The notes beneath the pieces are model-generated. The model saw only the letters and a list, made by a program, of their open reading frames with translations, searched no databases and was not told the DNA's origin. Below, in pieces: positions 1 to 64,000 of a DNA stretch of 64,000 nt. A program made the position numbers and the translations under genes. This DNA comes from a bacterium (GTDB lineage Bacteria; Acidobacteriota; Thermoanaerobaculia; Multivoradales; JAHEKO01), in the NCBI GenBank assembly GCA_024224155.1, contig JAAENP010000311.1, forward strand, positions 1-64,000, given 5' to 3'. Within the stretch, counting starts at the first letter, position 1; every line of letters starts with the position of its first letter.

Positions 1-1
1 C

Positions 2-307
2 CCGATCAAGATGCACGTGGAGGCGCCGCCGATGACCGTAGCCATCGTCGAGAAACCTACGACTCTCGTGTTGCACGGCAATCCCGCTGAATCGGATGAC
101 AGCGCGGTGCTCTCGACCACCTGGGCTTTCCTCCTCCTCAAGCAGCCAGACGGGACCACAAAACTCCTCTCCCGAACTCGCTACCACCACAATAACGATT
201 TCCGCTCCAAGCTTATGGGAGGTCAGTTGCTGATAGAGCCCATATCGTTCGTGATGGAGCGCAAAATGCTCAAGGTCATCAAAGCGCTCGTGGAGTCATC
301 TCAATGA
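2..307 (+). CDS. SRPBCC-family protein, C-terminal part (5' end outside window)
   Basis: The reading frame is open from the first bases of the window and ends at a TGA at 305-307, so the start of the gene lies outside. The visible 101 residues look like the end of a SRPBCC (START-like/polyketide-cyclase) lipid- or ligand-binding fold: a strand-rich stretch with TTWAFLL, then SRTRY, then the closing helix FVMERKMLKVIKALVE, which is typical of small hydrophobic-ligand-binding members. No catalytic function can be assigned. It lies at the edge of a decayed region, so the gene may itself be a remnant. The start codon at 11 is probably only an internal methionine. Confidence 0.5.
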   Translation, partial: PIKMHVEAPPMTVAIVEKPTTLVLHGNPAESDDSAVLSTTWAFLLLKQPDGTTKLLSRTRYHHNNDFRSKLMGGQLLIEPISFVMERKMLKVIKALVESSQ

Positions 308-361
308 CCTCTACTTCCCCGCCGACGACAAGACCATCGAATGGTGGACAGTTCTCAAGAA

Positions 362-385
362 GTGGGTGGCACCTCGGTCTTGCCC
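362..385 (+). repeat. Repeat family C, copy 1
   Basis: Contains the core GGGTGGCACCTC, shared with copies at 945-970, 1790-1895 and 3110-3137. This copy diverges after the core. It sits between two gene remnants. The rest of 308-433 shows nothing else. Confidence 0.4.
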
Positions 386-433
386 CGATCTCGTAGACAG
401 TTATCGTACTTAGCATCGTCATCTTAGGTCAGG

Positions 434-734
434 GTGGGGGAAGCGGTGGCTGGGGCCGCGAAAGCGGGCGGCCGCTGGGAGATCGACACCGACCACCGCT
501 TCTTCAACGACGACATCTCCTATGGCGTCTGCATCGCCAAGTGGATGGCCCAGGAGCTCGGCCTCGAGGTTCCGACCATGGACGGCCATCATCGCCTGGG
601 CCCAAGAGCTGCGCGGCGAGAGCTATCTCGAAGACGGCCGGCTGCTGATCGACAGCCCCAGCCTCGCCGCGCCGCTGCGCTCCGGCATCCCGCCGGTCTA
701 CGGCATGCGCACCGTAGACGATGTGGTCGACTGA
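434..734 (+). pseudogene. Opine/octopine dehydrogenase-like C-terminal remnant with frameshift
   Basis: Two overlapping frames together give one sensible protein. The first frame reads GRWEIDTDHRFFNDDI and then ELGLEVPTMD. Near base 591 the meaning jumps to another frame, which continues AIIAWAQELRGESYL to a TGA at 732-734. Deleting one G from the GACGGCC run at about 589-595 would restore PTMDAIIAWAQ. The FNDDISYG and VPTMDAII segments resemble the C-terminal domain of NAD/NADP octopine/nopaline dehydrogenase-type proteins. The N-terminal Rossmann domain is missing, so this is a 5'-truncated, frameshifted remnant. The family call is from memory of motif style and moderate. A single-base sequencing error could explain the frameshift but not the missing N-terminus. 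Confidence 0.45.
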
Positions 735-820
735 AACGGCCCCGGCGCGAGTCGCTCGAGCCGACGGCCTAGTCCCCGGTTCCAAAGCCGACCGGAGCTA
801 CCGAGAAGTCAGAGCGCCTA

Positions 821-839
821 TTGCACAAGAAACTGTGGA
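821..839 (+). repeat. TTGCACA..AAACTGTG hairpin element, copy 1
   Basis: Imperfect palindrome TTGCACAAGAAACTGTGGA. A nearly identical and more symmetrical copy is at 3083-3102 (TGCACAG-GAAA-CTGTGCA). Both copies flank the kinase/ketopantoate-reductase region. Confidence 0.4.
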
Positions 840-944
840 GGCGGGTGAGGTGACGGTACGCCGGCGAGCGCCGACGACCGAGACGGCACTGCGCCGGTTC
901 TTCGGTCCTCGTGAGCGTTCGACCGACTCATCTCACCTAGCACC

Positions 945-970
945 TCTTAGTGGGGGCACCTCTATGAGGG
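945..970 (+). repeat. Repeat family C, copy 2 (at the kinase breakpoint)
   Basis: Reads GCACCTCTTAGTGGGGGCAC followed by CTCTATGAG, the family C core. The truncated kinase reading frame on the minus strand ends inside this copy (stop at 962-964). Confidence 0.45.
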
Positions 971-1765
971 CAGCTCGGTGTCGGATTCAACATCGTAGAT
1001 CAGCTCGAGCATCGAACTGGCCGCGGTATTGACTCCAGTCACGTGCTCGCGCTGGCCGGGGGTGAGACTGGTCTCCAAGAGTCGGCCCGACGTTTCGACG
1101 ATGCCATTCAAGGGTTTCTGGATCTCATGACTCATCCGCGCAAGAAACTCGGACTTCGCGCGGTCGGCTCTCTCCATCGCGAGGAGAGCGCTGCGCCTCT
1201 GGGTTTCGTAGATGATGGAGATCGTCAGCAGCAGGAGAAGAAACGCCACTAGGCCGAACAGATCTATCCAGCGTTCCTGAATCGAGCTCAGCCGAACCGG
1301 CAGGCCGCGCCCGGAGAGCGTCAGCTATCCGAGAATCGCGTACTTGCCAGCGACCGCCAGCAGCCAGACGCCGGCCGCTCTCCGCTGCCCGAGGAACACC
1401 GCCAGCATCGGAACGGAGATGCTCCACATCAACGCCGAGACTGGATAGCCGCCTCTGACTACGCTGACTCCGACAACGGTTGCAAAAAGGGTCGCGAACA
1501 GAACATTGGCGGACATCGAGAGACTTCCACTCGTCCGGAGAATCAAGGGGATGGCGGCGATCGTGAACCCGGAGAGGAGCAGCGCGGTCGCTACTTCGAG
1601 CGAGGCACCCACCAAGACAAACACGAGTGCGAACACGGGACCCCAGACGAACCCACAGAACGACAGGAGGACCAGAATCCGTCCTCGACGGAACTCCTCG
1701 CTGCCCGCTTTCAGGTGGCCCGGAACAAACCGGTCCGCAAGAGAGACAATGCTCGACAGTTGCAC
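962..1765 (-). pseudogene. Membrane sensor histidine kinase, amber-interrupted and 3'-truncated
   Basis: The frame opens with a GTG at 1765 and encodes about six hydrophobic segments. It meets a TAG at 1325-1327 (codon 147) and then continues in the same frame through another membrane segment into a HisKA dimerisation domain ([20 protein letters not shown], phospho-accepting His in SHE). Coding stops at 962 just after ELIYDV, where DFSKIEAG-like sequence and then the HATPase domain would normally follow. The ATP-binding half is therefore missing and the protein cannot autophosphorylate. The H-box is also unusual: HEIQKPL instead of HEIRTPL. The 3' break coincides with a dispersed repeat (945-970). 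Confidence 0.7.
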
Positions 1766-1789
1766 GCCCGGCTAGTTTCTCACAGCCCT

Positions 1790-1895
1790 GCCCTAAGAGG
1801 TGTCCCCTAAGAGGTGCCAGCCTCCTCTGGATTGGGCGCACAGGGCGCCCTCAGGAAACGGGTGGCACCTCTATCTGGGGGGGCGCCACCCCTCT
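1790..1895 (+). repeat. Repeat family C, copies 3 and 4 (compound)
   Basis: Two inverted short units (CCTAAGAGGTGTCCCCTAAG then AGGTGCC) are followed by CGGGTGGCACCTCTATCTGG. The last core is shared with 3110-3137. The block lies between the 5' end of the broken kinase and the ketopantoate-reductase-like gene. Confidence 0.45.
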
Positions 1896-1950
1896 GGACG
1901 GTGTGCGCCGATTGGACCGGCCCGTACACTGACTCGGAGAGGTTTTCACG

Positions 1951-2934
1951 ATGAGGATCCTCGTATACGGCGCAGGCTGCCTCGGCAGCCTCTACGCTGC
2001 ACTGCTCACCGAGTCCCGGCAGGAAGTCACTATTCTGGCGCGGGGCGAGCGGCTTGCTCGCATCCAAAGCCATGGCATCGAACTGACGGAAGGCAAGTCG
2101 GGCCACGCGCTAGACGTTCGCGTGCCTGCGATCGAGGTTCTAGACCCGGCCGACGTCTTTGACCTCGTGCTGGTCGTCCTGCCGCGGCACCGGGTCGGCG
2201 AGGTGCTGCCCGCCCTGGGGCGCAGCGATTGCCGGAACGTCCTGTTCCTTGGGAACAACGCATCCGGCCCGGGGGAGCTCGTCGACGCGCTCGGCCCCGA
2301 GCGAGTTCTTCTCGGATTTCCGGGTGCCGCAGCCGTTCATGCGCGTGACCGCATCCGCTACCTCATCCTGTCGCGACGGGAACAACCCACCACCCTTGGA
2401 GAGCTCAACGGGGGACGAACGCCGCGGCTGCGAGCCATTGCCGACACCCTCAGCAGCGCCGGATTCCCGACTGCGACCAGCGCCAACGTGGACGCCTGGC
2501 TCAAAACCCACGCGGCCGAGGTCTCGCCCACGGCCAACGCCTTCTACCTGGCCGCCGGCGACCACCGCCGTCTCGCCCGCACCCCTGACGGAGTCCTGCT
2601 GATGCTCCGAGCCATTCGCGAGCTCTACGCTTGCCTGAACCGCCTTGAAGTGCCGATCACGCCAGCCGCTCACCGGGTCTTCCAGTGGCTGCCCGAGTCC
2701 GTCCTGCAATCGATTATGAAGCGGATGCTCGCAAGCGAGACCACCGCGATCAAGGTCGGCCACGCCCTTGAAGCCCGAGACGAGTGGCGAGTGATCGCCA
2801 AGGAGCTCCGCGTCCTCGCGGCATCGGCTGAGCTTCCAACGCCGGCGTACGACCAGCTGTGTAGATACCTTGACGCCGAAACTCCTCCGCTTCCGGACGG
2901 ATCCGCAGTGCTGACCGCCCGACGGGCGGCCTAG
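1951..2934 (+). CDS. Ketopantoate reductase-family (ApbA/PanE-like) oxidoreductase
   Basis: 327 residues, close to the family's usual 300-330. The N-terminus has the dinucleotide-binding motif GAGCLGSLYA right after the first strand (MRILVYGAG), followed by a basic patch LARGERL expected to contact the NADPH phosphate. A conserved KTHAAEVSPTANAF segment sits where ketopantoate reductases carry the catalytic lysine helix (residues about 188-201). The C-terminal half is helical. True PanE makes pantoate for CoA; many paralogues act on other 2-keto substrates, and nothing here fixes the substrate. The ATG follows GGAGAGG by about 8 bases, and a TACACT box at 1925-1930 could be the -10. Downstream is a hairpin repeat. 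Confidence 0.75.
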   Translation: MRILVYGAGCLGSLYAALLTESRQEVTILARGERLARIQSHGIELTEGKSGHALDVRVPAIEVLDPADVFDLVLVVLPRHRVGEVLPALGRSDCRNVLFLGNNASGPGELVDALGPERVLLGFPGAAAVHARDRIRYLILSRREQPTTLGELNGGRTPRLRAIADTLSSAGFPTATSANVDAWLKTHAAEVSPTANAFYLAAGDHRRLARTPDGVLLMLRAIRELYACLNRLEVPITPAAHRVFQWLPESVLQSIMKRMLASETTAIKVGHALEARDEWRVIAKELRVLAASAELPTPAYDQLCRYLDAETPPLPDGSAVLTARRAA

Positions 2935-2943
2935 CGCCGGGCA

Positions 2944-3013
2944 GGGAAAAGGGATAGACACCTGATCGCTCCGGGTGCCTTTCTCCCCAAAGGGTGCCTG
3001 TCCCCTTTTCTCC
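2944..3013 (+). repeat. GGTGCCTGTCCCCTTTT-type inverted repeat
   Basis: The left arm GGAAAAGGGATAGACACC and right arm GGTGCCTGTCCCCTTTTC pair imperfectly around a loop of about 30 bases that contains a further GGGTGCC unit. This resembles REP-like palindromes of the AAAAGGGGACAGGCACC type, which in other bacteria are mobilised by RAYT (IS200-like) transposases. Its place just after the ketopantoate-reductase-like stop codon means it may also act as a terminator. Confidence 0.5.
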
Positions 3014-3082
3014 CACCAAAAGTCGCTCAGTCCATCCATCAACGCCTCATACTAGCCTCAACGGTGCTCACCGTGAGCCGGA

Positions 3083-3102
3083 CTTGCACAGGAAACTGTG
3101 CA
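3083..3102 (+). repeat. TTGCACAGGAAACTGTGCA hairpin element, copy 2
   Basis: Perfect 7-bp stem (TGCACAG/CTGTGCA, 3085-3102) closed by a GAAA tetraloop. It is immediately followed by family C sequence. Confidence 0.45.
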
Positions 3103-3109
3103 CGTTCCG

Positions 3110-3137
3110 AGAAATGGGTGGCACCTCTATTGGGGGG
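3110..3137 (+). repeat. Repeat family C, copy 5
   Basis: AAATGGGTGGCACCTCTATT followed by GGGGGG. It ends two bases before the stop codon of the last gene of the four-gene cluster, so it marks one edge of that cluster. Confidence 0.45.
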
Positions 3138-3139
3138 CC

Positions 3140-3703
3140 TTAGGATCCCTCAGCAATAGCCAAATCGTGCTCCAAGTAGTTGATCCCCGGAATCGTCACT
3201 TCAATACCATCGGTGGAAGCAGTGTCGAGCCAGCCCTTTCTGGCTGCAGTGTCAATCAGGCTCTGCCGCAATGCGGAAGGTACCTTGAGGCCCGGGATGT
3301 CGCGATAGCAGGTGAAGATATGGTCGACCGAGATCGCCTCAATCTTCGCCAGCTGCTGTAGCCAGTACGCGAATATGAGATTCCGCTCAAAGTTCGTCGT
3401 AGGAGCGTATTTGCTGTAGAAGTCCCGGAGTCTGGGTCTGGAGCCTGAAGCTGACAGGTCCAGGTCTTGTACCAGAGCGGGCTTGCCACTGCCCTTCCGC
3501 GCGCTCCTCTTCGTTGACCTTTGTGCGTCGGCGCCCTTGGATACCGTTCGACGCTGGTCGGCAGGAGCGCTCTTTCGCCTTGTCGATGTGACATCCGTCA
3601 GCAGCTCCTTGTAGTCAGCGTAGATCATGCGTACAAACTCCTCGGTACCCTCCACCTCAACCGCCCTCTCCGCAAGATCGATCCTCAACCGTGTGTCAGC
3701 CAT
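3140..3703 (-). CDS. Unrecognised winged-helix-like protein, fourth gene of the four-gene cluster
   Basis: 187 residues. The N-terminus (about 5-33) reads as a strand-helix unit with VEVEGTEEFVRMIYADYKEL. A basic, low-complexity linker with many Lys/Arg/Ser follows (about 40-80). The C-terminal domain (about 93-182) begins DFYSKYAPTTNFERN and contains HIFTCYRDI, ALRQSLIDTAARKGWLD, then GIEVTIPGINYLEHDL. This last layout (recognition-helix-like segment, GWLD turn, beta-wing ending in G-x-x-x-x-x-H) looks like a winged helix, but I cannot name a characterised family. The ATG at 3703 has AAGGAGA about six bases upstream. It is the last gene of a codirectional run with 5127-5693, 4538-5044 and 3772-4518. 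Whether it binds nucleic acid or a partner protein is unknown. Confidence 0.7.
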   Translation of the reverse strand: MADTRLRIDLAERAVEVEGTEEFVRMIYADYKELLTDVTSTRRKSAPADQRRTVSKGADAQRSTKRSARKGSGKPALVQDLDLSASGSRPRLRDFYSKYAPTTNFERNLIFAYWLQQLAKIEAISVDHIFTCYRDIPGLKVPSALRQSLIDTAARKGWLDTASTDGIEVTIPGINYLEHDLAIAEGS

Positions 3704-3771
3704 TTCATTCTCCTTTCCATTTCCCCAAAACAGGCTCTAAGCTTACGTGCTCGGCTCGTCTCACTGGGCGT

Positions 3772-4518
3772 TCAGACCATGCCTGCCAGGTGCAGAAGCT
3801 CCTCCGAAGCGAGTCGAACTCCATCGCGAACCCTGTCGATGTCGTTCTTTCGTGCATTGAATCGGCGGTTGTGAGCAGATTGATCTCCCAGCCTCTTGCA
3901 GTCCCTCAGACCTTTGGAGGTATTTCGGCCTGGCGAGATCGTCTTGTCTCTCTCGAGAATCGCTAGGAGCGCTGAGAACATCAGATAGTTGCCGTCGCTT
4001 CCCCTTAGCTCTGCTTGCCTCCCAAGATGCTCGTAGAGTTCTATTACGAGCGTTTCCAGCAGTCTGCGACACATGACGGCGCAACAATCGTAGAGGCCTC
4101 CGTCGTAACTTCCGTTGATCTGAGCCACGACCCGCTCCAGGTAACCGCGCGTCCCATCGAACAGCTCACGCGGAAGCACTGAGTCGCTTGGTTTGAGTGG
4201 CCTTACCTGCAGATACGTACCGAACTTCTGCTCGATCTCCTGTAGTGAGTTTGTCCGAATTCGAAAGGCGCCTCTCTTGGCCTTTGCCGTGAGTGGACTT
4301 CTGGTGAGGTTTTCCTTCAACCGCGTGAGGTTCTGACGTGCGTACCCTGCGTCCTCCATCGCCTCTCCGATCTCAGCTGCGGTCATCGAACTCCTACCGC
4401 CGACCAACTGGCCCCACCACAACAGCCCGACTGCTCGATCGGTCTGGGTCAACCTCGCTTGGCGAGCGAGCACTTCAAGAAACTCCGTCGAGGTTGGATT
4501 GCTCAACGGGCCTCCCAC
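3772..4518 (-). CDS. Winged-helix plus HEPN/DUF4145-like protein, third gene of the cluster
   Basis: 248 residues from the GTG at 4518. A TTG at 4504-4506 is better placed behind a GGGAGG site (four bases away) and would drop four residues. Residues about 25-100 look like a winged-helix domain (TAAEIGEAMEDAGYARQNLT, then KRGAFRIR). Residues about 120-245 form a helical domain with YDGGLYDCCAVMCRRLLETL and, at R209-H216, the motif RLGDQSAH. R-x6-H matches the R-x4-6-H signature of HEPN nucleases and the related DUF4145 domain. Many HEPN proteins are RNases in toxin-antitoxin or antiphage systems, while DUF4145 is often fused to defence enzymes. Activity here is inference. The gap to the preceding gene is about 20 bases. 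Confidence 0.7.
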   Translation of the reverse strand: MGGPLSNPTSTEFLEVLARQARLTQTDRAVGLLWWGQLVGGRSSMTAAEIGEAMEDAGYARQNLTRLKENLTRSPLTAKAKRGAFRIRTNSLQEIEQKFGTYLQVRPLKPSDSVLPRELFDGTRGYLERVVAQINGSYDGGLYDCCAVMCRRLLETLVIELYEHLGRQAELRGSDGNYLMFSALLAILERDKTISPGRNTSKGLRDCKRLGDQSAHNRRFNARKNDIDRVRDGVRLASEELLHLAGMV

Positions 4519-4537
4519 GTGTCAGATAGCCGCCTGA

Positions 4538-5044
4538 TCATTCCTTGTTGTCCTTACTTTGGCGCGGCTTCTTCCCCTTCAGTACCTTGTAGGTCTCCTT
4601 GATGAAGGCTTCGCCATTGACAGTCAGTCGGTAGCCTTTGCCTTGCCTTCTGAACAAACTCTTTCCCCCCTTTCGAGCTTGGCGCATCGTCATGTCGGGG
4701 CGCTCAGGTATCGTGAGACCGGTGTCCTCAGCAATGCAGCGGAGGTCCTCCACTTGGATGGGGAAAACTCCATGCTGGAGGTAGAGCCAGGCCACAATGC
4801 GGAACAAACAACGACTCGGCCTCTCGGAAGAGTCAACGCTACTGAAGAACGACTCGTAGTCCGACTTCGACGGCTCCGCGCTCGATCCTCCGTCTCTCTC
4901 TTCCGCCCCGCCCGAACCTCCACCGACCTTTTCCTTCCCGAGCAGTTCATCCAGCGCTCGATTGAATGCGGCCTCTTGGAGGTTTTCGGGTACCTTCTTT
5001 GCCATCGCAGCCGCTACTTCCAGTGCCTTCTCAAGATCCTTCAT
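4538..5044 (-). CDS. Unrecognised winged-helix-like protein, second gene of the cluster
   Basis: 168 residues from the ATG at 5042-5044. An upstream in-frame TTG at 5059 would place the GGAGGAG ribosome-binding site inside the gene, so the ATG (five bases after that site) is preferred. The N-terminus is helical (KDLEKALEVAAAMAKKVPEN). A Gly/Glu/Ser-rich linker covers about 40-70. The C-terminal part has FRIVAWLYLQHG, then TIPERPDMTMRQARKGGKSL and GKGYRLTVNGEAFI, a typical helix-turn-helix plus wing layout. No characterised family is recognised. It is codirectional with its neighbours, with short gaps, so cotranscription is likely. Confidence 0.7.
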   Translation of the reverse strand: MKDLEKALEVAAAMAKKVPENLQEAAFNRALDELLGKEKVGGGSGGAEERDGGSSAEPSKSDYESFFSSVDSSERPSRCLFRIVAWLYLQHGVFPIQVEDLRCIAEDTGLTIPERPDMTMRQARKGGKSLFRRQGKGYRLTVNGEAFIKETYKVLKGKKPRQSKDNKE

Positions 5045-5126
5045 TTCTCTCCTCCACAATTACTAGGCCTCAGCTCAGCGCGGCCAACTGCGGGATGCTC
5101 ACGTGCGCCCTCAAGAACCACGCCAA

Positions 5127-5693
5127 CTACAACTGGTCGCCTTCCGTGAGATCCCGAAGAAGACCAGACAACTCCTCTGTTCCAGGCCTGTTCATCTTGA
5201 TCTCTCGGCTTCTGCCGCTGCCTTTGAAGCCAAACCACTTCTCCATTCCTCGGATCGTGGCTGCGAAGTTCGCCTGGTCGTACCTTCCGAAGTGTTCACA
5301 CACCTCCCTAAGGCTGTCCACACGGGTCCACTCCTCAAGGCCTCCAAGCTGGCGACCGCCCGCAACCAGAATTGCCAGCTGCCTACTCGCTCCCGAATTG
5401 CTCTTCGCAAGCCTCCCACTTCCGACAACTACCGCGAGCTCTCCGTCGGACGCGTCGTAGACCTCCTCGACACGTGAGACCTCCATCCCGACGGCCTGAG
5501 CAATCCGACTCACCGTATCCCTAGCCACATCACCAGTTACGTCCCTCACCCCACCCCCGGTACCTCTATTCACTAGAGCCTCTCGGCTCATCAGCTCAAC
5601 AGCCATCTTAAAACCAACCGGTCGCAGCTCCGGGGGGAGGTCAGCGCGCTCCAACTCTTTTAGCGCCCGACTCAGTAATTCATATACTTCCAT
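5127..5693 (-). CDS. Unrecognised winged-helix-like protein, first gene of the cluster
   Basis: 188 residues from the ATG at 5691-5693. An alternative ATG at 5697-5699 is only two bases from the GAGGAG site (5702-5707), whereas 5693 is eight bases away, so the inner start is chosen. The N-terminus is helical (EVYELLSRALKELERADLPP). The middle has VSRIAQAVGMEVSRVEEVYD, which could be a small helix-turn-helix. The C-terminal part has ASRQLAILVAGGRQLGGLEE, then REVCEHFGRYDQANFAATI and GFKGSGRSREIKM, again resembling a winged helix. I do not recognise a named family. As first gene behind a long, lower-GC, gene-free region, it probably carries the promoter for the cluster. Confidence 0.7.
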   Translation of the reverse strand: MEVYELLSRALKELERADLPPELRPVGFKMAVELMSREALVNRGTGGGVRDVTGDVARDTVSRIAQAVGMEVSRVEEVYDASDGELAVVVGSGRLAKSNSGASRQLAILVAGGRQLGGLEEWTRVDSLREVCEHFGRYDQANFAATIRGMEKWFGFKGSGRSREIKMNRPGTEELSGLLRDLTEGDQL

Positions 5694-5842
5694 AGCCATT
5701 GCTCCTCATTGCACGGTGGCCGTCAACCAAACTCACCTCTCAAGGGTCCAACGCAGCTTGACCGTACCACCCAAGGCGAGCCTGTGTCAAGTCAACATGG
5801 AATCTTGTCTTTCGTATCCAGGAATCTCTACGCAATCTGGAC

Positions 5843-5907
5843 CACTTCACTCGGATGAAATGCGGCCGGCACGGCCACCAATGGCGTGCTCGCCTTCGAT
5901 CGAATCG
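5843..5907 (+). repeat. 65-base direct repeat, copy 1
   Basis: Begins CACTTCACTCGGATGA and ends TTCGATCGAATCG. It matches 6170-6234 at 62 of 65 positions by eye (differences A/G, C/T and T/C). No open frame spans it convincingly. Confidence 0.8.
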
Positions 5908-6169
5908 ACATATTGACTCCAAGAATAGCCAGTATTATCCACTCCAGAACAAAGCATCGCCGGCCCAGACAAAGCTCGAGCGAGCAGGCCGAGGTGTCAC
6001 GGAATTAGCCCGGCTCAGGTCGGCGTGGCGAGCACACTCTTATTCTCCCCGCATGATCTCTAACATATTATGGAATACCATATTGAACTAACCCTTAGTG
6101 CTCAGATAGATACAGCTAGGTCTATGCATGGAAATATTGCGGTTAGCAATCCCGAGAAGAAACAGGCCG

Positions 6170-6234
6170 CACTTCACTCGGATGAGATGCGGCCGGCACG
6201 GTCACCAACGGCGTGCTCGCCTTCGATCGAATCG
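6170..6234 (+). repeat. 65-base direct repeat, copy 2
   Basis: Same orientation as 5843-5907, with start points 327 bases apart. It lies about 120 bases from the 3' end of ligA. Confidence 0.8.
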
Positions 6235-6355
6235 TCTAGGCAGGCGGTGCTCCGCTCAAAGAGCGTCTGTCCACACCCGGAGCAGGCCCTCATCTCCTGA
6301 CGATTCTCAGAATGAGGCTTTGTTGGCCTGAATCGCTGCCCGATCTGGTGGCCCC

Positions 6356-8386
6356 CTACCCCACCAACCCCCTAAACCCCTCCTCATCCACCACAGTGAT
6401 TCCCAACTCCTCCGCCTTCTTCAGCTTCGACCCCGGCTTGTCCCCCACTACGACATAGCTGGTCGCTTTCGACACGCTCCCTACGACCTTCCCGCCCGCA
6501 GCCTCGACCAGCCTCTTCGCCTTGTCTCGGCTCATGGTCTCGAGTCCGCCGGTGAACACGAACTTCGCGCCTTCGAGCTTGCCGCCCTCGACGGAAGCCT
6601 CCGGCACGATCAGGTCCATCATCGCCAGCAGCTGATCGAGCACCTTGGCGTTGTGCTTTTCTTTGAAGAAGGCGACGATCTGTTCGGACATGCGCGGGCC
6701 GACGCCGTCGATGGTCTGGAGGGTCTCTTCGTCGGCGTTACGGAGGGCATCGAAGTCGCGAAAGTGGCTGGCGAGGTCACGGGCGGTGGTGAAGCCGACC
6801 TCCGGGATACCGATGCCGAAGATGAATCGGTGGAGGTCGGTCTTGGAAGCCTTGGCCATGGCGTCGACCAGGGCGGTGGCGGACTTCTCGGCGAATCCTT
6901 CGAGGTCGACGAGCTGCTCGGCGGTGAGCTCGAAGAGGTCGGGCAGGTGCTTGACGAGGCCGAGCTCGACGAACATCTTGGCGCTCTCTTCGCCGAGGCC
7001 CTCGATGTCGAGGGCATAGCGCGAGCCGAAGTGGATGATCCGGCCCTTCAACTGGGCCGGGCACTCGAAGCTGTTCGGACAGACCGAGAACGGGCCACGC
7101 TCGATGAGCTCGGTGCCGCACGATGGGCACGTCTCCGGCATCTTGAACTTGGGCTTCCGGCGCTTGCCCTTCTCCGGGATGCGCTCGACGACCTGGGGGA
7201 TGACGTCGCCGGCCCGCTGGACGCGGATCTTGTCGCCCTTCCTGATGTCCTTCCTCGCGACCTCTTCGCGGTTGTGGAGGGTCGCGCGCGAGACGGTGAC
7301 GCCGCCGATCTCGACCGGGCGCATCATGGCGACCGGGGTGACGACACCGGTTCGGCCGACGCTCGGGAAGATCTCGAGGACCCGAGTGATCTCTTTCCGG
7401 GGTGGGAACTTGAAAGCGTAGGCCCAGCGCGGATGGTGGGAGGTCGAGCCGAGCTCGTCGCGGGCGGCGATGTCGTCGAGCTTGATGACGACGCCGTCGA
7501 TCTCGTAGTTGAGCTCGTCGCGGGAGTCGATCATCTGCTGGTGGTAGGCGGCGATCTCGTCAAGAGTCGTGACTCGGCGTGGGAGATCGTTGACCCGGAG
7601 GCCGAAGTCCTGCAGAGCTTCGAGCATTTCCCATTGGGTATTGGAGCCAGGTGCGCCGATCTCAGCCAGGTCTCCCACCAGCAGGTCGTAGACGTAAATG
7701 TCGAGTGGGCGCTCAGCGACCAGGCGCGGGTCGAGTTGGCGGAGTGCGCCGGCGGCGGTGTTTCGAGGGCTCGCGAAGGGCTCCTTGCCCTCGGCGATGA
7801 GCTTCTCATTGAAGGCCTCGAAGTCGTTGATCGGCATAATGACTTCGGCGCGGACGGCGAGGAGCGGTGGGACGCTCTTTCCCTTTGGTGCACGGAGCTT
7901 CAAGGGAACGGCTTTAATCGTGCGGACGTTCTCGGTGACGTCCTCCCCCACTTGGCCGTCGCCGCGGGTAACACCGCGGACAAAGCGGCCGTTCTCGTAG
8001 ACGAGCTCCATCGAGGCGCCGTCGAGCTTGGGCTCGCAGACGTAGGCGATCTCGGTATCGGAGCCAGGCTCACCCAGAGCCTTTTCGATCCGACCCATGA
8101 AGCGCTCGACCTCGGAGAGCTCGGGGCTCGAGTCGAGGGAGCGCATGGGGGCGGTGTGCTCGACGGTCTCGAGGCCGTCGAGGGGGGCGCCGCCGACGCG
8201 CTGTGTGGGCGATTCCGGGGTGACGAGGTCGGGGTGCTCTTCTTCGAGGCGTTTTAGGTCACGGAAGAGCTTGTCGTAGGCCTCGTCGGAGACCTCGGGG
8301 CGGTCGCGGACGTGGTAGAGGTAGTTGTGGTGGTCGATCTCGGAGCGGAGCTCGGAGATGCGCGCCGATGCTTGCCTTCGGTTCAT
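6356..8386 (-). CDS. ligA: NAD-dependent DNA ligase LigA
   Basis: Seals 5'-phosphate/3'-hydroxyl nicks in DNA using NAD+, in replication and repair in the cytoplasm. 676 residues, the usual length. Domains in order: Ia domain with YHVRDRPEVSDEAYDKL for NMN binding; adenylation domain with catalytic Lys120 in EPKLDGASMEL and the RGDGQVGEDVTEN motif; OB fold; four-cysteine zinc finger (CPSCG and CPNSFEC); helix-hairpin-helix repeats (GIPEVGFTTARDLA, IDGVGPRMSEQI); C-terminal BRCT domain (FVFTGGLETMSR onward). All key residues are intact. A TACGAT box at 8395-8400 is eight bases ahead of the ATG and there is no Shine-Dalgarno site, suggesting a leaderless message. A family B repeat lies just upstream. 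Confidence 0.97.
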   Translation of the reverse strand: MNRRQASARISELRSEIDHHNYLYHVRDRPEVSDEAYDKLFRDLKRLEEEHPDLVTPESPTQRVGGAPLDGLETVEHTAPMRSLDSSPELSEVERFMGRIEKALGEPGSDTEIAYVCEPKLDGASMELVYENGRFVRGVTRGDGQVGEDVTENVRTIKAVPLKLRAPKGKSVPPLLAVRAEVIMPINDFEAFNEKLIAEGKEPFASPRNTAAGALRQLDPRLVAERPLDIYVYDLLVGDLAEIGAPGSNTQWEMLEALQDFGLRVNDLPRRVTTLDEIAAYHQQMIDSRDELNYEIDGVVIKLDDIAARDELGSTSHHPRWAYAFKFPPRKEITRVLEIFPSVGRTGVVTPVAMMRPVEIGGVTVSRATLHNREEVARKDIRKGDKIRVQRAGDVIPQVVERIPEKGKRRKPKFKMPETCPSCGTELIERGPFSVCPNSFECPAQLKGRIIHFGSRYALDIEGLGEESAKMFVELGLVKHLPDLFELTAEQLVDLEGFAEKSATALVDAMAKASKTDLHRFIFGIGIPEVGFTTARDLASHFRDFDALRNADEETLQTIDGVGPRMSEQIVAFFKEKHNAKVLDQLLAMMDLIVPEASVEGGKLEGAKFVFTGGLETMSRDKAKRLVEAAGGKVVGSVSKATSYVVVGDKPGSKLKKAEELGITVVDEEGFRGLVG

Positions 8387-8792
8387 CGGTGTCTATCGTA
8401 AAGCGAAGCACAGTGAGGTCCAAGCACGGATAGTGTCGCGCGGGTGACACCCCTTCGGGAGCGAAGAGAGGCTCCTTTCGGGGTGCACCACGCGCTCCTT
8501 CCGGCACAGCGAGGAAGAACAAGACCGCGGTGGCTGTGCAGACAGCGTCGCAGGGGTGTCGCCCCTTCGGGAGCCATCGGGAGATGGAGAGGCTCCCTAC
8601 CGTGTGGGACTCTTCGCTCGGCTCAGAGTGACGGCCGGCGGCATAGGGCGAGCCCCGCTCCGAGATCGAGCGGAAGGGACACGAAGAGGAGGGCCGGCAA
8701 TGCCGGCCGCTACAACCCCCAGTCGACAGGGACGTCGACCGCTACAAGCGCCGGGGACAGAGACCCGACGCAACTGCCAACGCGGTCGGCCG
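8387..8792. repeat. Mosaic repeat block upstream of ligA
   Basis: No gene. 8428-8505 is a family B element (GATAGTGTCGCGCGGGTGAC, then CTTCGGGAGCGAAGAGAGG). 8548-8605 is a degenerate second copy (GGTGTCGCCCCTTCGGGAGC). 8606-8636 carries TCTTCGCTCGGCTCAGAGTG, a unit also seen at 10926-10957 and 11730-11755. 8690-8790 holds short GGCCGCTACAA-type units, including the hairpin GGCCGGCAATGCCGGCC. Confidence 0.6.
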
Positions 8793-9923
8793 CTACAACC
8801 CTCCCTCGAGGCGCGCGATGCGCTTGTCCTGCTCGATCGCATGAAGTGTCAGCTCTTCGATCTTCTCGAGCAAATGTGTGATGAAGAGGTTGAGATTGAG
8901 GCCTTCGGACTCGACGGTCTCCGCGCTCGGCACGTTCGGCAGCCGCTTCTCGGTTTGGATGAACCGCTCGAGCTCGTCGAGGGGCATGAGCTCGTAGCCG
9001 GGCTCGAAGACGTAGTCCGGATGGATCGGGACGCCCTTGAGATAGACGTGCCCCTCCCCGGTGATGCCAAAGACGGCTTCGCCACGCACCCGCGGCCGGG
9101 TCCCGGGCCCTGGCCTTAGGCTGGTGGCTTTCGTGATCACGAAATCGTCCAGGGCGTCGGCCGTGGTCAGGCCGCCTTCGATGGCGCCGATCCCGGCCAG
9201 CCACTTGACGCCATTGGCCTCGTTCTCGAAGACGATCGAGGTCGGCCTTCCCTCCTGGCGCAGGTGCAGCGATGCCGCCGGTGCGTCGGTTCCGAGGCCG
9301 ACGCGGCCGTCGCTGCCGACGAAAAGCGCGTCGGCAGGCGCGTCCGGCTCGATCCGAAAGACCAGCTTGGCGTCGTGAGTAGCGTCGCGCACGTAGAAGT
9401 GGTCCTCGTTCGCGCCGACGTCCCAGCTCTGAGGGTCCCATCCCATCGAGCCGTCCTGCTCGAGGCGCAGGGTCGGGGTGTTGCCGGTGATCACGTGAAG
9501 CTCGGTCGCAGGCGTCGAAGTGCCGAAGCCGATGCGGCCCGCCTGGTCGATGAAGAGGGCGTGGCCGGGAGCCCCACCCTCGATCGTGAACGGCGTCTCG
9601 CCCGAGGTGATGTCATCGATCGAGAACTTGTCGGCGCCACCGTTCTCGCGCTCGTTGATCGTGATCTGCCAGTCGTTGGAGGGGTAGGCGGAGGTCGTCG
9701 AAGTATCCTCGAACTTGATCCTCAGGGTGTCCTCCTTCAAGAGAATGGTGTCGTAGCCGAAGGCGGGATGGTCTTCGCAGCCCCAGCCGACACACAGGCT
9801 TTGTTGGCAGACGACGTTCTCGTCGAAGATCTCGTTGGCGGTAGCCGGCGGCGCCACCGCGAAGAGCACAGTCGCCAGCGCGACGGGAAGGACAAGGAGT
9901 GTCTTACTGATCTCTTCCCTCAT
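8793..9923 (-). CDS. Exported surface protein with tail-fibre/S74-like C-terminal region
   Basis: 376 residues from the ATG at 9921-9923, which has AAGGAGGTCAGAA in front; longer upstream frames lack a site. Signal peptide: MREEISKTLL, a hydrophobic core, then APPATA. The body repeats the pattern LFIDQAGRIGFGTSTPATEL and ALFVGSDGRVGLGTDAPAAS, as in bacterial and phage fibre proteins (beta-helical units labelled G-x-G-T-x-x-P). The C-terminal part, PDYVFEPGYELMPLDELERF, then RLPNVPSAE and a coiled-coil helix EKIEELTLHAIEQDKRI, resembles the tail-fibre domain seen near peptidase-S74-type chaperones in Bacteroidota surface proteins. Its ATGA overlaps the stop of the preceding gene (9920-10429), so the two are translationally coupled. 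Cell-surface or extracellular function is inferred. Confidence 0.7.
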   Translation of the reverse strand: MREEISKTLLVLPVALATVLFAVAPPATANEIFDENVVCQQSLCVGWGCEDHPAFGYDTILLKEDTLRIKFEDTSTTSAYPSNDWQITINERENGGADKFSIDDITSGETPFTIEGGAPGHALFIDQAGRIGFGTSTPATELHVITGNTPTLRLEQDGSMGWDPQSWDVGANEDHFYVRDATHDAKLVFRIEPDAPADALFVGSDGRVGLGTDAPAASLHLRQEGRPTSIVFENEANGVKWLAGIGAIEGGLTTADALDDFVITKATSLRPGPGTRPRVRGEAVFGITGEGHVYLKGVPIHPDYVFEPGYELMPLDELERFIQTEKRLPNVPSAETVESEGLNLNLFITHLLEKIEELTLHAIEQDKRIARLEGGL

Positions 9924-10429
9924 TTCTGACCTCCTTTCCCTCTCGGCTCCTTGGCGTTCGGGTCGGGCGCGATGAGCTTGCCGTCGCGGACGGCAAAGAC
10001 ACCGCTCCAAACCTTGGGGCGGCGCTCGAGCTCGCCGGACATCAAGAGGAGCCGACTGGTCTCCTCGCGCTTGCCGGTCTTACGGCCCGCTTCGAGGGCC
10101 TTCTTGGCCTCCGGGCTCAACACTGGAACCGGCCGCAGCTCGTAGCGGTAGCGCCCGTCCGGAAGCGCCTGGCCGTCGGCGCCGAAGGGCTTGAACAGCA
10201 CCGGTTCGCCGGCAGCGAATTCCAGACCCCAATGATCGAAGGGGCCGGACACGGTGACGATCACCTTCTCGTACTGCTCGCCCAGAGTCCACTCGACGGC
10301 ATCTGCGACCGTCATCTTGGCTACGGTCGGGTCCGCGGGCTTAGCCTCCTGTGCCAGGCCGGCGGCAGCACCGCACAGAACGACGACAAGGACCAGGCAG
10401 GTGAAGAGTCTCACTTCTTCACTCGGCAT
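9920..10429 (-). CDS. Small exported hypothetical protein coupled to the fibre-like protein
   Basis: 169 residues from the ATG at 10427-10429 behind AAGGAGGTCCATC. The N-terminus is a signal peptide (VRLFTCLVLVVVLCGAAAGL, then AQEA). The mature part contains VTVSGPFDHWGLEF and DGRYRYELRPVPVLSPEAKK, looking like an all-beta domain of unknown family, with a charged C-terminus (PNAKEPRGKGGQK). The stop overlaps the start of the 8793-9923 gene in ATGA, so the two proteins are probably made together. It could be an accessory or assembly factor for the fibre-like protein; this is inference from context only. Confidence 0.6.
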   Translation of the reverse strand: MPSEEVRLFTCLVLVVVLCGAAAGLAQEAKPADPTVAKMTVADAVEWTLGEQYEKVIVTVSGPFDHWGLEFAAGEPVLFKPFGADGQALPDGRYRYELRPVPVLSPEAKKALEAGRKTGKREETSRLLLMSGELERRPKVWSGVFAVRDGKLIAPDPNAKEPRGKGGQK

Positions 10430-10952
10430 GATGGACCTCCTTTCGCCCCAGTTTCGGAGCGCCCCCATCCGGTCACAACACCCCATCGGGTAGGTATCAG
10501 GGTCAGCGTCGGGGTATCGATGATCGGAGGATGAGGACAGCGGGCGGATCTGCTGCGAGCGCTGGGCGAGAGCGAGTAGGCGGCGATAGTGTCGCGCGGG
10601 TGCGACCCCTTCGGGAGCAAAGAGAGGCTCCCTCAGGGGACCACCGCGCGCTCCTTCAGGCACAGAGCCGACCTCGATGTGCTCCACGGCAAGCGGGCGC
10701 CCGCGTGCCGTCTTTACCTTCTGCTCAGGACGAACTGTTGGTCCTGCGCCGTTGAGGGCCGGCCGCGTGCGCCTCGGAGCGAGCCTCTCCATCTGCTGAT
10801 GGCTCGTGGAGAGGCGGCACCGGCGGCCCACTATCGGTAGTGTGGATCGAGCTGGCCTCGGCGACGCCAAAACGGCCGACGTCCTTCGCTTCCCTCGGAG
10901 GCGGGCGGTGGTCGATCGCAACTAGGGATTCTTCGCTCCGCTCCGCTCAGAA
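10430..10952. repeat. Repeat-rich region: family B copy and family A copy
   Basis: No gene. 10586-10660 is a family B element (GATAGTGTCGCGCGGGTGCG and TTCGGGAGCAAAGAGAGGCT). 10755-10881 is family A copy 1: GGCCGGCCGCGTGCGCCTCG, GAGCGAGCCTCTCCATC, then CGGCGGCC and GGCGACGCCAA. 10926-10957 is the TTCTTCGCTCCGCTC unit. Confidence 0.6.
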
Positions 10953-11531
10953 TCACGGGGAGGGATCGACGACCGCCCCGACCTCGATGACGACGGCATC
11001 GGAGGGGACGTGCCACTCTCGAAGAAGACCCTTGATCTCTGACTCCGGAGCCTCCCCAGTCACCACGATCTTCAGCCGATTGGCGACTTCGTCGAGATCG
11101 GCTGAGTCGACTCCCGGGAGCGCCAGGATCTCGCCGAAGTTCCGGTACCAGCTCTGAAGCTCGAGGACGGAGTAGCGACCTTCAACCAGGCGCACCTTCT
11201 CGGCCTTGCCCTCGAGGCTGTCTTCGAAGACGGTTTGCAGGGCCGCCTCGAGCTCGATCTGTTTGGCCTTGCGCTCCTTTCTGCTCAGCCGACCGAGGTT
11301 CTTGACGACGATCTGAAGAGCATCGCCCTTCAAGTACATGCCGCCGAAGTCGGGAACCAGCTCACCCACTTCGACGAACTGATCGTCGAGGGTGACGATT
11401 CGGGGGCCGGTGTAGGCGGGCTTGGTGGTCGGGTCAGGTTTCTCGTCGGCGGCGCGGGTCGAGAGCGAGAGGAGCGTGACGAACACGGCGGCTAGGGTGG
11501 CGGCCGAGAGGAGGGGCGCTCTCCTGTTCAT
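10953..11531 (-). CDS. Exported hypothetical protein
   Basis: 192 residues from the ATG at 11529-11531; upstream codons of the same frame lie in repeat sequence. Signal peptide with hydrophobic core and STRA-A cleavage site. Mature part: RIVTLDDQFVEVGELVPDFG, GGMYLKGDALQIVVKNL, a charged helical stretch with Arg/Lys/Glu, and a C-terminal alpha/beta segment (ANRLKIVVTGEAPESEIKGL). No family recognised. There is no Shine-Dalgarno site; a TACGAT box at 11542-11547 lies ten bases before the ATG, as in ligA. Flanked on both sides by dispersed repeats. Confidence 0.6.
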   Translation of the reverse strand: MNRRAPLLSAATLAAVFVTLLSLSTRAADEKPDPTTKPAYTGPRIVTLDDQFVEVGELVPDFGGMYLKGDALQIVVKNLGRLSRKERKAKQIELEAALQTVFEDSLEGKAEKVRLVEGRYSVLELQSWYRNFGEILALPGVDSADLDEVANRLKIVVTGEAPESEIKGLLREWHVPSDAVVIEVGAVVDPSP

Positions 11532-12002
11532 GGGATTCACTATCGTACAAGAGTGTCTGCGGCGCAGATACCGATAGTGTCGCGCGGATGACACCCCTCC
11601 GGGGGCGAAGAGAGGCCCCCTCCGGGGTGCAACACACGCTCCTTCATTAACCGAGACGACTCAGTGAGTTATCTCGGTACGGCTTTTGATGTTTCGAGTC
11701 GACTTGACCGGTGCCAAAGAGATGCTGAGCTTTCTCGCTACGCTCGGAATGACAGATAGAGCGCTGCCTCGAGGGACTCGGGGCAGCAGGAATGACAAGA
11801 CGGTCGACACGGTGGTCGACTGCTACACACTTCGGCCGACGAAAGGCCGGCCGCGTGCGCCTCGGAGCGAGCCTCTCTGCGCTCGCGGAGAGGCGGCACC
11901 GGCGGCCTCTATCGAGACGTGGATCGAACGACAATCGGCGACGCGAAAAGCCCGGGATCTCGCGGCAGCGGGATCCCGCACCTTTCAAGAGCTCCGCCCC
12001 TC
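11532..12002. repeat. Repeat-rich region upstream of the exported protein
   Basis: No gene. 11572-11646 is a family B element. 11650-11676 can fold as CCGAGA...TCTCGG. 11730-11755 carries TTTCTCGCTACGCTCGGAAT. 11842-11950 is family A copy 2, with the inner AT-CTCCTGATGGCT part of the hairpin replaced by a short GCGCTC. Confidence 0.6.
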
Positions 12003-13043
12003 TTACACCTTCGCCGGAACTTTTTCCCAGTCGCTCGCCGGGGCGTCACGGGCGATGGCGAGGCCGCCGTCGGAGCCGACGAAGACGGGGTCATCGACGC
12101 GCTTGACGGAGCCGCCGCCGTATTCCTCGAGCGCCCCCTCGAGGCTCTCGCTCAGGCCGCGGGTGAGCGCCGAGCCGCCGGTGAGGAGGACGTGGTTTCG
12201 CACCTCGCTCTGATACTCAGGCTCGACCTTGGCGAGAAGCTCGATCATGGTCTCGGTGACCGGTGCCACAAGGCTCTCACAGGCCGAGCGGATCTCGGCG
12301 GTGATGTCGATCTCGGTGGGCTTGCCCTGGACCGGAGCGGTGACCTTGACGGGACCCTCGGGCTCGCCGACGAAGGCGTGCTTCTCTTTCCACTCGCGCA
12401 CCATGTGCTCGGAGAAGGTGACGTCGGGATGCGAGGCCGAGATGAGCTTCTGGAGCTGCTCGTCGATCGAGTCGCCGGCCTGAGTGAGGGTGCGCTGGTC
12501 TTCCTCGGTCGGAAAGCGGCCCTTCATGACACAGAAGTCGGCCGTGCCGGCACCGACGTCGATAATGAGCGAGTGCAGCAGGGCGTCGAGTCCGTAAGCC
12601 ACCGCAAACGGCTCGGAGACGATCATCAACGACTCGACCAAACCGGCAAGCACGTTGCGGAGCTGCTGCTTGTTGACGCGCATGGCCTCGGCGGGAACGC
12701 CGATGACCGCGCGCACCGGTTGGCCGGACTTGATGCCCGCGCGCTTGAGCAGATGGCTGATGATCTCGCGGACCGCCTGGAGGTCCTTGTCCGAGCCCTC
12801 CTTGATCAGCCCCCGCTCGAGCGGCCGGTGGAGATCGAGCATGACGCGGTTCTTGAGCGCCTCTTCGCCGATCAGGATCTTTTTCTTCAGGACCTTTTTC
12901 GCGACCATATCGGCCGGCCAGCCGACGTAGCTGTCGACCACGAACTTCTGCCCGTCCGAGGCCGAAATCGAGCTACGGGACGTGCCGAGGTCGATGCCGA
13001 CGTGCAAAACACCTTCTTCTTCTGTCGCTTCTTTCGCTGTCAT
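12003..13043 (-). CDS. MamK-like actin-family filament protein
   Basis: 346 residues, as for MamK and MreB-type bacterial actins. The ATP-binding actin motifs are all present: phosphate-1 HVGIDLGTSRSSISA, phosphate-2 SLIIDVGAGTADFCVM, and the adenosine motif HVLLTGGSALTRGL. The stretches SYVGWPADMVAKKVL, FPTEEDQRTLTQAGDSIDEQ and CESLVAPVTETM are specifically reminiscent of MamK, the filament that positions magnetosomes, rather than of MreB. No other magnetosome gene is visible. It follows the amidase gene (13047-14138) by three bases on the same strand, so the two are probably coexpressed. A role in cell-envelope organisation or organelle/protein positioning is inferred. Confidence 0.85.
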   Translation of the reverse strand: MTAKEATEEEGVLHVGIDLGTSRSSISASDGQKFVVDSYVGWPADMVAKKVLKKKILIGEEALKNRVMLDLHRPLERGLIKEGSDKDLQAVREIISHLLKRAGIKSGQPVRAVIGVPAEAMRVNKQQLRNVLAGLVESLMIVSEPFAVAYGLDALLHSLIIDVGAGTADFCVMKGRFPTEEDQRTLTQAGDSIDEQLQKLISASHPDVTFSEHMVREWKEKHAFVGEPEGPVKVTAPVQGKPTEIDITAEIRSACESLVAPVTETMIELLAKVEPEYQSEVRNHVLLTGGSALTRGLSESLEGALEEYGGGSVKRVDDPVFVGSDGGLAIARDAPASDWEKVPAKV

Positions 13044-13046
13044 GTT

Positions 13047-14138
13047 TCAGCTTCCTCTCAAGCTCGTCTGGTTCAACTCGCTCGCATAGCCCTCGATACC
13101 TCGAGAAAGCGCCTCGGCAATGAACTGACGATATTCGGGGGTCATCAATAATCTAGCCTCTCGTTCGTTCGACAGGCAGGAAACTTCGGCCAAAATCGCC
13201 GGCATCTCGGTCCCCGTCAGAACGATGAACGGAGCCTTCTTGACTCCCCTGTTCTGCAGGGTCGGATTGATTCGACGGAGGGAATTGTACAGGGAACTCT
13301 GCACCGATCGAGCGAGTTTCTGAGATTCGTCCTGACGCACATCGGCGAAAACCCGATCGAGCATCCGGCGAAAGTCGGCAAGCGAGTAGCCGGAGTGCTG
13401 GTTCTCGGCGGCGGCGAGCTCGGTGAGAAAGGGGTCGTCGGTCGGGCCGAGGTAGTAGGTCTCGACGCCACGAACCTGTTGGGTCTCGATCCAATTGAGG
13501 TGCACCGATACGAAGAGGTCACCGTTGTTCGAGTTGGCGATCTCGGCCCGCTCTTCGAGCGAGATAAAGGTGTCCTCGGTGCGGGTCAGCGCGACCTCGA
13601 AGTCGGCCTTCTCGAGCAGCAGGCTCAGACGCTCCGAGATGTCGAGCGCGATGACCTTTTCGGTAAGGCCGTCGGGTGATCTGGTGCCGAGGTTCTCGCC
13701 GCCATGGCCCGGGTCGAGAATGATCTTCTTGACACCCAGGGGAAAGACAGTGCGGTCGAGCGCCGTGGCCGCGGCGAGGTTGTCGGTGGGCTTGGCAGGA
13801 GCTCCAGCGGCGTCGCCGGCATCCCGGGCCGACCCCACCAGACCCAGCGCGCCGGGAAGCGAGAACAGCTGGTCACTGCCGACGCGGGTATCCTCCGCCA
13901 CCCGCTCGGCGAACTCGGCGCTGCGCAGCTCGACCCAGCTCTCGGCGGCCTTCGAGCCCAGATAGCCGGCGAAAAACACCGCAACCGGCAAGGTGAGCAG
14001 GAAAACGATACGCGCGTAGATCTGCAGCCTCTGCTCTTTGCTCCGACGACGGAAACGGTAGCGGCCGCGGATGACATCCAGGTTCTCGCGCACGGCCTCG
14101 CTGATGACGCGCTGCTTGATGTCTGCCAGGTCGCTCAT
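13047..14138 (-). CDS. N-acetylmuramoyl-L-alanine amidase (Amidase_3), membrane-anchored
   Basis: Cleaves the amide bond between MurNAc and L-alanine in peptidoglycan; zinc-dependent. 363 residues. The first 55 residues are cytoplasmic and basic, followed by one membrane segment (ARIVFLLTLPVAVFFAGYLG), so the catalytic domain faces the periplasm. A linker rich in Ala/Asp covers about 85-130. The catalytic domain has ILDPGHGG (zinc His), the zinc Glu in TEKVIALDI, DLFVSVHLNW (zinc His), and the general-base Glu in ILAEVSCLSN. It is directly upstream of the MamK-like gene, an unusual pairing that may couple cytoplasmic filaments to wall hydrolysis. Confidence 0.9.
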   Translation of the reverse strand: MSDLADIKQRVISEAVRENLDVIRGRYRFRRRSKEQRLQIYARIVFLLTLPVAVFFAGYLGSKAAESWVELRSAEFAERVAEDTRVGSDQLFSLPGALGLVGSARDAGDAAGAPAKPTDNLAAATALDRTVFPLGVKKIILDPGHGGENLGTRSPDGLTEKVIALDISERLSLLLEKADFEVALTRTEDTFISLEERAEIANSNNGDLFVSVHLNWIETQQVRGVETYYLGPTDDPFLTELAAAENQHSGYSLADFRRMLDRVFADVRQDESQKLARSVQSSLYNSLRRINPTLQNRGVKKAPFIVLTGTEMPAILAEVSCLSNEREARLLMTPEYRQFIAEALSRGIEGYASELNQTSLRGS

Positions 14139-14330
14139 CGCGGTACTTCGAGAAAAGCCGATCGGGTCAAGGGTATGTCACCCAGCCGGACGCCGCGAGT
14201 GAAAATCTCCACTCCTGGCGCCACTTTGCGCCACCGACGACTCGGAGAATCCTACCAGTCCGAGTCGCCATTCTCGCCGGTCTCGAGTTGAACCGGCGGT
14301 CGACACCGGGGGCCATGAGAGGATCGACAG

Positions 14331-14936
14331 GTGCCGACGACATCAGCGACCGAGCCGCAGGAACGGCGCCCCCACCCCAACCTCTTCAAGTACTACTTGC
14401 TCGAGTCGCTGCTCCTGGGGCCGTTCTTTTTCGTCGCGCTGATCCCACGGTTCCTGCGCTACCGCACGCTTCGCTACCGCTGGGATGATCAGGGGATCAC
14501 CGCGCGCTGGGGAGTCATGTTCCGGCGCGAGATCAGCCTCGACTTCGAGCGCATCCAGGATATTCATCTGAGCAGCAACTTCTTCGAGCGCTGGCTGGGG
14601 CTGGCCAAGGTGCAGGTGCAGACGGCCTCGGGATCGTCCAAGGCCGAGATGACGGTCGAGGGCCTCCAGGACTTCGCCGAAGTGCGCGATTTCCTGTACG
14701 CGCGCATGCGCGGCGTACGCCACGCCGAGAGGGCCGCGCCCGGAGACGCTCCACCGGCGCCGTTGCCGCCCGCGGCAACACCAGCGACGGACGAGGTGGT
14801 GCGCGCGCTCAAGGCGACCGCGGCCGAGCTGCGCGCGTTACGCCAAGAGCTCTCGGCGCGGCGCGCCGGCGGTGCGGCCGAGGTGAGCGACCCGGAGCTC
14901 TCCGGAAGGAAACCCGTCGAGGACCGCGACCGATGA
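14331..14936 (+). CDS. PH domain (bPH_2/DUF304) membrane protein, first of pair
   Basis: 201 residues from the GTG at 14331, eight bases after GAGAGG. One hydrophobic segment near 25-40 (LESLLLGPFFFVALIPRFL) is followed by the bacterial PH-like core: LRYRWDDQGITARWGVMFRR, then ISLDFERIQDIHLSSNFFE and GLAKVQVQTASG. This is the layout of the YdbS/YdbT-type DUF304 family. The C-terminal 70 residues are Ala/Pro-rich and then helical. The stop overlaps the next start (ATGA, 14933-14936), so both proteins are made from one message and probably work together in the membrane. Function of the family is poorly known. Confidence 0.8.
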   Translation: MPTTSATEPQERRPHPNLFKYYLLESLLLGPFFFVALIPRFLRYRTLRYRWDDQGITARWGVMFRREISLDFERIQDIHLSSNFFERWLGLAKVQVQTASGSSKAEMTVEGLQDFAEVRDFLYARMRGVRHAERAAPGDAPPAPLPPAATPATDEVVRALKATAAELRALRQELSARRAGGAAEVSDPELSGRKPVEDRDR

Positions 14937-15733
14937 GAGCGCGCCTGCTCGCCCTGCTGCGCGTGCCCGAGCGGCCCGATCCCCCACCGGGTTCGGGGGA
15001 TGCGCTCGAGACCTTTCGCGCCGCGCGGGGATTCCTTCACTACAGCGTGCTCATGTGGTTTCCCAAACAGATCGCGGCGTTCGCCGGCCTGATGGCCTCG
15101 CTGGCTTTCTTCGGCGGCATCGACGATGTACCCATCGAACTGGTGGACGCCAAAGGCTGGGATTGGCTGGTGAGCAAGCTCGGCGGCATCGAGCTCACGG
15201 TCGGGCCGTTCGACCTGACGCTGACCACAGCCATCGGCTTCTTCGAGATTCTGGCCGTCTTGACGTGGGCCGGCCAGCTGATCTTCACCGGGCTCCTGCT
15301 CAAGCCCTCCTGGGAGCTGCGCTGGTACATGGTCGGAGAGCGCTCGCTGCGGATCCGACACGGACTGTGGTCGGTGCGCGAGCAGACCATGACCATCGCC
15401 AACATCCAGAACATGATCGTGCGGCAGGGGCCGGTGCAGCGTCTGTTTGGAATCTCGGATCTCGAGGTCCACACCGCCGGCGGTGGATCGGGAAGCGGCA
15501 TGGGGGAGGATCCGACGGAACAGAAAGACAGCTTTCACGTCGGCCGCTTCCGCGGACTCGAGGACGCCTCGGCGCTACGCGACACGATTCGCGAGCGGCT
15601 ACAGGCGGTCCAGGGCCTGGGAGCGAAGAGTCAGGTGGCGACCGAGGCGAAGGGTGTCGAGGAGACCGGCGATCTCGCCGCCGCGGCGCACGCGGTCCTT
15701 GCCGAAGCCCGGGCGTTGCGGCGGGTCGTGTGA
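14933..15733 (+). CDS. PH domain (bPH_2/DUF304) membrane protein, second of pair
   Basis: 266 residues. Two hydrophobic segments (about 48-66 and 101-125) are followed by a PH-like core: RWYMVGERSLRIRHGLWSVR, TMTIANIQNMIVRQGPVQRL, FGISDLEVHTAGG. The last 60 residues are helical and rich in Glu/Ala. It starts in an ATGA overlap with the preceding PH protein and is homologous to it, consistent with a two-subunit membrane complex. Its exact role is not known. Confidence 0.8.
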   Translation: MRARLLALLRVPERPDPPPGSGDALETFRAARGFLHYSVLMWFPKQIAAFAGLMASLAFFGGIDDVPIELVDAKGWDWLVSKLGGIELTVGPFDLTLTTAIGFFEILAVLTWAGQLIFTGLLLKPSWELRWYMVGERSLRIRHGLWSVREQTMTIANIQNMIVRQGPVQRLFGISDLEVHTAGGGSGSGMGEDPTEQKDSFHVGRFRGLEDASALRDTIRERLQAVQGLGAKSQVATEAKGVEETGDLAAAAHAVLAEARALRRVV

Positions 15734-15783
15734 ATCGAGATGAGACACCAAGCAAGAGGGTCCCGGATAGACTCGGTGGTGCC

Positions 15784-16908
15784 ATGACCCCATCCGTTCC
15801 GCGGCTCCTGAGTCTCATCCTCTGCGCGGGCCTTGCTGCCGCCTCGCTCAGCGCACAGTGCGACGCGCCGATCGACCTCGGTCGCGGCCCGATCGCGTTC
15901 GAGGTGCCGTCCTCGTACGATCCGGCGACGCCGGCTCCGCTCGTCATTACGCTCCATGGCCGCGGCGCGGACGGTGCCTCGCAGGAGTCGTATTTTCGCT
16001 TCGCGGAGTTCGCCGAGGAGCTCGGGTTTCTCTACGCCTACCCGGACGGAGACATCGACGTCCAAGGAGCCCGCTTCTGGAACGGGACCGACGCTTGCTG
16101 TGACTTCTTCGACAGCGGCATCGACCACTCGTCGTACGTTCGTGAGCTGATCGAAACGGTGCGCCGGCAATGCAGCGTCGACCCCTTTCGAATCTACTTC
16201 GTCGGGCACTCGAATGGCGGCTTCATGGCGTACCGGATGGCGTGTGACCACGCCAAAGTAGTGGCGGGAATCGCGAGCCTCGCGGGCGCGACGTTTTTCG
16301 ACATGGAAGACTGCGCTCCGAGCGATCCCGTCCACGTGCTCCACATTCACGGCACCCTTGACACGATCATCCGCTACGCCGGAGGCCTGAACGGAGCTTC
16401 CCTCTACCCGGGTGCTGTGCGGAGTGCGGAAACCTGGGCGGCCTACAACCAGTGCTCTCCCGAGAGCGAGACGGTGCCCGAGCGGCTGAACCTGGATACG
16501 CAGGTCATCGGAAACGAGACCGTGGTGCAGCGCTGGGGCCGCGACTGCCGGCCCGGCGGCTCGGCCGAGCTCTGGACGATCGGCGGAGGAGGGCATGTGC
16601 CCGGCATTACACGCGACTTCCGGTATGGAGTGGTCGAGCACCTGCTCTCGCACCCGGCATGCCGCCGAAAGGAGAGGCTCAAGAGGCCCCGGTGCAGCGC
16701 CGCCGGCACGCTCAAGCTGAAGCTCCGCAAGGGCGTGCCGGGAGACAGCTACGGCTTACGGCTCTCGACCGGCGAGACCCTCGAGGGCATGCTCAGCGCC
16801 AGCGGCAAGGCGACCTTGCGTATCCGCAAGCTCTCCCCGGGCTCGGCAACAGCGACGGTCACTTGGGGCTGTGGCGCCAGCACTTCACGCTCGTATACCT
16901 GTCCCTAG
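15784..16908 (+). CDS. Secreted PHB-depolymerase-type (LpqC-like) esterase
   Basis: 374 residues from the ATG at 15784; a longer in-frame extension upstream lies inside the preceding gene and is rejected. Signal peptide: RLLSLILCAGLAAASLSA. The alpha/beta-hydrolase core has PLVITLHGRGADGASQESYF, the nucleophile elbow GHSNGG, the acid in HGTLDT and the base in GGGGHVPG, giving a full Ser-Asp-His triad. Many cysteines suggest disulfides. The C-terminal 75 residues are Lys/Arg-rich and repetitive, possibly a small beta domain. Members cleave polyhydroxybutyrate oligomers or feruloyl/acetyl esters; the substrate cannot be fixed. TAGACT at 15768-15773 is ten bases ahead of the ATG. Confidence 0.8.
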   Translation: MTPSVPRLLSLILCAGLAAASLSAQCDAPIDLGRGPIAFEVPSSYDPATPAPLVITLHGRGADGASQESYFRFAEFAEELGFLYAYPDGDIDVQGARFWNGTDACCDFFDSGIDHSSYVRELIETVRRQCSVDPFRIYFVGHSNGGFMAYRMACDHAKVVAGIASLAGATFFDMEDCAPSDPVHVLHIHGTLDTIIRYAGGLNGASLYPGAVRSAETWAAYNQCSPESETVPERLNLDTQVIGNETVVQRWGRDCRPGGSAELWTIGGGGHVPGITRDFRYGVVEHLLSHPACRRKERLKRPRCSAAGTLKLKLRKGVPGDSYGLRLSTGETLEGMLSASGKATLRIRKLSPGSATATVTWGCGASTSRSYTCP

Positions 16909-16944
16909 GACAGCACGGATGGCCTGACCACAAAGGAGACCTAG

Positions 16945-18144
16945 ATGCTCAAGGACCGCATTCCCGAGATTCAGAAGGCCCTCGCCCAGATGGGAGTCGA
17001 CGGCTGGTTCTTCTCCTGTTTTCAGCAGAGCGACCCGGTGGCACTGGAGCTCCTGGGGCTGACCGGCGATCATCTCGTCACCCGTCGCTGCTACTACTTG
17101 ATTCCCGCCCAGGGTGAGCCGCGCCGGCTGATGCACAAGCTCGAGCCCAGGATGCTGGCGCATCTACCGGGCAGCGAGAGCCACTACCTGACCTGGGCCG
17201 AGCACCGGCAGGGACTCGAGGCGCTGATGGCCGGCTGCACGACGGTCGCGGCTCAGTACTCGCCGAACAACGCGCTGCCCGCGGTATCGCGGCTCGACGC
17301 CGGCACGGTCGAGCTGCTCTCGGGCCTCGGCGTCGGAATCACCTCGTCGGCCGACCTGGTTCAGAAGTTCGCCGCGGTCTGGAGCGACGAACAGCTCGCG
17401 AGCCACCGGCGCGCGAATACCCATCTGCACGAGATCGTACTGCTCGCCTTTGATCTCGTCGCCGACACGCTCAAGGGCGGCAACGAGATTCAGGAGTACA
17501 AAGTCCAGCAGTTCATTCTCGAGCAGTTCGACAAGCGCGGCATGTGGACCGAGTCGCCACCGATCGTGGGCGCGAACGAGCACAGCGCGGACCCTCACTA
17601 CCAACCGGGTCCGGATCTGACCACGGCGATCAAGAAGGGCGATTTTCTCTTGATCGATCTATGGGCCAAAGAAAAGCCCGAGGTATCGGGCTCAGGGGCC
17701 ATCTATGGCGACATCACCTGGTGTGGTGTGTGCCGGGCCGAGCCCACCGAGCGCGAGATCGAGCTCTGGAGCACCGCGGTCGCGGCGCGCGACGCGGGCT
17801 GGCAGCTCATCGCCGACAACTATCCGAGCAACGTGGTGCGCGGGTTCGAGGTCGACGACGCGACCCGCAACGTGATCGAGGCCGCCGGCTTCGGCGAGTG
17901 GTTCATCCATCGCACCGGTCACTCGATCGGGATCCAGGATCACGGCCAGGGCGCCAACATGGACAACCTCGAAACTCACGACACCCGGCCGCTCGAGCCG
18001 ATGACCGGATTCTCGATCGAGCCCGGAATCTACCTGCCGGGCGAGTTCGGGGTGAGGACAGAGATCAACGTCGCCCTGACCCCGGAGGCCGCCGAGATCA
18101 CCGGGGCGGCGCCGCAGATCGACCTCCTGCGGCTGCTAGCGTAG
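16945..18144 (+). CDS. M24-family metallopeptidase (Xaa-Pro aminopeptidase type)
   Basis: 399 residues. The N-terminal creatinase-like domain (about 1-150) begins LKDRIPEIQKALAQMGVDGW. The C-terminal pita-bread catalytic domain carries all five metal ligands: Asp in LLIDLW, Asp in IYGDITW, His in TGHSIG, Glu in SIEPGIY and Glu in RTEIN. It is expected to remove N-terminal residues before proline or to process dipeptides in the cytoplasm (no signal peptide). AAGGAGACCTAG directly precedes the ATG. It stands alone between the esterase and a repeat. Confidence 0.88.
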   Translation: MLKDRIPEIQKALAQMGVDGWFFSCFQQSDPVALELLGLTGDHLVTRRCYYLIPAQGEPRRLMHKLEPRMLAHLPGSESHYLTWAEHRQGLEALMAGCTTVAAQYSPNNALPAVSRLDAGTVELLSGLGVGITSSADLVQKFAAVWSDEQLASHRRANTHLHEIVLLAFDLVADTLKGGNEIQEYKVQQFILEQFDKRGMWTESPPIVGANEHSADPHYQPGPDLTTAIKKGDFLLIDLWAKEKPEVSGSGAIYGDITWCGVCRAEPTEREIELWSTAVAARDAGWQLIADNYPSNVVRGFEVDDATRNVIEAAGFGEWFIHRTGHSIGIQDHGQGANMDNLETHDTRPLEPMTGFSIEPGIYLPGEFGVRTEINVALTPEAAEITGAAPQIDLLRLLA

Positions 18145-18149
18145 CCAAG

Positions 18150-18351
18150 ACGGTCGACGCCCTTCGCTTGGTTCGAGGGCAGGCAGTGGTCGACCGCTAC
18201 GAACGACTCCGGCGATTCGCTGCTGAAGGCCGGCCGAGTGCGCTTCGGAGCGAGCCTCTCCATCTCCTGATGGCTCGCGGAGAGGCGACACCGGCGGCCT
18301 CTATCGCGTGTGGATCGAGGTGTCCTCGGCGACGCCAAGACGGCCGACGCC
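18150..18351 (+). repeat. Family A repeat, copy 3
   Basis: Includes CGCCCTTCGCTTGGTTCGAG at the start, GATTCGCTGCTGAAGGCCGG, CGGAGCGAGCCTCTCCATCT, then GCTCGCGGAGAGGCGACACC and GGCGACGCCAAGACGGCCGA at the end. Nested stems CTCTCC/GGAGAG and CCATC/GATGG can form. It lies between convergent genes and might act as a transcription stop. Confidence 0.65.
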
Positions 18352-18861
18352 CTACTCCTTCTTCGCCGCGTAGAGGACCTTTCGCATCGAGGGATACCCC
18401 ATTTCGGTGCGCAGGATTCCGATCTGGCCGATGTGGTACGACTCGTGCCAGGCGATGAACGTCAAGCGACCTCTGAGAGTTGGATCCGGAATCGGAAAGC
18501 CACCCTCCTCCTCCGCGAGCGCTTCTTCGTCGGTGATCGCGTCGAGAGCGGCGTGCAGCTTCCCGGCCGCCTCGTCCCAGCCGGCCTTGAGCTCGGTGAT
18601 CGGAGGGTAGGCCGAGCCGTCTTTCGAACCGACGCCGGCGCCGTGGAGATCCTGAAAGGGGTTCTCGCTGGCGACGCCCAGGGACTTCAGAAGCCCGTAG
18701 CGTGAGGACGTGATGTGGCCGACCAGATAGGCGATCGAGCTGCCGTCGCCGTTTTTCAGCCGATGCACCGCATCCTCCTGGCTCAGGTCGGAAAGACCCA
18801 GAGAGAGCATCTCGGAGTTGAATCGAAACAGGGTGGCCGCGGGGAGGATGAGTTCACTCAT
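18352..18861 (-). CDS. DinB-family protein
   Basis: 169 residues, usual for the DinB/YfiT four-helix-bundle superfamily. Metal-site histidines sit in AYLVGHITSSR (about 48) and in the pair HESYHIGQIG near the C-terminus. The family includes thiol-dependent transferases and proteins of unknown role, so only a metal-dependent enzyme can be claimed. GGAG lies six bases before the ATG. The MarR regulator gene is just upstream on the same strand, so DinB is probably under its control. Confidence 0.85.
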   Translation of the reverse strand: MSELILPAATLFRFNSEMLSLGLSDLSQEDAVHRLKNGDGSSIAYLVGHITSSRYGLLKSLGVASENPFQDLHGAGVGSKDGSAYPPITELKAGWDEAAGKLHAALDAITDEEALAEEEGGFPIPDPTLRGRLTFIAWHESYHIGQIGILRTEMGYPSMRKVLYAAKKE

Positions 18862-18954
18862 GGGTATCTCCTATTTGGTGGCTGAGCCCGTCGACGTTGG
18901 CATGCAGCACCGATTTGGCGACCTCGAGTTGCATGGTGAGTGTGTCTTGCATCC

Positions 18955-19389
18955 TTACTCCTTCCTCAGTTGGACTTGGGTCACCTCTCCGAGGGCGTCG
19001 AGCACCCGTTGAAACCCGTCCAGGTCTTTCGATTCGACGAGATCGAGAATGCTCTTCTCGAAAGCCTCCACGAGCTTGCGGGCATCACGTCCCACCCGAG
19101 CGCCCTCGGCCGTAGCCTCGATCAGGAAGCCGCGACGATCCTCCGGGTCGATCGAGCGCACGATCCAGCCGCGGCGCTCCAGGCGGTCGAGAAGGCTGGT
19201 CAGAGTGGACGGCTTGTGGCCGAACACCTTGCGCAGCTCGACGATCCTCGAAGGACCGTAGGCCGCCACGAAAGCCAGCAGGTGGCCGTCGGCTCCTTCC
19301 ATTCCCTGAGCTCGGACGGCATCGCCCAGGTAGAGGCTCATCTGGCGCATGGCCTTGTGCAGCGGCGAGACGACTTTAAGTGGCTTCAT
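18955..19389 (-). CDS. MarR-family transcriptional regulator
   Basis: 144 residues from the ATG at 19387-19389; a longer frame upstream runs through a dispersed repeat and the promoter and is rejected. The winged-helix core shows RIVELRKVFGHKPSTLTSLL, DRLERRGWIVRSIDPEDRRG (the Asp-x-Arg wing) and helical N- and C-terminal dimerisation segments. MarR proteins usually repress their own operon and respond to small phenolic or oxidative signals. The DinB gene follows 93 bases later. A strong promoter with an overlapping palindrome is directly upstream. Confidence 0.9.
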   Translation of the reverse strand: MKPLKVVSPLHKAMRQMSLYLGDAVRAQGMEGADGHLLAFVAAYGPSRIVELRKVFGHKPSTLTSLLDRLERRGWIVRSIDPEDRRGFLIEATAEGARVGRDARKLVEAFEKSILDLVESKDLDGFQRVLDALGEVTQVQLRKE

Positions 19390-19400
19390 GTCACAGTTGT

Positions 19401-19454
19401 TACGACATCGTTTTATCCGATTTCGTATTATCTCCGATCGTAGCAACTTGTCAA
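19401..19454 (-). promoter_or_regulatory. Promoter and palindromic operator of the marR-dinB unit
   Basis: On the minus strand, TTGACA (19449-19454) and GATAAT (19427-19432) are 16 bases apart, a near-consensus sigma-70 promoter. Overlapping and following the -10 is an inverted repeat, TACGACATCG (19401-19410) / CGATTTCGTA (19418-19427), with nine of ten positions matching and a seven-base spacer. A further half-site CGATCGTA lies at 19435-19442 inside the promoter spacer. The position fits autorepression by the MarR protein. Confidence 0.75.
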
Positions 19455-19464
19455 GCGAGGCACC

Positions 19465-19640
19465 GATTCCGGCGATTCGCGGCTCGAGGCCGGCCGCGTG
19501 CGCCTCGGAGCGAGCCTCTCCATCTCCTGATGGCTCGCGGAAAGGCGACACCGGCGGCCTCTGTCGGGTGTGTGGATAGCGGTGTCCCCGGCAATGCCAA
19601 GACGCTCTACACCCTTCGCTTCGCTCGAGGGGTAAGCGGA
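19465..19640 (+). repeat. Family A repeat, copy 4
   Basis: Aligns with copy 3 from GATTCCGGCGATTCGC through GGCCGGCCGCGTGCGCCTCG, GAGCCTCTCCATCTCCTGAT and GCGACACCGGCGGCCTCT to CCAAGACGCTCTACACCCTT. It lies between the MarR promoter and the end of the molybdopterin oxidoreductase gene. Confidence 0.65.
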
Positions 19641-19651
19641 GGTCGACGACC

Positions 19652-21988
19652 TCAGGTCGCTCGAAGGCCGTCGGTGGTCAGCGGCACCAACCGCACCGGA
19701 ACGTACTTGTGGTACGGCGTCTTGGCAATCGGATCACAGTGATCGGACGAGGTCAGCCGGTTGATCCGGGGGCCGTTCTGCTCCTCGTCGCCGCCCTGGC
19801 CGCGATAGGTCTGGCCGTAGCCGTGCGGTAGGGAAAGACAACCGGGGCGCACCGAGTCATCGGGCTGGATCACCACTTCGACCGAACCGGTTCGCGACTG
19901 GCAGACGGCGAGCTGGCCGGCCGCGAAGCCCAGGCGCTCGGCATCTTCGGGATGGATGCGTAGGGCCCCTTCGCGGTCCCTCCGTCTCCACTCCGGATCG
20001 CGGTAGATCTGGTTGGCGTTGTAGGAACGGCGCTCGCCCGAGGCGAGAACGAACGGAAAATCGGCGCTGAGGTGCTGATCGGTCGACTCGTCGCGGAGCG
20101 CGCCCAGTTCTTCGAGCATCTCGGGGACCTCGAGATGAATCTTGCCATCGTCATGCCGGACCAGCGTCCACATCTCGTCATAGGTGTGGGTGCTGATCGG
20201 CACCGCCGTCTCGCTCGCGAGGATGGCCTGGAAGAGGGACTCACCCAGTGCCGTACCGTCTCCGCGATGCCCGGCGCGGCGCACTTGCTCCGGATGGCGG
20301 CGGGCGTAGAACTGACACGAGCCCCAGATTGCGGCGGCCGCGGCCGCGCCCTCGACTCTCTCGGCCAGGGCCCGGCCGAGCGTCGAGTAGAGCACCAGGC
20401 TCGCGACCTTTTTGAGTCTCGGGCGCAGCGCGAGGGTCGCGGCAAGGGCCTTGGGAAAGAGACCCAGCGCCGGCATGCGGCGATCGAGCTTCGCGACGGC
20501 TTCCAGGATCGGAAAGCGCGCCGGCAGCTCCCCCATCGCCACCATCAGCCGCCGGTAGATCTCGGGCTCGGCCAGGGTGTCGCCGCTCGGCTCGACGATC
20601 GGGCGGCGCAGGTGGAAGTAGTTGGTCGGGAAGCTGAGCGTGAAGAACGTGGCCTCCCACTTCTCATACTGCGAAGGCGCGGGCAGCACGTAGTCGGCCA
20701 GCCGCACCGTCTCGGTGTCGGCGACATCTATCGCGACTAGCAGCTCGAGCTTCTCGAACGCTCGCCCATAGGCGCCGGTGTCGGCGGCCGTCTGCATGGG
20801 GTTCGAACTGTCGACGATCAGCGCCCGGATCCGCTCGGGGTGGTCGGTGTCGATCTCCGCCGGCAGGATGTTGGGCGGATAAAACTTGCTGATCTCGCGC
20901 ATGCCGGTGACCCGGGTGGTCTTGCCGCCGGCTCCGGGCTCGCGCGAATGGCCAATGAGCGGCACGAGTTGGGTGTGAAGGTTGTTGCCGCCCTCGCGAC
21001 CGAAGTTGCCGGTGACGAGGCTCAGGAGCTTCTCGAGATAGGTATTGAGGGTCGAGTGCAGGCTGTGTTCGACGCCCAGATCGTGGCGGGTGCAGGCGCT
21101 CTCGGCGGCGGCGAAGCCGCGCGCGATCTTTCGAAGCAGGTCGGCCTCGACGCCGGCGCGCTCGGCGTATTCGTCGACCGGAACCTCGGCCAGCTGCCGG
21201 AAGAGCTCCTCGTGGCCGGTCGTTCGCCTGGCCAAGAACTCCCGATCCTCGAGGCCCTCCTGGACGATGACCGCGAGCAGTGCCGCCATCAGGAAAGCGT
21301 CGGTCCCCGGCCTCACCTGGAGGTGGACGTCGGCCAGCTCGGCGGTCTCGGTGCGGCGCGGATCGACCACCACCAACGTCCGGTTCGGGTCCTTGCCGAT
21401 CTCGCGAATGACCTGGCGCGCCCGCGGAATACCGTGCGCCTGCCAGGGATTGGCACCGATGATGATGACGAAGTCGCTCTCTTCGATGCCCTCGGTCACG
21501 TGACAGGTCTGGCGCCCGAAGAGCTTGCCGTTGACCCAGAAGTCTCCAGTCTTCTCCTGCGCCAGCGAGTTGTAGATGTAGGGCGTGCCGAGCGCCGCTC
21601 GAAAGGGCACGGCGTAGGCTCCGCCCAGGTGGTTCCCTTGCCCACCGCCGCCGTAGTAGGCGATGGCGTGGCCGCCGTGGGCCTTGCGGATCTCACCGAG
21701 CTTCGCCGCCACCTCGCGGATGGCCGTGTCCCAGTCGATCTTCTCGAAGCTGCCGTCGGGCGTACGACGGAGCGGATGGGTCAACCGGCCGGCGTGGTTC
21801 TGGTAGTAGTCGAGGCGCGAGGCCTTCTGGCAGAGGTAGCCCTGGGACGTCGGATGATTCCGATCGCCACGGATGTGCTTGAAGCGGGGTTTCTCGGCAC
21901 CGCGATCGACTTCGATCTCGATGCCGCAGTTGAGGCTGCAGAGATTGCAGGCGGTGGCCTGCCAGTTGGAGTGGGTCGCCTGAGTCAT
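19652..21988 (-). CDS. Molybdopterin-dependent oxidoreductase (formate-dehydrogenase/nitrate-reductase family)
   Basis: 778 residues from the ATG at 21986-21988; an open extension upstream covers repeat sequence. The N-terminus has a 4Fe-4S motif, CNLCSLNC, with the fourth cysteine in QGYLCQKASR. The molybdopterin domains follow (AYYGGGGQGNHLGGAY; DFVIIIGANPWQAHG; VVVDPRRTETAELAD) and the C-terminal dinucleotide-binding domain ends with RINRLTSSDHCDPIAKTPYH. No Tat signal is seen, so it is probably cytoplasmic. A Cys in ESACTRHDLG is a possible Mo neighbourhood residue, but the exact ligand and substrate cannot be fixed from sequence. No partner subunits or cofactor genes are adjacent. Confidence 0.85.
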   Translation of the reverse strand: MTQATHSNWQATACNLCSLNCGIEIEVDRGAEKPRFKHIRGDRNHPTSQGYLCQKASRLDYYQNHAGRLTHPLRRTPDGSFEKIDWDTAIREVAAKLGEIRKAHGGHAIAYYGGGGQGNHLGGAYAVPFRAALGTPYIYNSLAQEKTGDFWVNGKLFGRQTCHVTEGIEESDFVIIIGANPWQAHGIPRARQVIREIGKDPNRTLVVVDPRRTETAELADVHLQVRPGTDAFLMAALLAVIVQEGLEDREFLARRTTGHEELFRQLAEVPVDEYAERAGVEADLLRKIARGFAAAESACTRHDLGVEHSLHSTLNTYLEKLLSLVTGNFGREGGNNLHTQLVPLIGHSREPGAGGKTTRVTGMREISKFYPPNILPAEIDTDHPERIRALIVDSSNPMQTAADTGAYGRAFEKLELLVAIDVADTETVRLADYVLPAPSQYEKWEATFFTLSFPTNYFHLRRPIVEPSGDTLAEPEIYRRLMVAMGELPARFPILEAVAKLDRRMPALGLFPKALAATLALRPRLKKVASLVLYSTLGRALAERVEGAAAAAAIWGSCQFYARRHPEQVRRAGHRGDGTALGESLFQAILASETAVPISTHTYDEMWTLVRHDDGKIHLEVPEMLEELGALRDESTDQHLSADFPFVLASGERRSYNANQIYRDPEWRRRDREGALRIHPEDAERLGFAAGQLAVCQSRTGSVEVVIQPDDSVRPGCLSLPHGYGQTYRGQGGDEEQNGPRINRLTSSDHCDPIAKTPYHKYVPVRLVPLTTDGLRAT

Positions 21989-22482
21989 GGGGAGTGAGCA
22001 TACAGCGAGGGCGAGTTTCGGTGCCGGAGTCAACTCCTTCCCAGCTCGTGCCCGTCTCCACTCGAAGGGCCAGTCCTGGCCTCTTCTCTCGGCCCCGTCG
22101 AGGTCGTCGACGGACACCGGGGACACGATTCTGTCGTGTCCCCTCCCAACTGGTTTTCCGAGAGTCCCCGAGCTCTGAAGGAGAGCGCGCCGATAGTGGG
22201 CCGCCGGTGCGCTCTTCTTCACTCGCCGACGGCTCGCTCAGGGGGCTCGCCGCAAGCGCCCCAGGAATCGACGACTCGAAGGCCTCGAACGATGAGCGCG
22301 TAGCGGCGCGCAGGCGAGAGCCCACCCGTCGAAGGCCTCCCAGCTCGAGCCGTCCCCTGGCGAATACCTGCCGACCGCCGCAGACCTTATAGCCCGAGCC
22401 GTCCCCTGACGAATCACCTGCCGACCGCCGCTGATGCGCGGCGCCGATCGGCAACGCCGGCCGGCCGCACGAGCGCGTGCGG
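21989..22482. repeat. Repeat-rich gene-free region, with GGGGACAC hairpin
   Basis: 22119-22143 is GGGGACACGA-TTCTG-TCGTGTCCCC, a perfect 10-bp stem followed by TCCCAACTGGTTTT, also found at 31280-31320. 22238-22316 is family F copy 1 (AGGGGGCTCGCCGCAAGCGC, then GCGCGTAGCGGCGCGCA), matching 56708-56785. 22344-22433 holds two tandem 42-base units (CGAGCCGTCCCCTG and CCTGCCGACCGCCGC). No convincing gene. Confidence 0.6.
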
Positions 22483-23343
22483 CTACCGCGGCCGGAGCGC
22501 CGACGCGGCCAGAAGGCGCAAGCGCCCGGCGAGACCGAGTCGCGCGCCGGCGCCGGAGCCGCCCTCGCTCAACAACCGAAGCAATGCCCTCTTGCCATAG
22601 CTTGCTGCCCGTCTCCAGCCGGCTGGTGCGATCGCGACCCGAACCGAGCGAACCGACTCGATCCACGCATCGAGATCGTCCGCCGTACCGCCGGTGGCGG
22701 CGCGCGCGAGCGCGACGTCGATCAGGGGCGCCAGGCCGCGCGCGGCCGCGGTCCCGACTCCCGAAGCCCCGAAGAGAGTTTCGAACACCGGCCGGCCGAC
22801 GGGGGCGAACTCGTCCGCCAGCGCCACCCTTCGCGCGCAAGCCACGAGTCGGTCCAGCGCTTCTTGTGGCCACGGCTCGATCTGGTTTTCGTTCGCCATT
22901 GCCACGAAGACCGGTTCACCGGGAGGGCCGCCATCCAGCGCTTCCTCGGTGCGAAACTCCCAGGCGTTGATCTGTGCGAGGCGATCACCATCGAGACCCG
23001 CGAGGCCGGGCCGGCACGCCAGATCGAAGAGCGTCACCGTCCAGGCAGTCAGGACCTGAGCTCGACGACGGCGCTTCTTCGAGAGCAGGATCAGCGCCGG
23101 GGCGAAGTCGCCGAGCGCCTGGCGAGCGATTCGGGAACATACGAGCTCCGCCCGCGCCGGATCCGGGTCGTTCGACGGCGGGCGCATTTCGTCCGCCAGC
23201 CGGCTGTGCCGGCTGCGACCGAGAGCGTCCGCCCGCCAGGAAGCGTCGGGGACACCGTTCCTCGGCGCCCCCTCCGCATCGGTCGCTTCGAGCAGATCGA
23301 TCGCTCCGGGCGGCCGGCCGGGCGGCAGAGGTTTGGCGGTCAC
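22483..23343 (-). CDS. Divergent squalene/phytoene synthase-like protein lacking the Asp motifs
   Basis: 286 residues, starting with a GTG that overlaps the stop of the DtxR gene in GTGA, so it is translationally coupled. The middle resembles the head-to-head prenyl synthase fold: RIARQALGDFAPALILLSKK with RRRRAQVLTAWTVTLFDLA, DRLAQINAWEFRTEEALDGG, and GEPVFVAMANENQIEPWPQE. Real HpnC/HpnD/CrtB enzymes have a DDIAD-type motif after the YAF-x-R helix. Here that place reads TLFDLACRP, so Mg-diphosphate binding is doubtful and the protein is probably not an active synthase. The C-terminal third is Ala/Arg-rich. The family call rests on pattern similarity only. Confidence 0.5.
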   Translation of the reverse strand: MTAKPLPPGRPPGAIDLLEATDAEGAPRNGVPDASWRADALGRSRHSRLADEMRPPSNDPDPARAELVCSRIARQALGDFAPALILLSKKRRRRAQVLTAWTVTLFDLACRPGLAGLDGDRLAQINAWEFRTEEALDGGPPGEPVFVAMANENQIEPWPQEALDRLVACARRVALADEFAPVGRPVFETLFGASGVGTAAARGLAPLIDVALARAATGGTADDLDAWIESVRSVRVAIAPAGWRRAASYGKRALLRLLSEGGSGAGARLGLAGRLRLLAASALRPR

Positions 23344-24005
23344 GCAGCCGGCTCGACCAGGATCTTTGCCGCGGCTCTCAAGCCCAGGCTCAGGCCGACG
23401 CCTTCGGACATCTCCAGCCTCATGGCGTCGGCGGCCCGGTCGAGTTCGAGGACGCGCACGCGGCTGCCCAGCTTCAAGCCCTCGCGCTCGAGGAGCTGAA
23501 GGAACTCGGCGCTCTGGTCGACGATCCGCGCGACGACGACGTCCTCGCCCACGCCGGTGCGCGCCAGCGAGGACTGGTCCAGAGTCGGCACTTCGCCACC
23601 GGCGGTGGGAATCGGGTCCCCATGAGGATCGACGGTCGGCCCGCCGAGCATCTCGTCCATTAGCTCGAGCAGACGGTCCGAAACCGCGTGCTCGAGGCGC
23701 TCGGCCTCGGGGTGAACCTCGCTCCAGCCCATGCCCATGACCTGGACCAGAAACAGCTCGATCAGACGGTGCCGGCGCAGAACGTGGAGAGCCAGCTGCC
23801 GGCCGGAGTCGGTGAGCAGCACGCCGCTGTAGGGCTCGTAGTCGACCAGGCCGCTGTCGGCCAGGGTCTTGACCATGGTCGTGACCGTGCCCGGCGTGAG
23901 CTCGAGAGCGGCCGCGATCCGGCCCATGCCGACTCTCCTCCCCGGCTCGCGCTGCTCCTCGAGCGAGATCTGCTTGAGGTAGTCCTCGACGGTACTGGTC
24001 GGCAT
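23340..24005 (-). CDS. DtxR/MntR-family metal-dependent regulator
   Basis: 221 residues. N-terminal winged helix (VGMGRIAAALELTPGTVTTM, VKTLADSGLVDYEPYSGVLL) is followed by the metal-binding and dimerisation domain (RRHRLIELFLVQVMGMGWSE, VHPEAERLEHAVSD) with the expected His/Glu/Cys-type ligands, here Met/His/Glu. It ends with a FeoA/SH3-like domain (about 150-218). Such regulators repress iron or manganese genes when the metal is bound. The downstream synthase-like gene overlaps it by four bases. No obvious operator is seen upstream. Confidence 0.88.
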   Translation of the reverse strand: MPTSTVEDYLKQISLEEQREPGRRVGMGRIAAALELTPGTVTTMVKTLADSGLVDYEPYSGVLLTDSGRQLALHVLRRHRLIELFLVQVMGMGWSEVHPEAERLEHAVSDRLLELMDEMLGGPTVDPHGDPIPTAGGEVPTLDQSSLARTGVGEDVVVARIVDQSAEFLQLLEREGLKLGSRVRVLELDRAADAMRLEMSEGVGLSLGLRAAAKILVEPAA

Positions 24006-24041
24006 CGCGCTGTCATTCCTCGAGACGGCCTCGAGAGGGTC

Positions 24042-24776
24042 TCAGAGAGTATCTCCCGGAGCCAGCTCGACGACACTGCAGTCGATCCCGAGAGTGGCGA
24101 CTTGCGATCGAAACTCGGCCGGCGTCCCGGTGAGAACGGGAAAGGTGCCGAAGTGGATCGGGACCGCTTGCTCGAGACCGAGGAATTTGCAGGCCAGCGC
24201 GGCTTCGCGTGGACCCATCGTGAACAGATCGCCTACCGGAACAAAGCCCAAGGTCGGCCGGTAGAGCTCGGCGATGAGCTTCATGTCGGAAAAGACCGCG
24301 GTGTCGCCGGCATGATAAAAGCAGAATCCCTCCGCAGTTCGAACGCAGTAGCCCGAGGCGACACCGCCGTCGAAGATCTCGCCACCCGGTTGCTCGCCAG
24401 CATCTTCGATGATGCCCGAGGAATGATCCGCACGCACCATGGTCACTTCCAGACCCAGAACGTTCTGGCTGCCGCCGAGCCCCATCGGCGCCAGGTTCTC
24501 TACGCCCTTGGACCCGAGCCAGTTGCAGATCTCGAAACTCGCGACGACTTTCTTTGGTTGATGACGCCTGGCGAGCTCGACCGCATCACCCATGTGGTCC
24601 ATGTGGGCGTGGGTGATCAAGAACGCGTCGATCTTGTCGAACTCGTAGAGCGACTCCGGACACATCGGATTGCCCTCGACCCAGGGATCGATCAGTACCG
24701 TCTGGCCGTCGAGCAGCTGGACTCCGACCGTGGAGTGTCCGTAGTAGAGGAACTTCGGGCGTGCGACATCAGGCAT
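24042..24776 (-). CDS. UPF0173-type metal-dependent hydrolase (beta-lactamase fold)
   Basis: 244 residues from the ATG at 24774-24776 behind GGAGGGAAATCACC; a longer open frame upstream is the antisense of lpxA and is rejected. The metal motif is THAHMDHMGD, with further ligands in MVRADHSSG, FYHAGDTAVF and VPIHFGTFPVL. This arrangement is typical of the UPF0173/YtkL group. The substrate is unknown, and the cytoplasm is expected as there is no signal peptide. The gene is divergent from lpxA. Confidence 0.88.
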   Translation of the reverse strand: MPDVARPKFLYYGHSTVGVQLLDGQTVLIDPWVEGNPMCPESLYEFDKIDAFLITHAHMDHMGDAVELARRHQPKKVVASFEICNWLGSKGVENLAPMGLGGSQNVLGLEVTMVRADHSSGIIEDAGEQPGGEIFDGGVASGYCVRTAEGFCFYHAGDTAVFSDMKLIAELYRPTLGFVPVGDLFTMGPREAALACKFLGLEQAVPIHFGTFPVLTGTPAEFRSQVATLGIDCSVVELAPGDTL

Positions 24777-24836
24777 GGTGATTTCCCTCCAAGGCCCCCC
24801 GGCTATTGTAGCCCCGTAATAAGATCGTCGGAGGCC

Positions 24837-25619
24837 ATGCCCGAGACCTTGATTCACCCCACCGCCGCGGTCGCAAAAACGGCAGCGCTGGGCACCGGCG
24901 TGCGGATCGGACCGTTCGCGGTGGTCGAGGATCACGTCGAGATCGGGGATGAATGCATCCTCGACGCGCACGCAGTGATCCGGCCCTTCGTGCGGATGGG
25001 CGCTCGCAACCGGGTCTACTCGAACGCGGTTCTGGGTGGCGAGCCGCAGGACGTGTTGTTCAGCGGCGAACCGACGGGCCTCGAGATCGGCGAGGAGAAC
25101 CTGTTCCGCGAAGCCTCCACCGTCCATCGGGCCACCAACCCGGAGCGGCCCACCCGAGTCGGCTCCGGTTGCATGCTCATGGTCAACGTCCACATCGGGC
25201 ACGACTGCCAGCTCGGCGACAACATCGTCCTCACCAACGACACCAACCTCGCCGGGCACGTCGAGGTCGGCGACGGCGTGCTCATGGGCGGCATGGCCCA
25301 GGTGCATCAGTTCGTCAGGGTCGGGCGCCAGGCCATGGTCGCCGGCTCGACCTCGCTCGCGAGAGATGCCCTACCCTACGCGTTCATGTGGGGGATCCTT
25401 GCGCGCCACTACCGCTTGAACACGATCGGCCTGCGCCGCTCGGGAATCAAAGGTGATCGCTACAGGGAGCTGCAGAAGGCCTATCGCGCGCTATGCGACG
25501 GTCAGCCGCTCGATGACCTCGAGGCAACCGAGGAGATCGAGTACCTCCGGCGCTGGTTGGCGGCACCGTCGAAACGCGGCCTGGCCGGATTCGCCAAACG
25601 GGGCGAGAAGGAAGGCTAG
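24837..25619 (+). CDS. lpxA: Acyl-[ACP]-UDP-N-acetylglucosamine O-acyltransferase LpxA
   Basis: First step of lipid A synthesis: transfers a 3-hydroxyacyl chain from ACP to UDP-GlcNAc in the cytoplasm. 260 residues, the usual size. The left-handed beta-helix is built from hexapeptide units (IHPTAAV, GTGVRIGPFAVVEDHVEIGD, VEVGDGVLMGG). The catalytic histidine lies in NVHIGHDCQLGDN and the HQFVRVGR segment is characteristic. The C-terminal helices carry LNTIGLRRSGI. No lpxD, fabZ or lpxB neighbour is present, which is unusual because these genes commonly cluster. It is direct evidence for a lipopolysaccharide outer membrane. Confidence 0.93.
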   Translation: MPETLIHPTAAVAKTAALGTGVRIGPFAVVEDHVEIGDECILDAHAVIRPFVRMGARNRVYSNAVLGGEPQDVLFSGEPTGLEIGEENLFREASTVHRATNPERPTRVGSGCMLMVNVHIGHDCQLGDNIVLTNDTNLAGHVEVGDGVLMGGMAQVHQFVRVGRQAMVAGSTSLARDALPYAFMWGILARHYRLNTIGLRRSGIKGDRYRELQKAYRALCDGQPLDDLEATEEIEYLRRWLAAPSKRGLAGFAKRGEKEG

Positions 25620-25636
25620 AACCGGGAGGGGACTTC

Positions 25637-25661
25637 GGGAACACCATGGAATGGTGTCCCC
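25637..25661. terminator. Hairpin between convergent lpxA and the outer-membrane protein gene
   Basis: GGGAACACCAT-GGA-ATGGTGTCCCC forms an 11-bp stem with one mismatch. It lies between two converging stop codons and could serve both strands. It also belongs to the dispersed GGGGACACC hairpin family, so it may be a repeat used as a terminator. There is no clear U-run. Confidence 0.5.
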
Positions 25662-25669
25662 GGCTGGGA

Positions 25670-26233
25670 TTACCAGCGCAGCATGACGCCGCCGGTGGCC
25701 GCGGGTCCTGCAAAGTCGGACTGGAAGTCGGCGAAGCCGAAGTTGTTGGCCGTGAGGTTCAGCTTGGCCTGGCGGTAGAGAACCTCGCCGAAGACGCCGA
25801 AGCGTTCGCTGACACCCACGTCGACCCCGAGCACCAGGTAGTAGCCGAACTCGTCGTCGACCTCAGGGCCGCCGGCGACCGGAATCTGACCGCCGTCAAA
25901 GACGGCATTGGCGAAGACGAACGAGCCACCGGCGCCCAGATAGGGATCGGCCTTGCCGCCACTATTGAAGTGATAGGCCACACCCAGATCCACCGGGGTC
26001 GCCTCGAGCCGGAACAGAGCGTTGTTGCCGACCTGCGCGAAGGCGTCGAAGAACGCCGCGCGAAACTCGACCTCGACCGATTCAGTCACACCGAAGGCCA
26101 CCTTGAGCCCGAAGCCTTGATCTTCATCGGCATCCTCGGTGTCCCAGTGGGCGACACCCACGCCGATACCTGCGGCCCATGACGGGACGGCCATCAACAG
26201 CGCCAGACCAAGGACGATAGCTAGCTTTTTCAT
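25670..26233 (-). CDS. Outer-membrane beta-barrel protein
   Basis: 187 residues with a signal peptide (KKLAIVLGLALLMAVPSWA-A). The mature part alternates polar and hydrophobic residues in about eight strands: GFGLKVAFGVTESVEVEFRA, VDLGVAYHFNSGG, DPYLGAGGSFVFANAV, FGYYLVLGVDVGVSERF, then VFGEVLYRQAKLNL and a final TGGVMLRW ending in an aromatic residue. This fits an OmpA/OmpW-size eight-stranded barrel. The ligand is unknown. GGGAGGTTGAG precedes the ATG. Confidence 0.8.
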   Translation of the reverse strand: MKKLAIVLGLALLMAVPSWAAGIGVGVAHWDTEDADEDQGFGLKVAFGVTESVEVEFRAAFFDAFAQVGNNALFRLEATPVDLGVAYHFNSGGKADPYLGAGGSFVFANAVFDGGQIPVAGGPEVDDEFGYYLVLGVDVGVSERFGVFGEVLYRQAKLNLTANNFGFADFQSDFAGPAATGGVMLRW

Positions 26234-26393
26234 CTCAACCTCCCATCGTTACCGTACAGCGATGTCCGGCATTGCCCCGCGAGCGGGCGCTCCGAACCAA
26301 GCGAGCCTAACTATGCTTCACTTATAGTACTTTATGTCAAGGGCAGAGGTCACGCCGGGTTGATTCCGGGCCGCTCTCGGCGCTCTGAGAGCC

Positions 26394-27278
26394 TCAGAAG
26401 CCGCTGCCGGGAAGCAGACCGCGCACTTCGGGGAACTTCTCGGCGACCTGACGCGCCGTGGCCGCCCCCCCGCTCTTGCGCAGCAGCTTGAGGATGGCCT
26501 TGGGCGCTTTCGAAGCGCCCCGCTTGGCGATCAGCGCGTTCGCGGCCTCGTAGTATGGGCGCTCGCTCGCCAAGCGAGCACGCCAGAGGTCGTCGCCACT
26601 CGGCGCGCCCAAGGAGGGATCCGGCTCTCGTACCGAGTACACGCGCCGGATCTCCCCGAGCGAGAGGCTTTCGTGGAGGTGCGACGCGGCGAGAGCGACC
26701 ACGTGGGCGGCGAGATTCAGCACGTCGGGGTCGGCACCGGCGAAACCGGATCGCTCGAGTAAAGTCCTAGCGCCGACTCCCTGGGCCAGGAGGTCTGTGA
26801 GCAGCAGGCTCGCGGCCTCGGCACTCGATCCGTGAAGTGGATGGCCCTCGAGCTGTGGCAGCGGTCCCTCCAGAAGCGCACGCCACAGGGTCACCGTGCC
26901 GAAGTCTCCCCACGCGCAGAGGGCGACCTCCCCGTTGGACAGCCGAACGGGCAAGCCGTAGGGAACGGCCAGATCGAGCGACTCCCAGTCGGTCCGAGAA
27001 AGAAGCACCGCAGCGATGGGCATGGCGTCCTTGTTCCATTTCCGGAAGTCCGCGGCGAGCAGCGCGAATCGTTGCTGCACGTGAGACGCGCGATCGAGGG
27101 CTCCGGGCGAGTAGCGCACCAGGGCAAGCCTGTCGCCGACGTCGAGCAGGTACGGCAGCGGCTTGGACCGACTCTCCTGGCCGGCACCGGGTGAGGAACT
27201 CGCGACGCCGGCCAACACCGCCACCGTCAGGATGGCAACGGCGGACGCTCGCGCACAGATGGGGGCCGGATCACTCAC
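26394..27278 (-). CDS. Exported hypothetical protein
   Basis: 294 residues starting at a GTG. The signal peptide or anchor is ASAVAILTVAVLAGVASSSP. The mature part has LPYLLDVGDRLALVRYSPGA, MPIAAVLLSRTDWESL and GVGARTLLERSGFAGADP, then a run of helices ending VAEKFPEVRGLLP. It contains HVVALAASHLHESL, but not a clean HExxH, so I do not call it a peptidase. TAGACT on the minus strand (27286-27291) is seven bases ahead of the GTG with no Shine-Dalgarno site. It is divergent from the dehydrogenase at 27323. Confidence 0.6.
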   Translation of the reverse strand: MSDPAPICARASAVAILTVAVLAGVASSSPGAGQESRSKPLPYLLDVGDRLALVRYSPGALDRASHVQQRFALLAADFRKWNKDAMPIAAVLLSRTDWESLDLAVPYGLPVRLSNGEVALCAWGDFGTVTLWRALLEGPLPQLEGHPLHGSSAEAASLLLTDLLAQGVGARTLLERSGFAGADPDVLNLAAHVVALAASHLHESLSLGEIRRVYSVREPDPSLGAPSGDDLWRARLASERPYYEAANALIAKRGASKAPKAILKLLRKSGGAATARQVAEKFPEVRGLLPGSGF

Positions 27279-27285
27279 CGCACAC

Positions 27286-27314
27286 AGTCTAGCCCGATTG
27301 GCGCTTGCTAGACT
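27286..27314. promoter_or_regulatory. Back-to-back TAGACT boxes of a divergent leaderless gene pair
   Basis: On the minus strand TAGACT (27286-27291) is seven bases before the GTG of the 26394-27278 gene. On the plus strand TAGACT (27309-27314) is eight bases before the GTG at 27323. The two boxes are 17 bases apart, so each sits where the other promoter's -35 element would be. Confidence 0.5.
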
Positions 27315-27322
27315 CGCGTTCG

Positions 27323-28357
27323 GTGCAGGCGTTCAGAATCAGTGAGCACGGCGGCCCCGAAGTCCTGGAATGGGTCTCGCTGCCGGATCCCGAGCCGAGA
27401 GCCGACCAGGTCCTGGTGGAGGTTCGAGCCTGCGCCCTCAACCGGCTCGATCTATGGGTGAGAAACGGCGTTCCGGGGCACGAGTTCCCGCTGCCGCTCA
27501 TCCCCGGTTCCGAGGTGGCCGGGACCATCGCCGTCGTCGGAGAAGCGATCGAGGATCTCGAGATCGGAACCGACGTACTGATCGCGCCCGGGGTTTCCTG
27601 TGGCGTCTGCGATCGCTGTATGGCGGGCATCGACATGCTCTGCCCGAGCTACGGCATCCTCGGTGAGCACTGCGACGGCGGCTACGCCGAGCTCGTCGCC
27701 GTGCCGAGACGCAACATTCTGCCGCTCCCCAAGGGACTCTCGCACGCCGAGGCCGCCGCTATTCCGCTGGTCTTCATGACCGCCTGGCACATGCTGGTCG
27801 CGCGGGCGAGGCTCGAGCCGCTGGAAGACATCCTCATCCATGCGGCCGGCTCCGGGGTTTCGAGCGCCGGCATTCAGATCGCCAGGCTCCTCGGAGCCCG
27901 GAACATCTTCGTGACGGCCTCGACCGACGCAAAGCTCGACAAAGCCCGCAAGCTCGGCGCGACCCATACGATCAACTACACGCATGAAGACTTTGCGCGC
28001 GTGGTCCGCAAGGCCACGGGGGGCAAGGGTGTCGAAGTCGTCTTCGACCACGTCGGCGGCAAAACCTTCGAAGACAGCGTCAAGGCGCTGGCGTGGGCGG
28101 GCAGAATCGTCATCTGCGGCGCCACCACGGACCACCAGGCGAAGGTCAATCTGCGCGCGGTGTTCTACAAAAGCCTCTCGGTTCTGGGCTCGACGATGGG
28201 CAGCCAGTCGGAGCTCAGAACTCTGATCGGTCACGTCGAGCACGGAGACCTCGCGCCGGTGCTCGACCGGACGCTGCCGCTGCGCGAAGCGCCCGAGGCG
28301 CAGCGCCTTCTCGAGCAGCGCGAGCTCTTCGGAAAAATCGTCCTGACTCGAACCTGA
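27323..28357 (+). CDS. Zinc-type medium-chain alcohol dehydrogenase/quinone reductase family protein
   Basis: 344 residues from the GTG at 27323. The N-terminal catalytic domain has the Cys/Asn-containing ACALNRLDLWVRNG, PGSEVAGTIAVVGE, and a structural zinc site with four cysteines in GVSCGVCDRCMAGIDMLC. The Rossmann domain has the variant ILIHAAGSGVSSAGIQIARL, followed by DHVGGKTFEDSVKA. The substrate is unknown; the family oxidises alcohols or reduces enones with NAD(P)H. An in-frame TTG at 27305 is less likely because TAGACT (27309-27314) just before the GTG looks like a -10 box. Confidence 0.85.
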   Translation: MQAFRISEHGGPEVLEWVSLPDPEPRADQVLVEVRACALNRLDLWVRNGVPGHEFPLPLIPGSEVAGTIAVVGEAIEDLEIGTDVLIAPGVSCGVCDRCMAGIDMLCPSYGILGEHCDGGYAELVAVPRRNILPLPKGLSHAEAAAIPLVFMTAWHMLVARARLEPLEDILIHAAGSGVSSAGIQIARLLGARNIFVTASTDAKLDKARKLGATHTINYTHEDFARVVRKATGGKGVEVVFDHVGGKTFEDSVKALAWAGRIVICGATTDHQAKVNLRAVFYKSLSVLGSTMGSQSELRTLIGHVEHGDLAPVLDRTLPLREAPEAQRLLEQRELFGKIVLTRT

Positions 28358-28360
28358 GCG

Positions 28361-31276
28361 TTGTCGCCGCGCCGGAGAGTCCTCGTCACCGTGGCGGTCG
28401 TTCTCTCGGGAGCGGCGGCACTCGTCTACGAGGTCGTCTGGACGCGGCAGCTGTCCGTTTTCCTGGGAATCACCATCCGCGCCGAGGCCATCGTGCTGGC
28501 GGCGTTCATGCTCGGCCTGGCACTGGGCAGCCGTGTGCTCGGCCGGCATGCCGACCGGATTCGCCGCCCGCTGCTTCTCTTTGCGGGTCTCGAAGCCGCG
28601 ATCGGCCTCTATGGCCTCGCCAGCTCGAGACTCCTGCCGCAGCTCGCTCCCTGGTACGCGCAGTTCGCGAGAGCGACGGAGCTGGCGACTCCCACCGGCG
28701 ACGTCACTCGCTTCCTCACGGCCGCCGCGGCCCTGCTGCTTCCTACGTTTCTGATGGGAGGAACCATCCCGGCGCTGGTCCGCGGCCGGCTTCCGGCCGG
28801 TCCTACCGGGCGGCACCCTAAGACCCGGAAGCCAACCGAATCGTTGGGCTCCGTGATCGGCAGCATCTACGCGCTCAACACGCTCGGGGCGGCCATCGGT
28901 GCGTTCGCGGCCGGATTCGTGCTGCTGCCCACCCTGGGTACGACCCACACTCTGCTGACCGCCGCCGCCGTCAACCTGGCGATCTCCCTTGCACTCTGGG
29001 CCGAAGCCCGGGAGCCGACCGGGGGTCCCGAGGTCCATGGGGAGGGCGCCTCGGGTTCCCGACCGAAACCGACCCCCGAGCCTTTCAAAACTAACACCGC
29101 TCTGACTGCTTTTGCGGTTTTCGGCGCCGCCGCTCTCGCCATTCAGCTGGGCTGGATTCAGGCTCTGACCCAGATTCTGGGTTCGAGCGTCTACGCCTTC
29201 AGCCTGACGCTGTCGGCTTACCTGGCCGGCCTGGCGGCGGGCGGCTTCGTCTTCGCGACCTGGGCCAGGAACCGATCAAGACAATTCTCCTCCATCGCAC
29301 CATGGATCGCCGCCGCCTCGGCCATCGCCGTGGTCCTGGGCCTGCTGGCGTTCGATCGCCTGCCCGGTCTGTTCCTCCAGGCCTTCCGCTGGAATCTCGA
29401 GAGCCAGCTTGGCTGGCTGGTGGTCTTCTCGTTCTTGCTCGTCTGGTGCCTGGTTTTGATCCCGACCGCGCTCTTCGGCTTCCTGTCACCGCTGATCGCG
29501 AGCGGCTGCTCGCCGCGGCAGCGAACGGCGGGTGAGGACGTCGGTACGGCCTATGCCGTCAACACCGCCGGCACGACGCTGGGCGCACTGGCCGCGGGCT
29601 TCTGGCTCTTGCCCAACGTCGGGCTCCAGAACACACTTCTCCTCGGAGCGGTCGGCCTGGCGGCCTGCGGCGCTCTGCTCCTGGTCGCCGGGCGTCCGCG
29701 GACTCGATGGGCGACCGCCAAGGGTTCCGGGGGTCTTCTGGTATTCACGCTCGCCGCCGCGCTGACCCCACGTTGGGACCCGGTGCTCACCACCAGCGGG
29801 CCATTCATCAACGCCAGCCGAATCCTCGACCTGCCGGCCGGCACGAGCTTCCGCGAGGCCCTCAGAAAGCGCAACCGCATCGTGTTCTACCGTGAGAGCG
29901 CCGTCGGATCGGTTTCGGTCCGCGATGTCGCCGGCGACCGCCTTCTGGTCATCAACGGCAAGACCGACGGCAGCCGTTCCGGCGACAGCCGAACGCAGCT
30001 GGCGCTCGGGCACCTACCGGCTCTCCTCCACCGCAACCCCGAGCGAGTGCTGGTGATCGGCTTCGGCACCGGCATGACCCCGGCCGCGGTTTCGGCTCAT
30101 CCCGAAGTCGAGCGCCTGGACGTGATCGAGATCTCGCCCGAGGTCGTCGAGGCGTCGCGCTTCTTCGCGGCCGAAAACCGCGGCGTGCTGTTCGACGCGA
30201 AACTGCGTTTGAAGTTCGCCGACGCTCGCAACTTTCTTCTCGCCAGCGACAGCACGATCAGCAGATGGGACGTGATCATCTCCGAGCCGTCGAACCCCTG
30301 GATCAGCGGAGTCGCCAATCTGTTCACGCGCGAGTACTTCGAGCTGGCCCGAAAACGGCTGGCGCCCAACGGCGTCATGGGCCAGTGGTTTCAGAGCTAC
30401 GGCATGTCGAGCGAAGACCTGCGCTCGGTCGTCGGGACGTTTTCCGAGGTCTTCACGCAGGTCACGATCTGGGCGCCGCAACCGGGGGACCTGATCCTCG
30501 TCGGCAGCGACGAGCCGCACGCTCTCGACGGCACACGAGCGCGGCGGCTGAATCGGCTACCGGGCGCGAGCGAGGACATGAGCGTGGCCGGCTGGAACGG
30601 CATCGAGGACTTCGCCCGCATGCTGCTGCTCGATTCGGGCGCCGCTCGAACCTTCGGCGCCGACGCTCCGGCCAACACGGACGAGCATCCCCGGGTCGAG
30701 TTCAACGCGCCTCGGAACATGTACCGGGAGACCACTTTCGCCAACCTGCTGGAGCTGGTGGAGCACGCCCGGCAAACCGGAGCCGGTGGCCCGTCGCCGT
30801 ATGCCGTGGTTCCGATCCGGGACGGTCGAACGAACAGGAAGACGGCCTTCGGCCTCACCGCAATCGACAATGACCTGATTCCCGAGCTGCGCATCCAATG
30901 GGTGTCGTTGCGCGCGGCCGCGCCAACGGCGCTGCCCACGTTGGGCGTCAGCCTGCGTCGCGTGATCGTGCCGGTCGTCTCTGACGGCGCCGCCGCGGGT
31001 GCCGAGATCGAGGTTCTGAGCGAAGCCGAGGCACCGGGCCGCCCGAGACTCGAAGGGCGGATCGAGAACCTCTCGGAATCGACCATCGCGAGCTTTCAAG
31101 AGGGGGCGCTGGCCGACCGCGTGCCGACCGTGCGCGGGATTCCTGCTCGCAGAAAGGGGGACGTCGTCATCGCCTGGGCCTGCCCCCAACCCGAGCCGCC
31201 CTTCAGGACCTACCTGGCTTTGGTTCCAGATGACGGAATCGAGAGGTTCGAACGCTCGCTCACGTGCGCCGGCTAG
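28361..31276 (+). CDS. Fused multi-spanning membrane protein and spermidine-synthase-like domain
   Basis: 971 residues from a TTG at 28361 (a GTG at 28391 is an alternative). Residues 1 to about 470 carry roughly 14 membrane segments in an MFS-like layout (LVYEVVWTRQLSVFLGITIR at the start is characteristic). Residues about 550-780 form a spermidine-synthase-type Rossmann methyltransferase-like domain: VLVIGFGTGMTPAAVSAHPE, LDVIEISPEVVEASRFF, WDVIISEPSNPWISGVANLF. The aminopropyltransferase aspartates are not clearly present, and no SpeD/SpeE partner is nearby, so polyamine synthesis is doubtful. The remaining C-terminal part is extra. Family function is not established. Confidence 0.8.
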   Translation: MSPRRRVLVTVAVVLSGAAALVYEVVWTRQLSVFLGITIRAEAIVLAAFMLGLALGSRVLGRHADRIRRPLLLFAGLEAAIGLYGLASSRLLPQLAPWYAQFARATELATPTGDVTRFLTAAAALLLPTFLMGGTIPALVRGRLPAGPTGRHPKTRKPTESLGSVIGSIYALNTLGAAIGAFAAGFVLLPTLGTTHTLLTAAAVNLAISLALWAEAREPTGGPEVHGEGASGSRPKPTPEPFKTNTALTAFAVFGAAALAIQLGWIQALTQILGSSVYAFSLTLSAYLAGLAAGGFVFATWARNRSRQFSSIAPWIAAASAIAVVLGLLAFDRLPGLFLQAFRWNLESQLGWLVVFSFLLVWCLVLIPTALFGFLSPLIASGCSPRQRTAGEDVGTAYAVNTAGTTLGALAAGFWLLPNVGLQNTLLLGAVGLAACGALLLVAGRPRTRWATAKGSGGLLVFTLAAALTPRWDPVLTTSGPFINASRILDLPAGTSFREALRKRNRIVFYRESAVGSVSVRDVAGDRLLVINGKTDGSRSGDSRTQLALGHLPALLHRNPERVLVIGFGTGMTPAAVSAHPEVERLDVIEISPEVVEASRFFAAENRGVLFDAKLRLKFADARNFLLASDSTISRWDVIISEPSNPWISGVANLFTREYFELARKRLAPNGVMGQWFQSYGMSSEDLRSVVGTFSEVFTQVTIWAPQPGDLILVGSDEPHALDGTRARRLNRLPGASEDMSVAGWNGIEDFARMLLLDSGAARTFGADAPANTDEHPRVEFNAPRNMYRETTFANLLELVEHARQTGAGGPSPYAVVPIRDGRTNRKTAFGLTAIDNDLIPELRIQWVSLRAAAPTALPTLGVSLRRVIVPVVSDGAAAGAEIEVLSEAEAPGRPRLEGRIENLSESTIASFQEGALADRVPTVRGIPARRKGDVVIAWACPQPEPPFRTYLALVPDDGIERFERSLTCAG

Positions 31277-31279
31277 ATC

Positions 31280-31305
31280 GGGGACACGATTCTCATGGTG
31301 TCCCC
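31280..31305. repeat. GGGGACAC hairpin repeat
   Basis: GGGGACAC (31280-31287) and GTGTCCCC (31298-31305) flank a ten-base loop, followed by TCCCGATTGGTTTTG. Same family as 22119-22143 and 60743-60767, which share the loop start GATTC. It is just after the stop of the membrane/spermidine-synthase-like gene and may aid termination. Confidence 0.6.
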
Positions 31306-31367
31306 TCCCGATTGGTTTTGCCTGCGAGGCTGGCCCATCCTGCGGATCTCAGCGATACACTCACCAC

Positions 31368-32159
31368 ATGCAGCAGGAGGATTTGTCCGACCGAGTCGCC
31401 CTGGTCACCGGCGCGAGCAGCGGGTTGGGATTCGCCGCAGCGGCCGCCCTTGCGCGCAGGGGTGCGCGGATCGCGCTCTCGAGCCGGGGTGGCACGAAAC
31501 TGAAGCAGGCCGAGGAGATCCTGGCCGAGACTGCAACGGAGGTGGTCTCTTTTCCGGCTGACGTGAGAGAACCGGAAGCGCTCGAGGATCTGGTTTCGGA
31601 CACCGAGGAGATTCTTGGACCGGTCGATATCCTCGTGGCCAATGGCGGCGGCCCCAAGGTCAAGCCCGCGGCCGAGCTCGATGAAGCCGACTGGAATGAA
31701 GCCCTACCCCTGGTCTTCTTGTTCATTCCGCGCCTGTGCCGCTTGGTAGTGCCCGGCATGGTCCGGCGCGGTTGGGGTCGGATCATCGCCATCAACTCGG
31801 TCTCGACCAAGCAGCCGATTCCCGATCTCGCACTGTCCAACACCCTCAGACCGGCGGTCGTCGGCTACCTCAAGACGCTGTCCCGGGAGGTTGCCGCTTC
31901 CGGGGTGACGGTGAACTCCGTACTGCCCGGGTACACCAAGACCGCCCGCCAGCTCGAGATCGCCGAAGGCGTCGCCGCGCGGCGCGGAATCGACGTAGCC
32001 GAAGTCCTGGCCGAACGAGGTGCGGGCTTTCCTATTGGACGAATGGCCGAGCCCGAGGAGATCGGCGAGGTAGTGGGCTTCCTTGCGAGCCCGGCGGCCT
32101 CGTACGTGACCGGCCAGGCGATCACCGTCGACGGCGGCTACGCGGCCGGGCTTCTGTAG
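31368..32159 (+). CDS. Short-chain dehydrogenase/reductase-like protein lacking catalytic Tyr and Lys
   Basis: 263 residues from the ATG at 31368; TACACT is six bases ahead. The cofactor motif is VTGASSGLGFAAA. NGGGP replaces the usual NAG. The serine of the active site is present (IAINSVSTKQP), but the place of Y-x-x-x-K reads LSNTLRPAVVGY, so Tyr is replaced by Ser and Lys by Arg. This variant occurs in a recognisable SDR subgroup. The C-terminal VTGQAITVDGGY is normal. Cofactor binding is likely; ordinary SDR chemistry is doubtful. Confidence 0.85.
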   Translation: MQQEDLSDRVALVTGASSGLGFAAAAALARRGARIALSSRGGTKLKQAEEILAETATEVVSFPADVREPEALEDLVSDTEEILGPVDILVANGGGPKVKPAAELDEADWNEALPLVFLFIPRLCRLVVPGMVRRGWGRIIAINSVSTKQPIPDLALSNTLRPAVVGYLKTLSREVAASGVTVNSVLPGYTKTARQLEIAEGVAARRGIDVAEVLAERGAGFPIGRMAEPEEIGEVVGFLASPAASYVTGQAITVDGGYAAGLL

Positions 32160-32207
32160 CTCCGCCTCAGCTAGACTCGACCGCGCTATCGGTTTCGGGG
32201 AGGGATC

Positions 32208-33683
32208 TTGACACTCACGACAAGCACGCCCTGGTGGCGACTCGACTGGCGGAACGAACCGCCCCAAGAACTGGGGCTCACGCTCGTCGTTCCGGTCTAC
32301 AACGAACGCTATCTGGCCGCTATTCTGCTCGGCCGTCTTTTCGAGCTCGATCTGCCCCACATCTCCCGTCTCGAGATCATCGTCGTCGACGACGGCTCGA
32401 CCGACGGAACTCGAGAGATCCTGAAAGACATCGCGAGCGAAAACGGCGAGCGCATGCGCCTGATCCTCCAGGAGAAGAACCAGGGCAAGGGCGCCGCGAT
32501 CCGCACCGGAATCGAGGCCGCGAGCGGAGATCTGATCGTGATTCAGGATGCCGACCTGGAATACGACCCGCGCGACCTGGCGCGGCTCATCGAGCCCTTT
32601 ATCGAGGACGGCGCCGACGTCGTCTATGGCTCACGCTTCCTCGCCGGCGAACGGCGCCGGGTGCTTTACTTCCGCCATGAGCTCGGCAATCGCCTGATCA
32701 CATTCATGAGCAACTGGTTCACCGACCTGAACCTCTCGGATGTCGAGACCTGCTACAAGATGTTTCGGGCGCCGCTGCTCAAGTCGCTGCCGATGCGCTC
32801 GAACGATTTCGCGATCGAGATCGAGCTGACCGCCAAATCGGCGAAGCGACGTTGGTCGATGTACGAGGTGCCGATCAGCTACCACGGTCGAACCTATCGC
32901 GAAGGCAAGAAGATCGGCATCAAAGACGGCTTCCGCGCGCTTTGGGCGATTCTCAAGTTCTGGATCGTCGACGATCTCTACAAGGAGGACGCCTACGGCG
33001 GCAACATCCTGCACAACCTGGAGCGGGCGCAGCGCTTCAACGGCTGGATGGCCGGCGCGCTGGAGCCGTGGGTCGGTAGCAAGGTGCTCGAGATCGGCGC
33101 CGGTATCGGCAACATCACAACCTTCATGATCCCCCGCGATCGCTACGTGGCATCCGACATCAACGATCACTACCTCCACTACTTGAACAACTTCGCCGGC
33201 GGCAAGCCCTACCTGGACGTGGCGAAGGTCGACCTCGAAGATCCGCAGACCTTCGCCGAACTGGGTGAGCAATTCGACACGGCGATCTGCCTGAACGTCC
33301 TCGAGCACGTGCGGGATCCGTTGGCCGCCTTGCGCAACCTGCATTCGATTCTCGAGCCGGGCGGCCGCGCGGTGGTCTACGTGCCCGCCGGACAATGGCT
33401 GTATTCGTCACTCGACGAGTCACTCGACCATCGCTGCCGCTACGGCAGGATGATGCTAACCGAAGAACTCGAGTCCTGCGGCTTCGAGGTCGAGCATCTG
33501 CAGGGCTTCAACAAGGCGTCCGTGCCGGGCTGGCTCTGGAACGGCAAGGTCCTCAGGCGACGCGGTTTCAGCCGCAGTCAACTCAAGATCTTCGACTGGC
33601 TGGTGCCGATTCTGCGCCGTACCGATTGGCTACTGCCCTGGAAGGGCCTCGGACTGATCGCCGTCGCCAAGCGCGTCGACTAA
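32208..33683 (+). CDS. Fused GT2 glycosyltransferase and SAM-dependent methyltransferase
   Basis: 491 residues from a TTG at 32208, two bases after GGGAGGGATC. Residues about 20-245 are a GT-A fold of the polyprenol-phosphate sugar transferase type: LTLVVPVYNE, IIVVDDGSTDGTREIL, KNQGKGAAIRTGIEAASGD, and the DxD-like IQDADLEYDP. No C-terminal membrane helices follow. Residues about 275-440 are a class I methyltransferase with VLEIGAGIGNITTFM, YVASDIND and AICLNVLEHVRDPLAALRNL. Sugar attachment and methylation on one chain suggest a modified-glycan pathway, perhaps with the GT39-like protein that converges on it. TAGACT at 32172-32177 may be the -10. Confidence 0.85.
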   Translation: MTLTTSTPWWRLDWRNEPPQELGLTLVVPVYNERYLAAILLGRLFELDLPHISRLEIIVVDDGSTDGTREILKDIASENGERMRLILQEKNQGKGAAIRTGIEAASGDLIVIQDADLEYDPRDLARLIEPFIEDGADVVYGSRFLAGERRRVLYFRHELGNRLITFMSNWFTDLNLSDVETCYKMFRAPLLKSLPMRSNDFAIEIELTAKSAKRRWSMYEVPISYHGRTYREGKKIGIKDGFRALWAILKFWIVDDLYKEDAYGGNILHNLERAQRFNGWMAGALEPWVGSKVLEIGAGIGNITTFMIPRDRYVASDINDHYLHYLNNFAGGKPYLDVAKVDLEDPQTFAELGEQFDTAICLNVLEHVRDPLAALRNLHSILEPGGRAVVYVPAGQWLYSSLDESLDHRCRYGRMMLTEELESCGFEVEHLQGFNKASVPGWLWNGKVLRRRGFSRSQLKIFDWLVPILRRTDWLLPWKGLGLIAVAKRVD

Positions 33684-35711
33684 GTCGCCGCTTTGGCGGT
33701 CATCCGGCTCGAGCCGGAGCTCGAGCAGCTTGACACCCAGCATCCGCGGTACCTTCTCCTGTCCCGGCCAGGCCTTCTTGCTCCAGATCCAGACCAATCG
33801 CCGCTCGCCCGGCTCGAGATCCGCGAGGCGAAGTCCGCGTATTCTCTGGCGCCCGAAGGTCAGCCGCAACACTTCGCCTCGGTCCTGAAGACGAACCGGG
33901 ACCGGTCGGTACTCCCGACCCGCCATTACGGCGAGTCGGAGCCCGACGCCGAGCGGCCGAAGTCCGGGATTCTCGAGCGCCAAGACTGCCGGCTGGGTCG
34001 CGCGCGTCCAGTGTCCGTGGCTGGTGCCGAGCAGGACCGCCCGACCGTCGGGATCGATCTTCGACCCCCAGCCCTCCCGAAGCATCAACTCGAGCAGCGC
34101 TCGCTCCGTGCCGGCGTCGCCTCGACTGGCCTTGCGGTTCAGAACCCCAATCAAAGACGCCTGGTCGATGCACGGACGTTTCGCGCGCCGGAAGATACGA
34201 ATCTCGGGTGACAAGAACATGAGGTTCGAGCTCGTCGCTCCCCATCCGGGTGGCTTCACGCGCGGCAGGAAGCGCTGCTCGAGCTCATAGTTGACGCGCC
34301 CGATCTCGAAGCTACGCAGGATCTCCCGTTCGCGCGCCGTGCGTATGTCGCTGACGTTGAACACCACCCGCTCCGGCCGTTCTCGATCGACGAACTCGCA
34401 GCCCTCGGGTCTGAGCTTCCCCCACACCGCGTTCTCGAGGTCCCACGGCAGAACCGTGACCCGTCCGACCCCGACCGCGGACTCCCCGGCCGAGCCGGCG
34501 GCGCCGGCGGCAAGGAATCGCTCCGCATCCAAGCGGGTATCGGTCAGCATGGCGGCGCCCACGCCGATGCAACGCACCAGGGCCCAGGCGAAGACCATGA
34601 CCGCCGCCGCCCTGGTGCCCCGCGGCCAGCGCCGTGCGAGAGCCACCCAACCTCGGCCGGCGAGTATGGCGAAGACCGGCAGCAACGGCAGGAAGAAGCG
34701 AACGTAGTGGAAGCCGATGACCCAGATGAAGCTCAAGAAATAGCCCAGCGGCACCAGAGCCAGAACCATTGCCGTGCTCTGCCGATTCCGAATCGCTACT
34801 ACGACTCCGAGAATCGCAACCAGAAACAGCGGCCAACCGGTGACAAAGGCGCTGCGGCGAAGCGCCGACCAGGACATCGACGCGACGCCGGCGAGGCTTC
34901 TATCGAACTCCCGGTACTGCATGGTGTTGTGGCCGACGATCTTCTTGACGTGGTCGACGAAGTCATCGACACCCCCCGAGACGGCATAGATCGCGCCGAA
35001 GAGACCCAGCGCCATCAGTGCCGAACCCCAGACCCGGCGGTCCAACGCCGTGGCCCGGACGCGAGCCCAGACGCCCGGGAGCTCGGAGTGGTCACGGGCA
35101 ATTCGCACCAGACTCGCGGCCATCAGTACCGGATAGAGTCCATACGCCTGGTCTTTGGTGGTGACCGCCGCGATCGTCGCGGCCGAGCACCACAGGAAAT
35201 CCCGCAGCGCACCGCCCTGCCAGGCTCGGACGAAGAACAGTAGGGACAGCGCGAACCAGAACAGGTATGCCGCTTCGAGGTTGGCGGTCTTGGCGTAGTA
35301 GACGAAGGTCGGCGAGACCACAACTACGGCGGCCGCCGGCAGGGCCGCCCGTGCGTAGCCGGCCTGGCGAGCCGTTCGAAAGACCAACACCACGACACCC
35401 GCGGCGGCGAGGATGCTCACCAGACGCTGTAGAACGCCGAGCCAGTTCCTCTCCGTCTGCCACGGCACCGAGTCGCTGGCCTCGAATCCGGCCTTGGCGG
35501 GCTTCAGTACCACCGACAACAGCAGCCGGTGGAGCGGTGGGTACTTCTCGGACCAAGCCGCGGGCTCGAGCACCTGCTCGGGCCGGATCTCGTCGGGAGC
35601 CCAGGACCAGACGGGGCTCAGACCCCAGCCGATTCCGACCAGGTTCAGACACAGACTGACCAACAGCAGCGCCGCAAGCGCCAGGCGCTCGCGCTTCGAC
35701 GCTTCCGTCAC
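33630..35711 (-). CDS. GT39-like multi-spanning glycosyltransferase
   Basis: 693 residues. About 11 hydrophobic segments lie in the first 410 residues. The early periplasmic loop has WAPDEIRPEQVLEPAAWSEK (the Asp-Glu pair typical of the GT39/PMT metal-free active site) and YPPLHRLLLS. The C-terminal 250 residues are soluble, probably periplasmic. Such proteins move a sugar from a polyprenyl carrier onto a lipid or protein. The start overlaps the stop of the ArsR gene (ATGA, 35708-35711). The 3' end overlaps the convergent GT2-methyltransferase gene by 54 bases, so the last 18 residues are read from antisense of that gene. Confidence 0.75.
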   Translation of the reverse strand: MTEASKRERLALAALLLVSLCLNLVGIGWGLSPVWSWAPDEIRPEQVLEPAAWSEKYPPLHRLLLSVVLKPAKAGFEASDSVPWQTERNWLGVLQRLVSILAAAGVVVLVFRTARQAGYARAALPAAAVVVVSPTFVYYAKTANLEAAYLFWFALSLLFFVRAWQGGALRDFLWCSAATIAAVTTKDQAYGLYPVLMAASLVRIARDHSELPGVWARVRATALDRRVWGSALMALGLFGAIYAVSGGVDDFVDHVKKIVGHNTMQYREFDRSLAGVASMSWSALRRSAFVTGWPLFLVAILGVVVAIRNRQSTAMVLALVPLGYFLSFIWVIGFHYVRFFLPLLPVFAILAGRGWVALARRWPRGTRAAAVMVFAWALVRCIGVGAAMLTDTRLDAERFLAAGAAGSAGESAVGVGRVTVLPWDLENAVWGKLRPEGCEFVDRERPERVVFNVSDIRTAREREILRSFEIGRVNYELEQRFLPRVKPPGWGATSSNLMFLSPEIRIFRRAKRPCIDQASLIGVLNRKASRGDAGTERALLELMLREGWGSKIDPDGRAVLLGTSHGHWTRATQPAVLALENPGLRPLGVGLRLAVMAGREYRPVPVRLQDRGEVLRLTFGRQRIRGLRLADLEPGERRLVWIWSKKAWPGQEKVPRMLGVKLLELRLEPDDRQSGDLVDALGDGDQSEALPGQ

Positions 35712-36184
35712 CAGGACTTCCAGTCGTCGGAGTCCCCACCCGGCTCGACCTCCGGAGGCGGCGAGGCTTCTGCCTCGGACCGCGGCTTCGAAGACTTCGC
35801 TGCTCGCTTGCGGCTGGCCGAGCGAGGGCTCTCAGCCCCGCCCGCATTGCTGGTCTCTGCGCCTATCCCGGGACCGGCACCGGTCCCGACGCCGGTTCCG
35901 GCACCGGCCTTGACGCTGACGCCCGTCATCCAGGCGAGGGTGGTGGCGACCGTCCCGAGCTCGAGACGGTAGTAGCGTTCGCGTCCCGAGCGCTCTTCGC
36001 TTACCAGCCTGCCCTCGCGGAGGATTCGGAGATGCTTCGAGACCGCGGGCCGACTGATCGACGGGAAGTTCCCGGCGATCATGCGCACCGGCAAGGGGCC
36101 TGCCGCAAGCAGGCTCACGATCTCCCTGCGCGTGGGATCGGAAAGAGCGCGAAACGGGTCGGTGATATCGACAGGTGCCGGCAA
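35708..36184 (-). CDS. ArsR-family regulator with low-complexity tail
   Basis: 158 residues from the TTG at 36182-36184. The winged helix shows ITDPFRALSDPTRREIVSLL, MIAGNFPSISRPAVSKHLRI and RLVSEERSGRERYYRLEL, a GntR/ArsR-type DNA-binding core without metal-site cysteines. After residue 80 the chain becomes a Gly/Ala run (KAGAGTGVGTGAGPGIG) and then a Lys/Arg/Ser/Pro-rich tail. The start is uncertain: no ATG or GTG is available, and TATACT (36192-36197) is only seven bases upstream of the TTG, hinting at a leaderless message. A perfect palindrome at 36210-36225 probably binds this protein. Its stop is coupled to the glycosyltransferase gene. Confidence 0.75.
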   Translation of the reverse strand: MPAPVDITDPFRALSDPTRREIVSLLAAGPLPVRMIAGNFPSISRPAVSKHLRILREGRLVSEERSGRERYYRLELGTVATTLAWMTGVSVKAGAGTGVGTGAGPGIGAETSNAGGAESPRSASRKRAAKSSKPRSEAEASPPPEVEPGGDSDDWKSW

Positions 36185-36191
36185 CCCCAGG

Positions 36192-36225
36192 AGTATAGGG
36201 CTCAAAACCGTAACTTTCCAGTTAC
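36192..36225 (-). promoter_or_regulatory. Candidate promoter and operator of the arsR-like gene
   Basis: GTAACT-TTCC-AGTTAC (36210-36225) is a perfect 6-4-6 inverted repeat. Minus-strand TATACT (36192-36197) could be the -10, with the palindrome covering the -35 area. The palindrome directly abuts the stop codon of the GNAT gene, so a role as a small terminator cannot be excluded. Confidence 0.5.
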
Positions 36226-36984
36226 TTAATCGACCCGGTTTTCCTCGCGCTCGTTCTCGAACAAGCAGAGCCTGCCGCTGGGTTCGAACCCCAGCTTCAG
36301 CGCCAGGCGCCGTGAGGCCACATTCTCCGAATGAGCACCCCAGACCGCGCGCTTGCCGCGATCTCTCATCTCGGCGGCCAACCACGCCACGCACTCCGCG
36401 GCCAGGCCCCGACGCCGGTATTCGGCGGCCGTGTTGATCGAGACATCCCAGAGCCGCTCACTCTCGCAGGCGACATGACAGAAAGACACCGGCCGAGCGT
36501 CGACCCAGGCCGCGACCACTTCGGAGCGGACCAATGCCTCCGAGAGCTCGGAAGCGAGGGCTTCTGACAGGCCTTCGAGAAGCGATGATTCGGCCCGCGA
36601 CATCCGGCGGACCCCCTCCGACGGCCGCATCGGTGGCGACACCCCCCCTTGCGGCTCGCGGAAGATATCGGCTTCGTCGGAGGTCCAATCTCTCAGCGCC
36701 GAGCGCACCTCGGGTGTGAAGCCCTCGGGTACCACCACGGCCCAAAGCGCGCTCGGGTCGGACCCGGCATCCGGGATGTCCGCGAGCGCCTCGCGGACCA
36801 GCGACTCTGAAGCCTCGCCGACGACAGCGCCCAGCCGCAGATCGTCGGAGCGAATGACGAAGCCCCGCGGGTCTCCGAACAGGCGGCTGCCGGGGTCGAG
36901 CAGTGCGGCCCGAGCCTCGATCCACACGGGCTGGTCGGGAACGAGTCTCAGAAGCTGGTGACGAAGGCCCTCGGCTACCGGCAC
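36226..36984 (-). CDS. GNAT-family acetyltransferase
   Basis: 252 residues from the GTG at 36982-36984, with TAAGTT seven bases ahead; more upstream codons are antisense to the divergent gene. The C-terminal GNAT fold (about 140-245) has VVAAWVDARPVSFCHVACES, a WDVSINTAAEYRRRGLAAEC acetyl-CoA loop (Arg-Arg-Gly-Leu-Ala) and ASRRLALKLGFEPSGRLCLF. The N-terminal 130 residues are extra and weakly similar to a second degenerate GNAT domain. The substrate is unknown. Confidence 0.8.
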   Translation of the reverse strand: MPVAEGLRHQLLRLVPDQPVWIEARAALLDPGSRLFGDPRGFVIRSDDLRLGAVVGEASESLVREALADIPDAGSDPSALWAVVVPEGFTPEVRSALRDWTSDEADIFREPQGGVSPPMRPSEGVRRMSRAESSLLEGLSEALASELSEALVRSEVVAAWVDARPVSFCHVACESERLWDVSINTAAEYRRRGLAAECVAWLAAEMRDRGKRAVWGAHSENVASRRLALKLGFEPSGRLCLFENEREENRVD

Positions 36985-37024
36985 GCGGCCTAACTTACCA
37001 GCACCGATTCGATAGCATCGAGCG

Positions 37025-37990
37025 ATGAAGCGCGCCGTGCAGCTCCTGTGCCTGACGCTTCCGTTCGTGGTCGGGTGCCGCCCCTCGACGCACGGCCTTG
37101 CGAGAGCCGCCGAGCCTGAAGCGCCGTTCCTGCGCGTGATCGGCTCGGTGCAGGACGGCGGAGTTCCCCACGCGGCCTGTAGTGGCCCCACCTGCAGACG
37201 AGCGCGGGAAACAGGCTCCCATCGCCTCGTGGCCTCGCTGGCACTGGTGCTGCCCAGCTCGGAGAAGGTCTACTTCTTCGAAGCGACTCCCGACGTGCGC
37301 GAGCAGCTCGAGGCGGTCGCCGACGTCCGCGGGCCGCTCCCGAACGGGGTCGACCGCGCTCCGGTCGACGGCTTGTTCTTGAGCCACGCTCACATCGGGC
37401 ACTATCTCGGCCTGGCCTTCTTCGGCTACGAGGCGGTGCATACTCGGCGCTTGCCCGTGTACTCCACCCCACGCATGGCCGCCTTCCTGCGCAGCAACGG
37501 TCCCTGGAGCCAGCTCGTCGACAAGCAGAACATCAGCATTCAGGAAGTCCCATCCGGCGGCAGGGTCGAGCTCGAGGACGGTGTCTCGGTCACTCTCGTG
37601 CCCTCGCCACACCGTGAGGAGTACACCGATACCGTCGGGTTTCTGATTCGAGGCCCCGAGCGCGCGCTCCTGTTCGTGCCCGACACCGATGCCTGGGAGC
37701 ATTGGTCGCCGTCGATCGAGCACTGGCTCGGCCAGGTCGATGTCGCGCTGCTCGACGGCACCTTCTACTCGGGAGCCGAGCTCCCCAATCGCTCGCTCGC
37801 CGAGATCGGTCACCCGCTGGTGGCTAGCTCGATGGACCGCTTCGAGAGCCTCGGGGAGCCGGCGCCCGAGATCGCCTTCATCCACATGAACCACTCGAAC
37901 CCGATTCTCCTCGACGACACTCCGGAGCGTGCGACGCTGGTGAAGCGGGGATTCAAGATCGCGGCCGAAGGCATGGAGTTCGACCTCTAG
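37025..37990 (+). CDS. PqqB-like metallo-beta-lactamase-fold lipoprotein
   Basis: 321 residues. The N-terminus is a lipoprotein signal, KRAVQLLCLTLPFVVGC, with lipobox VVGC. The core LRVIGSVQDGGVPHAACSGP and the SHAHIGHYLGLAFFG segment are the PqqB layout, in which the usual HxHxDH is altered to HAHIGH; later ligands sit in PSPHREEYTDTVGF, PDTDAWEHW and AFIHMNHSNP. True PqqB is a cytoplasmic enzyme of pyrroloquinoline quinone synthesis. A lipid-anchored version with no pqqACDE genes nearby probably has another substrate. TAGCAT (37013-37018) is six bases before the ATG. Confidence 0.8.
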   Translation: MKRAVQLLCLTLPFVVGCRPSTHGLARAAEPEAPFLRVIGSVQDGGVPHAACSGPTCRRARETGSHRLVASLALVLPSSEKVYFFEATPDVREQLEAVADVRGPLPNGVDRAPVDGLFLSHAHIGHYLGLAFFGYEAVHTRRLPVYSTPRMAAFLRSNGPWSQLVDKQNISIQEVPSGGRVELEDGVSVTLVPSPHREEYTDTVGFLIRGPERALLFVPDTDAWEHWSPSIEHWLGQVDVALLDGTFYSGAELPNRSLAEIGHPLVASSMDRFESLGEPAPEIAFIHMNHSNPILLDDTPERATLVKRGFKIAAEGMEFDL

Positions 37991-38022
37991 CCAACGAAAC
38001 GAAAGCTGCCGGAGACAACCGA

Positions 38023-38745
38023 ATGGACACACTCGATCAACACCTCTACTTTCGCCAACTGCTGGCCGGTCGCCAGGTCGCGACCAACCACGTCGTGGCC
38101 GGGCAGATGGCGAACTTCATGTATCTACTGGGCGATGTCGAGAGCCGGCGGGCCTTCATCGTCGATCCCGCCTGGGACGTCCAGAGCCTGATCGATACGG
38201 CCCAGGCCGACGGCTATGAGATCGCCGGCGCACTGGTGACTCACTACCACCCGGATCACGTCGGCGGCGATCTCTTTGGGCTCTCGGTCGAAGGCCTCGG
38301 CAAGTTGCTCGAGCACAAGGCGGTGCCGGTGTACGTCAACAAGAACGAGGCCGACGGCCTCAAAGTGGTAACCGGCCTCTCCGAGGGCGATCTGCGCAGG
38401 GTCGAAAGCGACGAGACCCTCGAGCTCGGTCGAATCCCGATTCGCTGCCTGCACACTCCCGGACACACTCCCGGAAGCCAGTGCTTTCTGATCGGCGACC
38501 GGCTGGTTGCGGGCGATACCCTGTTCGTCCAGGGCTGCGGCCGCGTCGACCTCCCCGGCGGCGACCCCGAGCAGATGTACGAGAGCCTGACCCAGAAACT
38601 GGCCAAGCTGCCGCCGGAGACCGTGCTCTTTCCCGGCCATCACTATGGGCCGACCGAGACCTCGACCATCGCCGACGAGCTCGAGAACAACGCCTATCTG
38701 AAGATCGATAGTCTCGACGACTGGCGCCGGATGTTCGGCGCCTAG
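38023..38745 (+). CDS. Hydroxyacylglutathione-hydrolase-like metallo-hydrolase
   Basis: 240 residues, no signal peptide. The beta-lactamase fold has the full metal motif THYHPDHVGGD, then LHTPGHTPGSQCFLIGD, VAGDTLFVQGCGRVDLPGGD and FPGHHYGPT. The CGRVDLPGGD loop is common in glyoxalase II-like and persulfide dioxygenase-like relatives. The substrate cannot be fixed. GGAGA lies nine bases before the ATG. It follows the PqqB-like gene by 32 bases on the same strand. Confidence 0.88.
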   Translation: MDTLDQHLYFRQLLAGRQVATNHVVAGQMANFMYLLGDVESRRAFIVDPAWDVQSLIDTAQADGYEIAGALVTHYHPDHVGGDLFGLSVEGLGKLLEHKAVPVYVNKNEADGLKVVTGLSEGDLRRVESDETLELGRIPIRCLHTPGHTPGSQCFLIGDRLVAGDTLFVQGCGRVDLPGGDPEQMYESLTQKLAKLPPETVLFPGHHYGPTETSTIADELENNAYLKIDSLDDWRRMFGA

Positions 38746-38815
38746 CAGTCCGTGGCAAGGGCCGGATCGGCCAAGGCAGTTGCGGTGTCCGAAGGAATCG
38801 CCTACGATTGAAACA

Positions 38816-38834
38816 TACGTTTGATTCAAACGTA
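38816..38834. promoter_or_regulatory. Palindromic operator of the TetR-RND efflux operon
   Basis: TACGTTTGATTCAAACGTA is a perfect 9-1-9 palindrome, 22 bases before the TetR start codon. TTGAAA just upstream (38808-38813) and the palindrome itself overlap the likely promoter. It is the probable binding site of the adjacent TetR protein. Confidence 0.75.
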
Positions 38835-38856
38835 CGATTGACTCAGGAGTAGCATC

Positions 38857-39549
38857 ATGGCCGAACCTCTAGACGAGAGTTCTCCCCCACCAGAGCCGAC
38901 CGGCACCGCCGACACCAAGACCAGCCTGCTCGACGCCGCCGAGCATCTTTTCGCTCACGAGGGTGTTGACCGCGCGTCACTTCGAGCCATCACGCAGGCC
39001 GCTGGGGCCAATCTCGCCGCGGTTCACTACCACTTCGGGTCCAAGGAGGCTCTCGTGCGCGAAGTGCTGGCGCGTCGGCTGAGCCCGCTCAACGAGCGCC
39101 GGATCGAGCTTCTCGATCGGGTCGAGGCCGAGAGCAGCGAGCCCAAGGTAGAAGACATCGTTCGCGCCTTCGTGCAGCCGACGCTCGAGATGGTGCAGCG
39201 CGAACGGGGCGGGCACGCCTTCGCACGCTTCGTCTGCCGGACCTTCTCCGAGCCCGACGAGACGTTTCACGACATCGTTCTCGATCAGTTTCGCGGCATC
39301 GTGACTCGCTTCAGCTCCGCCCTCGCGCGCGCACTGCCCGAGTTGCCTCGCGACGAGCTGTTCTGGCGATTCCACTTCATGGTCGGCTCGATGGTGCACG
39401 CCGCCGGCCTCGGCTCTTTGGCCCACCGCCTGTCGGGCGGGCTCTGCAACCCGGCCGATCTGGACGGACTGACCACAAAGCTGGTCCGCTTCCTGAGCGG
39501 CGGTCTCCAGGCCGAGGCGGCCGCACTTGGTGGAGGAAACGAAACATGA
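38857..39549 (+). CDS. TetR/AcrR-family regulator of the efflux operon
   Basis: 230 residues. The helix-turn-helix is KTSLLDAAEHLFAHEGVDRA, SLRAITQAAGANLAAVHYHF, GSKEALVREVL. The C-terminal ligand domain has RERGGHAFARFVCRTFSEPD and a helix rich in Phe/Met, similar to CecR-type (DUF1956) regulators. CAGGAG is seven bases before the ATG. The stop overlaps the outer-membrane channel gene (ATGA), so the regulator is made with the pump it probably represses. Confidence 0.92.
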   Translation: MAEPLDESSPPPEPTGTADTKTSLLDAAEHLFAHEGVDRASLRAITQAAGANLAAVHYHFGSKEALVREVLARRLSPLNERRIELLDRVEAESSEPKVEDIVRAFVQPTLEMVQRERGGHAFARFVCRTFSEPDETFHDIVLDQFRGIVTRFSSALARALPELPRDELFWRFHFMVGSMVHAAGLGSLAHRLSGGLCNPADLDGLTTKLVRFLSGGLQAEAAALGGGNET

Positions 39550-41075
39550 CGAAAGGACTCCGGAATGGCCCTGCAGCGAGAGGGGCGAGACCGGCGAACC
39601 TGGCGCTGCCGGCACTGGTCGCGGTCGGGCTCTCGAGCCTCGCCTGCGCAAGCGCGGGGCCAACCTTGGAGATCAAGGCCCCGATTCCGAGCGAATGGAG
39701 CAGTCCACGATTCGACAACCTCGAGACCGAACCGGTCACCACAACCTGGTGGCGGGCGTTCGGGGACACGGAGCTCGATCGGCTCATAGAGCTGGTGTTG
39801 GCCTCCAATCGAGACTTGCGGTCCGCCTCGGCGCGACTCGACGCCGCGTTGGCTCAGGCCCGAATCGCCGGCGCTGCGCGCAAGCCGCAGGCCGGCTTCT
39901 CCACCGACGGCAGCCGAAGGAAACAGAATTTCATCGGCCTTCCGATTCCCGGCGCTGAAGGCCGAGTGCTCAGCAACACCTCGACGACGCTGGGCGCTGC
40001 GATCAACGTCTCCTGGGAAGCCGATCTCTGGGGGCGCATTCGAGATGCGGGGCTCTCCGCGCAGGCCCGGGCCGAGGCCGCGGCCTACGAGCTCGAGGCC
40101 GCCCGGCTCTCGATCACCGGACAGACCGCCAAAGCCTGGTTCGCCTTCCTGGAAGCCAGATCCCAGGTCGCGCTCGCCAAGGAGACCCTCGAGAACCGAG
40201 CCAGTGTGCGCAATCGCCTGGAGAAGCGCTACCGGCAGGGGCTGAGGACCGCGCTGGATCTGCGCCTCGCGGTAGCCAACGAAGCCAATGCCGAGGCGCG
40301 CTATGCAGCCACCAGGAGACAGCAGGACGCCGTCCAGCGCCAACTCGAGATTCTGCTGGCCAGGGACACCGAGGCAATGAAGATCCTGAGCGAAGCGGAC
40401 AGCGACCTCCCGGCGCTGCCGGCGGCAGCCGAACCGGGCCTGCCCGGCGAAGTCCTCCGGCGGCGGCCCGACCTTCAAGCCTCCGAGCGCCGCCTGGCCT
40501 CGGCCGGGCTCGACATCGCCGCAGCCCGCAAGCTGCTCTATCCACGCCTGACGCTGACCGGCTCGACCGGCCGCACGAGCCAAGAGCTCGATGATCTCCT
40601 GGACAGCAACTTCTCCGTCTGGAGCTTGGCGGCCGGACTGCTGCAACCGCTTTTCCAGGGCGGACGGCTGCGAGCCGGAGTCGCCCTTTCCGAAGCCGCC
40701 CAGAGAGAGGTCCTCGCGCAGCACGAGAGCGCGGTGATCCGAGCCGTGTCGGACGTCGAAGCGCAGCTCGCCAACGATACCTACTTGGGTGAACAGCTCG
40801 AAGCGGTAGCGCGCGCCCGGAAGGCGTCGAGCGCGGCCGAGACGCTCGCTCAGGACCGCTACTTCTCCGGCCTGGCCGACTACCTGAGTGTCCTGGCCGC
40901 ACAGAGCCAAGCGACCACCGCCGCGAGCCAGTTCTTGGAGATCAGCCGGCTTCGACTCGCGCAACGAGTCGACCTCTACCTGGCCCTGGGCGGCGGCCTG
41001 CCGGTAACCGGAACCACGACGTACTCCCCGAATGAAGTCGATCGGGCTCTCTCCGAAACCGAGGAATCGAAATGA
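39546..41075 (+). CDS. RND efflux outer-membrane channel lipoprotein (OprM/NodT family)
   Basis: 509 residues. A lipoprotein signal ends SSLAC (lipobox LAC). Two repeats of the outer-membrane efflux domain follow: ELDRLIELVLASNRDLRSAS, NVSWEADLWGRIRDAGLSAQ, then RRRPDLQASERRLASAGLDI and LAAGLLQPLFQGGRLRAGVA. These are the classic NodT landmarks. The trimeric channel takes substrate from the RND pump across the outer membrane. ATGA overlaps join it to tetR upstream and the adaptor gene downstream. Confidence 0.93.
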   Translation: MTKGLRNGPAARGARPANLALPALVAVGLSSLACASAGPTLEIKAPIPSEWSSPRFDNLETEPVTTTWWRAFGDTELDRLIELVLASNRDLRSASARLDAALAQARIAGAARKPQAGFSTDGSRRKQNFIGLPIPGAEGRVLSNTSTTLGAAINVSWEADLWGRIRDAGLSAQARAEAAAYELEAARLSITGQTAKAWFAFLEARSQVALAKETLENRASVRNRLEKRYRQGLRTALDLRLAVANEANAEARYAATRRQQDAVQRQLEILLARDTEAMKILSEADSDLPALPAAAEPGLPGEVLRRRPDLQASERRLASAGLDIAAARKLLYPRLTLTGSTGRTSQELDDLLDSNFSVWSLAAGLLQPLFQGGRLRAGVALSEAAQREVLAQHESAVIRAVSDVEAQLANDTYLGEQLEAVARARKASSAAETLAQDRYFSGLADYLSVLAAQSQATTAASQFLEISRLRLAQRVDLYLALGGGLPVTGTTTYSPNEVDRALSETEESK

Positions 41076-42262
41076 CGAAACGACTGAGGCTATTTCTTCC
41101 CCTTCTGGTCATCCTGGCGGCGGCTGTCGCCATGGCCATGATCGTGAAAGCCAAGCCGGCGGTAGAGCGAGTTGAGCAGGAAGTGCAGCCACCGCTGGTG
41201 CGGGTGGTCGAAGCGACGCGGGGATCGGTGGCGCTGAATGTGTATTCCAACGGCACGGTCGAGCCAACGACGCGCTCGACTCTCGGCTCCCAGATCGGCG
41301 CCCGGGTCGCAAACTTGACCTCGAGCTTCGCCGAGGGAGCGTTCTTCGAGCGCGGCGACCTTCTGGTGCGTCTGGATCCGAGCGACTTCGAGTTGGCGGT
41401 TACGCAGGCCGAAGCCCGGGTGGCTCAGGCCGAGGTCCAGCTCGAGCGCGAAGAAGCCGAGACGAGAATGGCGATCGAGGAATGGAGCGAGCTCGGCGAG
41501 GGTGAGCCGACCTCTCTTGTGCTTCGAGAGCCGCAGCTCGCCCAGGCTCGGGCCGAACTCAAATCGGCGCAGGCGGCGCTCGAGCAGGCCAAGCTCCAGC
41601 TCGAACGAACCCGAATCCGAGCCCCGTTCTCCGGCCGCGTGGAGAGCAAGCTTGTCGACGTCGGACAATTCGTCGGCCCCGGCACGCCGCTGGCCCAGGT
41701 CTATTCGACCGAACGTGCCGAGATCTCGCTGAAGGTTCCGCAGAGCGAGCTGGCGTTTCTCGACATCACTCTCGGCAGGCCGGACGGACCGCAGCCACGG
41801 GCGCTCCTGAGTGGGCGAATCGGCTCTACGGACGGCTCGTGGCCGGCCAGGGTCGCGCGCACCGGCAGTCGGATCGATCCACAGACCCGAATGGTCTCGG
41901 TCATTGCCGAAATCGAAGACCCCTTCTCCCTGACCGGTATCCATGCGGCGCCGCTGCCGATCGGGCTCTACCTCGACGCGGAGATCGAGGGCAAGACCGC
42001 CGAGGACGCGATTGTCCTGCCGAGGGCCGCTCTGCGTGAAGAAGACCGGATCCTGGTCGTCGACTCCGAGAACCGTCTCCGCATCCGCGAGGTGGAGATC
42101 CTGCGCGTCACCTCCGAAGAGCTCGTGATCACCCGCGGCCTCGATAGCGGCGAGCGAGTTTGTGTATCGCCGCTCACCGCGGTCGTAGACGGCATGCGGG
42201 TCCGGGTCCAGAGTCCCGACGAACCGATGGAAACCCCGGCCCTGGAGGGAGTCAAATCATGA
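41072..42262 (+). CDS. RND efflux periplasmic adaptor subunit (MFP)
   Basis: 396 residues. One N-terminal membrane anchor (LRLFLPLLVILAAAVAMAMI). The barrel-sandwich hybrid begins GTVEPTTRSTLGSQIGARVA, the coiled-coil hairpin spans about 110-180, and the second lipoyl half is LERTRIRAPFSGRVESKLVD, with VGQFVGPGTPLAQV. The beta-barrel and membrane-proximal domains follow. It connects the inner-membrane pump to the channel. The stop overlaps the pump start (ATGA). Confidence 0.93.
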   Translation: MTKRLRLFLPLLVILAAAVAMAMIVKAKPAVERVEQEVQPPLVRVVEATRGSVALNVYSNGTVEPTTRSTLGSQIGARVANLTSSFAEGAFFERGDLLVRLDPSDFELAVTQAEARVAQAEVQLEREEAETRMAIEEWSELGEGEPTSLVLREPQLAQARAELKSAQAALEQAKLQLERTRIRAPFSGRVESKLVDVGQFVGPGTPLAQVYSTERAEISLKVPQSELAFLDITLGRPDGPQPRALLSGRIGSTDGSWPARVARTGSRIDPQTRMVSVIAEIEDPFSLTGIHAAPLPIGLYLDAEIEGKTAEDAIVLPRAALREEDRILVVDSENRLRIREVEILRVTSEELVITRGLDSGERVCVSPLTAVVDGMRVRVQSPDEPMETPALEGVKS

Positions 42263-45200
42263 ACGGCGCAATCCGTTGGTTCGCCCGAAACGGCGTTGCC
42301 GCCAATCTGCTGATGGTCCTGATCGTGGTCGGTGGCCTGATGACTGTCCGGAGCATCAAAAGGGAGGTGTTCCCCGAGTTTTCCATCGACCTCATCAGCG
42401 TAACGGTGCCCTACCCGGGCGCCGCGCCCGAGGAAGTGGAAGAAGGCGTTGTCGTTCGAATTGAAGAGGCTATTCAGGGTATCGACGGTATCGACGACAT
42501 TCGCTCGACCGCTGCCGAGAACGCCGCCGCGATCATCATCGAGATCATGGATGACGCCAACCTCGAGCGGGTGATGAACGACGTCAAGTCGAAGGTCGAC
42601 GCCATCGACACGTTTCCGCTCGAAGCCGAAGAGCCGGTCATCGAAGAAATCATCCGGCGTACCCAGGTCATCGAAGTCGTGATCTCCGGAGACGCCGATG
42701 AACGCACTCTCAAGGTCCTGGGAGAACGGGTGCGCGACGACCTTTCCAACCTGCCCGAGATCACCCAGGTACAACTCGTCGCGGCGCGTCCCTACGAGGT
42801 CTCGATCGAGATCAGCGAGCAAGATCTGAGGAGCTACGGCCTCACCTTCGATGAGGTCGCGGCCGCGGTGCGCCGCTTCTCACTCGATCTCCCCGGTGGT
42901 CGCATCCGCAGCCGCGACGGCGAGATCCTGCTGCGCACCGAGGGCCAGGCCTACGAGGGCCCAGAGTTCGAGCGGCTGCCGCTGCGCACCCAGAGGGACG
43001 GCACCAGTCTCCTCCTCGGAGATGTCGCCACGGTCGTTGACGGTTTCGCGGACACCGACCTGTGGTCGCGCTTCAACGGCCGCCCGGCCGTCGTGGTCCA
43101 AGTCTTTCGGGTCGGCGAGCAGAGCGCGCTCGAAGTGGCGGACGTGGTCAAGCAATACATCGCGGAGACGCGCCCCAGGCTGCCTGAGGGCATTTCTCTC
43201 GATACCTGGCACGACGAGACGATCGTGCTGCGCAGTCGGCTCGATCTGCTGACGCGCAACGGTCTCGCCGGTTTCGCTCTGGTCCTGCTCGTGCTCTCTC
43301 TCTTCCTCAAGCTCCGCCTGGCGGGCTGGGTGTCGCTCGGAATTCCGATCTCGTTCCTGGGCGCGGTCATCTTCATGCCGTGGAACGACGTCTCGGTGAA
43401 TCTGATCTCCCTGTTCGCCTTCATTGTCGTACTCGGCATCGTTGTCGACGATGCGATCATCGTGGGCGAGAACATACACACCGAATACGAATCCGGCCTC
43501 GAAGGCCTCGAAGCGGCGGAAACCGGTGCCATCGAAGTAGCCAAGCCCGTGGTGTTCGCGGTACTGACCAGTGTGGCGGCGTTCGCACCTCTGCTGGCGG
43601 TAACCACCACCATGGGCAAGGTCATGAGGGTGGTGCCGATCATCGTCATCGCGACCTTGATGTTCTCTCTGGTCGAATCACTCTTTATTCTTCCGAATCA
43701 CCTTTCCCATCTGAAGCAAGAAAAGCCCGGCGCCGCCCGCAAGACCGGTCCATGGCGCCGCCTGCAACGACGGGTGAGCACGGGCCTCGCCTTTCTGATC
43801 GAGAACACCTACCGCCCGACGCTGAAGAAGGCCATCGAATGGCGATACCTGACGTTCGCCTTCGGCATCGCCGGACTGCTGCTGACCTTCGGGGTCGTGC
43901 GCGGCGGCTGGGTCAAGTTCAACTTCTTCCCGGCGGTGGAGGCCGACAACACCGCGGCGATGCTGACGTTGCCGCAGGGCACGCCCGCGGAAGTCACCGC
44001 CGCCGCGATCGAACGAATCGAAGAAGCGGCGCTGGAGCTGGCGCACGAGATCGAGGAGGAGACCGGCGATCGAGCCATCCGCCATGTTCTGTCATCGGTC
44101 GGCAGTCAGCCATTCCGTGCCCAGCAAAGCCGTGGTGTGACCGGGAGCGCCAATTTCGATTCTCCTCATCTCGGAGAAGTGACGCTCGAGCTGCAGGCGG
44201 CAGAGGAGCGAAGAATCGGATCCACCGACATCGCCGACCGCTGGCGAGCCAAGGTCGGGGAGATTCCCGGCGCGGTCGAGCTGACCTACAGCTCGTCTCT
44301 ATTCAGCTCGGGTGAAGCGGTGAACATCGAGCTCTTCGGCCCCAGCCTCGACCACCTCACCGCGGTGGCCCAGCGGCTCAAGGAAGAGATCGCCGCCTAC
44401 CCCGGAACCCGAGACATCGCCGACTCCTTCCGGGAAGGAAAACGGGAGATCGAGCTCCAGTTGACCCGCGAGGCTGAACTGGCGGGCCTGACCCAGCTGG
44501 ACCTCGCCCGCCAGGTCCGCCAGGCGTTCTACGGCGAGGAGGCCCAACGAATCCAGCGCGGCCGCGACGACGTCAAGGTGATGGTGCGCTATCCCGAGAG
44601 CGACCGCAAGTCGCTGGCCGATCTCGAGCAGATGAGAATCCGGAGTCCACAGGGAGCCGAGGTGCCGCTCGCCACCGCCGCTAGGACGACGCTGTCACGC
44701 GGGCCGGCGGCGATCAGCCGGACCAATCGCAATCGAGTGGTCAACGTCACGGCCGACGTCGATACCGAGATCGCCAACACCAACGAGATCATCGCAGACC
44801 TCGCCGCCCGGGTCCTGCCCAGGGTTCTGGCGGACTATCCCGAGATCCGGTTTTCCTTCGAAGGCGAACAGGAAGAGCAGCGCAAGACCATGTCCGATCT
44901 CCTGAGTGGATTCATGATCGCTCTGCTCGTGATCTACGGCCTGCTGGCGGTTCCCTTCCGCTCGTACCTGCAACCACTCATCGTGATGAGCGCGATTCCG
45001 TTCGGCCTGATCGGTGCCGTCTGGGGCCACGTGATCATGGGCCTGGACCTGGCCATCCTCTCGATGTTCGGAATCGTGGCCCTCACCGGAGTGGTGGTCA
45101 ACGACAGCCTGGTGCTGGTTTCGTTCATCAACCGGGCGACGCGGCGAGGCGCCACGCTTCGCGAGGCGATTCTGATCGCCGGCGAAGCCCGTTTCCGCCC

Positions 45201-45441
45201 GATTCTTCTGACGTCCCTCACGACCTTTGCCGGTCTGACACCGCTTCTGCTCGAGAAGAGTATGCAGGCCAAGTTTCTGGTGCCGATGGCAGTCTCTTTG
45301 GCCTTCGGCGTGCTGTTTGCTACATTCATCACGCTCATACTCGTTCCGTCCCTCTACTCGATCGTCGAAGACGTCAGGGAAGGCCTAGGCAAGCTCGTGG
45401 CGGCAAACCGCAAGGCAGACGCAAAGGGAGTCACCGCGTAG
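42259..45441 (+). CDS. RND-family efflux pump, inner-membrane transporter
   Basis: 1060 residues, full length, with 12 expected membrane segments (TM1 AANLLMVLIVVGGLMTV; TM2-6 and TM8-12 in two clusters at about 345-475 and 890-1030). The proton-relay motif in TM4 is VVLGIVVDDAIIVGENI with the Asp-Asp pair, and TM10-11 carry VALTGVVVNDSLVLVSFINR. Large periplasmic loops match the HAE-1/AcrB class, although the substrate pocket was not analysed. It expels hydrophobic compounds using proton influx. It is the last gene of the tetR-OMF-MFP-RND operon. Confidence 0.93.
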   Translation: MNGAIRWFARNGVAANLLMVLIVVGGLMTVRSIKREVFPEFSIDLISVTVPYPGAAPEEVEEGVVVRIEEAIQGIDGIDDIRSTAAENAAAIIIEIMDDANLERVMNDVKSKVDAIDTFPLEAEEPVIEEIIRRTQVIEVVISGDADERTLKVLGERVRDDLSNLPEITQVQLVAARPYEVSIEISEQDLRSYGLTFDEVAAAVRRFSLDLPGGRIRSRDGEILLRTEGQAYEGPEFERLPLRTQRDGTSLLLGDVATVVDGFADTDLWSRFNGRPAVVVQVFRVGEQSALEVADVVKQYIAETRPRLPEGISLDTWHDETIVLRSRLDLLTRNGLAGFALVLLVLSLFLKLRLAGWVSLGIPISFLGAVIFMPWNDVSVNLISLFAFIVVLGIVVDDAIIVGENIHTEYESGLEGLEAAETGAIEVAKPVVFAVLTSVAAFAPLLAVTTTMGKVMRVVPIIVIATLMFSLVESLFILPNHLSHLKQEKPGAARKTGPWRRLQRRVSTGLAFLIENTYRPTLKKAIEWRYLTFAFGIAGLLLTFGVVRGGWVKFNFFPAVEADNTAAMLTLPQGTPAEVTAAAIERIEEAALELAHEIEEETGDRAIRHVLSSVGSQPFRAQQSRGVTGSANFDSPHLGEVTLELQAAEERRIGSTDIADRWRAKVGEIPGAVELTYSSSLFSSGEAVNIELFGPSLDHLTAVAQRLKEEIAAYPGTRDIADSFREGKREIELQLTREAELAGLTQLDLARQVRQAFYGEEAQRIQRGRDDVKVMVRYPESDRKSLADLEQMRIRSPQGAEVPLATAARTTLSRGPAAISRTNRNRVVNVTADVDTEIANTNEIIADLAARVLPRVLADYPEIRFSFEGEQEEQRKTMSDLLSGFMIALLVIYGLLAVPFRSYLQPLIVMSAIPFGLIGAVWGHVIMGLDLAILSMFGIVALTGVVVNDSLVLVSFINRATRRGATLREAILIAGEARFRPILLTSLTTFAGLTPLLLEKSMQAKFLVPMAVSLAFGVLFATFITLILVPSLYSIVEDVREGLGKLVAANRKADAKGVTA

Positions 45442-45486
45442 CAGGACCGTACGGGATCCGGTCACTCGGTACAGTAGCGAGCTCGA

Positions 45487-46281
45487 ATGCAACCGTATCT
45501 GGACCTCCTCCAAAGAATCCTCGACGAGGGTGCCGAGCGGTCGGACCGCACCGGCACCGGTACCCGGGCGATTTTCGGGCACCAGATGCGCTTCGACCTG
45601 AGTGCGGGTTTCCCGCTCCTGACCACCAAGAAACTCCATTTGCGCTCCATCATTTACGAGCTCCTGTGGTTCCTTCGGGGCGATACCAATGTTCGGTATC
45701 TGCAAGAGAACGGCGTCAAGATTTGGGACAACTGGGCGGACGAGAATGGCGAGCTGGGCCCGGTGTACGGTTCCCAATGGCGCTCCTGGCGCGCCGCCGA
45801 CGGCCGGTCCATCGATCAGATCTCGAATCTGCTTCGCGACCTGCGCGAGAACCCGTATTCACGCCGCCACATCGTCAGTGCCTGGAACGTCGCCGAGATC
45901 GATGACATGGCCTTGCCCGCCTGCCACGCTCTGTTTCAGTTCTACGTGGCCGACAGAAAGCTGTCTTGCCAGCTCTATCAGCGCAGCGCCGACGTCTTTC
46001 TCGGCGTACCTTTCAACATCGCTTCCTACGCGCTGCTGACGATGATGGTCGCCAGCGCGGTCGACCTCGAGCCCGGCGACTTCGTACTGACCCTGGGCGA
46101 CGCCCATCTCTACCTGAATCACCTCGATCAGGCGTGCACCCAGATCGCGCGCGAGCCGCGGCCGCTGCCCCGAATGCGCATGAAACGGAAGCCGGACTCG
46201 ATATTCGACTTTCGCTACGAAGACTTCGCGCTCGAGAACTACGATCCCCACCCCCACATCAAGGCGCCGATTGCGGTTTGA
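45487..46281 (+). CDS. thyA: Thymidylate synthase ThyA
   Basis: Converts dUMP to dTMP with methylene-tetrahydrofolate, yielding dihydrofolate. 264 residues, as in E. coli. Landmarks: [20 protein letters not shown] at the start, the [14 protein letters not shown] segment, the catalytic Cys in [32 protein letters not shown] and the [11 protein letters not shown] helix. Fully intact. TACAGT (45470-45475) lies 11 bases before the ATG. The dihydrofolate reductase gene follows, the classic pairing that recycles the dihydrofolate. Confidence 0.97.
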
Positions 46282-46303
46282 TTCCGGGGCCGCCGGTTTC
46301 GTG

Positions 46304-46807
46304 ATGAAGCTATCGATCATCGTTGCCGTATCCGAGAACGGCGTTATCGGACGAGACAATCGCCTGCCCTGGCGGATCGCGGCGGACCTCAAGCGCTTCA
46401 AAGCCCTGACCCTGGGTCACCACCTGGTGATGGGCCGCAAGACCTTCGAGTCGATCGGCCGGGTTTTGCCCGGAAGAACCACGATCGTCTTGAGTCGCGA
46501 CACTCCCCAGCTGCCTGAGGGCGTCGGGCTTGCCGCCAGCTTGGCCGAAGCCGTCGAGATCGCCAGAGCTGCCGGCGAGACCGAAGCCTTCGTCGCGGGC
46601 GGCGCAGCGGTGTACTCCGACGCACTCTCTCTGGTCGACACCCTCTACCTGACGAAGGTCGCCACGGTTGTCGAGGGCGACACCTACTTCCCGGAATGGC
46701 ACCGGGAGGAATGGCAGCTCTTCTCCGTTGAGACCTGTCCACAGAAAGACGGCGAGCCGGCGGCCGCCTTCGAGACCTGGAAACACGTCGAGCGAAGACC
46801 GAGCTAG
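46304..46807 (+). CDS. folA: Dihydrofolate reductase FolA
   Basis: Reduces dihydrofolate to tetrahydrofolate with NADPH. 167 residues from the ATG at 46304. Landmarks: IVAVSENGVIGRDNRLPWRI (Met20-type loop and substrate site), HHLVMGRKTFESIGRVLPGR (NADPH site), AFVAGGAAVYSDAL and LYLTKVATVVEGDTYFPEW. An upstream in-frame TTG at 46271, overlapping thyA, would add 11 residues and is less likely. Its TAG stop shares the CTAG palindrome 46804-46807 with the convergent peroxiredoxin gene. Confidence 0.95.
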   Translation: MKLSIIVAVSENGVIGRDNRLPWRIAADLKRFKALTLGHHLVMGRKTFESIGRVLPGRTTIVLSRDTPQLPEGVGLAASLAEAVEIARAAGETEAFVAGGAAVYSDALSLVDTLYLTKVATVVEGDTYFPEWHREEWQLFSVETCPQKDGEPAAAFETWKHVERRPS

Positions 46808-47301
46808 CCGGAGCCGCTCGCCAGATGCTCCAGAACCGCTTCGGCGCTCGAGACCCCAACATCGCGTCCCGGCTCGACCCCTAAGTAATCGATGACTCCG
46901 TCGCGCACGAGCGCGGCGTACCGGCGATTCCGGATCCCGAGTCCGACGGCGCCGAGATCCAACTCGAGGCCCATCCTCGTCGCCAGCTCGGCGTTGCCGT
47001 CAGCGAGAAAGGTGATGTGCTCCGCGGCGCCGCGAGCCCGCCCCCAGGCGTCCATCACGAAGGCGTCGTTCACCGCGACGCAGACAATCTCGTCGACCCC
47101 GGCCTCGCGCAGGGCATCCGCCGCAACGACGAAGCCAGGCAGATGCACATCGGAACAGGCCGGGGTGAAGGCTCCGGGCACGCCGAACAAGGCGACGCTC
47201 TTACCCCGGAAGAGCTCCGCGGTTGAGACTGTCTCCACGCCATCCGGGGTTTTTCGACGCAGGGGCACGTCCGGAATGCTGTCGCCATTTGAAAGCGTCA
47301 T
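46804..47301 (-). CDS. Peroxiredoxin (Prx5/AhpE-type redoxin)
   Basis: 165 residues. The peroxidatic site is GVPGAFTPACS (Cys49), the Prx5 signature, with conserved GMELDLG/Arg-type surroundings replaced by GLELDLGAVGLGIRNRRYAA. A second Cys is in EIVCVAVNDAF, so a resolving role is possible but uncertain. Reduces hydrogen and organic peroxides in the cytoplasm. GGAGGATCC is just before the ATG. Convergent with folA, sharing CTAG as stop codons on both strands. Confidence 0.9.
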   Translation of the reverse strand: MTLSNGDSIPDVPLRRKTPDGVETVSTAELFRGKSVALFGVPGAFTPACSDVHLPGFVVAADALREAGVDEIVCVAVNDAFVMDAWGRARGAAEHITFLADGNAELATRMGLELDLGAVGLGIRNRRYAALVRDGVIDYLGVEPGRDVGVSSAEAVLEHLASGSG

Positions 47302-47403
47302 GGATCCTCCGTTGTCTTAGCGAGAAGTGTATCCAAAAGGAACCTTCCCGGGACCGGTCCCAAGTCGGCTCGAGAATCGATCCGAGCAGGTAGACTCGGG
47401 CCC

Positions 47404-48459
47404 GTGAGAGAACTAGAGCGGCTGATCGAGGCCTGGGACGGCCTCGCCGTCGTGGCCAACTTCGACAAACCTACCGGGTCGTGGATCTTCATCTGTATTC
47501 ACGACAACACCCTGGGACCCTCGACCGGTGGTACCAGGATCGCGACCTATGCCAGCCCGGCTGACGGTCTCCACGACGCCATGCGACTGAGCGAGGGAAT
47601 GACCCAGAAGTGGGCGGCGGTGGATCTGGGATTCGGCGGCGCCAAGGCGGTGCTTGCGGTGCCGCACCCGATGGCCGGAGAAGAGCGCAGGGGGCTGCTC
47701 GAGCGCTACGCGAAACAGATCAACCTTCTCGGCGGCGCCTTCCTGACCGGTGAAGACATGGGGATCTCTCCCGAAGACATGGAGTTCATGGCCCGGTTCA
47801 CCGATCACCTCCACGGCTACGACGACAGGGGCCGGAAGGTGGATCCGAGCCCGTACACGGCTCGCGGAGTGCTGACCGGCATCAAAGCCGCTCTCGAGCG
47901 CAGATTCGGCGAGGCATCGGTTCGCGGCCGGAAGGTCGTCGTCCAAGGCGCCGGTAATGTCGGGTCGCACCTGATACGCATGCTGGCCGACGAAGGTGCG
48001 CGGGTCCTGATTGAAGACGTCGACGAAGAAAGAGCCCGTAGCCTGGCGAAAGAGCATGGCGGCGAGCTCATCAACGGCGGCGACTCTTACTCGACAGCCT
48101 GCGACGTCTTTGCCCCCTGTGCCGTCGGGGCGATCTTGAATCGCGAGACCATTCCAAAGCTGGAATGCCCGATCGTGGCCGGCTCGGCAAACAACCAGCT
48201 GGAAGAGCGCGAAGATGTCGAGCGGCTGAGAGAGCGCGGCATCATGTACGCGCCGGACTACATCGTCAACGCCGGTGGCGCGATCTCGTTCGCCTATCTG
48301 GGACGCGGCATCTCGGAGCCGGCCGAGCTCATCGAGAAGGTCGACTCGATAGGAACGACGCTTGCGGAGATTCTGAAAGAGGCCGAAGAGCGAGGTGAGT
48401 CCACGCTCGCGGCCGCCGAGCGCCGGGTGGCGCGCACGCTCGAGCGCGCCCGCGGCTGA
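47404..48459 (+). CDS. Leucine/phenylalanine/valine dehydrogenase-like (Glu/Leu/Phe/Val family)
   Basis: 351 residues, the leucine/phenylalanine dehydrogenase size, starting at a GTG with TAGACT (47391-47396) seven bases ahead. The catalytic domain has TLGPSTGGTRIATYASPADG, MTQKWAAVDLGFGGAKAVL (two lysines of the active site) and the GEDMGISPEDM segment. The NAD domain has VVVQGAGNVGSHLIRMLADE, ALLNRETIP-like AILNRETIPKLECPIVAGSA, NNQLE and YAPDYIVNAGGAIS. Catalyses reversible oxidative deamination of a branched-chain or aromatic amino acid with NAD+; which one is not fixed. Confidence 0.9.
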   Translation: MRELERLIEAWDGLAVVANFDKPTGSWIFICIHDNTLGPSTGGTRIATYASPADGLHDAMRLSEGMTQKWAAVDLGFGGAKAVLAVPHPMAGEERRGLLERYAKQINLLGGAFLTGEDMGISPEDMEFMARFTDHLHGYDDRGRKVDPSPYTARGVLTGIKAALERRFGEASVRGRKVVVQGAGNVGSHLIRMLADEGARVLIEDVDEERARSLAKEHGGELINGGDSYSTACDVFAPCAVGAILNRETIPKLECPIVAGSANNQLEEREDVERLRERGIMYAPDYIVNAGGAISFAYLGRGISEPAELIEKVDSIGTTLAEILKEAEERGESTLAAAERRVARTLERARG

Positions 48460-48556
48460 CGCTGACGGCTGGCGTCAACGGCGACCGCGGCCGTGGCGGC
48501 CGGTGCCGACCAGCCCGCGATGACCCTGGAGCCCTTCCGGCCGGAAACGGCTCCGG

Positions 48557-50182
48557 TTACGGAGCGCCCGGCCGGTCCATCAGGTCCGCCAGACTCCGGC
48601 CCGAGATCGACTCCGGAGGATCGACCCCTACCCATGAGGCGAGAGTCGGTCCGATGTCGACCGTGCGCACCGGGTCGATTTGGACGACCGGTGCGACTCC
48701 CCGCCGCCAGAAGATCAGCGGCACATGGGTATCGTAGCGGTGGGGAGTGCCGTGGGAAGAGGCCTGAAATCGAGACGGTAGGAAGAACTCATCCCATTCG
48801 ATGGCGAAGTCGGCGCTGCGCTCCGGGAAGTAGCTGTGCGCGAACTTCCGCTGCATGTCGCCAGGCCCTTCGCGGGAAACTTCCCCCGCGAGCCAGACCC
48901 GGGCCACGGAAGGACACTGCTCGAGCAGCACCTTGGTCCTTTGCAGAAGCTCATCCCGGGACACCCGCGCGTCGGCGGGCAGCGGCGCAAGAAAGGGCCC
49001 CGGCAAGAGCCACCGGGCCTCGCCAAATTCCTGGTCGAGCGTCGACTCGACTCCTTGAAAACACCCGACCTCATCGGCTCCCGCGCGCGCACCCGGCAGT
49101 CCCTGGGCCGCTCGCAGCTCGGGTACGGGAACCGAGCCGTGGTCGCTGGTCAAAACTACGACCACGTCGCCTAGACCCACGGCTTGCTCGAGAAACTCGA
49201 AGAATTCTTCCAGCCGGCGATCCAACCGGACCAGAACGTCGAAAAACTCACGACTGTCGGGTCCATACTCATGTCCCACCGTGTCCGAGGTCGAAAAACC
49301 GATCGCCAGCAGATCGGGATAGACGTCTTTCCCCAGCCCCTCCTCCGAGACGGCGCGGCGAGCCAAGCGGAGCAGGAAATCGTCCATCCAGGGCGACGAC
49401 CGAGCGTCCCAGAAGAAGTTCTCGTCGGCCGCGAGCGACAGTCCTCCGATGACGTGCGGAAAATCCTCCTCGAGCGGGCCCAAGTCGTAGGAGACGACCT
49501 CCATCTCATCGAGGTGCTCGGGTTCGAACGCCAGCGCCTCCCAGACCTGGCCGAACTTGCTCTCGAGGAAACTCTCACTGTTGAACTCCTCCAGCCACGG
49601 CGCCTTGGATCTCGGATAGTAACTCGACGAGACGAAGGCGCCTTCCTCTCCGTACCAGTAGGCGCCATCGGCCCGATGCCCCCCCATCAGAACTGCCGAC
49701 CGGTCCTTCCTGCTCATGGCAAAGACCCGGCTCTCCGGATAACGGTCCTTGAGCCAGTCACCGATCGCGCTGCATTCCAACCGCGTCGGCCCCTTTTCAT
49801 CGTCTTCGCCACTTAGCTCATGGCGTTCGTCATCGACCGAATACACGCGCTCGCCGGTCGCGCGATCGATCCAGTAGTTGGAGATGATGCCGTGCTCGGA
49901 CGGGTAACAGCCGGTCGCGATCGAGGCGTGTCCCGGCGCGGTGTGGGTAATGGCGTGCTCGTGGTGGGCTTCGGCGAACGACGCGCCTTCGTCGAGCAGC
50001 CGGCGGAGACCACCCTCGAATACGCTGTCGAACCTGGTCAGGTGCTCTCCTCCGAGCTGGTCGACAACGATGAGCACGACCAACTTGGGGGTCCCCGCAG
50101 GTGGCGCCGCTGACGGCTCGCGCGAGCAGCCCGAGGCCAGGCACGAGCCAAGGACGATACAAGTGACCCAGTTCAACCTCAT
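48557..50182 (-). CDS. Alkaline-phosphatase-superfamily lipoprotein (nucleotide pyrophosphatase/sulfatase fold)
   Basis: 541 residues from the ATG at 50180-50182, in ATGA overlap with the gene upstream. Lipobox signal LNWVTCIVLGSCLASGC. The phosphodiesterase/phosphatase core has VVLIVVDQLGGEH (first metal Asp), the nucleophile region HAITHTAPGHASIATGCYPS, and later metal ligands in LTSDHGSVPVPE and ASSHGTPHRYDTHVPLIFWR. This is the PafA-like/type I phosphodiesterase arrangement, with Thr as nucleophile in TAPGHAS. Periplasmic phosphate release is likely. The last region ends ISGRSLADLMDRPGA. Confidence 0.88.
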   Translation of the reverse strand: MRLNWVTCIVLGSCLASGCSREPSAAPPAGTPKLVVLIVVDQLGGEHLTRFDSVFEGGLRRLLDEGASFAEAHHEHAITHTAPGHASIATGCYPSEHGIISNYWIDRATGERVYSVDDERHELSGEDDEKGPTRLECSAIGDWLKDRYPESRVFAMSRKDRSAVLMGGHRADGAYWYGEEGAFVSSSYYPRSKAPWLEEFNSESFLESKFGQVWEALAFEPEHLDEMEVVSYDLGPLEEDFPHVIGGLSLAADENFFWDARSSPWMDDFLLRLARRAVSEEGLGKDVYPDLLAIGFSTSDTVGHEYGPDSREFFDVLVRLDRRLEEFFEFLEQAVGLGDVVVVLTSDHGSVPVPELRAAQGLPGARAGADEVGCFQGVESTLDQEFGEARWLLPGPFLAPLPADARVSRDELLQRTKVLLEQCPSVARVWLAGEVSREGPGDMQRKFAHSYFPERSADFAIEWDEFFLPSRFQASSHGTPHRYDTHVPLIFWRRGVAPVVQIDPVRTVDIGPTLASWVGVDPPESISGRSLADLMDRPGAP

Positions 50183-51261
50183 TCCGGCTTCTCGGAGCCG
50201 GCGAGTATACAGTCGGTCCAGTCCCGAGCGTCGAGGCGCCGCCTCCGCTCCTCGAGATCGAGCTCGGCGAGGCATCGCGCGCCCGAGTAGAAAGGCGCCA
50301 GGTTTCCATCAACCGCCCCAAGCAGTGCCGTCAAGGCACCCAGCCATTCGCGGTAGAGACCCAAGCCGGCCAGATCCGCGTTGTTGAGCTCTCGGCCGAT
50401 CCAACCCGAGAAGGGAGAGTCGTTCTCGCCAGCCAGTGTGAGGAGCTCGCCTTCGAGCTCCTGGAACAGCTCGGCCTTTCGCGCCCTCTGGTTCGGGTCA
50501 TCACCCGCATACAGCTCTTCGAGTCGGGCCCGAGTTGTCGCTATCGAATCGTAGGCCCGATCCCCTCTCGCGAGATAGCTCCGGTAGTCCTCTGCCCGAT
50601 CCCCGGCATTCCCATCTTCCGTCCTCGCCAGCCAGCGGAGCACACCGGCGCGCTCGACCGCGGTCGCGAATGACTCGTTGAAGGCGCTGTCGTCCTTGAC
50701 GTATACGACTGCGTGAGCGAGCTCATGGAAGAGCAGCGCCGCGACATCCCGATCCCCTGAGAAAAGAAACGTGCTGAGCAGCGGATCGCCCATCCAGCCC
50801 AGACTCGAGAAGGCTCGCACGCCGCCAACCGAAACGTCCATCCTTTCCCCTCGCAACTTTTCCGCAAACCGTTCGGCCTTTGCGCGAGAAAAGAAACCGC
50901 GATAGGCAACGCACCCGGCTATGGGAAAGCACCAGGTTCGGGGCTCCAGGCCGAACTCCGGCGCCGCAACCACGGTCCAGACCACGTACGGCCGCTCCAG
51001 ATCGAGATACTTCTCGTACCTGCCGTCGACCGGCAGGTCGAGCTCGGCGGCGGCAAAGGCGCGCAGGTCGCGAGCAAAAACCAACCGCTCCTTGAGCTCG
51101 GCCGGGGTGTCCGATTGCGCAACCAGTTTGTCGATGTTGCGGCCGCGGGTCATGAGACCCAGCGCGCCGCCGCCGAGGTGCGCGTAGTACCCGAGCCGCG
51201 CACAGCCCCCGGTGGCCAGGGCGACTACGATCAGACCGAGGATCTTTGCCGGTACCTTCAA
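50179..51261 (-). CDS. Putative aminopeptidase lipoprotein (Aminopep/DUF2265 family)
   Basis: 360 residues from a TTG. The signal ends LATGGC with a likely lipid-modified cysteine. Early motifs GYYAHLGGGALGLMTRGRN and DLRAFAAAELDLPVDGRYEK are characteristic of the PF10023-type family. The zinc-peptidase motif HELAHAVVYVKDD is followed by NESFATAVE, supplying the third ligand. The TTG start is supported by TAGCGT (51269-51274) seven bases ahead. It is coupled to the phosphatase gene by an ATGA overlap and is divergent from the M14 gene. Confidence 0.85.
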   Translation of the reverse strand: MKVPAKILGLIVVALATGGCARLGYYAHLGGGALGLMTRGRNIDKLVAQSDTPAELKERLVFARDLRAFAAAELDLPVDGRYEKYLDLERPYVVWTVVAAPEFGLEPRTWCFPIAGCVAYRGFFSRAKAERFAEKLRGERMDVSVGGVRAFSSLGWMGDPLLSTFLFSGDRDVAALLFHELAHAVVYVKDDSAFNESFATAVERAGVLRWLARTEDGNAGDRAEDYRSYLARGDRAYDSIATTRARLEELYAGDDPNQRARKAELFQELEGELLTLAGENDSPFSGWIGRELNNADLAGLGLYREWLGALTALLGAVDGNLAPFYSGARCLAELDLEERRRRLDARDWTDCILAGSEKPE

Positions 51262-51281
51262 GTCGAATACGCTACCCGATA
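51262..51281. promoter_or_regulatory. Shared -10 of a divergent leaderless gene pair
   Basis: Only 20 bases separate the TTG of the lipoprotein aminopeptidase (minus) and the ATG of the M14 peptidase (plus). TACGCT (51268-51273, plus) is eight bases before the ATG. TAGCGT (51269-51274, minus) is seven bases before the TTG. The two -10 candidates use the same base pairs. Confidence 0.5.
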
Positions 51282-52400
51282 ATGGTGCAGTTCCCCCGCT
51301 TGCCGGCGGCCGAGATCCTCGGCGGCGACCCGACGATCTGGGAGAGCTCGGCTTCGACCATCGGCTCCTCCAGGGGAGGCCGCCCGATTCGAGGCTTGCA
51401 CGCCGGGTCGGGCGGTTTTCAGATCAGCTTGATTGGCGGCTGCCACGCCGACGAGCCGGTCGGACCCGCCATGCTCGACCGCCTCGCGAGCCACCTCGTC
51501 ACGCTTCCCAGAAACCACGAGTTGCTTCGCGACTGCACCTGGCGAATCGTGCCGCACGTCAACCCTGACGGCGAGGCGCGTAATCGAGTCTGGACCAGCA
51601 AGCGGGTCGACACCCACGATTGTCTCGGCAGCCCGGATCACGGCTACGACTTGCCCACCTACCTCGAGCATGTTGCGCGCGAGCTGCCCGGCGACGACAT
51701 CGAGTTCGGTTTTCCCAGGCCAGGTGAGACGCCAACCGCCGGGCTTCGAACCGAGAACGTCGCGGTAGCGGAGTTCCTTGCCGAAGGCGCTCCTATACGA
51801 GTACACGGCTCATTTCACGGCATGGGTCTGGCGCCCGGCCCGTGGTTTCTGCTCGAGGCCTCGTGGACCGACCGTACTTCGGCCCTACGAGCAAGGCTCG
51901 CGGCACGGGTCGCCGAAATGGGGTACCGGCTCTTCGACGCCGAGCGCCATGGCGAGAAGGGGTTCCATCGGATCGCTCCAGGCTTTGCCACGCGCCCCGA
52001 CTCGACGGCGATGCGGGAGTTTTTCAAAGCGCGAGGCGAGCGCGACGAGGCGGCCAAGTTCCGGCCGAGCTCCATGGAGTTCGCCCGCGCCCACGGCCCC
52101 GACCCGCTGACCTTCGTCAGCGAGATGCCGCTCTTTCTGACGCCATCGCTCGGCGGCGACCTGGTCGAGCATCACCAGCTTCAGGAGCTCCGGAATCGGC
52201 TGCAGGAAGCGACGGCGCGCGGAGCCGAGAGCCTGACCCAGGTACAGGCCGAGCTCGAGATCTCACCCATGCCCATCCGCGATCAGATGGTCTTACAGCT
52301 CGCGTTCTTGGACGAAGCGTTGGCGGCGGTGCTGGCCTCGGAGCCGGTTCACCTGAACCGCGCCCAGCCAGAGCACACCCCAAAGGAGGGCGGGCACTAG
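51282..52400 (+). CDS. M14-family zinc carboxypeptidase-like protein
   Basis: 372 residues from the ATG at 51282. Zinc ligands: His and Glu in ISLIGGCHADEPVG and the third His in RVHGSFHGMGLAPGP; the substrate-binding RIVPHVNPDGEARNR is typical of the M14 succinylglutamate-desuccinylase/carboxypeptidase group. The later SEMPLFLTPSLGGDLVEHHQ region is conserved in relatives that cleave cell-wall peptides or N-acyl amino acids, but the substrate is not fixed. No signal peptide. Its stop shares a CTAG palindrome with the convergent FHA-EAL gene. Confidence 0.85.
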   Translation: MVQFPRLPAAEILGGDPTIWESSASTIGSSRGGRPIRGLHAGSGGFQISLIGGCHADEPVGPAMLDRLASHLVTLPRNHELLRDCTWRIVPHVNPDGEARNRVWTSKRVDTHDCLGSPDHGYDLPTYLEHVARELPGDDIEFGFPRPGETPTAGLRTENVAVAEFLAEGAPIRVHGSFHGMGLAPGPWFLLEASWTDRTSALRARLAARVAEMGYRLFDAERHGEKGFHRIAPGFATRPDSTAMREFFKARGERDEAAKFRPSSMEFARAHGPDPLTFVSEMPLFLTPSLGGDLVEHHQLQELRNRLQEATARGAESLTQVQAELEISPMPIRDQMVLQLAFLDEALAAVLASEPVHLNRAQPEHTPKEGGH

Positions 52401-53572
52401 CGCGCCGGACTCACGGGTCTCTCGTCGCCCACCGCTTCTTCGCCAACCGGTCGAGGCAACGAGTAGTAGTAGCCCTGAGCGCATTCGAAGCCCGCGCTCG
52501 CACAGGCTTCCGCCTCACCTCGCGATTCGATCCCTTCGGCTATCGGCACGATCCCGATCGAGCGGGAAGTGGCAACCAGGCCGGCGACGAATTGAAGACG
52601 CTCCTCCGGAGCCCGGTGCAGATCCCGAATCAGGCTCATGTCGAACTTGAGATAGTCCGGCGGCACCTCGGCAATCTGGCGCAAACGCGACTGCCCGGTA
52701 CCGAAGTCGTCGTAGGCCAGCTGAACGCCCAGATCCCTCAAGCCATCTCGAATCTCGGCGATTCGCTCGCTCCCCGTGACCGCGGCTTCATGAATCTCGA
52801 TGGCCAGACGAAGACCGGGCTCCTCATCGCGCAGCTCTTCGACCGAGCGCAGGAACCGTTTCGGCTCCTGCAGCTCGGCCGGGTGGGTATTCATAAAACA
52901 GATGGGACTTCCGGGCAGGCTCCGCGCCGCTCTTGCGCCGACCTTGCGGCAGAGCTGACTCAGCTCGCGCTCCCGTCCCAGTCGTTCTGCAATGTAGAAG
53001 AGCTCGAGCGGCAGTGTTTCCAGGTCCCCGAGCAGTCCTCGCGACAGCAATTCGTATCCCAGCACGTCCTGGGTCCCGGCGATGTTGTACATCGCCTGGA
53101 AGTAGGGCTGGACCGCTTCTCTGTTCATCAGCCGAGTGAACTCGCTGGTGTGCTCTCGCAGTTGGGCCGCGAGCACCTGAGTGTCCAGCTCCCGGGTTTG
53201 TCCTTCGTCTGTATCCAGCGGCGGCCGATAGGCACCGAGCCTGAACACCAGATCGGCGAAGTGAATCGTATCGCCGTCGTTCAACTGGACCGCTTCTTCG
53301 ATCCGAGTCGAATTGACGTAGGTGCCGTTGGTGCTGGTCAGGTCGCGGACCCAAAGCGCTCCGTCCTGTTCGAACAGCTCAGCGTGCTCGTGGGACACGC
53401 TGGTCGAATACAGGTAGAGGTCCGCGCCCGAGTGACGCCCGATCTTCAACGGAAGAGATCGAATGATGGTTCGCCACTGCTTCTGGTTCTTGTCGACGAA
53501 GCCGACCAGGTACCAGTACGCATCCGACGACAGGCCCCGGTTTGCGGGATGAGGTTCGGCTCGGTCTTCCAT
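52397..53572 (-). CDS. FHA domain - EAL domain fusion (c-di-GMP phosphodiesterase-type)
   Basis: 391 residues from the ATG at 53570-53572. The FHA domain (about 20-115) has LKIGRHSGADLYLYSTSVSH and LTSTNGTYVN, the phosphothreonine-binding landmarks. The EAL domain (about 150-380) keeps the catalytic signature in variant form: GYELLSRG (Glu of EAL), CFMNTHP (Asn), IEIHEAAV (Glu), AYDDFGTG (Asp-Asp), LKFDMSLI (Lys), IAEGIE (Glu) and CAQGYYYSLP (Gln). All metal and base residues appear present, so c-di-GMP hydrolysis is plausible, gated by recognition of a phosphorylated protein. No GGDEF domain is attached. Confidence 0.88.
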   Translation of the reverse strand: MEDRAEPHPANRGLSSDAYWYLVGFVDKNQKQWRTIIRSLPLKIGRHSGADLYLYSTSVSHEHAELFEQDGALWVRDLTSTNGTYVNSTRIEEAVQLNDGDTIHFADLVFRLGAYRPPLDTDEGQTRELDTQVLAAQLREHTSEFTRLMNREAVQPYFQAMYNIAGTQDVLGYELLSRGLLGDLETLPLELFYIAERLGRERELSQLCRKVGARAARSLPGSPICFMNTHPAELQEPKRFLRSVEELRDEEPGLRLAIEIHEAAVTGSERIAEIRDGLRDLGVQLAYDDFGTGQSRLRQIAEVPPDYLKFDMSLIRDLHRAPEERLQFVAGLVATSRSIGIVPIAEGIESRGEAEACASAGFECAQGYYYSLPRPVGEEAVGDERPVSPAR

Positions 53573-53691
53573 TCTTCGCCTGGTGCTTCTCCGGCGACCC
53601 CTTCTTGGCCGCAACTTAGGCTGAAGCATGGCATAGGCACCGCGCCAGCGAAGCGAAACAGATCACAAATCGAGAGCCGGCTTTCGACGGC

Positions 53692-53726
53692 TTGACAGCC
53701 GATGGAAAGATGAGTATCCTTCCATC
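53692..53726 (+). promoter_or_regulatory. Promoter and palindromic operator of the SAM-cycle unit
   Basis: TTGACA (53692-53697) and TATCCT (53715-53720) are 17 bases apart. An inverted repeat, GATGGAAAGAT (53701-53711) and ATCCTTCCATC (53716-53726), ten of eleven matching with a four-base spacer, covers the promoter spacer and -10. The ATG is at 53730, nine bases after the -10, with no Shine-Dalgarno site, so the message may be leaderless. Fits autorepression by the adjacent ArsR-type protein. Confidence 0.75.
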
Positions 53727-53729
53727 CGG

Positions 53730-54698
53730 ATGAACGGATTAAACCTTGAGCCCCAACGCTCATTCGAGCCCGGAGTCCTGGACCGCATGGCGGTCCTGGG
53801 AGACTCCGTGCGCTGTCGGATCCTGCTCTCCTGTGAGCAGCAGGAGCTGACGGTTTCCGAGCTCTGCACGACTCTCCAGCTACCTCAGTCCACGGTCAGT
53901 CGGCACCTCAAGACCTTGCTCGACGACGGCTGGTTGGAAGCACGCAAGGACGGCACCAGTCGGCTCTACACGGCGCGCGAGCCCAACTCGGCCACCGCGG
54001 TCGAGCTTTGGGATCTCGTACGCCGAGAGCTCGTGGCGAGTCCCCGGGCACGAGAAGACCAGCGCCGGCTTCTGGAGATTCTGGCGGAGCGCCCGGGACG
54101 ATCCCAGGCGTTCTTCTCGTCAACGGCCGGCCAGTGGGCCGAAATGCGCCAGGACCTGTTCGGCAACCGCTTCGACCTGGAAGCCATGTTGGCCCTTCTG
54201 AGCGACCAGTGGACGGTCGCCGACCTGGGCTGCGGCGCCGGCGACCTCGCTGCCGCGCTCGCCCCTCACGTCCGACGCGTGATAGCCGTGGACGACTCCC
54301 CAGAGATGTTGACCGCCGCAACCGAACGGCTGGCGCGATTCGAGAACGTCGACGTTCGACTCGGAAGGCTCGAAGAGATCCCGGTCGGGGACGCCGAGCT
54401 GGACGCCGCCACCGTGATGCTTGTGCTTCACCACGTCGCCTCACCGGAGGCGGTGCTGGCCGAGGCCGCGCGCTGCCTACGCCCCGGCGGCCAGCTCCTA
54501 CTGGTCGACATGCTGCCGCACGAGCGTGAGAAGTTCAGAAACGAGATGGGCCACGTATGGCTCGGTTTCGACCCGCAGCGAATCGAGCAGTGGCTCACGA
54601 ACGCGCAGCTCGAGCGCACCCGCGTCACTACCCTCACACCCCAACCCGATGCCCAGGGGCCGTCGCTGTTCGCGGCGAGCGCCGTGAAACCCAAGTAA
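53730..54698 (+). CDS. ArsR-family regulator fused to a SAM-dependent methyltransferase domain
   Basis: 322 residues. Residues about 15-90 are an ArsR winged helix: LDRMAVLGDSVRCRILLSCE, LCTTLQLPQSTVSRHLKTLL. Residues about 130-315 are a class I methyltransferase: VADLGCGAGDLAAALAPHV, VIAVDDSPEMLTAA, DAATVMLVLHHVASPEAVLA, CLRPGGQLLLVDMLPHERE. A regulator that carries a SAM/SAH-type domain and sits in front of ahcY strongly suggests control of the methionine cycle by sensing S-adenosyl compounds, as proposed for SahR-type ArsR proteins. Enzyme activity of the domain is not required for sensing. Confidence 0.88.
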   Translation: MNGLNLEPQRSFEPGVLDRMAVLGDSVRCRILLSCEQQELTVSELCTTLQLPQSTVSRHLKTLLDDGWLEARKDGTSRLYTAREPNSATAVELWDLVRRELVASPRAREDQRRLLEILAERPGRSQAFFSSTAGQWAEMRQDLFGNRFDLEAMLALLSDQWTVADLGCGAGDLAAALAPHVRRVIAVDDSPEMLTAATERLARFENVDVRLGRLEEIPVGDAELDAATVMLVLHHVASPEAVLAEAARCLRPGGQLLLVDMLPHEREKFRNEMGHVWLGFDPQRIEQWLTNAQLERTRVTTLTPQPDAQGPSLFAASAVKPK

Positions 54699-54699
54699 A

Positions 54700-54737
54700 A
54701 CGACCAGTTCCAAGACCAACGACCGGTTCCAAAACGC
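54700..54737 (+). repeat. Tandem 19-base repeat between the regulator gene and ahcY
   Basis: Two units, AACGACCAGTTCCAAGACC and AACGACCGGTTCCAAAAC, lie head to tail in the 60-base gap, just before the AGGAG site of ahcY. Function unknown; could be a second regulatory site. Confidence 0.5.
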
Positions 54738-54758
54738 CGTAACAGGAGAAACCCAACC

Positions 54759-56252
54759 ATGACCGTGATGACCGAATCCAACCCGACAAGCGCGGAGGCT
54801 GCCACCCGCGTGCCGTTCAAGGTGGCCGACCTGAATCTCGCCGAAAGCGGCCGCAAGGAGATTCGACTCGCCGAGCACGAAATGCCGGGCCTCATGGCCC
54901 TACGCTCGAAGTACGGGCAGACCAAGCCGCTGGCCGGGGCCAAGATCATGGGCTCGCTGCACATGACGGTCCAGACCGCCGTCCTGATCGAAACCCTGAC
55001 CGAGCTCGGCGCCGATGTGCGCTGGGTGTCGTGCAACATCTTCTCCACCCAGGATCACGCCGCCGCCGCGGTCGTGGTGGGCCGGCCCGAGACTGGCGGC
55101 ACACCGGCAGCCCCCAAGGGCATCCCGGTCTTCGCCTGGAAGGGCGAGACCCTGGAAGAGTACTGGTGGTGCACCAAGGAAGCGCTCCTCTGGCCCGACG
55201 GCTCGGGCCCGGACCTGATCGTCGATGACGGCGGCGACGCCACCCTGTTCGTCCACAGAACCCGCGAGTTCGAGCAAGCCGGCACAATTCCGGAGTTCGA
55301 CGCCGACAACGACCCCGAGGAGTGGGGCGTCATTCTCGGTGCGATCCGGACCGAGCTTGCAGCCCACCCGGGCGCTTGGACAAAGCTGGCCGAAGGCATC
55401 AAGGGCGTGTCCGAAGAGACCACGACCGGCGTCCACCGCCTCTATCAGATGGAAAAAGAGGGCAGCCTCCTGTTTCCGGCGATCAACGTCAACGACTCGG
55501 TGACCAAGTCGAAGTTCGACAACATCTACGGCTGCCGGCACTCGGTCGTCGACGGCCTCAACCGGGCGACCGACGTGATGATCGCCGCCAAGACCGCGGT
55601 CGTCTGCGGTTTCGGCGAAGTCGGCAAGGGCTGCGCCCAGGCCCTGCGTGGGCAGGGCGCCCGGGTGGTAGTGACCGAGATCGACCCCATCTGCGCGCTG
55701 CAAGCGGCGATGGAGGGTTATGAGGTCACAACGCTCGAAGACGTCGTCGAGACGGCGGACATCTTCGTCACCACGACCGGTAACTTCGACATCATCACCG
55801 CCGAGCACATGGCGCGGATGAAGGACAAGGCCATCGTGTCCAACATCGGCCATTTCGACAACGAGATCGACATTGCCGGCCTGAAGAAGATGAATGGCGT
55901 TCGCTCGGAGAACGTCAAACCGCAGTACGACGAGTGGATCTTCCCGGACGGTCACTCGGTGCTGATCCTCGCCGAGGGCCGGTTGATGAACCTCGGTTGC
56001 GCTACCGGCCACCCTTCTTTCGTGATGTCGGCCTCGTTCACCAACCAGGTTCTGGCTCAGATCGATCTGTGGGCCAACCGCGAGACCTACGACAAGACCG
56101 TCATGATGCTGCCGAAGATGCTCGACGAAGAGGTCGCACGGCTGCACCTCGACCAGCTGGGAGTCAAGCTCACCCGGCTGACGGACGAGCAGGCCAAATA
56201 CATCGGGGTGGATGTGGACGGCCCGTACAAGCCGGACCACTATCGCTACTAG
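54759..56252 (+). CDS. ahcY: Adenosylhomocysteinase AhcY (S-adenosylhomocysteine hydrolase)
   Basis: Splits S-adenosylhomocysteine to homocysteine and adenosine, removing the inhibitor of methylation; NAD-dependent, cytoplasmic. 497 residues, the longer bacterial form with the 40-residue insert ([20 protein letters not shown] region). Landmarks: [69 protein letters not shown], the NAD motif [13 protein letters not shown] and the C-terminal PDHYRY. Intact. A later ATG at 54768 is also possible. A strong hairpin follows. Confidence 0.97.
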
Positions 56253-56280
56253 GGCGATACTAGGTTTCAGCAGCTTCAAT

Positions 56281-56308
56281 GAGAGGCCGGCGTCTTCGCC
56301 GGCCTCTC
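56281..56308 (+). terminator. Hairpin terminator after ahcY
   Basis: GAGAGGCCGGCG-TCTT-CGCCGGCCTCTC is a perfect 12-bp stem with a four-base loop, 28 bases after the ahcY stop. It is followed by CACCTTTCGG, not a full U-run, so termination may need Rho or be partial. Confidence 0.75.
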
Positions 56309-56928
56309 CACCTTTCGGAACCGCCCTCGCGCAGACGGCGAGCGGACGAGCCTTGACGCTCGAAGGCGCTGATCGATCGTCCGGAAGCGCCGGCCAAAAC
56401 GGACAACAGCCGGTCCCGGACTCGCCCCCGCTCAGCCTTGTGGCTTGTGCGATCCGGCGGGCTCATTGCGGGCTAGTCTCGGGCGATTCGCGCGTCTCCT
56501 CGCTACCTCCCTCGACAAGGCTCCGCAACGCTAAGAGCCCCGCTGCGGTGCGGGCAAATCGCTGATCCTCGACTCACCCGCACTCGCGACGCCGGATCCT
56601 CGCACCGCCCCAAACGGCTTTGCGTTGGCGAGGCCGAGACCGGCTTCCTCTTCTTCGACAGTCACTCGGGAGGCTCGGGAGACAGCCGATTCGGCAGAGC
56701 AGCAGCCAGGGGGCTCGCCGCAAGCGCTCGGCAATTCGGCATGAAGGCCACCATCGGCATGCGCGTAGCGGCGCGCAGCCGAGGGCCTGACCGCCGCAGG
56801 TCTCCTTGCCCGAGGCGTCCCCTGGCCGCTGCTTTGGCAATCGGCGCCGCCGCGCCTGGAATCGAATGATGGAGGACTCGGCTTGAACGGACCGTCGGAG
56901 CACATCGGAGGCGGTTGAAGAGTGGAGG
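56309..56928. repeat. Gene-free repeat region after ahcY
   Basis: No convincing gene. 56432-56505 is family G copy 1 (CTTGTGCGATCCGGCGGGCT, CGGGCGATTCGCGCGTCTCC), found inverted at 60788-60862. 56708-56785 is family F copy 2 (AGGGGGCTCGCCGCAAGCGC and GCGCGTAGCGGCGCGCA), matching 22238-22316. 56600-56650 (GGCGAGGCCGAGACCGGCTT) echoes sequence near 60870-60895. Confidence 0.6.
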
Positions 56929-57429
56929 TCAGGGGAGAGATGGAGGCAGCTCTTCGGGCAGCACCTCGAGCTTCTTGATCTTCCACTTGCCGTCCTCCTC
57001 GACCCACTCAATCTGGACCGGATAGCTGGCGGTGCCGGCGAAGTCGCCGAGGTCGTTTACGAAACGAACATAGGCGTAGTGCGTGGCAGTTTGGCCACCC
57101 GGATCGACGAAGAGCTCCTTACGCAAGACGTCGACCGCGAGGCTCTGCGACCGCGCGCGGTAGGCGATGACGCCGCGGATCAAGTCCTGGCGGCTGGCGG
57201 TCGCGTAGCTCTCGGGTTCCGCGCTCAGCTCGAACTCGGTGGCGAAGAGATCGGCAATCGCCCTGGCCTTGCCCGCGCCCTGAAACTGAGATTCCACCAG
57301 GGTCTTGCCGGCCAGTTTCTGCAGCCTGGCGAGGCGGCGCTCGATCCGCCGCGCGTCGTCGGTCCACAGATCCAGAATCAGCCAGGCCGCGACCAGGACC
57401 GCGCCCGCGAGGACCAGCCGGCGAGCCAT
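56929..57429 (-). CDS. Membrane-anchored hypothetical protein (possible NTF2/SnoaL-like fold)
   Basis: 166 residues from the ATG at 57427-57429; an upstream GTG at 57450 overlaps the reductase gene and is an alternative. One N-terminal membrane segment or signal (RRLVLAGAVLVAAWLILDLW), then a helical stretch (RRIERRLARLQKLAGKTLVE) and a cone-like alpha+beta part, LRKELFVDPGGQTATHYAYV, TASYPVQIEWVEEDGKWKIK, as in NTF2-like proteins. The family match is by pattern only. It follows the geranylgeranyl-reductase-like gene by five bases. Confidence 0.6.
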   Translation of the reverse strand: MARRLVLAGAVLVAAWLILDLWTDDARRIERRLARLQKLAGKTLVESQFQGAGKARAIADLFATEFELSAEPESYATASRQDLIRGVIAYRARSQSLAVDVLRKELFVDPGGQTATHYAYVRFVNDLGDFAGTASYPVQIEWVEEDGKWKIKKLEVLPEELPPSLP

Positions 57430-57434
57430 CGGGC

Positions 57435-58607
57435 TCAGGTCCCCACCCACGAACGCAGCAGGCCGCCCAGCAAACGCCGGTAGGTGGTCGGGCGATGCAT
57501 CAGATCTTGATAGGTCCGACTGCCGCAGAACACATCGGCAAGCGACTCACAGAGCCTGACGCCCACACGGCGAAAAACGAAACTTCGCAGACGAGGGTAA
57601 TCGTAGAGCAGGGGCGCGAGGCGCCGGGCCCATCTGAGCTCCGGCAGGATGAAACGCTCGAGAAGCGCCTGATATCTCTCTTCGGTCAGGTGCGGTTCCT
57701 CCCGAGTCTCGATCAGAGCCCGGGCTGCAAGCTGGCCGCTCAGGATGGCGTGCGAGATCCCTTCACAGGTCAGCGGGTCACCGAGCCCGGCCGCGTCTCC
57801 CACCAAAAGTACACGGTCGCGGGCCAAACGGCGGTCCCTGGGCCGAGTCGGAATCGCGAAGCCGTGGTCCTCGCGCTCGAAAGCATGATCGAGATTCAAC
57901 TTCCGCAAGTAGCGCTCAAAGTGATGGTTCAGGCCAAGCGAGCTCGACCTGGTTTCGTAACTCGCTCGCCGGGTGGCAAGGCATCCCACAGACAGGTGGC
58001 TCCGCTTGGGAAACACCCAGCCATAGCCGTGCGGTATCCAACCGAAATCGAACCTCGCGGCGCCGGCGAAGCGGTCTAAGATCTCTCGAGGTACGCGAAT
58101 CTCGGATTCGATCGCCGGTACCGAGCGCGGCGGCTTCCCCCACCCTGCCATTCGCGCTACCCGGCTGCCGGCGCCATCCGCGCCCACGACCGAGGACACA
58201 CCGATCGCGCCCCGGTCGGTTCCAATTTCGATGCGCGTGCCTTCGCTCCGAAGGCCTCGAAACGCCCACGGTGCGAGCAGCCTCGCCCCGGCCTCGAGCG
58301 CCGCTTCGACCAAACTGGAATCGAACGTCGCTCTCATTGCCATCACCACTGGGGCCGGCGAGCGCTCCACCGCAAAGCCCAGTCCTCCTATGTTGAGCTC
58401 GACCCGATTCAAGCTTCGCTCGACGCTCGAGCCGACATCGACGTCCAGGAACCGGAGCGCGCGGCCGACGATTCCGCCGCCGCAGGTCTTGTAACGTGGC
58501 GGCGCGGCCTTGTCCAAGAGGGCGACCCTGACTCCGGCCCGGGCGAGATCGAGCGCACAGGTAGCTCCCGCAGGTCCTGCGCCGACTACCGCGACATCGA
58601 AATCCAC
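57435..58607 (-). CDS. Geranylgeranyl reductase-family flavoprotein
   Basis: 390 residues from the GTG at 58605-58607, which has GAGG eight bases upstream and lies ten bases after the Hsp33 stop. The FAD motif is DVAVVGAGPAGATCALDLAR, the YKTCGGGIVGRAL segment is the family's substrate-side cysteine motif, the second FAD motif is GADGAGSRVARM, and the third is VLLVGDAAGLGDPLTCEGIS. Such enzymes reduce isoprenoid chains or related lipids. The product is not fixed, though the window's other isoprenoid-like gene (22483-23343) is degenerate. Confidence 0.87.
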   Translation of the reverse strand: MDFDVAVVGAGPAGATCALDLARAGVRVALLDKAAPPRYKTCGGGIVGRALRFLDVDVGSSVERSLNRVELNIGGLGFAVERSPAPVVMAMRATFDSSLVEAALEAGARLLAPWAFRGLRSEGTRIEIGTDRGAIGVSSVVGADGAGSRVARMAGWGKPPRSVPAIESEIRVPREILDRFAGAARFDFGWIPHGYGWVFPKRSHLSVGCLATRRASYETRSSSLGLNHHFERYLRKLNLDHAFEREDHGFAIPTRPRDRRLARDRVLLVGDAAGLGDPLTCEGISHAILSGQLAARALIETREEPHLTEERYQALLERFILPELRWARRLAPLLYDYPRLRSFVFRRVGVRLCESLADVFCGSRTYQDLMHRPTTYRRLLGGLLRSWVGT

Positions 58608-58617
58608 GGGCTCGGCC

Positions 58618-59490
58618 TCAGCAGGCGGCAGCGTGCCCACCCGAGAGCTCCGCCTGACGATAGATATACCGATTGCCGCAGAAAGAGCACACGGCCTCGC
58701 AGCGTCCGTCCTTCTCGGCCAGGTCTTCCAACGCCTCGCGATCCAGGGCTCGGAGGTAACCGAGAAGCCGAGAGCGGTCACAAGGGCAGCTGTATTCGAG
58801 GTCGTGGTGACCGAGATGCTCGAGATCGAAGCCCTGGAAGGTGGCGGCCAGCAGCCGCGAGACGCCTCCCGTCTTCAAGTGGCCACTCACGCCCTCGAGA
58901 GAGCAGATGTTTCGTTCGAGGCTCGAAAGCGCGTCCTCTTCCGTGCCGGGCAGAGCTTCCACGATCAAACCACCCGCCGCTCCGATGCCGGTTGCAGTCG
59001 GAAGGACGCCGAGGAGGACCGCTGAACGAATCTGCTCGCTCTGCTCGAGATAGTGGGTGAGATCATCACCCAACTCGCCCGACACAAGGCTCACTTGGCT
59101 GGTGTAGCGCCGCGCCCGGACTCCGGTCGTCTCCCGGGTGACGAACAGGGAACCCTCGCCGAGCGCACCCGCGATTCGGAAGCCGCCATCCCGCCCTTCG
59201 ACACGGGGGTTGCCGACCGTGCCGCGGACCTTGCCCGTGTGCTCGGCTTCCGCGCGCACCGAGCCCAACGGGCCGTCACCATGAACCTCGAGAATAAGCC
59301 GCGCGGGGACCTTGAACGAGAACCGTTGCAGCAGAACGGCGCCGACCAATGCCCGTCCCAGGGCAACCGATGCCAGCGGCGAGAGGTCCAGGCAGCGACG
59401 CGCTTCTTCGAGAGGCAGCGTCAGGTCGGCGGCGACCCAGCGGAACGTCCCTTCACCTGCCAATCCGATTTCGAGGCGTGAGGGCTGCAC
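58618..59490 (-). CDS. hslO: Redox-regulated chaperone Hsp33 (HslO)
   Basis: 290 residues, usual length. Under oxidative stress the C-terminal zinc centre forms disulfides and the protein becomes a holdase. The zinc ligands are intact: CPCD (Cys-x-Cys) and CSFCG (Cys-x-x-Cys). The N-terminal core shows LGRALVGAVLLQRFSFKVPA, HGDGPLGSVRAEAE and LPTATGIGAAGGLIVEALPG. The GTG start is used; TAGCCT lies 11 bases ahead. The reductase gene follows ten bases later. Confidence 0.95.
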   Translation of the reverse strand: MQPSRLEIGLAGEGTFRWVAADLTLPLEEARRCLDLSPLASVALGRALVGAVLLQRFSFKVPARLILEVHGDGPLGSVRAEAEHTGKVRGTVGNPRVEGRDGGFRIAGALGEGSLFVTRETTGVRARRYTSQVSLVSGELGDDLTHYLEQSEQIRSAVLLGVLPTATGIGAAGGLIVEALPGTEEDALSSLERNICSLEGVSGHLKTGGVSRLLAATFQGFDLEHLGHHDLEYSCPCDRSRLLGYLRALDREALEDLAEKDGRCEAVCSFCGNRYIYRQAELSGGHAAAC

Positions 59491-59636
59491 GGCTGCGATT
59501 CAGGCTACCATGCCGACATGTTGAGCCTTTTCGGGTCGGCTCGGCTCTGGGCGACGCCAGTCTCGAATGGCATCGAGCTGAGCCTTCACGGGCGCCGCCG
59601 CCGAGCTCGCCAGCAAGGCTCCGGGAGCTGCCGCGA

Positions 59637-60719
59637 TCAGCCGCCGACCACGAGCTTCGCGCATGGCGTCTCCGAGAGTTCGAGACCCTCGATCCACCGA
59701 GTCAGGTCCGCGGCCAGAGGCGCTTCGAGGCTCAGGCTCGACGCGAGGCAATCCAGGCGAAACTCGAGCCGCCAGGCGTGCAGCGCCTGCCGGCACAGCG
59801 ACAGCCGCAGACGGTCGCGATCGGTGAGCTCCCGGGCGAGGGAGCGCAGGAACAGATCCTCACCACCGCCGTAGAGCTTGTCTCCGACGATCGGATGGCC
59901 GGCCGAGGCCAGATGTACTCGCAGCTGATGCCTGCGGCCGGTCTTGGGCTCGAGCTCCAGCAATGAGACATCGCCGAGGTTGCGCACCAGCCGCCAGAGA
60001 CTCCGAGCCGGTCGCCCGTCTTCCCTTACCGCCACCTTCATTTCAACTCTCGAAGACTCGTCGGGACCGAGCGGACCCTCGAAGATACCGCCGTCCTCGA
60101 CCGGGCGACCTTCGACCAGCGCCAAGTAGCGCTTGCGAACCGTTCTGTCTTCAAACCTCTAGCTGAGCTCGGCCCGAACCTCGCGGCTCTTGGCGAACAG
60201 GACCAATCCGCTCGTCTCTCGATCCAAGCGATGGCACGGCGTCGGAAAGTACCCTGCCGAGCCGTACTGCTCCCTGTGCCGTGAGTGGACCCACTCGATC
60301 AGCGAGTTCGCTCGGTGTCTGCGGCTCGGATAGACATTGCGATGTGGCGGCTTGTTCACCGCGAGCAAATGTTCGTCTTCGTGCACGACCTCCGCCGGGT
60401 CCGCACGTACGCCTCCATCCTCGACCTCGGCCTGTGGCGCCGGCAGACGAACGACCACCTCCTGGCCGACCCGGAGTCTCAAACCCGAGCGCAGGCGGCC
60501 CACCGGAGCTCGCTGCGGATCCTTGAACGGCAGAATCTCGACGCTCGCACTATCGATCGCCTGCTTGACCCGTTGGCGGGAACGCCAGCTGAGCCTCGTA
60601 CTCAGGAACGAGTCGAGCCGGCGCCCGTGATCCGGAGAGCCCACCTCGAACCGCCACTCCTGCACCCGCCGACTCATGTCGCGCTGGCCCCGAGGAGCCT
60701 TGCGCTGTCGCGATCGCAT
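59637..60719 (-). pseudogene. RluA-family pseudouridine synthase interrupted by an in-frame TAG
   Basis: One continuous frame from the ATG at 60717-60719 to 59637, broken only by TAG at 60159-60161 (codon 187). Before it: an S4-like start (DSFLSTRLSWRSRQRVKQAI) and the full catalytic motif HRLDRETSGLVLFAKS (Asp nucleophile). After it: RFEDRTVRKRYLALVEG, GRRHQLRVHLASAGHPIVGD and KLYGGG. The stop falls in the normally conserved LxxRF segment, where Gln or Lys is usual, so CAG-to-TAG is the simplest change. Everything else is intact. Could be a recent nonsense mutation, a sequencing error, or readthrough. TAGAGT lies six bases before the ATG, supporting this start. The enzyme would modify rRNA or tRNA. 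Confidence 0.85.
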
Positions 60720-60742
60720 AGGGCAACTCTAGCAGGCGCATC

Positions 60743-60767
60743 GGGGACACGATTCGTTCGTGTCCCG
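60743..60767. repeat. GGGGACAC hairpin repeat
   Basis: GGGACACGA-TTCGT-TCGTGTCCC, a perfect nine-bp stem followed by GTCCCCACTCC. Same family as 22119-22143 and 31280-31305. It lies upstream of the RluA start. Confidence 0.6.
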
Positions 60768-60787
60768 TCCCCACTCCGGCCCGCCGG

Positions 60788-60866
60788 GCGCGAGGAGACG
60801 CGCAAATCGCCCGAGCCGACCCCTCCACGAGCCCGCCGGATCGCACAAGCCGAAAGGCTTGAGCGT
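60788..60866 (-). repeat. Family G repeat, copy 2
   Basis: Read on the minus strand it gives CTTTCGGCTTGTGCGATCCG, then GGCTCGGGCGATTTGCGCGT and CTCCTCGC, matching 56432-56505 on the plus strand. The rest of 60867-60964 echoes the same block. Confidence 0.55.
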
Positions 60867-60964
60867 CGGCACGGCCGAGACCGGCGCTAGGCCGACGCGA
60901 CCCCTGGTCAGGTGCACTGCCGAATCGGGGACGAGGCGCCGCAGCTCCCGGCGAGACCTGGACC

Positions 60965-61492
60965 CTAACCGTCGGCTTCCACGGTAAACGAAACCGCGAG
61001 CTTCTCCCAGCGCAGCACGACGTCGCTGCCTTCGATCGAGAACGTCAGAGCTTCGACATGCTCAGCGGAGACCGGGCTCACGTCCACGCGCAAGGCATCT
61101 TCGGTGTCGTCGTAGCTGAAAGCTCCCCACTGGTCCGGCGTGTTGTTGAAGACCAGCGTCCAAGACTCCATCCGAGGAATCGTGAAGAAAGCGTAGCGGC
61201 CGGCCGGTAGCGGCTCGCCCTCGACCTTGACATCGTGATCGAAACTGATGGTTGTTGCTTCATCGGCTCCGGTCCGCCACACGCGGTCATAGGGAACGAG
61301 ACCGCCCCAGATCTTCCGGTCCTTGACGTTGGGGCGCCCATACTCGAGGGTCATCTCGACCCCACCGATCGGACCCCGGAGCTCTCCGTTCTTGCTTTTT
61401 CGGTTGGTGTCATCTCCGCGCTCCGCGTGGCTCACGCCGGCAAGAAGCAAAGCGATCATCAATAGCATTAGAGTCTGGCGGCGACGTTTCAT
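60965..61492 (-). CDS. Exported DUF2911 protein
   Basis: 175 residues from the ATG at 61490-61492 (nine bases after AGGAGG; a TTG just before it is also possible). Signal peptide: LMLLMIALLLAGVSHA. The DUF2911 body has TLEYGRPNVKDRKIWGGLVP, YDRVWRTGADEATTISFDHD, LPAGRYAFFTIPRMESWTLV and FNNTPDQWGAFSYD, matching the family from end to end. Its function is unknown; members are common in Acidobacteriota and Bacteroidota envelopes. Confidence 0.92.
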   Translation of the reverse strand: MKRRRQTLMLLMIALLLAGVSHAERGDDTNRKSKNGELRGPIGGVEMTLEYGRPNVKDRKIWGGLVPYDRVWRTGADEATTISFDHDVKVEGEPLPAGRYAFFTIPRMESWTLVFNNTPDQWGAFSYDDTEDALRVDVSPVSAEHVEALTFSIEGSDVVLRWEKLAVSFTVEADG

Positions 61493-61517
61493 CAACGGGT
61501 TCCTCCTGATCGGTTCT

Positions 61518-62024
61518 TCACTCTGTGTCGGCGGCTTCGAGCAGCTTCGGCGTCACCAGCCAGGCGAGGGTCGCCCCCCCGAAATCGATCCGGGACCAGT
61601 CGGTGCCCGGAAGGTCGAGGCGGGCCAGGGCGGCAGTCACCATTTTGACACGTCCGCTGCCGATGAACAGTCCGACCGTGTCGGACCAGGCAGGCTCGTG
61701 ACCGACCAGCATCAGCCGCTCCACCCCGCTGACCTCCGCTCGGGCCTCAGCCAGCAGTGCCGCCGGCGACGCCAGATAGAGCTTCTCGGTCGATCGGATC
61801 GGACAGCTCCACGAACCGGCTTCCGCGGCGAGCGCCGCGGTCTTTTGAGCCCTGACCGCCGTCGAGGTCACCACCGAATGCGGCTCCTGGCCGAGGCCGC
61901 TCAAGAAGGCGCCCACCCGGCGGGCGGCGCGGCGGCCGCGCGGCGCGAGGGGGCGATTGTGATCGGCCCCGTAGGGCGCATCCCAATCGGATTTCCCGTG
62001 GCGTAGAAGGTAAACACGCAACAT
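61518..62024 (-). CDS. sixA: SixA-type phosphohistidine phosphatase
   Basis: 168 residues of the histidine phosphatase (RHG) superfamily. RVYLLRHGKSDW carries the catalytic His; the second His is in LMLVGHEPAWSDTV, and SVVTSTAVRAQKTA is the phosphate-binding Arg segment. SixA removes phosphate from histidine in phosphorelay proteins. It is divergent from ppk1, a neighbour pairing seen in other bacteria. Confidence 0.9.
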   Translation of the reverse strand: MLRVYLLRHGKSDWDAPYGADHNRPLAPRGRRAARRVGAFLSGLGQEPHSVVTSTAVRAQKTAALAAEAGSWSCPIRSTEKLYLASPAALLAEARAEVSGVERLMLVGHEPAWSDTVGLFIGSGRVKMVTAALARLDLPGTDWSRIDFGGATLAWLVTPKLLEAADTE

Positions 62025-62050
62025 CGCTCAATCCTCTCATTCCATGGAAC

Positions 62051-62079
62051 TTGTCTCAAGCCGCCCTGCCGGTTACGAT
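62051..62079 (+). promoter_or_regulatory. Promoter of ppk1
   Basis: TTGTCT (62051-62056) and TACGAT (62074-62079) are 17 bases apart. The -10 ends nine bases before the ATG at 62089. There is no Shine-Dalgarno site, so a leaderless message is likely. This placement argues for 62089 rather than the in-frame ATG at 62044. Confidence 0.6.
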
Positions 62080-62088
62080 TCCGGGCCC

Positions 62089-64000
62089 ATGACGACTCTC
62101 GAATCGATCAGCCGCCCTCTCGATCTGGACTCCAGCGAGTTCTACTTCAATCGCGAATTGAGCTGGCTCGATTTTAATTCGCGAGTCCTGGACGAAGCGC
62201 TCAGCCAGGACAAGCCGCTTCTGGAAAGGGTCAAGTTCTTGTCCATCTTCTCCTCGAACTTGGACGAGTTCTTCATGGTGCGGGTCTCCGGGCTTCGACG
62301 TCAGCTGGAATCGGGAACCCTCTCGGCGCCGCCCGATGGCATGACGCCTTCGGAGCAGCTCGCGGGCATTCGCGAGCGGCTGGTGCCGGAACTCAAGCGC
62401 CGCACCCGGGCATGGGAGGAGGATCTCCGGCCCGCGCTCGCGGCCGTCGGAATCTACGTCCACGACTACGACCACCTGAAGAAGAAGCAGCGCAAGCTCA
62501 TGAGAGACGAGTTCAAGAAGGAGATCTTTCCCATCCTGACGCCGCTGGCGGTCGATCTGAGCCACCCGTTTCCGCATATCTCGAATCGCAGCATCAACCT
62601 GGCGGTTGTCATCCGCGATCCGAAACTCGGCGAGCGTTTCGCTCGCGTCAAGGTACCCCACGTACTCACCCGGTTTCGTCGGATCCCGAGCGAGGAGGGC
62701 GTCGACGATCCGAGAAGGCTCGGTCTCGAGAGCGACCGCGAAGCTCACTTCGTCTGGCTGGAACAGATCGTGTCGGCGAATCTCGACCGCCTGTTCCCGG
62801 GCCTCGAAGTGGTCGCCGCTCATCCTTTCCGGATCACCCGCGACGCCGACCAGGAGATCGAAGAGGACGAAGCCAGTGATCTGATGACCGCGATGCAGGA
62901 GGTGGTCGACCAGCGTCACTTCGGATCCGTCATTCGCCTGGAAGTCGACAGCAAGATGCCAGAGAGCATCCGGGCAATCCTGATCAAGAACCTCGGCCTC
63001 GCGCCTTATCAGGTCTTCGACGTCGAGGGGCCGATGGGGCTCTCCGACCTTCTCGAGTTGGGGACTCTCGACAGGCCCGAGCTCAAAGACCCACCGTTCC
63101 TGCCCGTCTTCCCCGCCGATATGACGGGTGATGCCGACCTATTTCGGGTGATCCGCTCTCGCGACGTCCTCGTCTATCACCCCTACGACAGCTTCCGGCC
63201 GGTGGTCGATTTCGTCTCCCAGGCGGCGTCCGATCCCGACGTCGTGGCGATCAAGCAGACCCTCTATCGGGTCGGCCTCAACTCGCCCATCGTCGACGCC
63301 CTGATGGAGGCTCGCGAGAACGGCAAGCAGGTCTCGGCCATCGTCGAGCTGCGGGCGCGCTTCGACGAAGAAAAGAACATCAATTGGGCCCAAGCTCTCG
63401 AGCAGGCCGGTGTGCACGTGGTCTATGGCGTTCAGGACCTGAAGGTCCACGCCAAGATGTGTCTGGTCGTTCGCAGAGAGCGCGACGGCATCCGACGCTA
63501 CGTCCATGTCGGAACCGGGAACTACAACGCCGTAACCACGCGCGTGTACACGGATATTGGCCTCTTCACCGACGACCCTCAGCTCGTGGCCGACGTTTCG
63601 GATCTCTTCAACGCTCTGACGGGCTACTCGCTCAAGTCCGACTACCGCAAGCTGCTGGTCTCCCCCCACAGCATGCGCCGACAGCTAATAGAGAAGGTCG
63701 AAAGAGAGATCGAGCGCCACAAGAGCCGGGGCGATGGGCACCTGGTATTCAAGATGAACTCGCTGGTCGACAAGGAGCTCATTCAGACTCTCTACAGGGC
63801 TTCCCACGAGGGTGTGCGCATCGATCTCCAGGTGCGCGGCATCTGTTGCCTGCGCCCGGGCGTTTCCGGGTTGAGTGACAACATTGACGTCACTTCAATC
63901 GTCGGGCGCTTCCTCGAGCACTCACGAATCTACTATTTCCACAACGGCGGCGCGGAAGAGCTCTACCTCGGCAGCGCAGATCTGATGCCGAGGAATCTGG
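62089..64000 (+). CDS. ppk1: Polyphosphate kinase Ppk1 (3' end outside window)
   Basis: Makes long-chain polyphosphate from ATP reversibly. The open frame covers about 637 residues; the usual length is 690-720, so a short C-terminal part is missing. Domains: N-terminal EFYFNRELSWLDFNSRVLDE, head domain with LSIFSSNLDEFFMVRVSGLR, and the two phospholipase-D-like catalytic domains. Key residues: the autophosphorylated His in KVHAKM, TGNYNAVTTRVYTDIGLFTD, and LRPGVSGLSDNIDVTSIVGR with EHSRIYYF and GSADLMPRN just before the edge. Intact as far as seen. Confidence 0.96.
   Translation, partial: MTTLESISRPLDLDSSEFYFNRELSWLDFNSRVLDEALSQDKPLLERVKFLSIFSSNLDEFFMVRVSGLRRQLESGTLSAPPDGMTPSEQLAGIRERLVPELKRRTRAWEEDLRPALAAVGIYVHDYDHLKKKQRKLMRDEFKKEIFPILTPLAVDLSHPFPHISNRSINLAVVIRDPKLGERFARVKVPHVLTRFRRIPSEEGVDDPRRLGLESDREAHFVWLEQIVSANLDRLFPGLEVVAAHPFRITRDADQEIEEDEASDLMTAMQEVVDQRHFGSVIRLEVDSKMPESIRAILIKNLGLAPYQVFDVEGPMGLSDLLELGTLDRPELKDPPFLPVFPADMTGDADLFRVIRSRDVLVYHPYDSFRPVVDFVSQAASDPDVVAIKQTLYRVGLNSPIVDALMEARENGKQVSAIVELRARFDEEKNINWAQALEQAGVHVVYGVQDLKVHAKMCLVVRRERDGIRRYVHVGTGNYNAVTTRVYTDIGLFTDDPQLVADVSDLFNALTGYSLKSDYRKLLVSPHSMRRQLIEKVEREIERHKSRGDGHLVFKMNSLVDKELIQTLYRASHEGVRIDLQVRGICCLRPGVSGLSDNIDVTSIVGRFLEHSRIYYFHNGGAEELYLGSADLMPRNL

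Follow-up and report, generated by a model that had tools for sequence, protein, structure and literature searches.

Four small codirectional genes, named A to D here, lie behind ligA in this bacterial genome, and the locus raises the question of whether they work together and, if so, what they do. Bacterial immunity makes very frequent use of HEPN toxins, but the switch that turns each of them on is understood in few cases. The product of gene C belongs to the HEPN superfamily and carries a winged helix, and we consider the block an acquired conflict locus built around this winged-helix-HEPN effector and its winged-helix partners, with a probability of roughly 0.6. Within the block, D is the clearest partner of C, and A and B are putative further partners or paralogues.

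A compositionally foreign block behind ligA

The analysed stretch of 64,000 nucleotides (hereafter the window) contains the following features.

5127-5693, minus strand: gene A, 188 aa, open reading frame with an ATG start
4538-5044, minus strand: gene B, 168 aa, open reading frame with a GGAGGAG ribosome site
3772-4518, minus strand: gene C, 248 aa from a GTG start, open reading frame, putative toxin/effector
3140-3703, minus strand: gene D, 187 aa, open reading frame with an AGGAG ribosome site, putative partner of C
1951-2934, plus strand: ketopantoate reductase gene, one flank of the block
6356-8386: ligA, the other flank of the block
5700-6355: gene-free stretch of about 650 bp between ligA and A, GC 0.55, holding the 65-bp direct repeats
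5843-5907: 65-bp direct repeat, copy 1
6170-6234: 65-bp direct repeat, copy 2, 95% identical to copy 1

The four reading frames lie on the minus strand with the sizes given in the first-pass annotation, and plausible ribosome sites precede each of them, that of gene B being GGAGGAGAG. The block holds A to D and no further gene, and none of the genes near it in the window was recognised as a known defence gene. Its GC content of 0.57 is below the window mean of 0.647, as the annotation had noticed; of 615 windows of the same size, just 7 have so low a value, and each of them overlaps the block. The GC3 values of A to D (0.63-0.68) are also lower than those of the flanking genes (0.77-0.86). The block looks foreign in composition and horizontally acquired.

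Within the genus, the sequence that follows ligA varies. In two same-genus genomes, ligA is 85-88% identical, and the sequences on its 3' side are wholly different and contain none of A to D. Since the 3' side differs completely in each genome, a clean, exact empty insertion site could not be shown, and this candidate was dropped. A genome of the genus carries other small HTH-like genes behind ligA (L052, 11547-13392), so the site may be a hotspot of turnover.

Both edges of the block carry the repeats that had been described there. A repeat at 3111-3137 lies 3-5 bases beyond the stop codon of D; elsewhere in the window it has a single other good copy, at 1855-1881. On the ligA side, the 65-bp direct repeat was considered as a genome-wide element and rejected, since a search of the whole assembly returned two copies, both between ligA and A. 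The gene-free stretch has no Rfam match, and promoter, terminator and Rfam signals were sought at the locus with none found; its predicted folding is more stable than that of shuffled sequences (z -3.1). Separately, an 81-bp dispersed intergenic repeat occurs three times in the window (8429-8509, 10585-10665 and 11573-11653); in a different same-genus genome, a copy at about 83% lies upstream of ligA (L051, 1013-1085).

Domains of the four proteins and the HEPN motif of C

The true start of gene C is probably the TTG at 4506 behind GGGAGG, giving a protein of 244 aa, since this position fits the starts of the C homologues; residue numbers are counted here from the GTG start. An AlphaFold (AF2) model of C, built from 20 sequences with a pLDDT of 92.5, starts with a winged helix (about residues 25-87), followed by a linker helix and, at the C-terminal end, by a DUF4145-type four-helix HEPN domain (about 117-244) with helices at 125-139, 143-164, 198-216 and 224-244. 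In Foldseek, C matches winged-helix proteins and, as its best PDB hit, the HEPN protein 2hsb (probability 1.00, TM 0.76 by target). The Foldseek E-values do not go below 0.17; we ascribe this weakness to the small domain size. The Pfam model of DUF4145 (PF13643) matches C itself at E 0.02 and 15.4 bits, under the cut-off of 23.1. A homologue of C at locus L031 scores above this cut-off, and a profile of the C family aligns with an unambiguous DUF4145 protein (96%, E 9e-9). Fold and sequence signature together place C in the DUF4145/HEPN superfamily, as the annotation had proposed. Relatives of C share 26-51% identity; a further match, G131, proved to be an ordinary DUF4145 protein outside the C family.

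The AF2 model of D shows an N-terminal beta-beta-alpha tag (residues 4-39), a basic disordered linker and a C-terminal winged helix (about 91-180). The winged helix is predicted with a pLDDT of 85-94, and the tag, at 55-68, is of low confidence. Foldseek matches of D are mostly winged helices. Gene A encodes a short helical N-terminal segment, a middle segment and a C-terminal winged helix, and the last of these matches one group of D-type proteins (L027/L061/L062) in profile comparison (95%, E 3.9e-8). Two distant homologues of A were found elsewhere in the phylum. B has an N-terminal segment, a linker and a probable winged helix; its profile matches are weak, both to the D group (E 8e-4, 25%) and, for its N-terminus, to the N-terminus of the partners at L031/L041 (E 0.009). 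The winged helix claimed for all four proteins was recovered by structure prediction for C and D and by profile for A (E 4e-8), and faintly for B (E 8e-4).

None of the Pfam, NCBIfam and PADLOC models names A, B, C or D, in agreement with the annotation's failure to recognise a family; the scans of each protein gave weak hits alone, to DUF4145 for C and to BrxA for D. In PADLOC-DB 2.0.0, A, B and C have no match, and D matches BrxA at E 0.03. We rejected membership of D in BREX, since the winged helix alone is aligned and the block has no BrxC/PglX/PglZ core.

Catalytic HEPN RNases have a conserved Rx4-6H motif, and their active site includes a His that ends helix 3 and an acidic residue in helix 2 (PMC3710099). 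The first-pass annotation had taken RLGDQSAH (R209-H216) as such a motif. The string is present in C, but R209 is Arg in 2 of the 20 C homologues (Asp in 8, Lys in 4, others in the rest), and it was rejected on this ground as the catalytic partner of H216. The canonical Rx4-6H motif that marks catalytic HEPN domains is not conserved among the 20 homologues: the place of the Rx4H arginine is taken by a Gly (G211) in 19 of them, and position 208, at x7 spacing to H216, is Lys or Arg in 19. R124, Y126, R151, R152, E155, H216 (20/20) and R235 are invariant. Since H216 and its companions are kept and the arginine is not, the C family retains the active-site frame with the arginine shifted or replaced, and RNase activity of C is plausible from this pattern. 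Since Rx4-6H is not conserved, C might instead bind RNA without cleavage.

The latter option leads to a different view of the locus, in which a catalytically dead C and A, B and D would regulate transcription or bind RNA in some element-borne function. The winged-helix-like character of all four proteins, weak in B, and the missing canonical arginine would suit such a complex, and some HEPN domains are known to bind RNA without catalysis (PMC3710099). However, H216, E155 in helix 2 and R151/R152/K208 are invariant or nearly so and take up the active-site arrangement described for HEPN domains (PMC3710099), and the sister effectors at L060 and L063 retain a canonical RNx3H motif. We consider a purely regulatory or binding complex quite unlikely.

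A putative HEPN effector with one small partner as the conserved unit

C homologues are sporadic. A scan of species genomes returned eight relatives, in Gammaproteobacteria, Burkholderiales, Alphaproteobacteria, Chloroflexota and Bacillota, and targeted searches added more; relatives are thus known from Pseudomonadota, Bacillota, Chloroflexota, another member of the window's own phylum and viral contigs. In 58 genomes related to that of the window, no homologue was found. True homologues were counted in 2 of 247 genomes of the window's phylum; elsewhere the counts were 7 of 274 Gammaproteobacteria with broken copies included, and 2/250, 1/240 and 2/249 genomes of three other samples with seeds included. 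No homologue of the window C was found in plasmid or phage GenBank records, and none of A, B or D in plasmid records. Three copies are broken, by a frameshift (L008), truncation (L028) or interruption (L032). The broken copies and the scattered occurrence fit an accessory gene with turnover.

Each of the 19 loci whose C homologue is intact also encodes, on the same strand, a small partner of 150-320 residues. The two genes are spaced by -23 to +23 bp overall and mostly by -4 to +23 bp; as in type II toxin-antitoxin systems, tightly linked small genes are kept as a pair. In the window, B precedes C by 19 bp, and D follows C at a distance of 68 bp. Both the family of the partner and the gene order vary, the partner being encoded upstream or downstream. 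D-type partners occur at L007, L009, L010, L012, L027 and L039, although their tie to D is weak for L010/L012 and L007. A gammaproteobacterial type is found at L002-L006, L008 and L038, DUF5343 proteins with a C-terminal tag at L029, L030, L040 and L042, and a further family at L031/L041. The DUF5343 partners end in a near-identical LHINIQLHISPESSAEQIDKIFESMAKHL-like tag, which may be an interaction element. Beta-beta-alpha tags are alike between partner groups at the level of pattern and not significantly so, and common ancestry of all of them was rejected.

D is homologous by profile to the partners at L009, L027, L032, L039, L060, L061, L062 and L063 (95%, E 3e-8 for the L009/L032/L039 group; 87%, E 4e-6 for the L027/L061/L062 group). 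Its relatives also pair with other winged-helix-HEPN proteins, at L060 and, on plasmid pLM19O1, at L063. The N-terminal part of these effectors is homologous to that of C over the winged-helix half (136 columns, 86%, E 5e-6). At L062, a D-type partner accompanies a HEPN-like protein bearing RNKRGIGH. Since D-type partners and C-like winged-helix halves are shared, both halves of the pair are related across these loci.

The annotation had treated the four genes as one system whose families should co-occur. The C family does recur with one partner, but no close relatives of A and B were found adjoining any C homologue, and no second example of the A-D set was found elsewhere. The four-gene set was rejected as a conserved unit; judged by these comparisons, the conserved unit is a two-gene HEPN/winged-helix module and not a four-gene cluster.

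These data also bear on whether the neighbourhood arose by chance, that is, whether four unrelated accessory genes came to lie behind ligA without a joint function. The variable 3' side of ligA and the uniqueness of the four-gene order, with A and B having no second example beside C, are what chance would produce. Against this stand the adjacent partner in 19/19 intact loci, the D and C homologues within 1.5 kb of each other also at L008 (the two D proteins are 41% identical), the D-type proteins paired with winged-helix-HEPN effectors at L060 and L063, and the fact that the block holds nothing besides A to D. Chance assembly is very improbable.

Genomic contexts and the putative function

The pairs are linked to mobile elements and restriction systems. 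At L039, the pair shares one operon with a type II restriction endonuclease (REase_II, 9e-78) and methyltransferase (MTase_II, 5e-133), and at L042 it lies in or beside another type II restriction operon, with an Eco57I-type methylase and an integrase. A type IV restriction enzyme (9e-301) adjoins the pair at L009. In a phage (L010), the pair lies in the late region, between RusA and terminase; integrases adjoin the pairs at L040 and L041, VapBC and an integrase are near the pair on pLM19O1, and the pair at L060 lies behind a Fic gene. Several other pairs (L003, L012) stand alone among chromosomal housekeeping genes with no element genes in view; these, like the poorly conserved HEPN motif of C and the lack of a further recognised defence gene near the block, weigh against a conflict role. 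The family combines patchy spread with an association with mobile elements and restriction systems, the pattern of a mobile conflict module, and the annotation's idea of small DNA-binding-like partners with a HEPN protein on acquired DNA finds its counterpart in these contexts. At L009 (1790-8882), a complete DUF3427/type IV restriction helicase stands on one side of the pair and a second, truncated copy of it on the other. A MutT/Nudix-like gene follows each of the two copies, so that the pair looks flanked by a duplication.

Since homologous pairs occur in restriction operons, in a phage, beside a type IV enzyme and next to integrases, a role in conflict or defence is the best reading, with the module being of an abortive-infection or toxin-antitoxin-like kind. 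Most likely, the HEPN effector would arrest growth or cause abortive infection, with the partner in control. In the mechanism that we propose, the partner would use its winged helix or tag to bind C and hold it inactive, and might also bind the DNA of its own operon. An invader or a blocked restriction system would then disturb the partner, or the partner would itself recognise foreign nucleic acid. The HEPN dimer would attack or bind host RNA, which would halt growth and, with it, the phage.

The same pair could instead be a plain toxin-antitoxin stability module, in which C is the toxin, the winged-helix partner is both antitoxin and autorepressor, and the benefit is maintenance of the element. 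The tight coupling of the two genes (mostly -4 to +23 bp), the copies in phage and integrative elements, and the D-type pair on pLM19O1 near VapBC and an integrase are consistent with such a module. Several chromosomal copies with no element genes in view (L003, L012) and the variable family and order of the partner are less easily explained by it, and the type II and type IV restriction neighbours favour defence over maintenance alone. We regard the stability module as unlikely and keep the conflict locus as the preferred reading.

Known systems share parts of this design. DUF4145 HEPN proteins (PF13643) have in common with C the YDxCAxMCRRxLE helix and the GDxSAH/GNxAAH ending of helix 3, and the reported linkage of DUF4145 to restriction-modification genes is also seen in the C family. 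However, C forms a branch of its own, in which a winged helix precedes the HEPN domain and a small partner gene is obligate. HEPN-MNT toxin-antitoxin systems are likewise two-gene modules of a HEPN toxin and a small partner, but the partner here is a winged-helix protein and not a nucleotidyltransferase, and the HEPN domain is fused to a winged helix. In PrrC/RloC and in PD-Lambda-5, a prophage system of compacted RM and Abi (PMC9519451), a HEPN effector is also coupled to restriction-modification. Here, in contrast, there is no ABC ATPase or fused methylase, the winged-helix partner is separate, and most copies lie away from restriction genes. The HEPN part of L042 matches PD-Lambda-5_A weakly (E about 3e-4), and that of L030 matches the abortive-infection HEPN protein AbiJ equally weakly (E about 3e-4), although AbiJ works as one gene and differs in its N-terminal domains.

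The DUF5343 partners of L029, L040 and L042 match the gene A model of the PADLOC defence candidate PDC-M34 (PDC-M34A, E 5e-14 to 6e-6), whereas A, B and D of the window do not, and the C homologues tested match no PDC-M34 model. This match and the weak likenesses to AbiJ and PD-Lambda-5_A count in favour of a conflict locus. Csm6 proteins (CARF/HTH/HEPN RNases) also have a helical, winged-helix-like linker followed by HEPN, and 6tug is a weak fold match of C (probability about 0.8); the likeness is one of fold only, and there is neither a CARF domain nor a CRISPR gene. A literature search, which reached few subscription papers and preprints, found no description of the pairing of winged-helix-HEPN proteins with partners. 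It found nothing on DUF5343 or PDC-M34, and the pairing is absent from the DUF4145 papers found.

A broader proposal, which we make tentatively and which may well prove wrong, is that the pairs belong to an unnamed combinatorial immune family, in which winged-helix-HEPN effectors would work with exchangeable small adaptors (a tag plus a winged helix, or DUF5343). The adaptor would set the invader signal, and the stacking of A, B and D at this locus would widen recognition. Swappable winged-helix partners of related HEPN effectors, if true, would offer a tractable case of sensor/effector recombination, and the module would give a name to several families that the search libraries used do not recognise.

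Two further neighbourhoods of related pairs are of interest in their own right. The HEPN pair of L002 has three neighbours (7136-9422), namely a ParA-like ATPase, a protein with a RelA/SpoT domain, and a small winged-helix-like protein whose N-terminal segment differs; they may form another conflict cluster. At L060 (3230-6383), Fic/Doc-family, D-type winged-helix and winged-helix-HEPN genes stand in one codirectional row, which is possibly a composite toxin locus.
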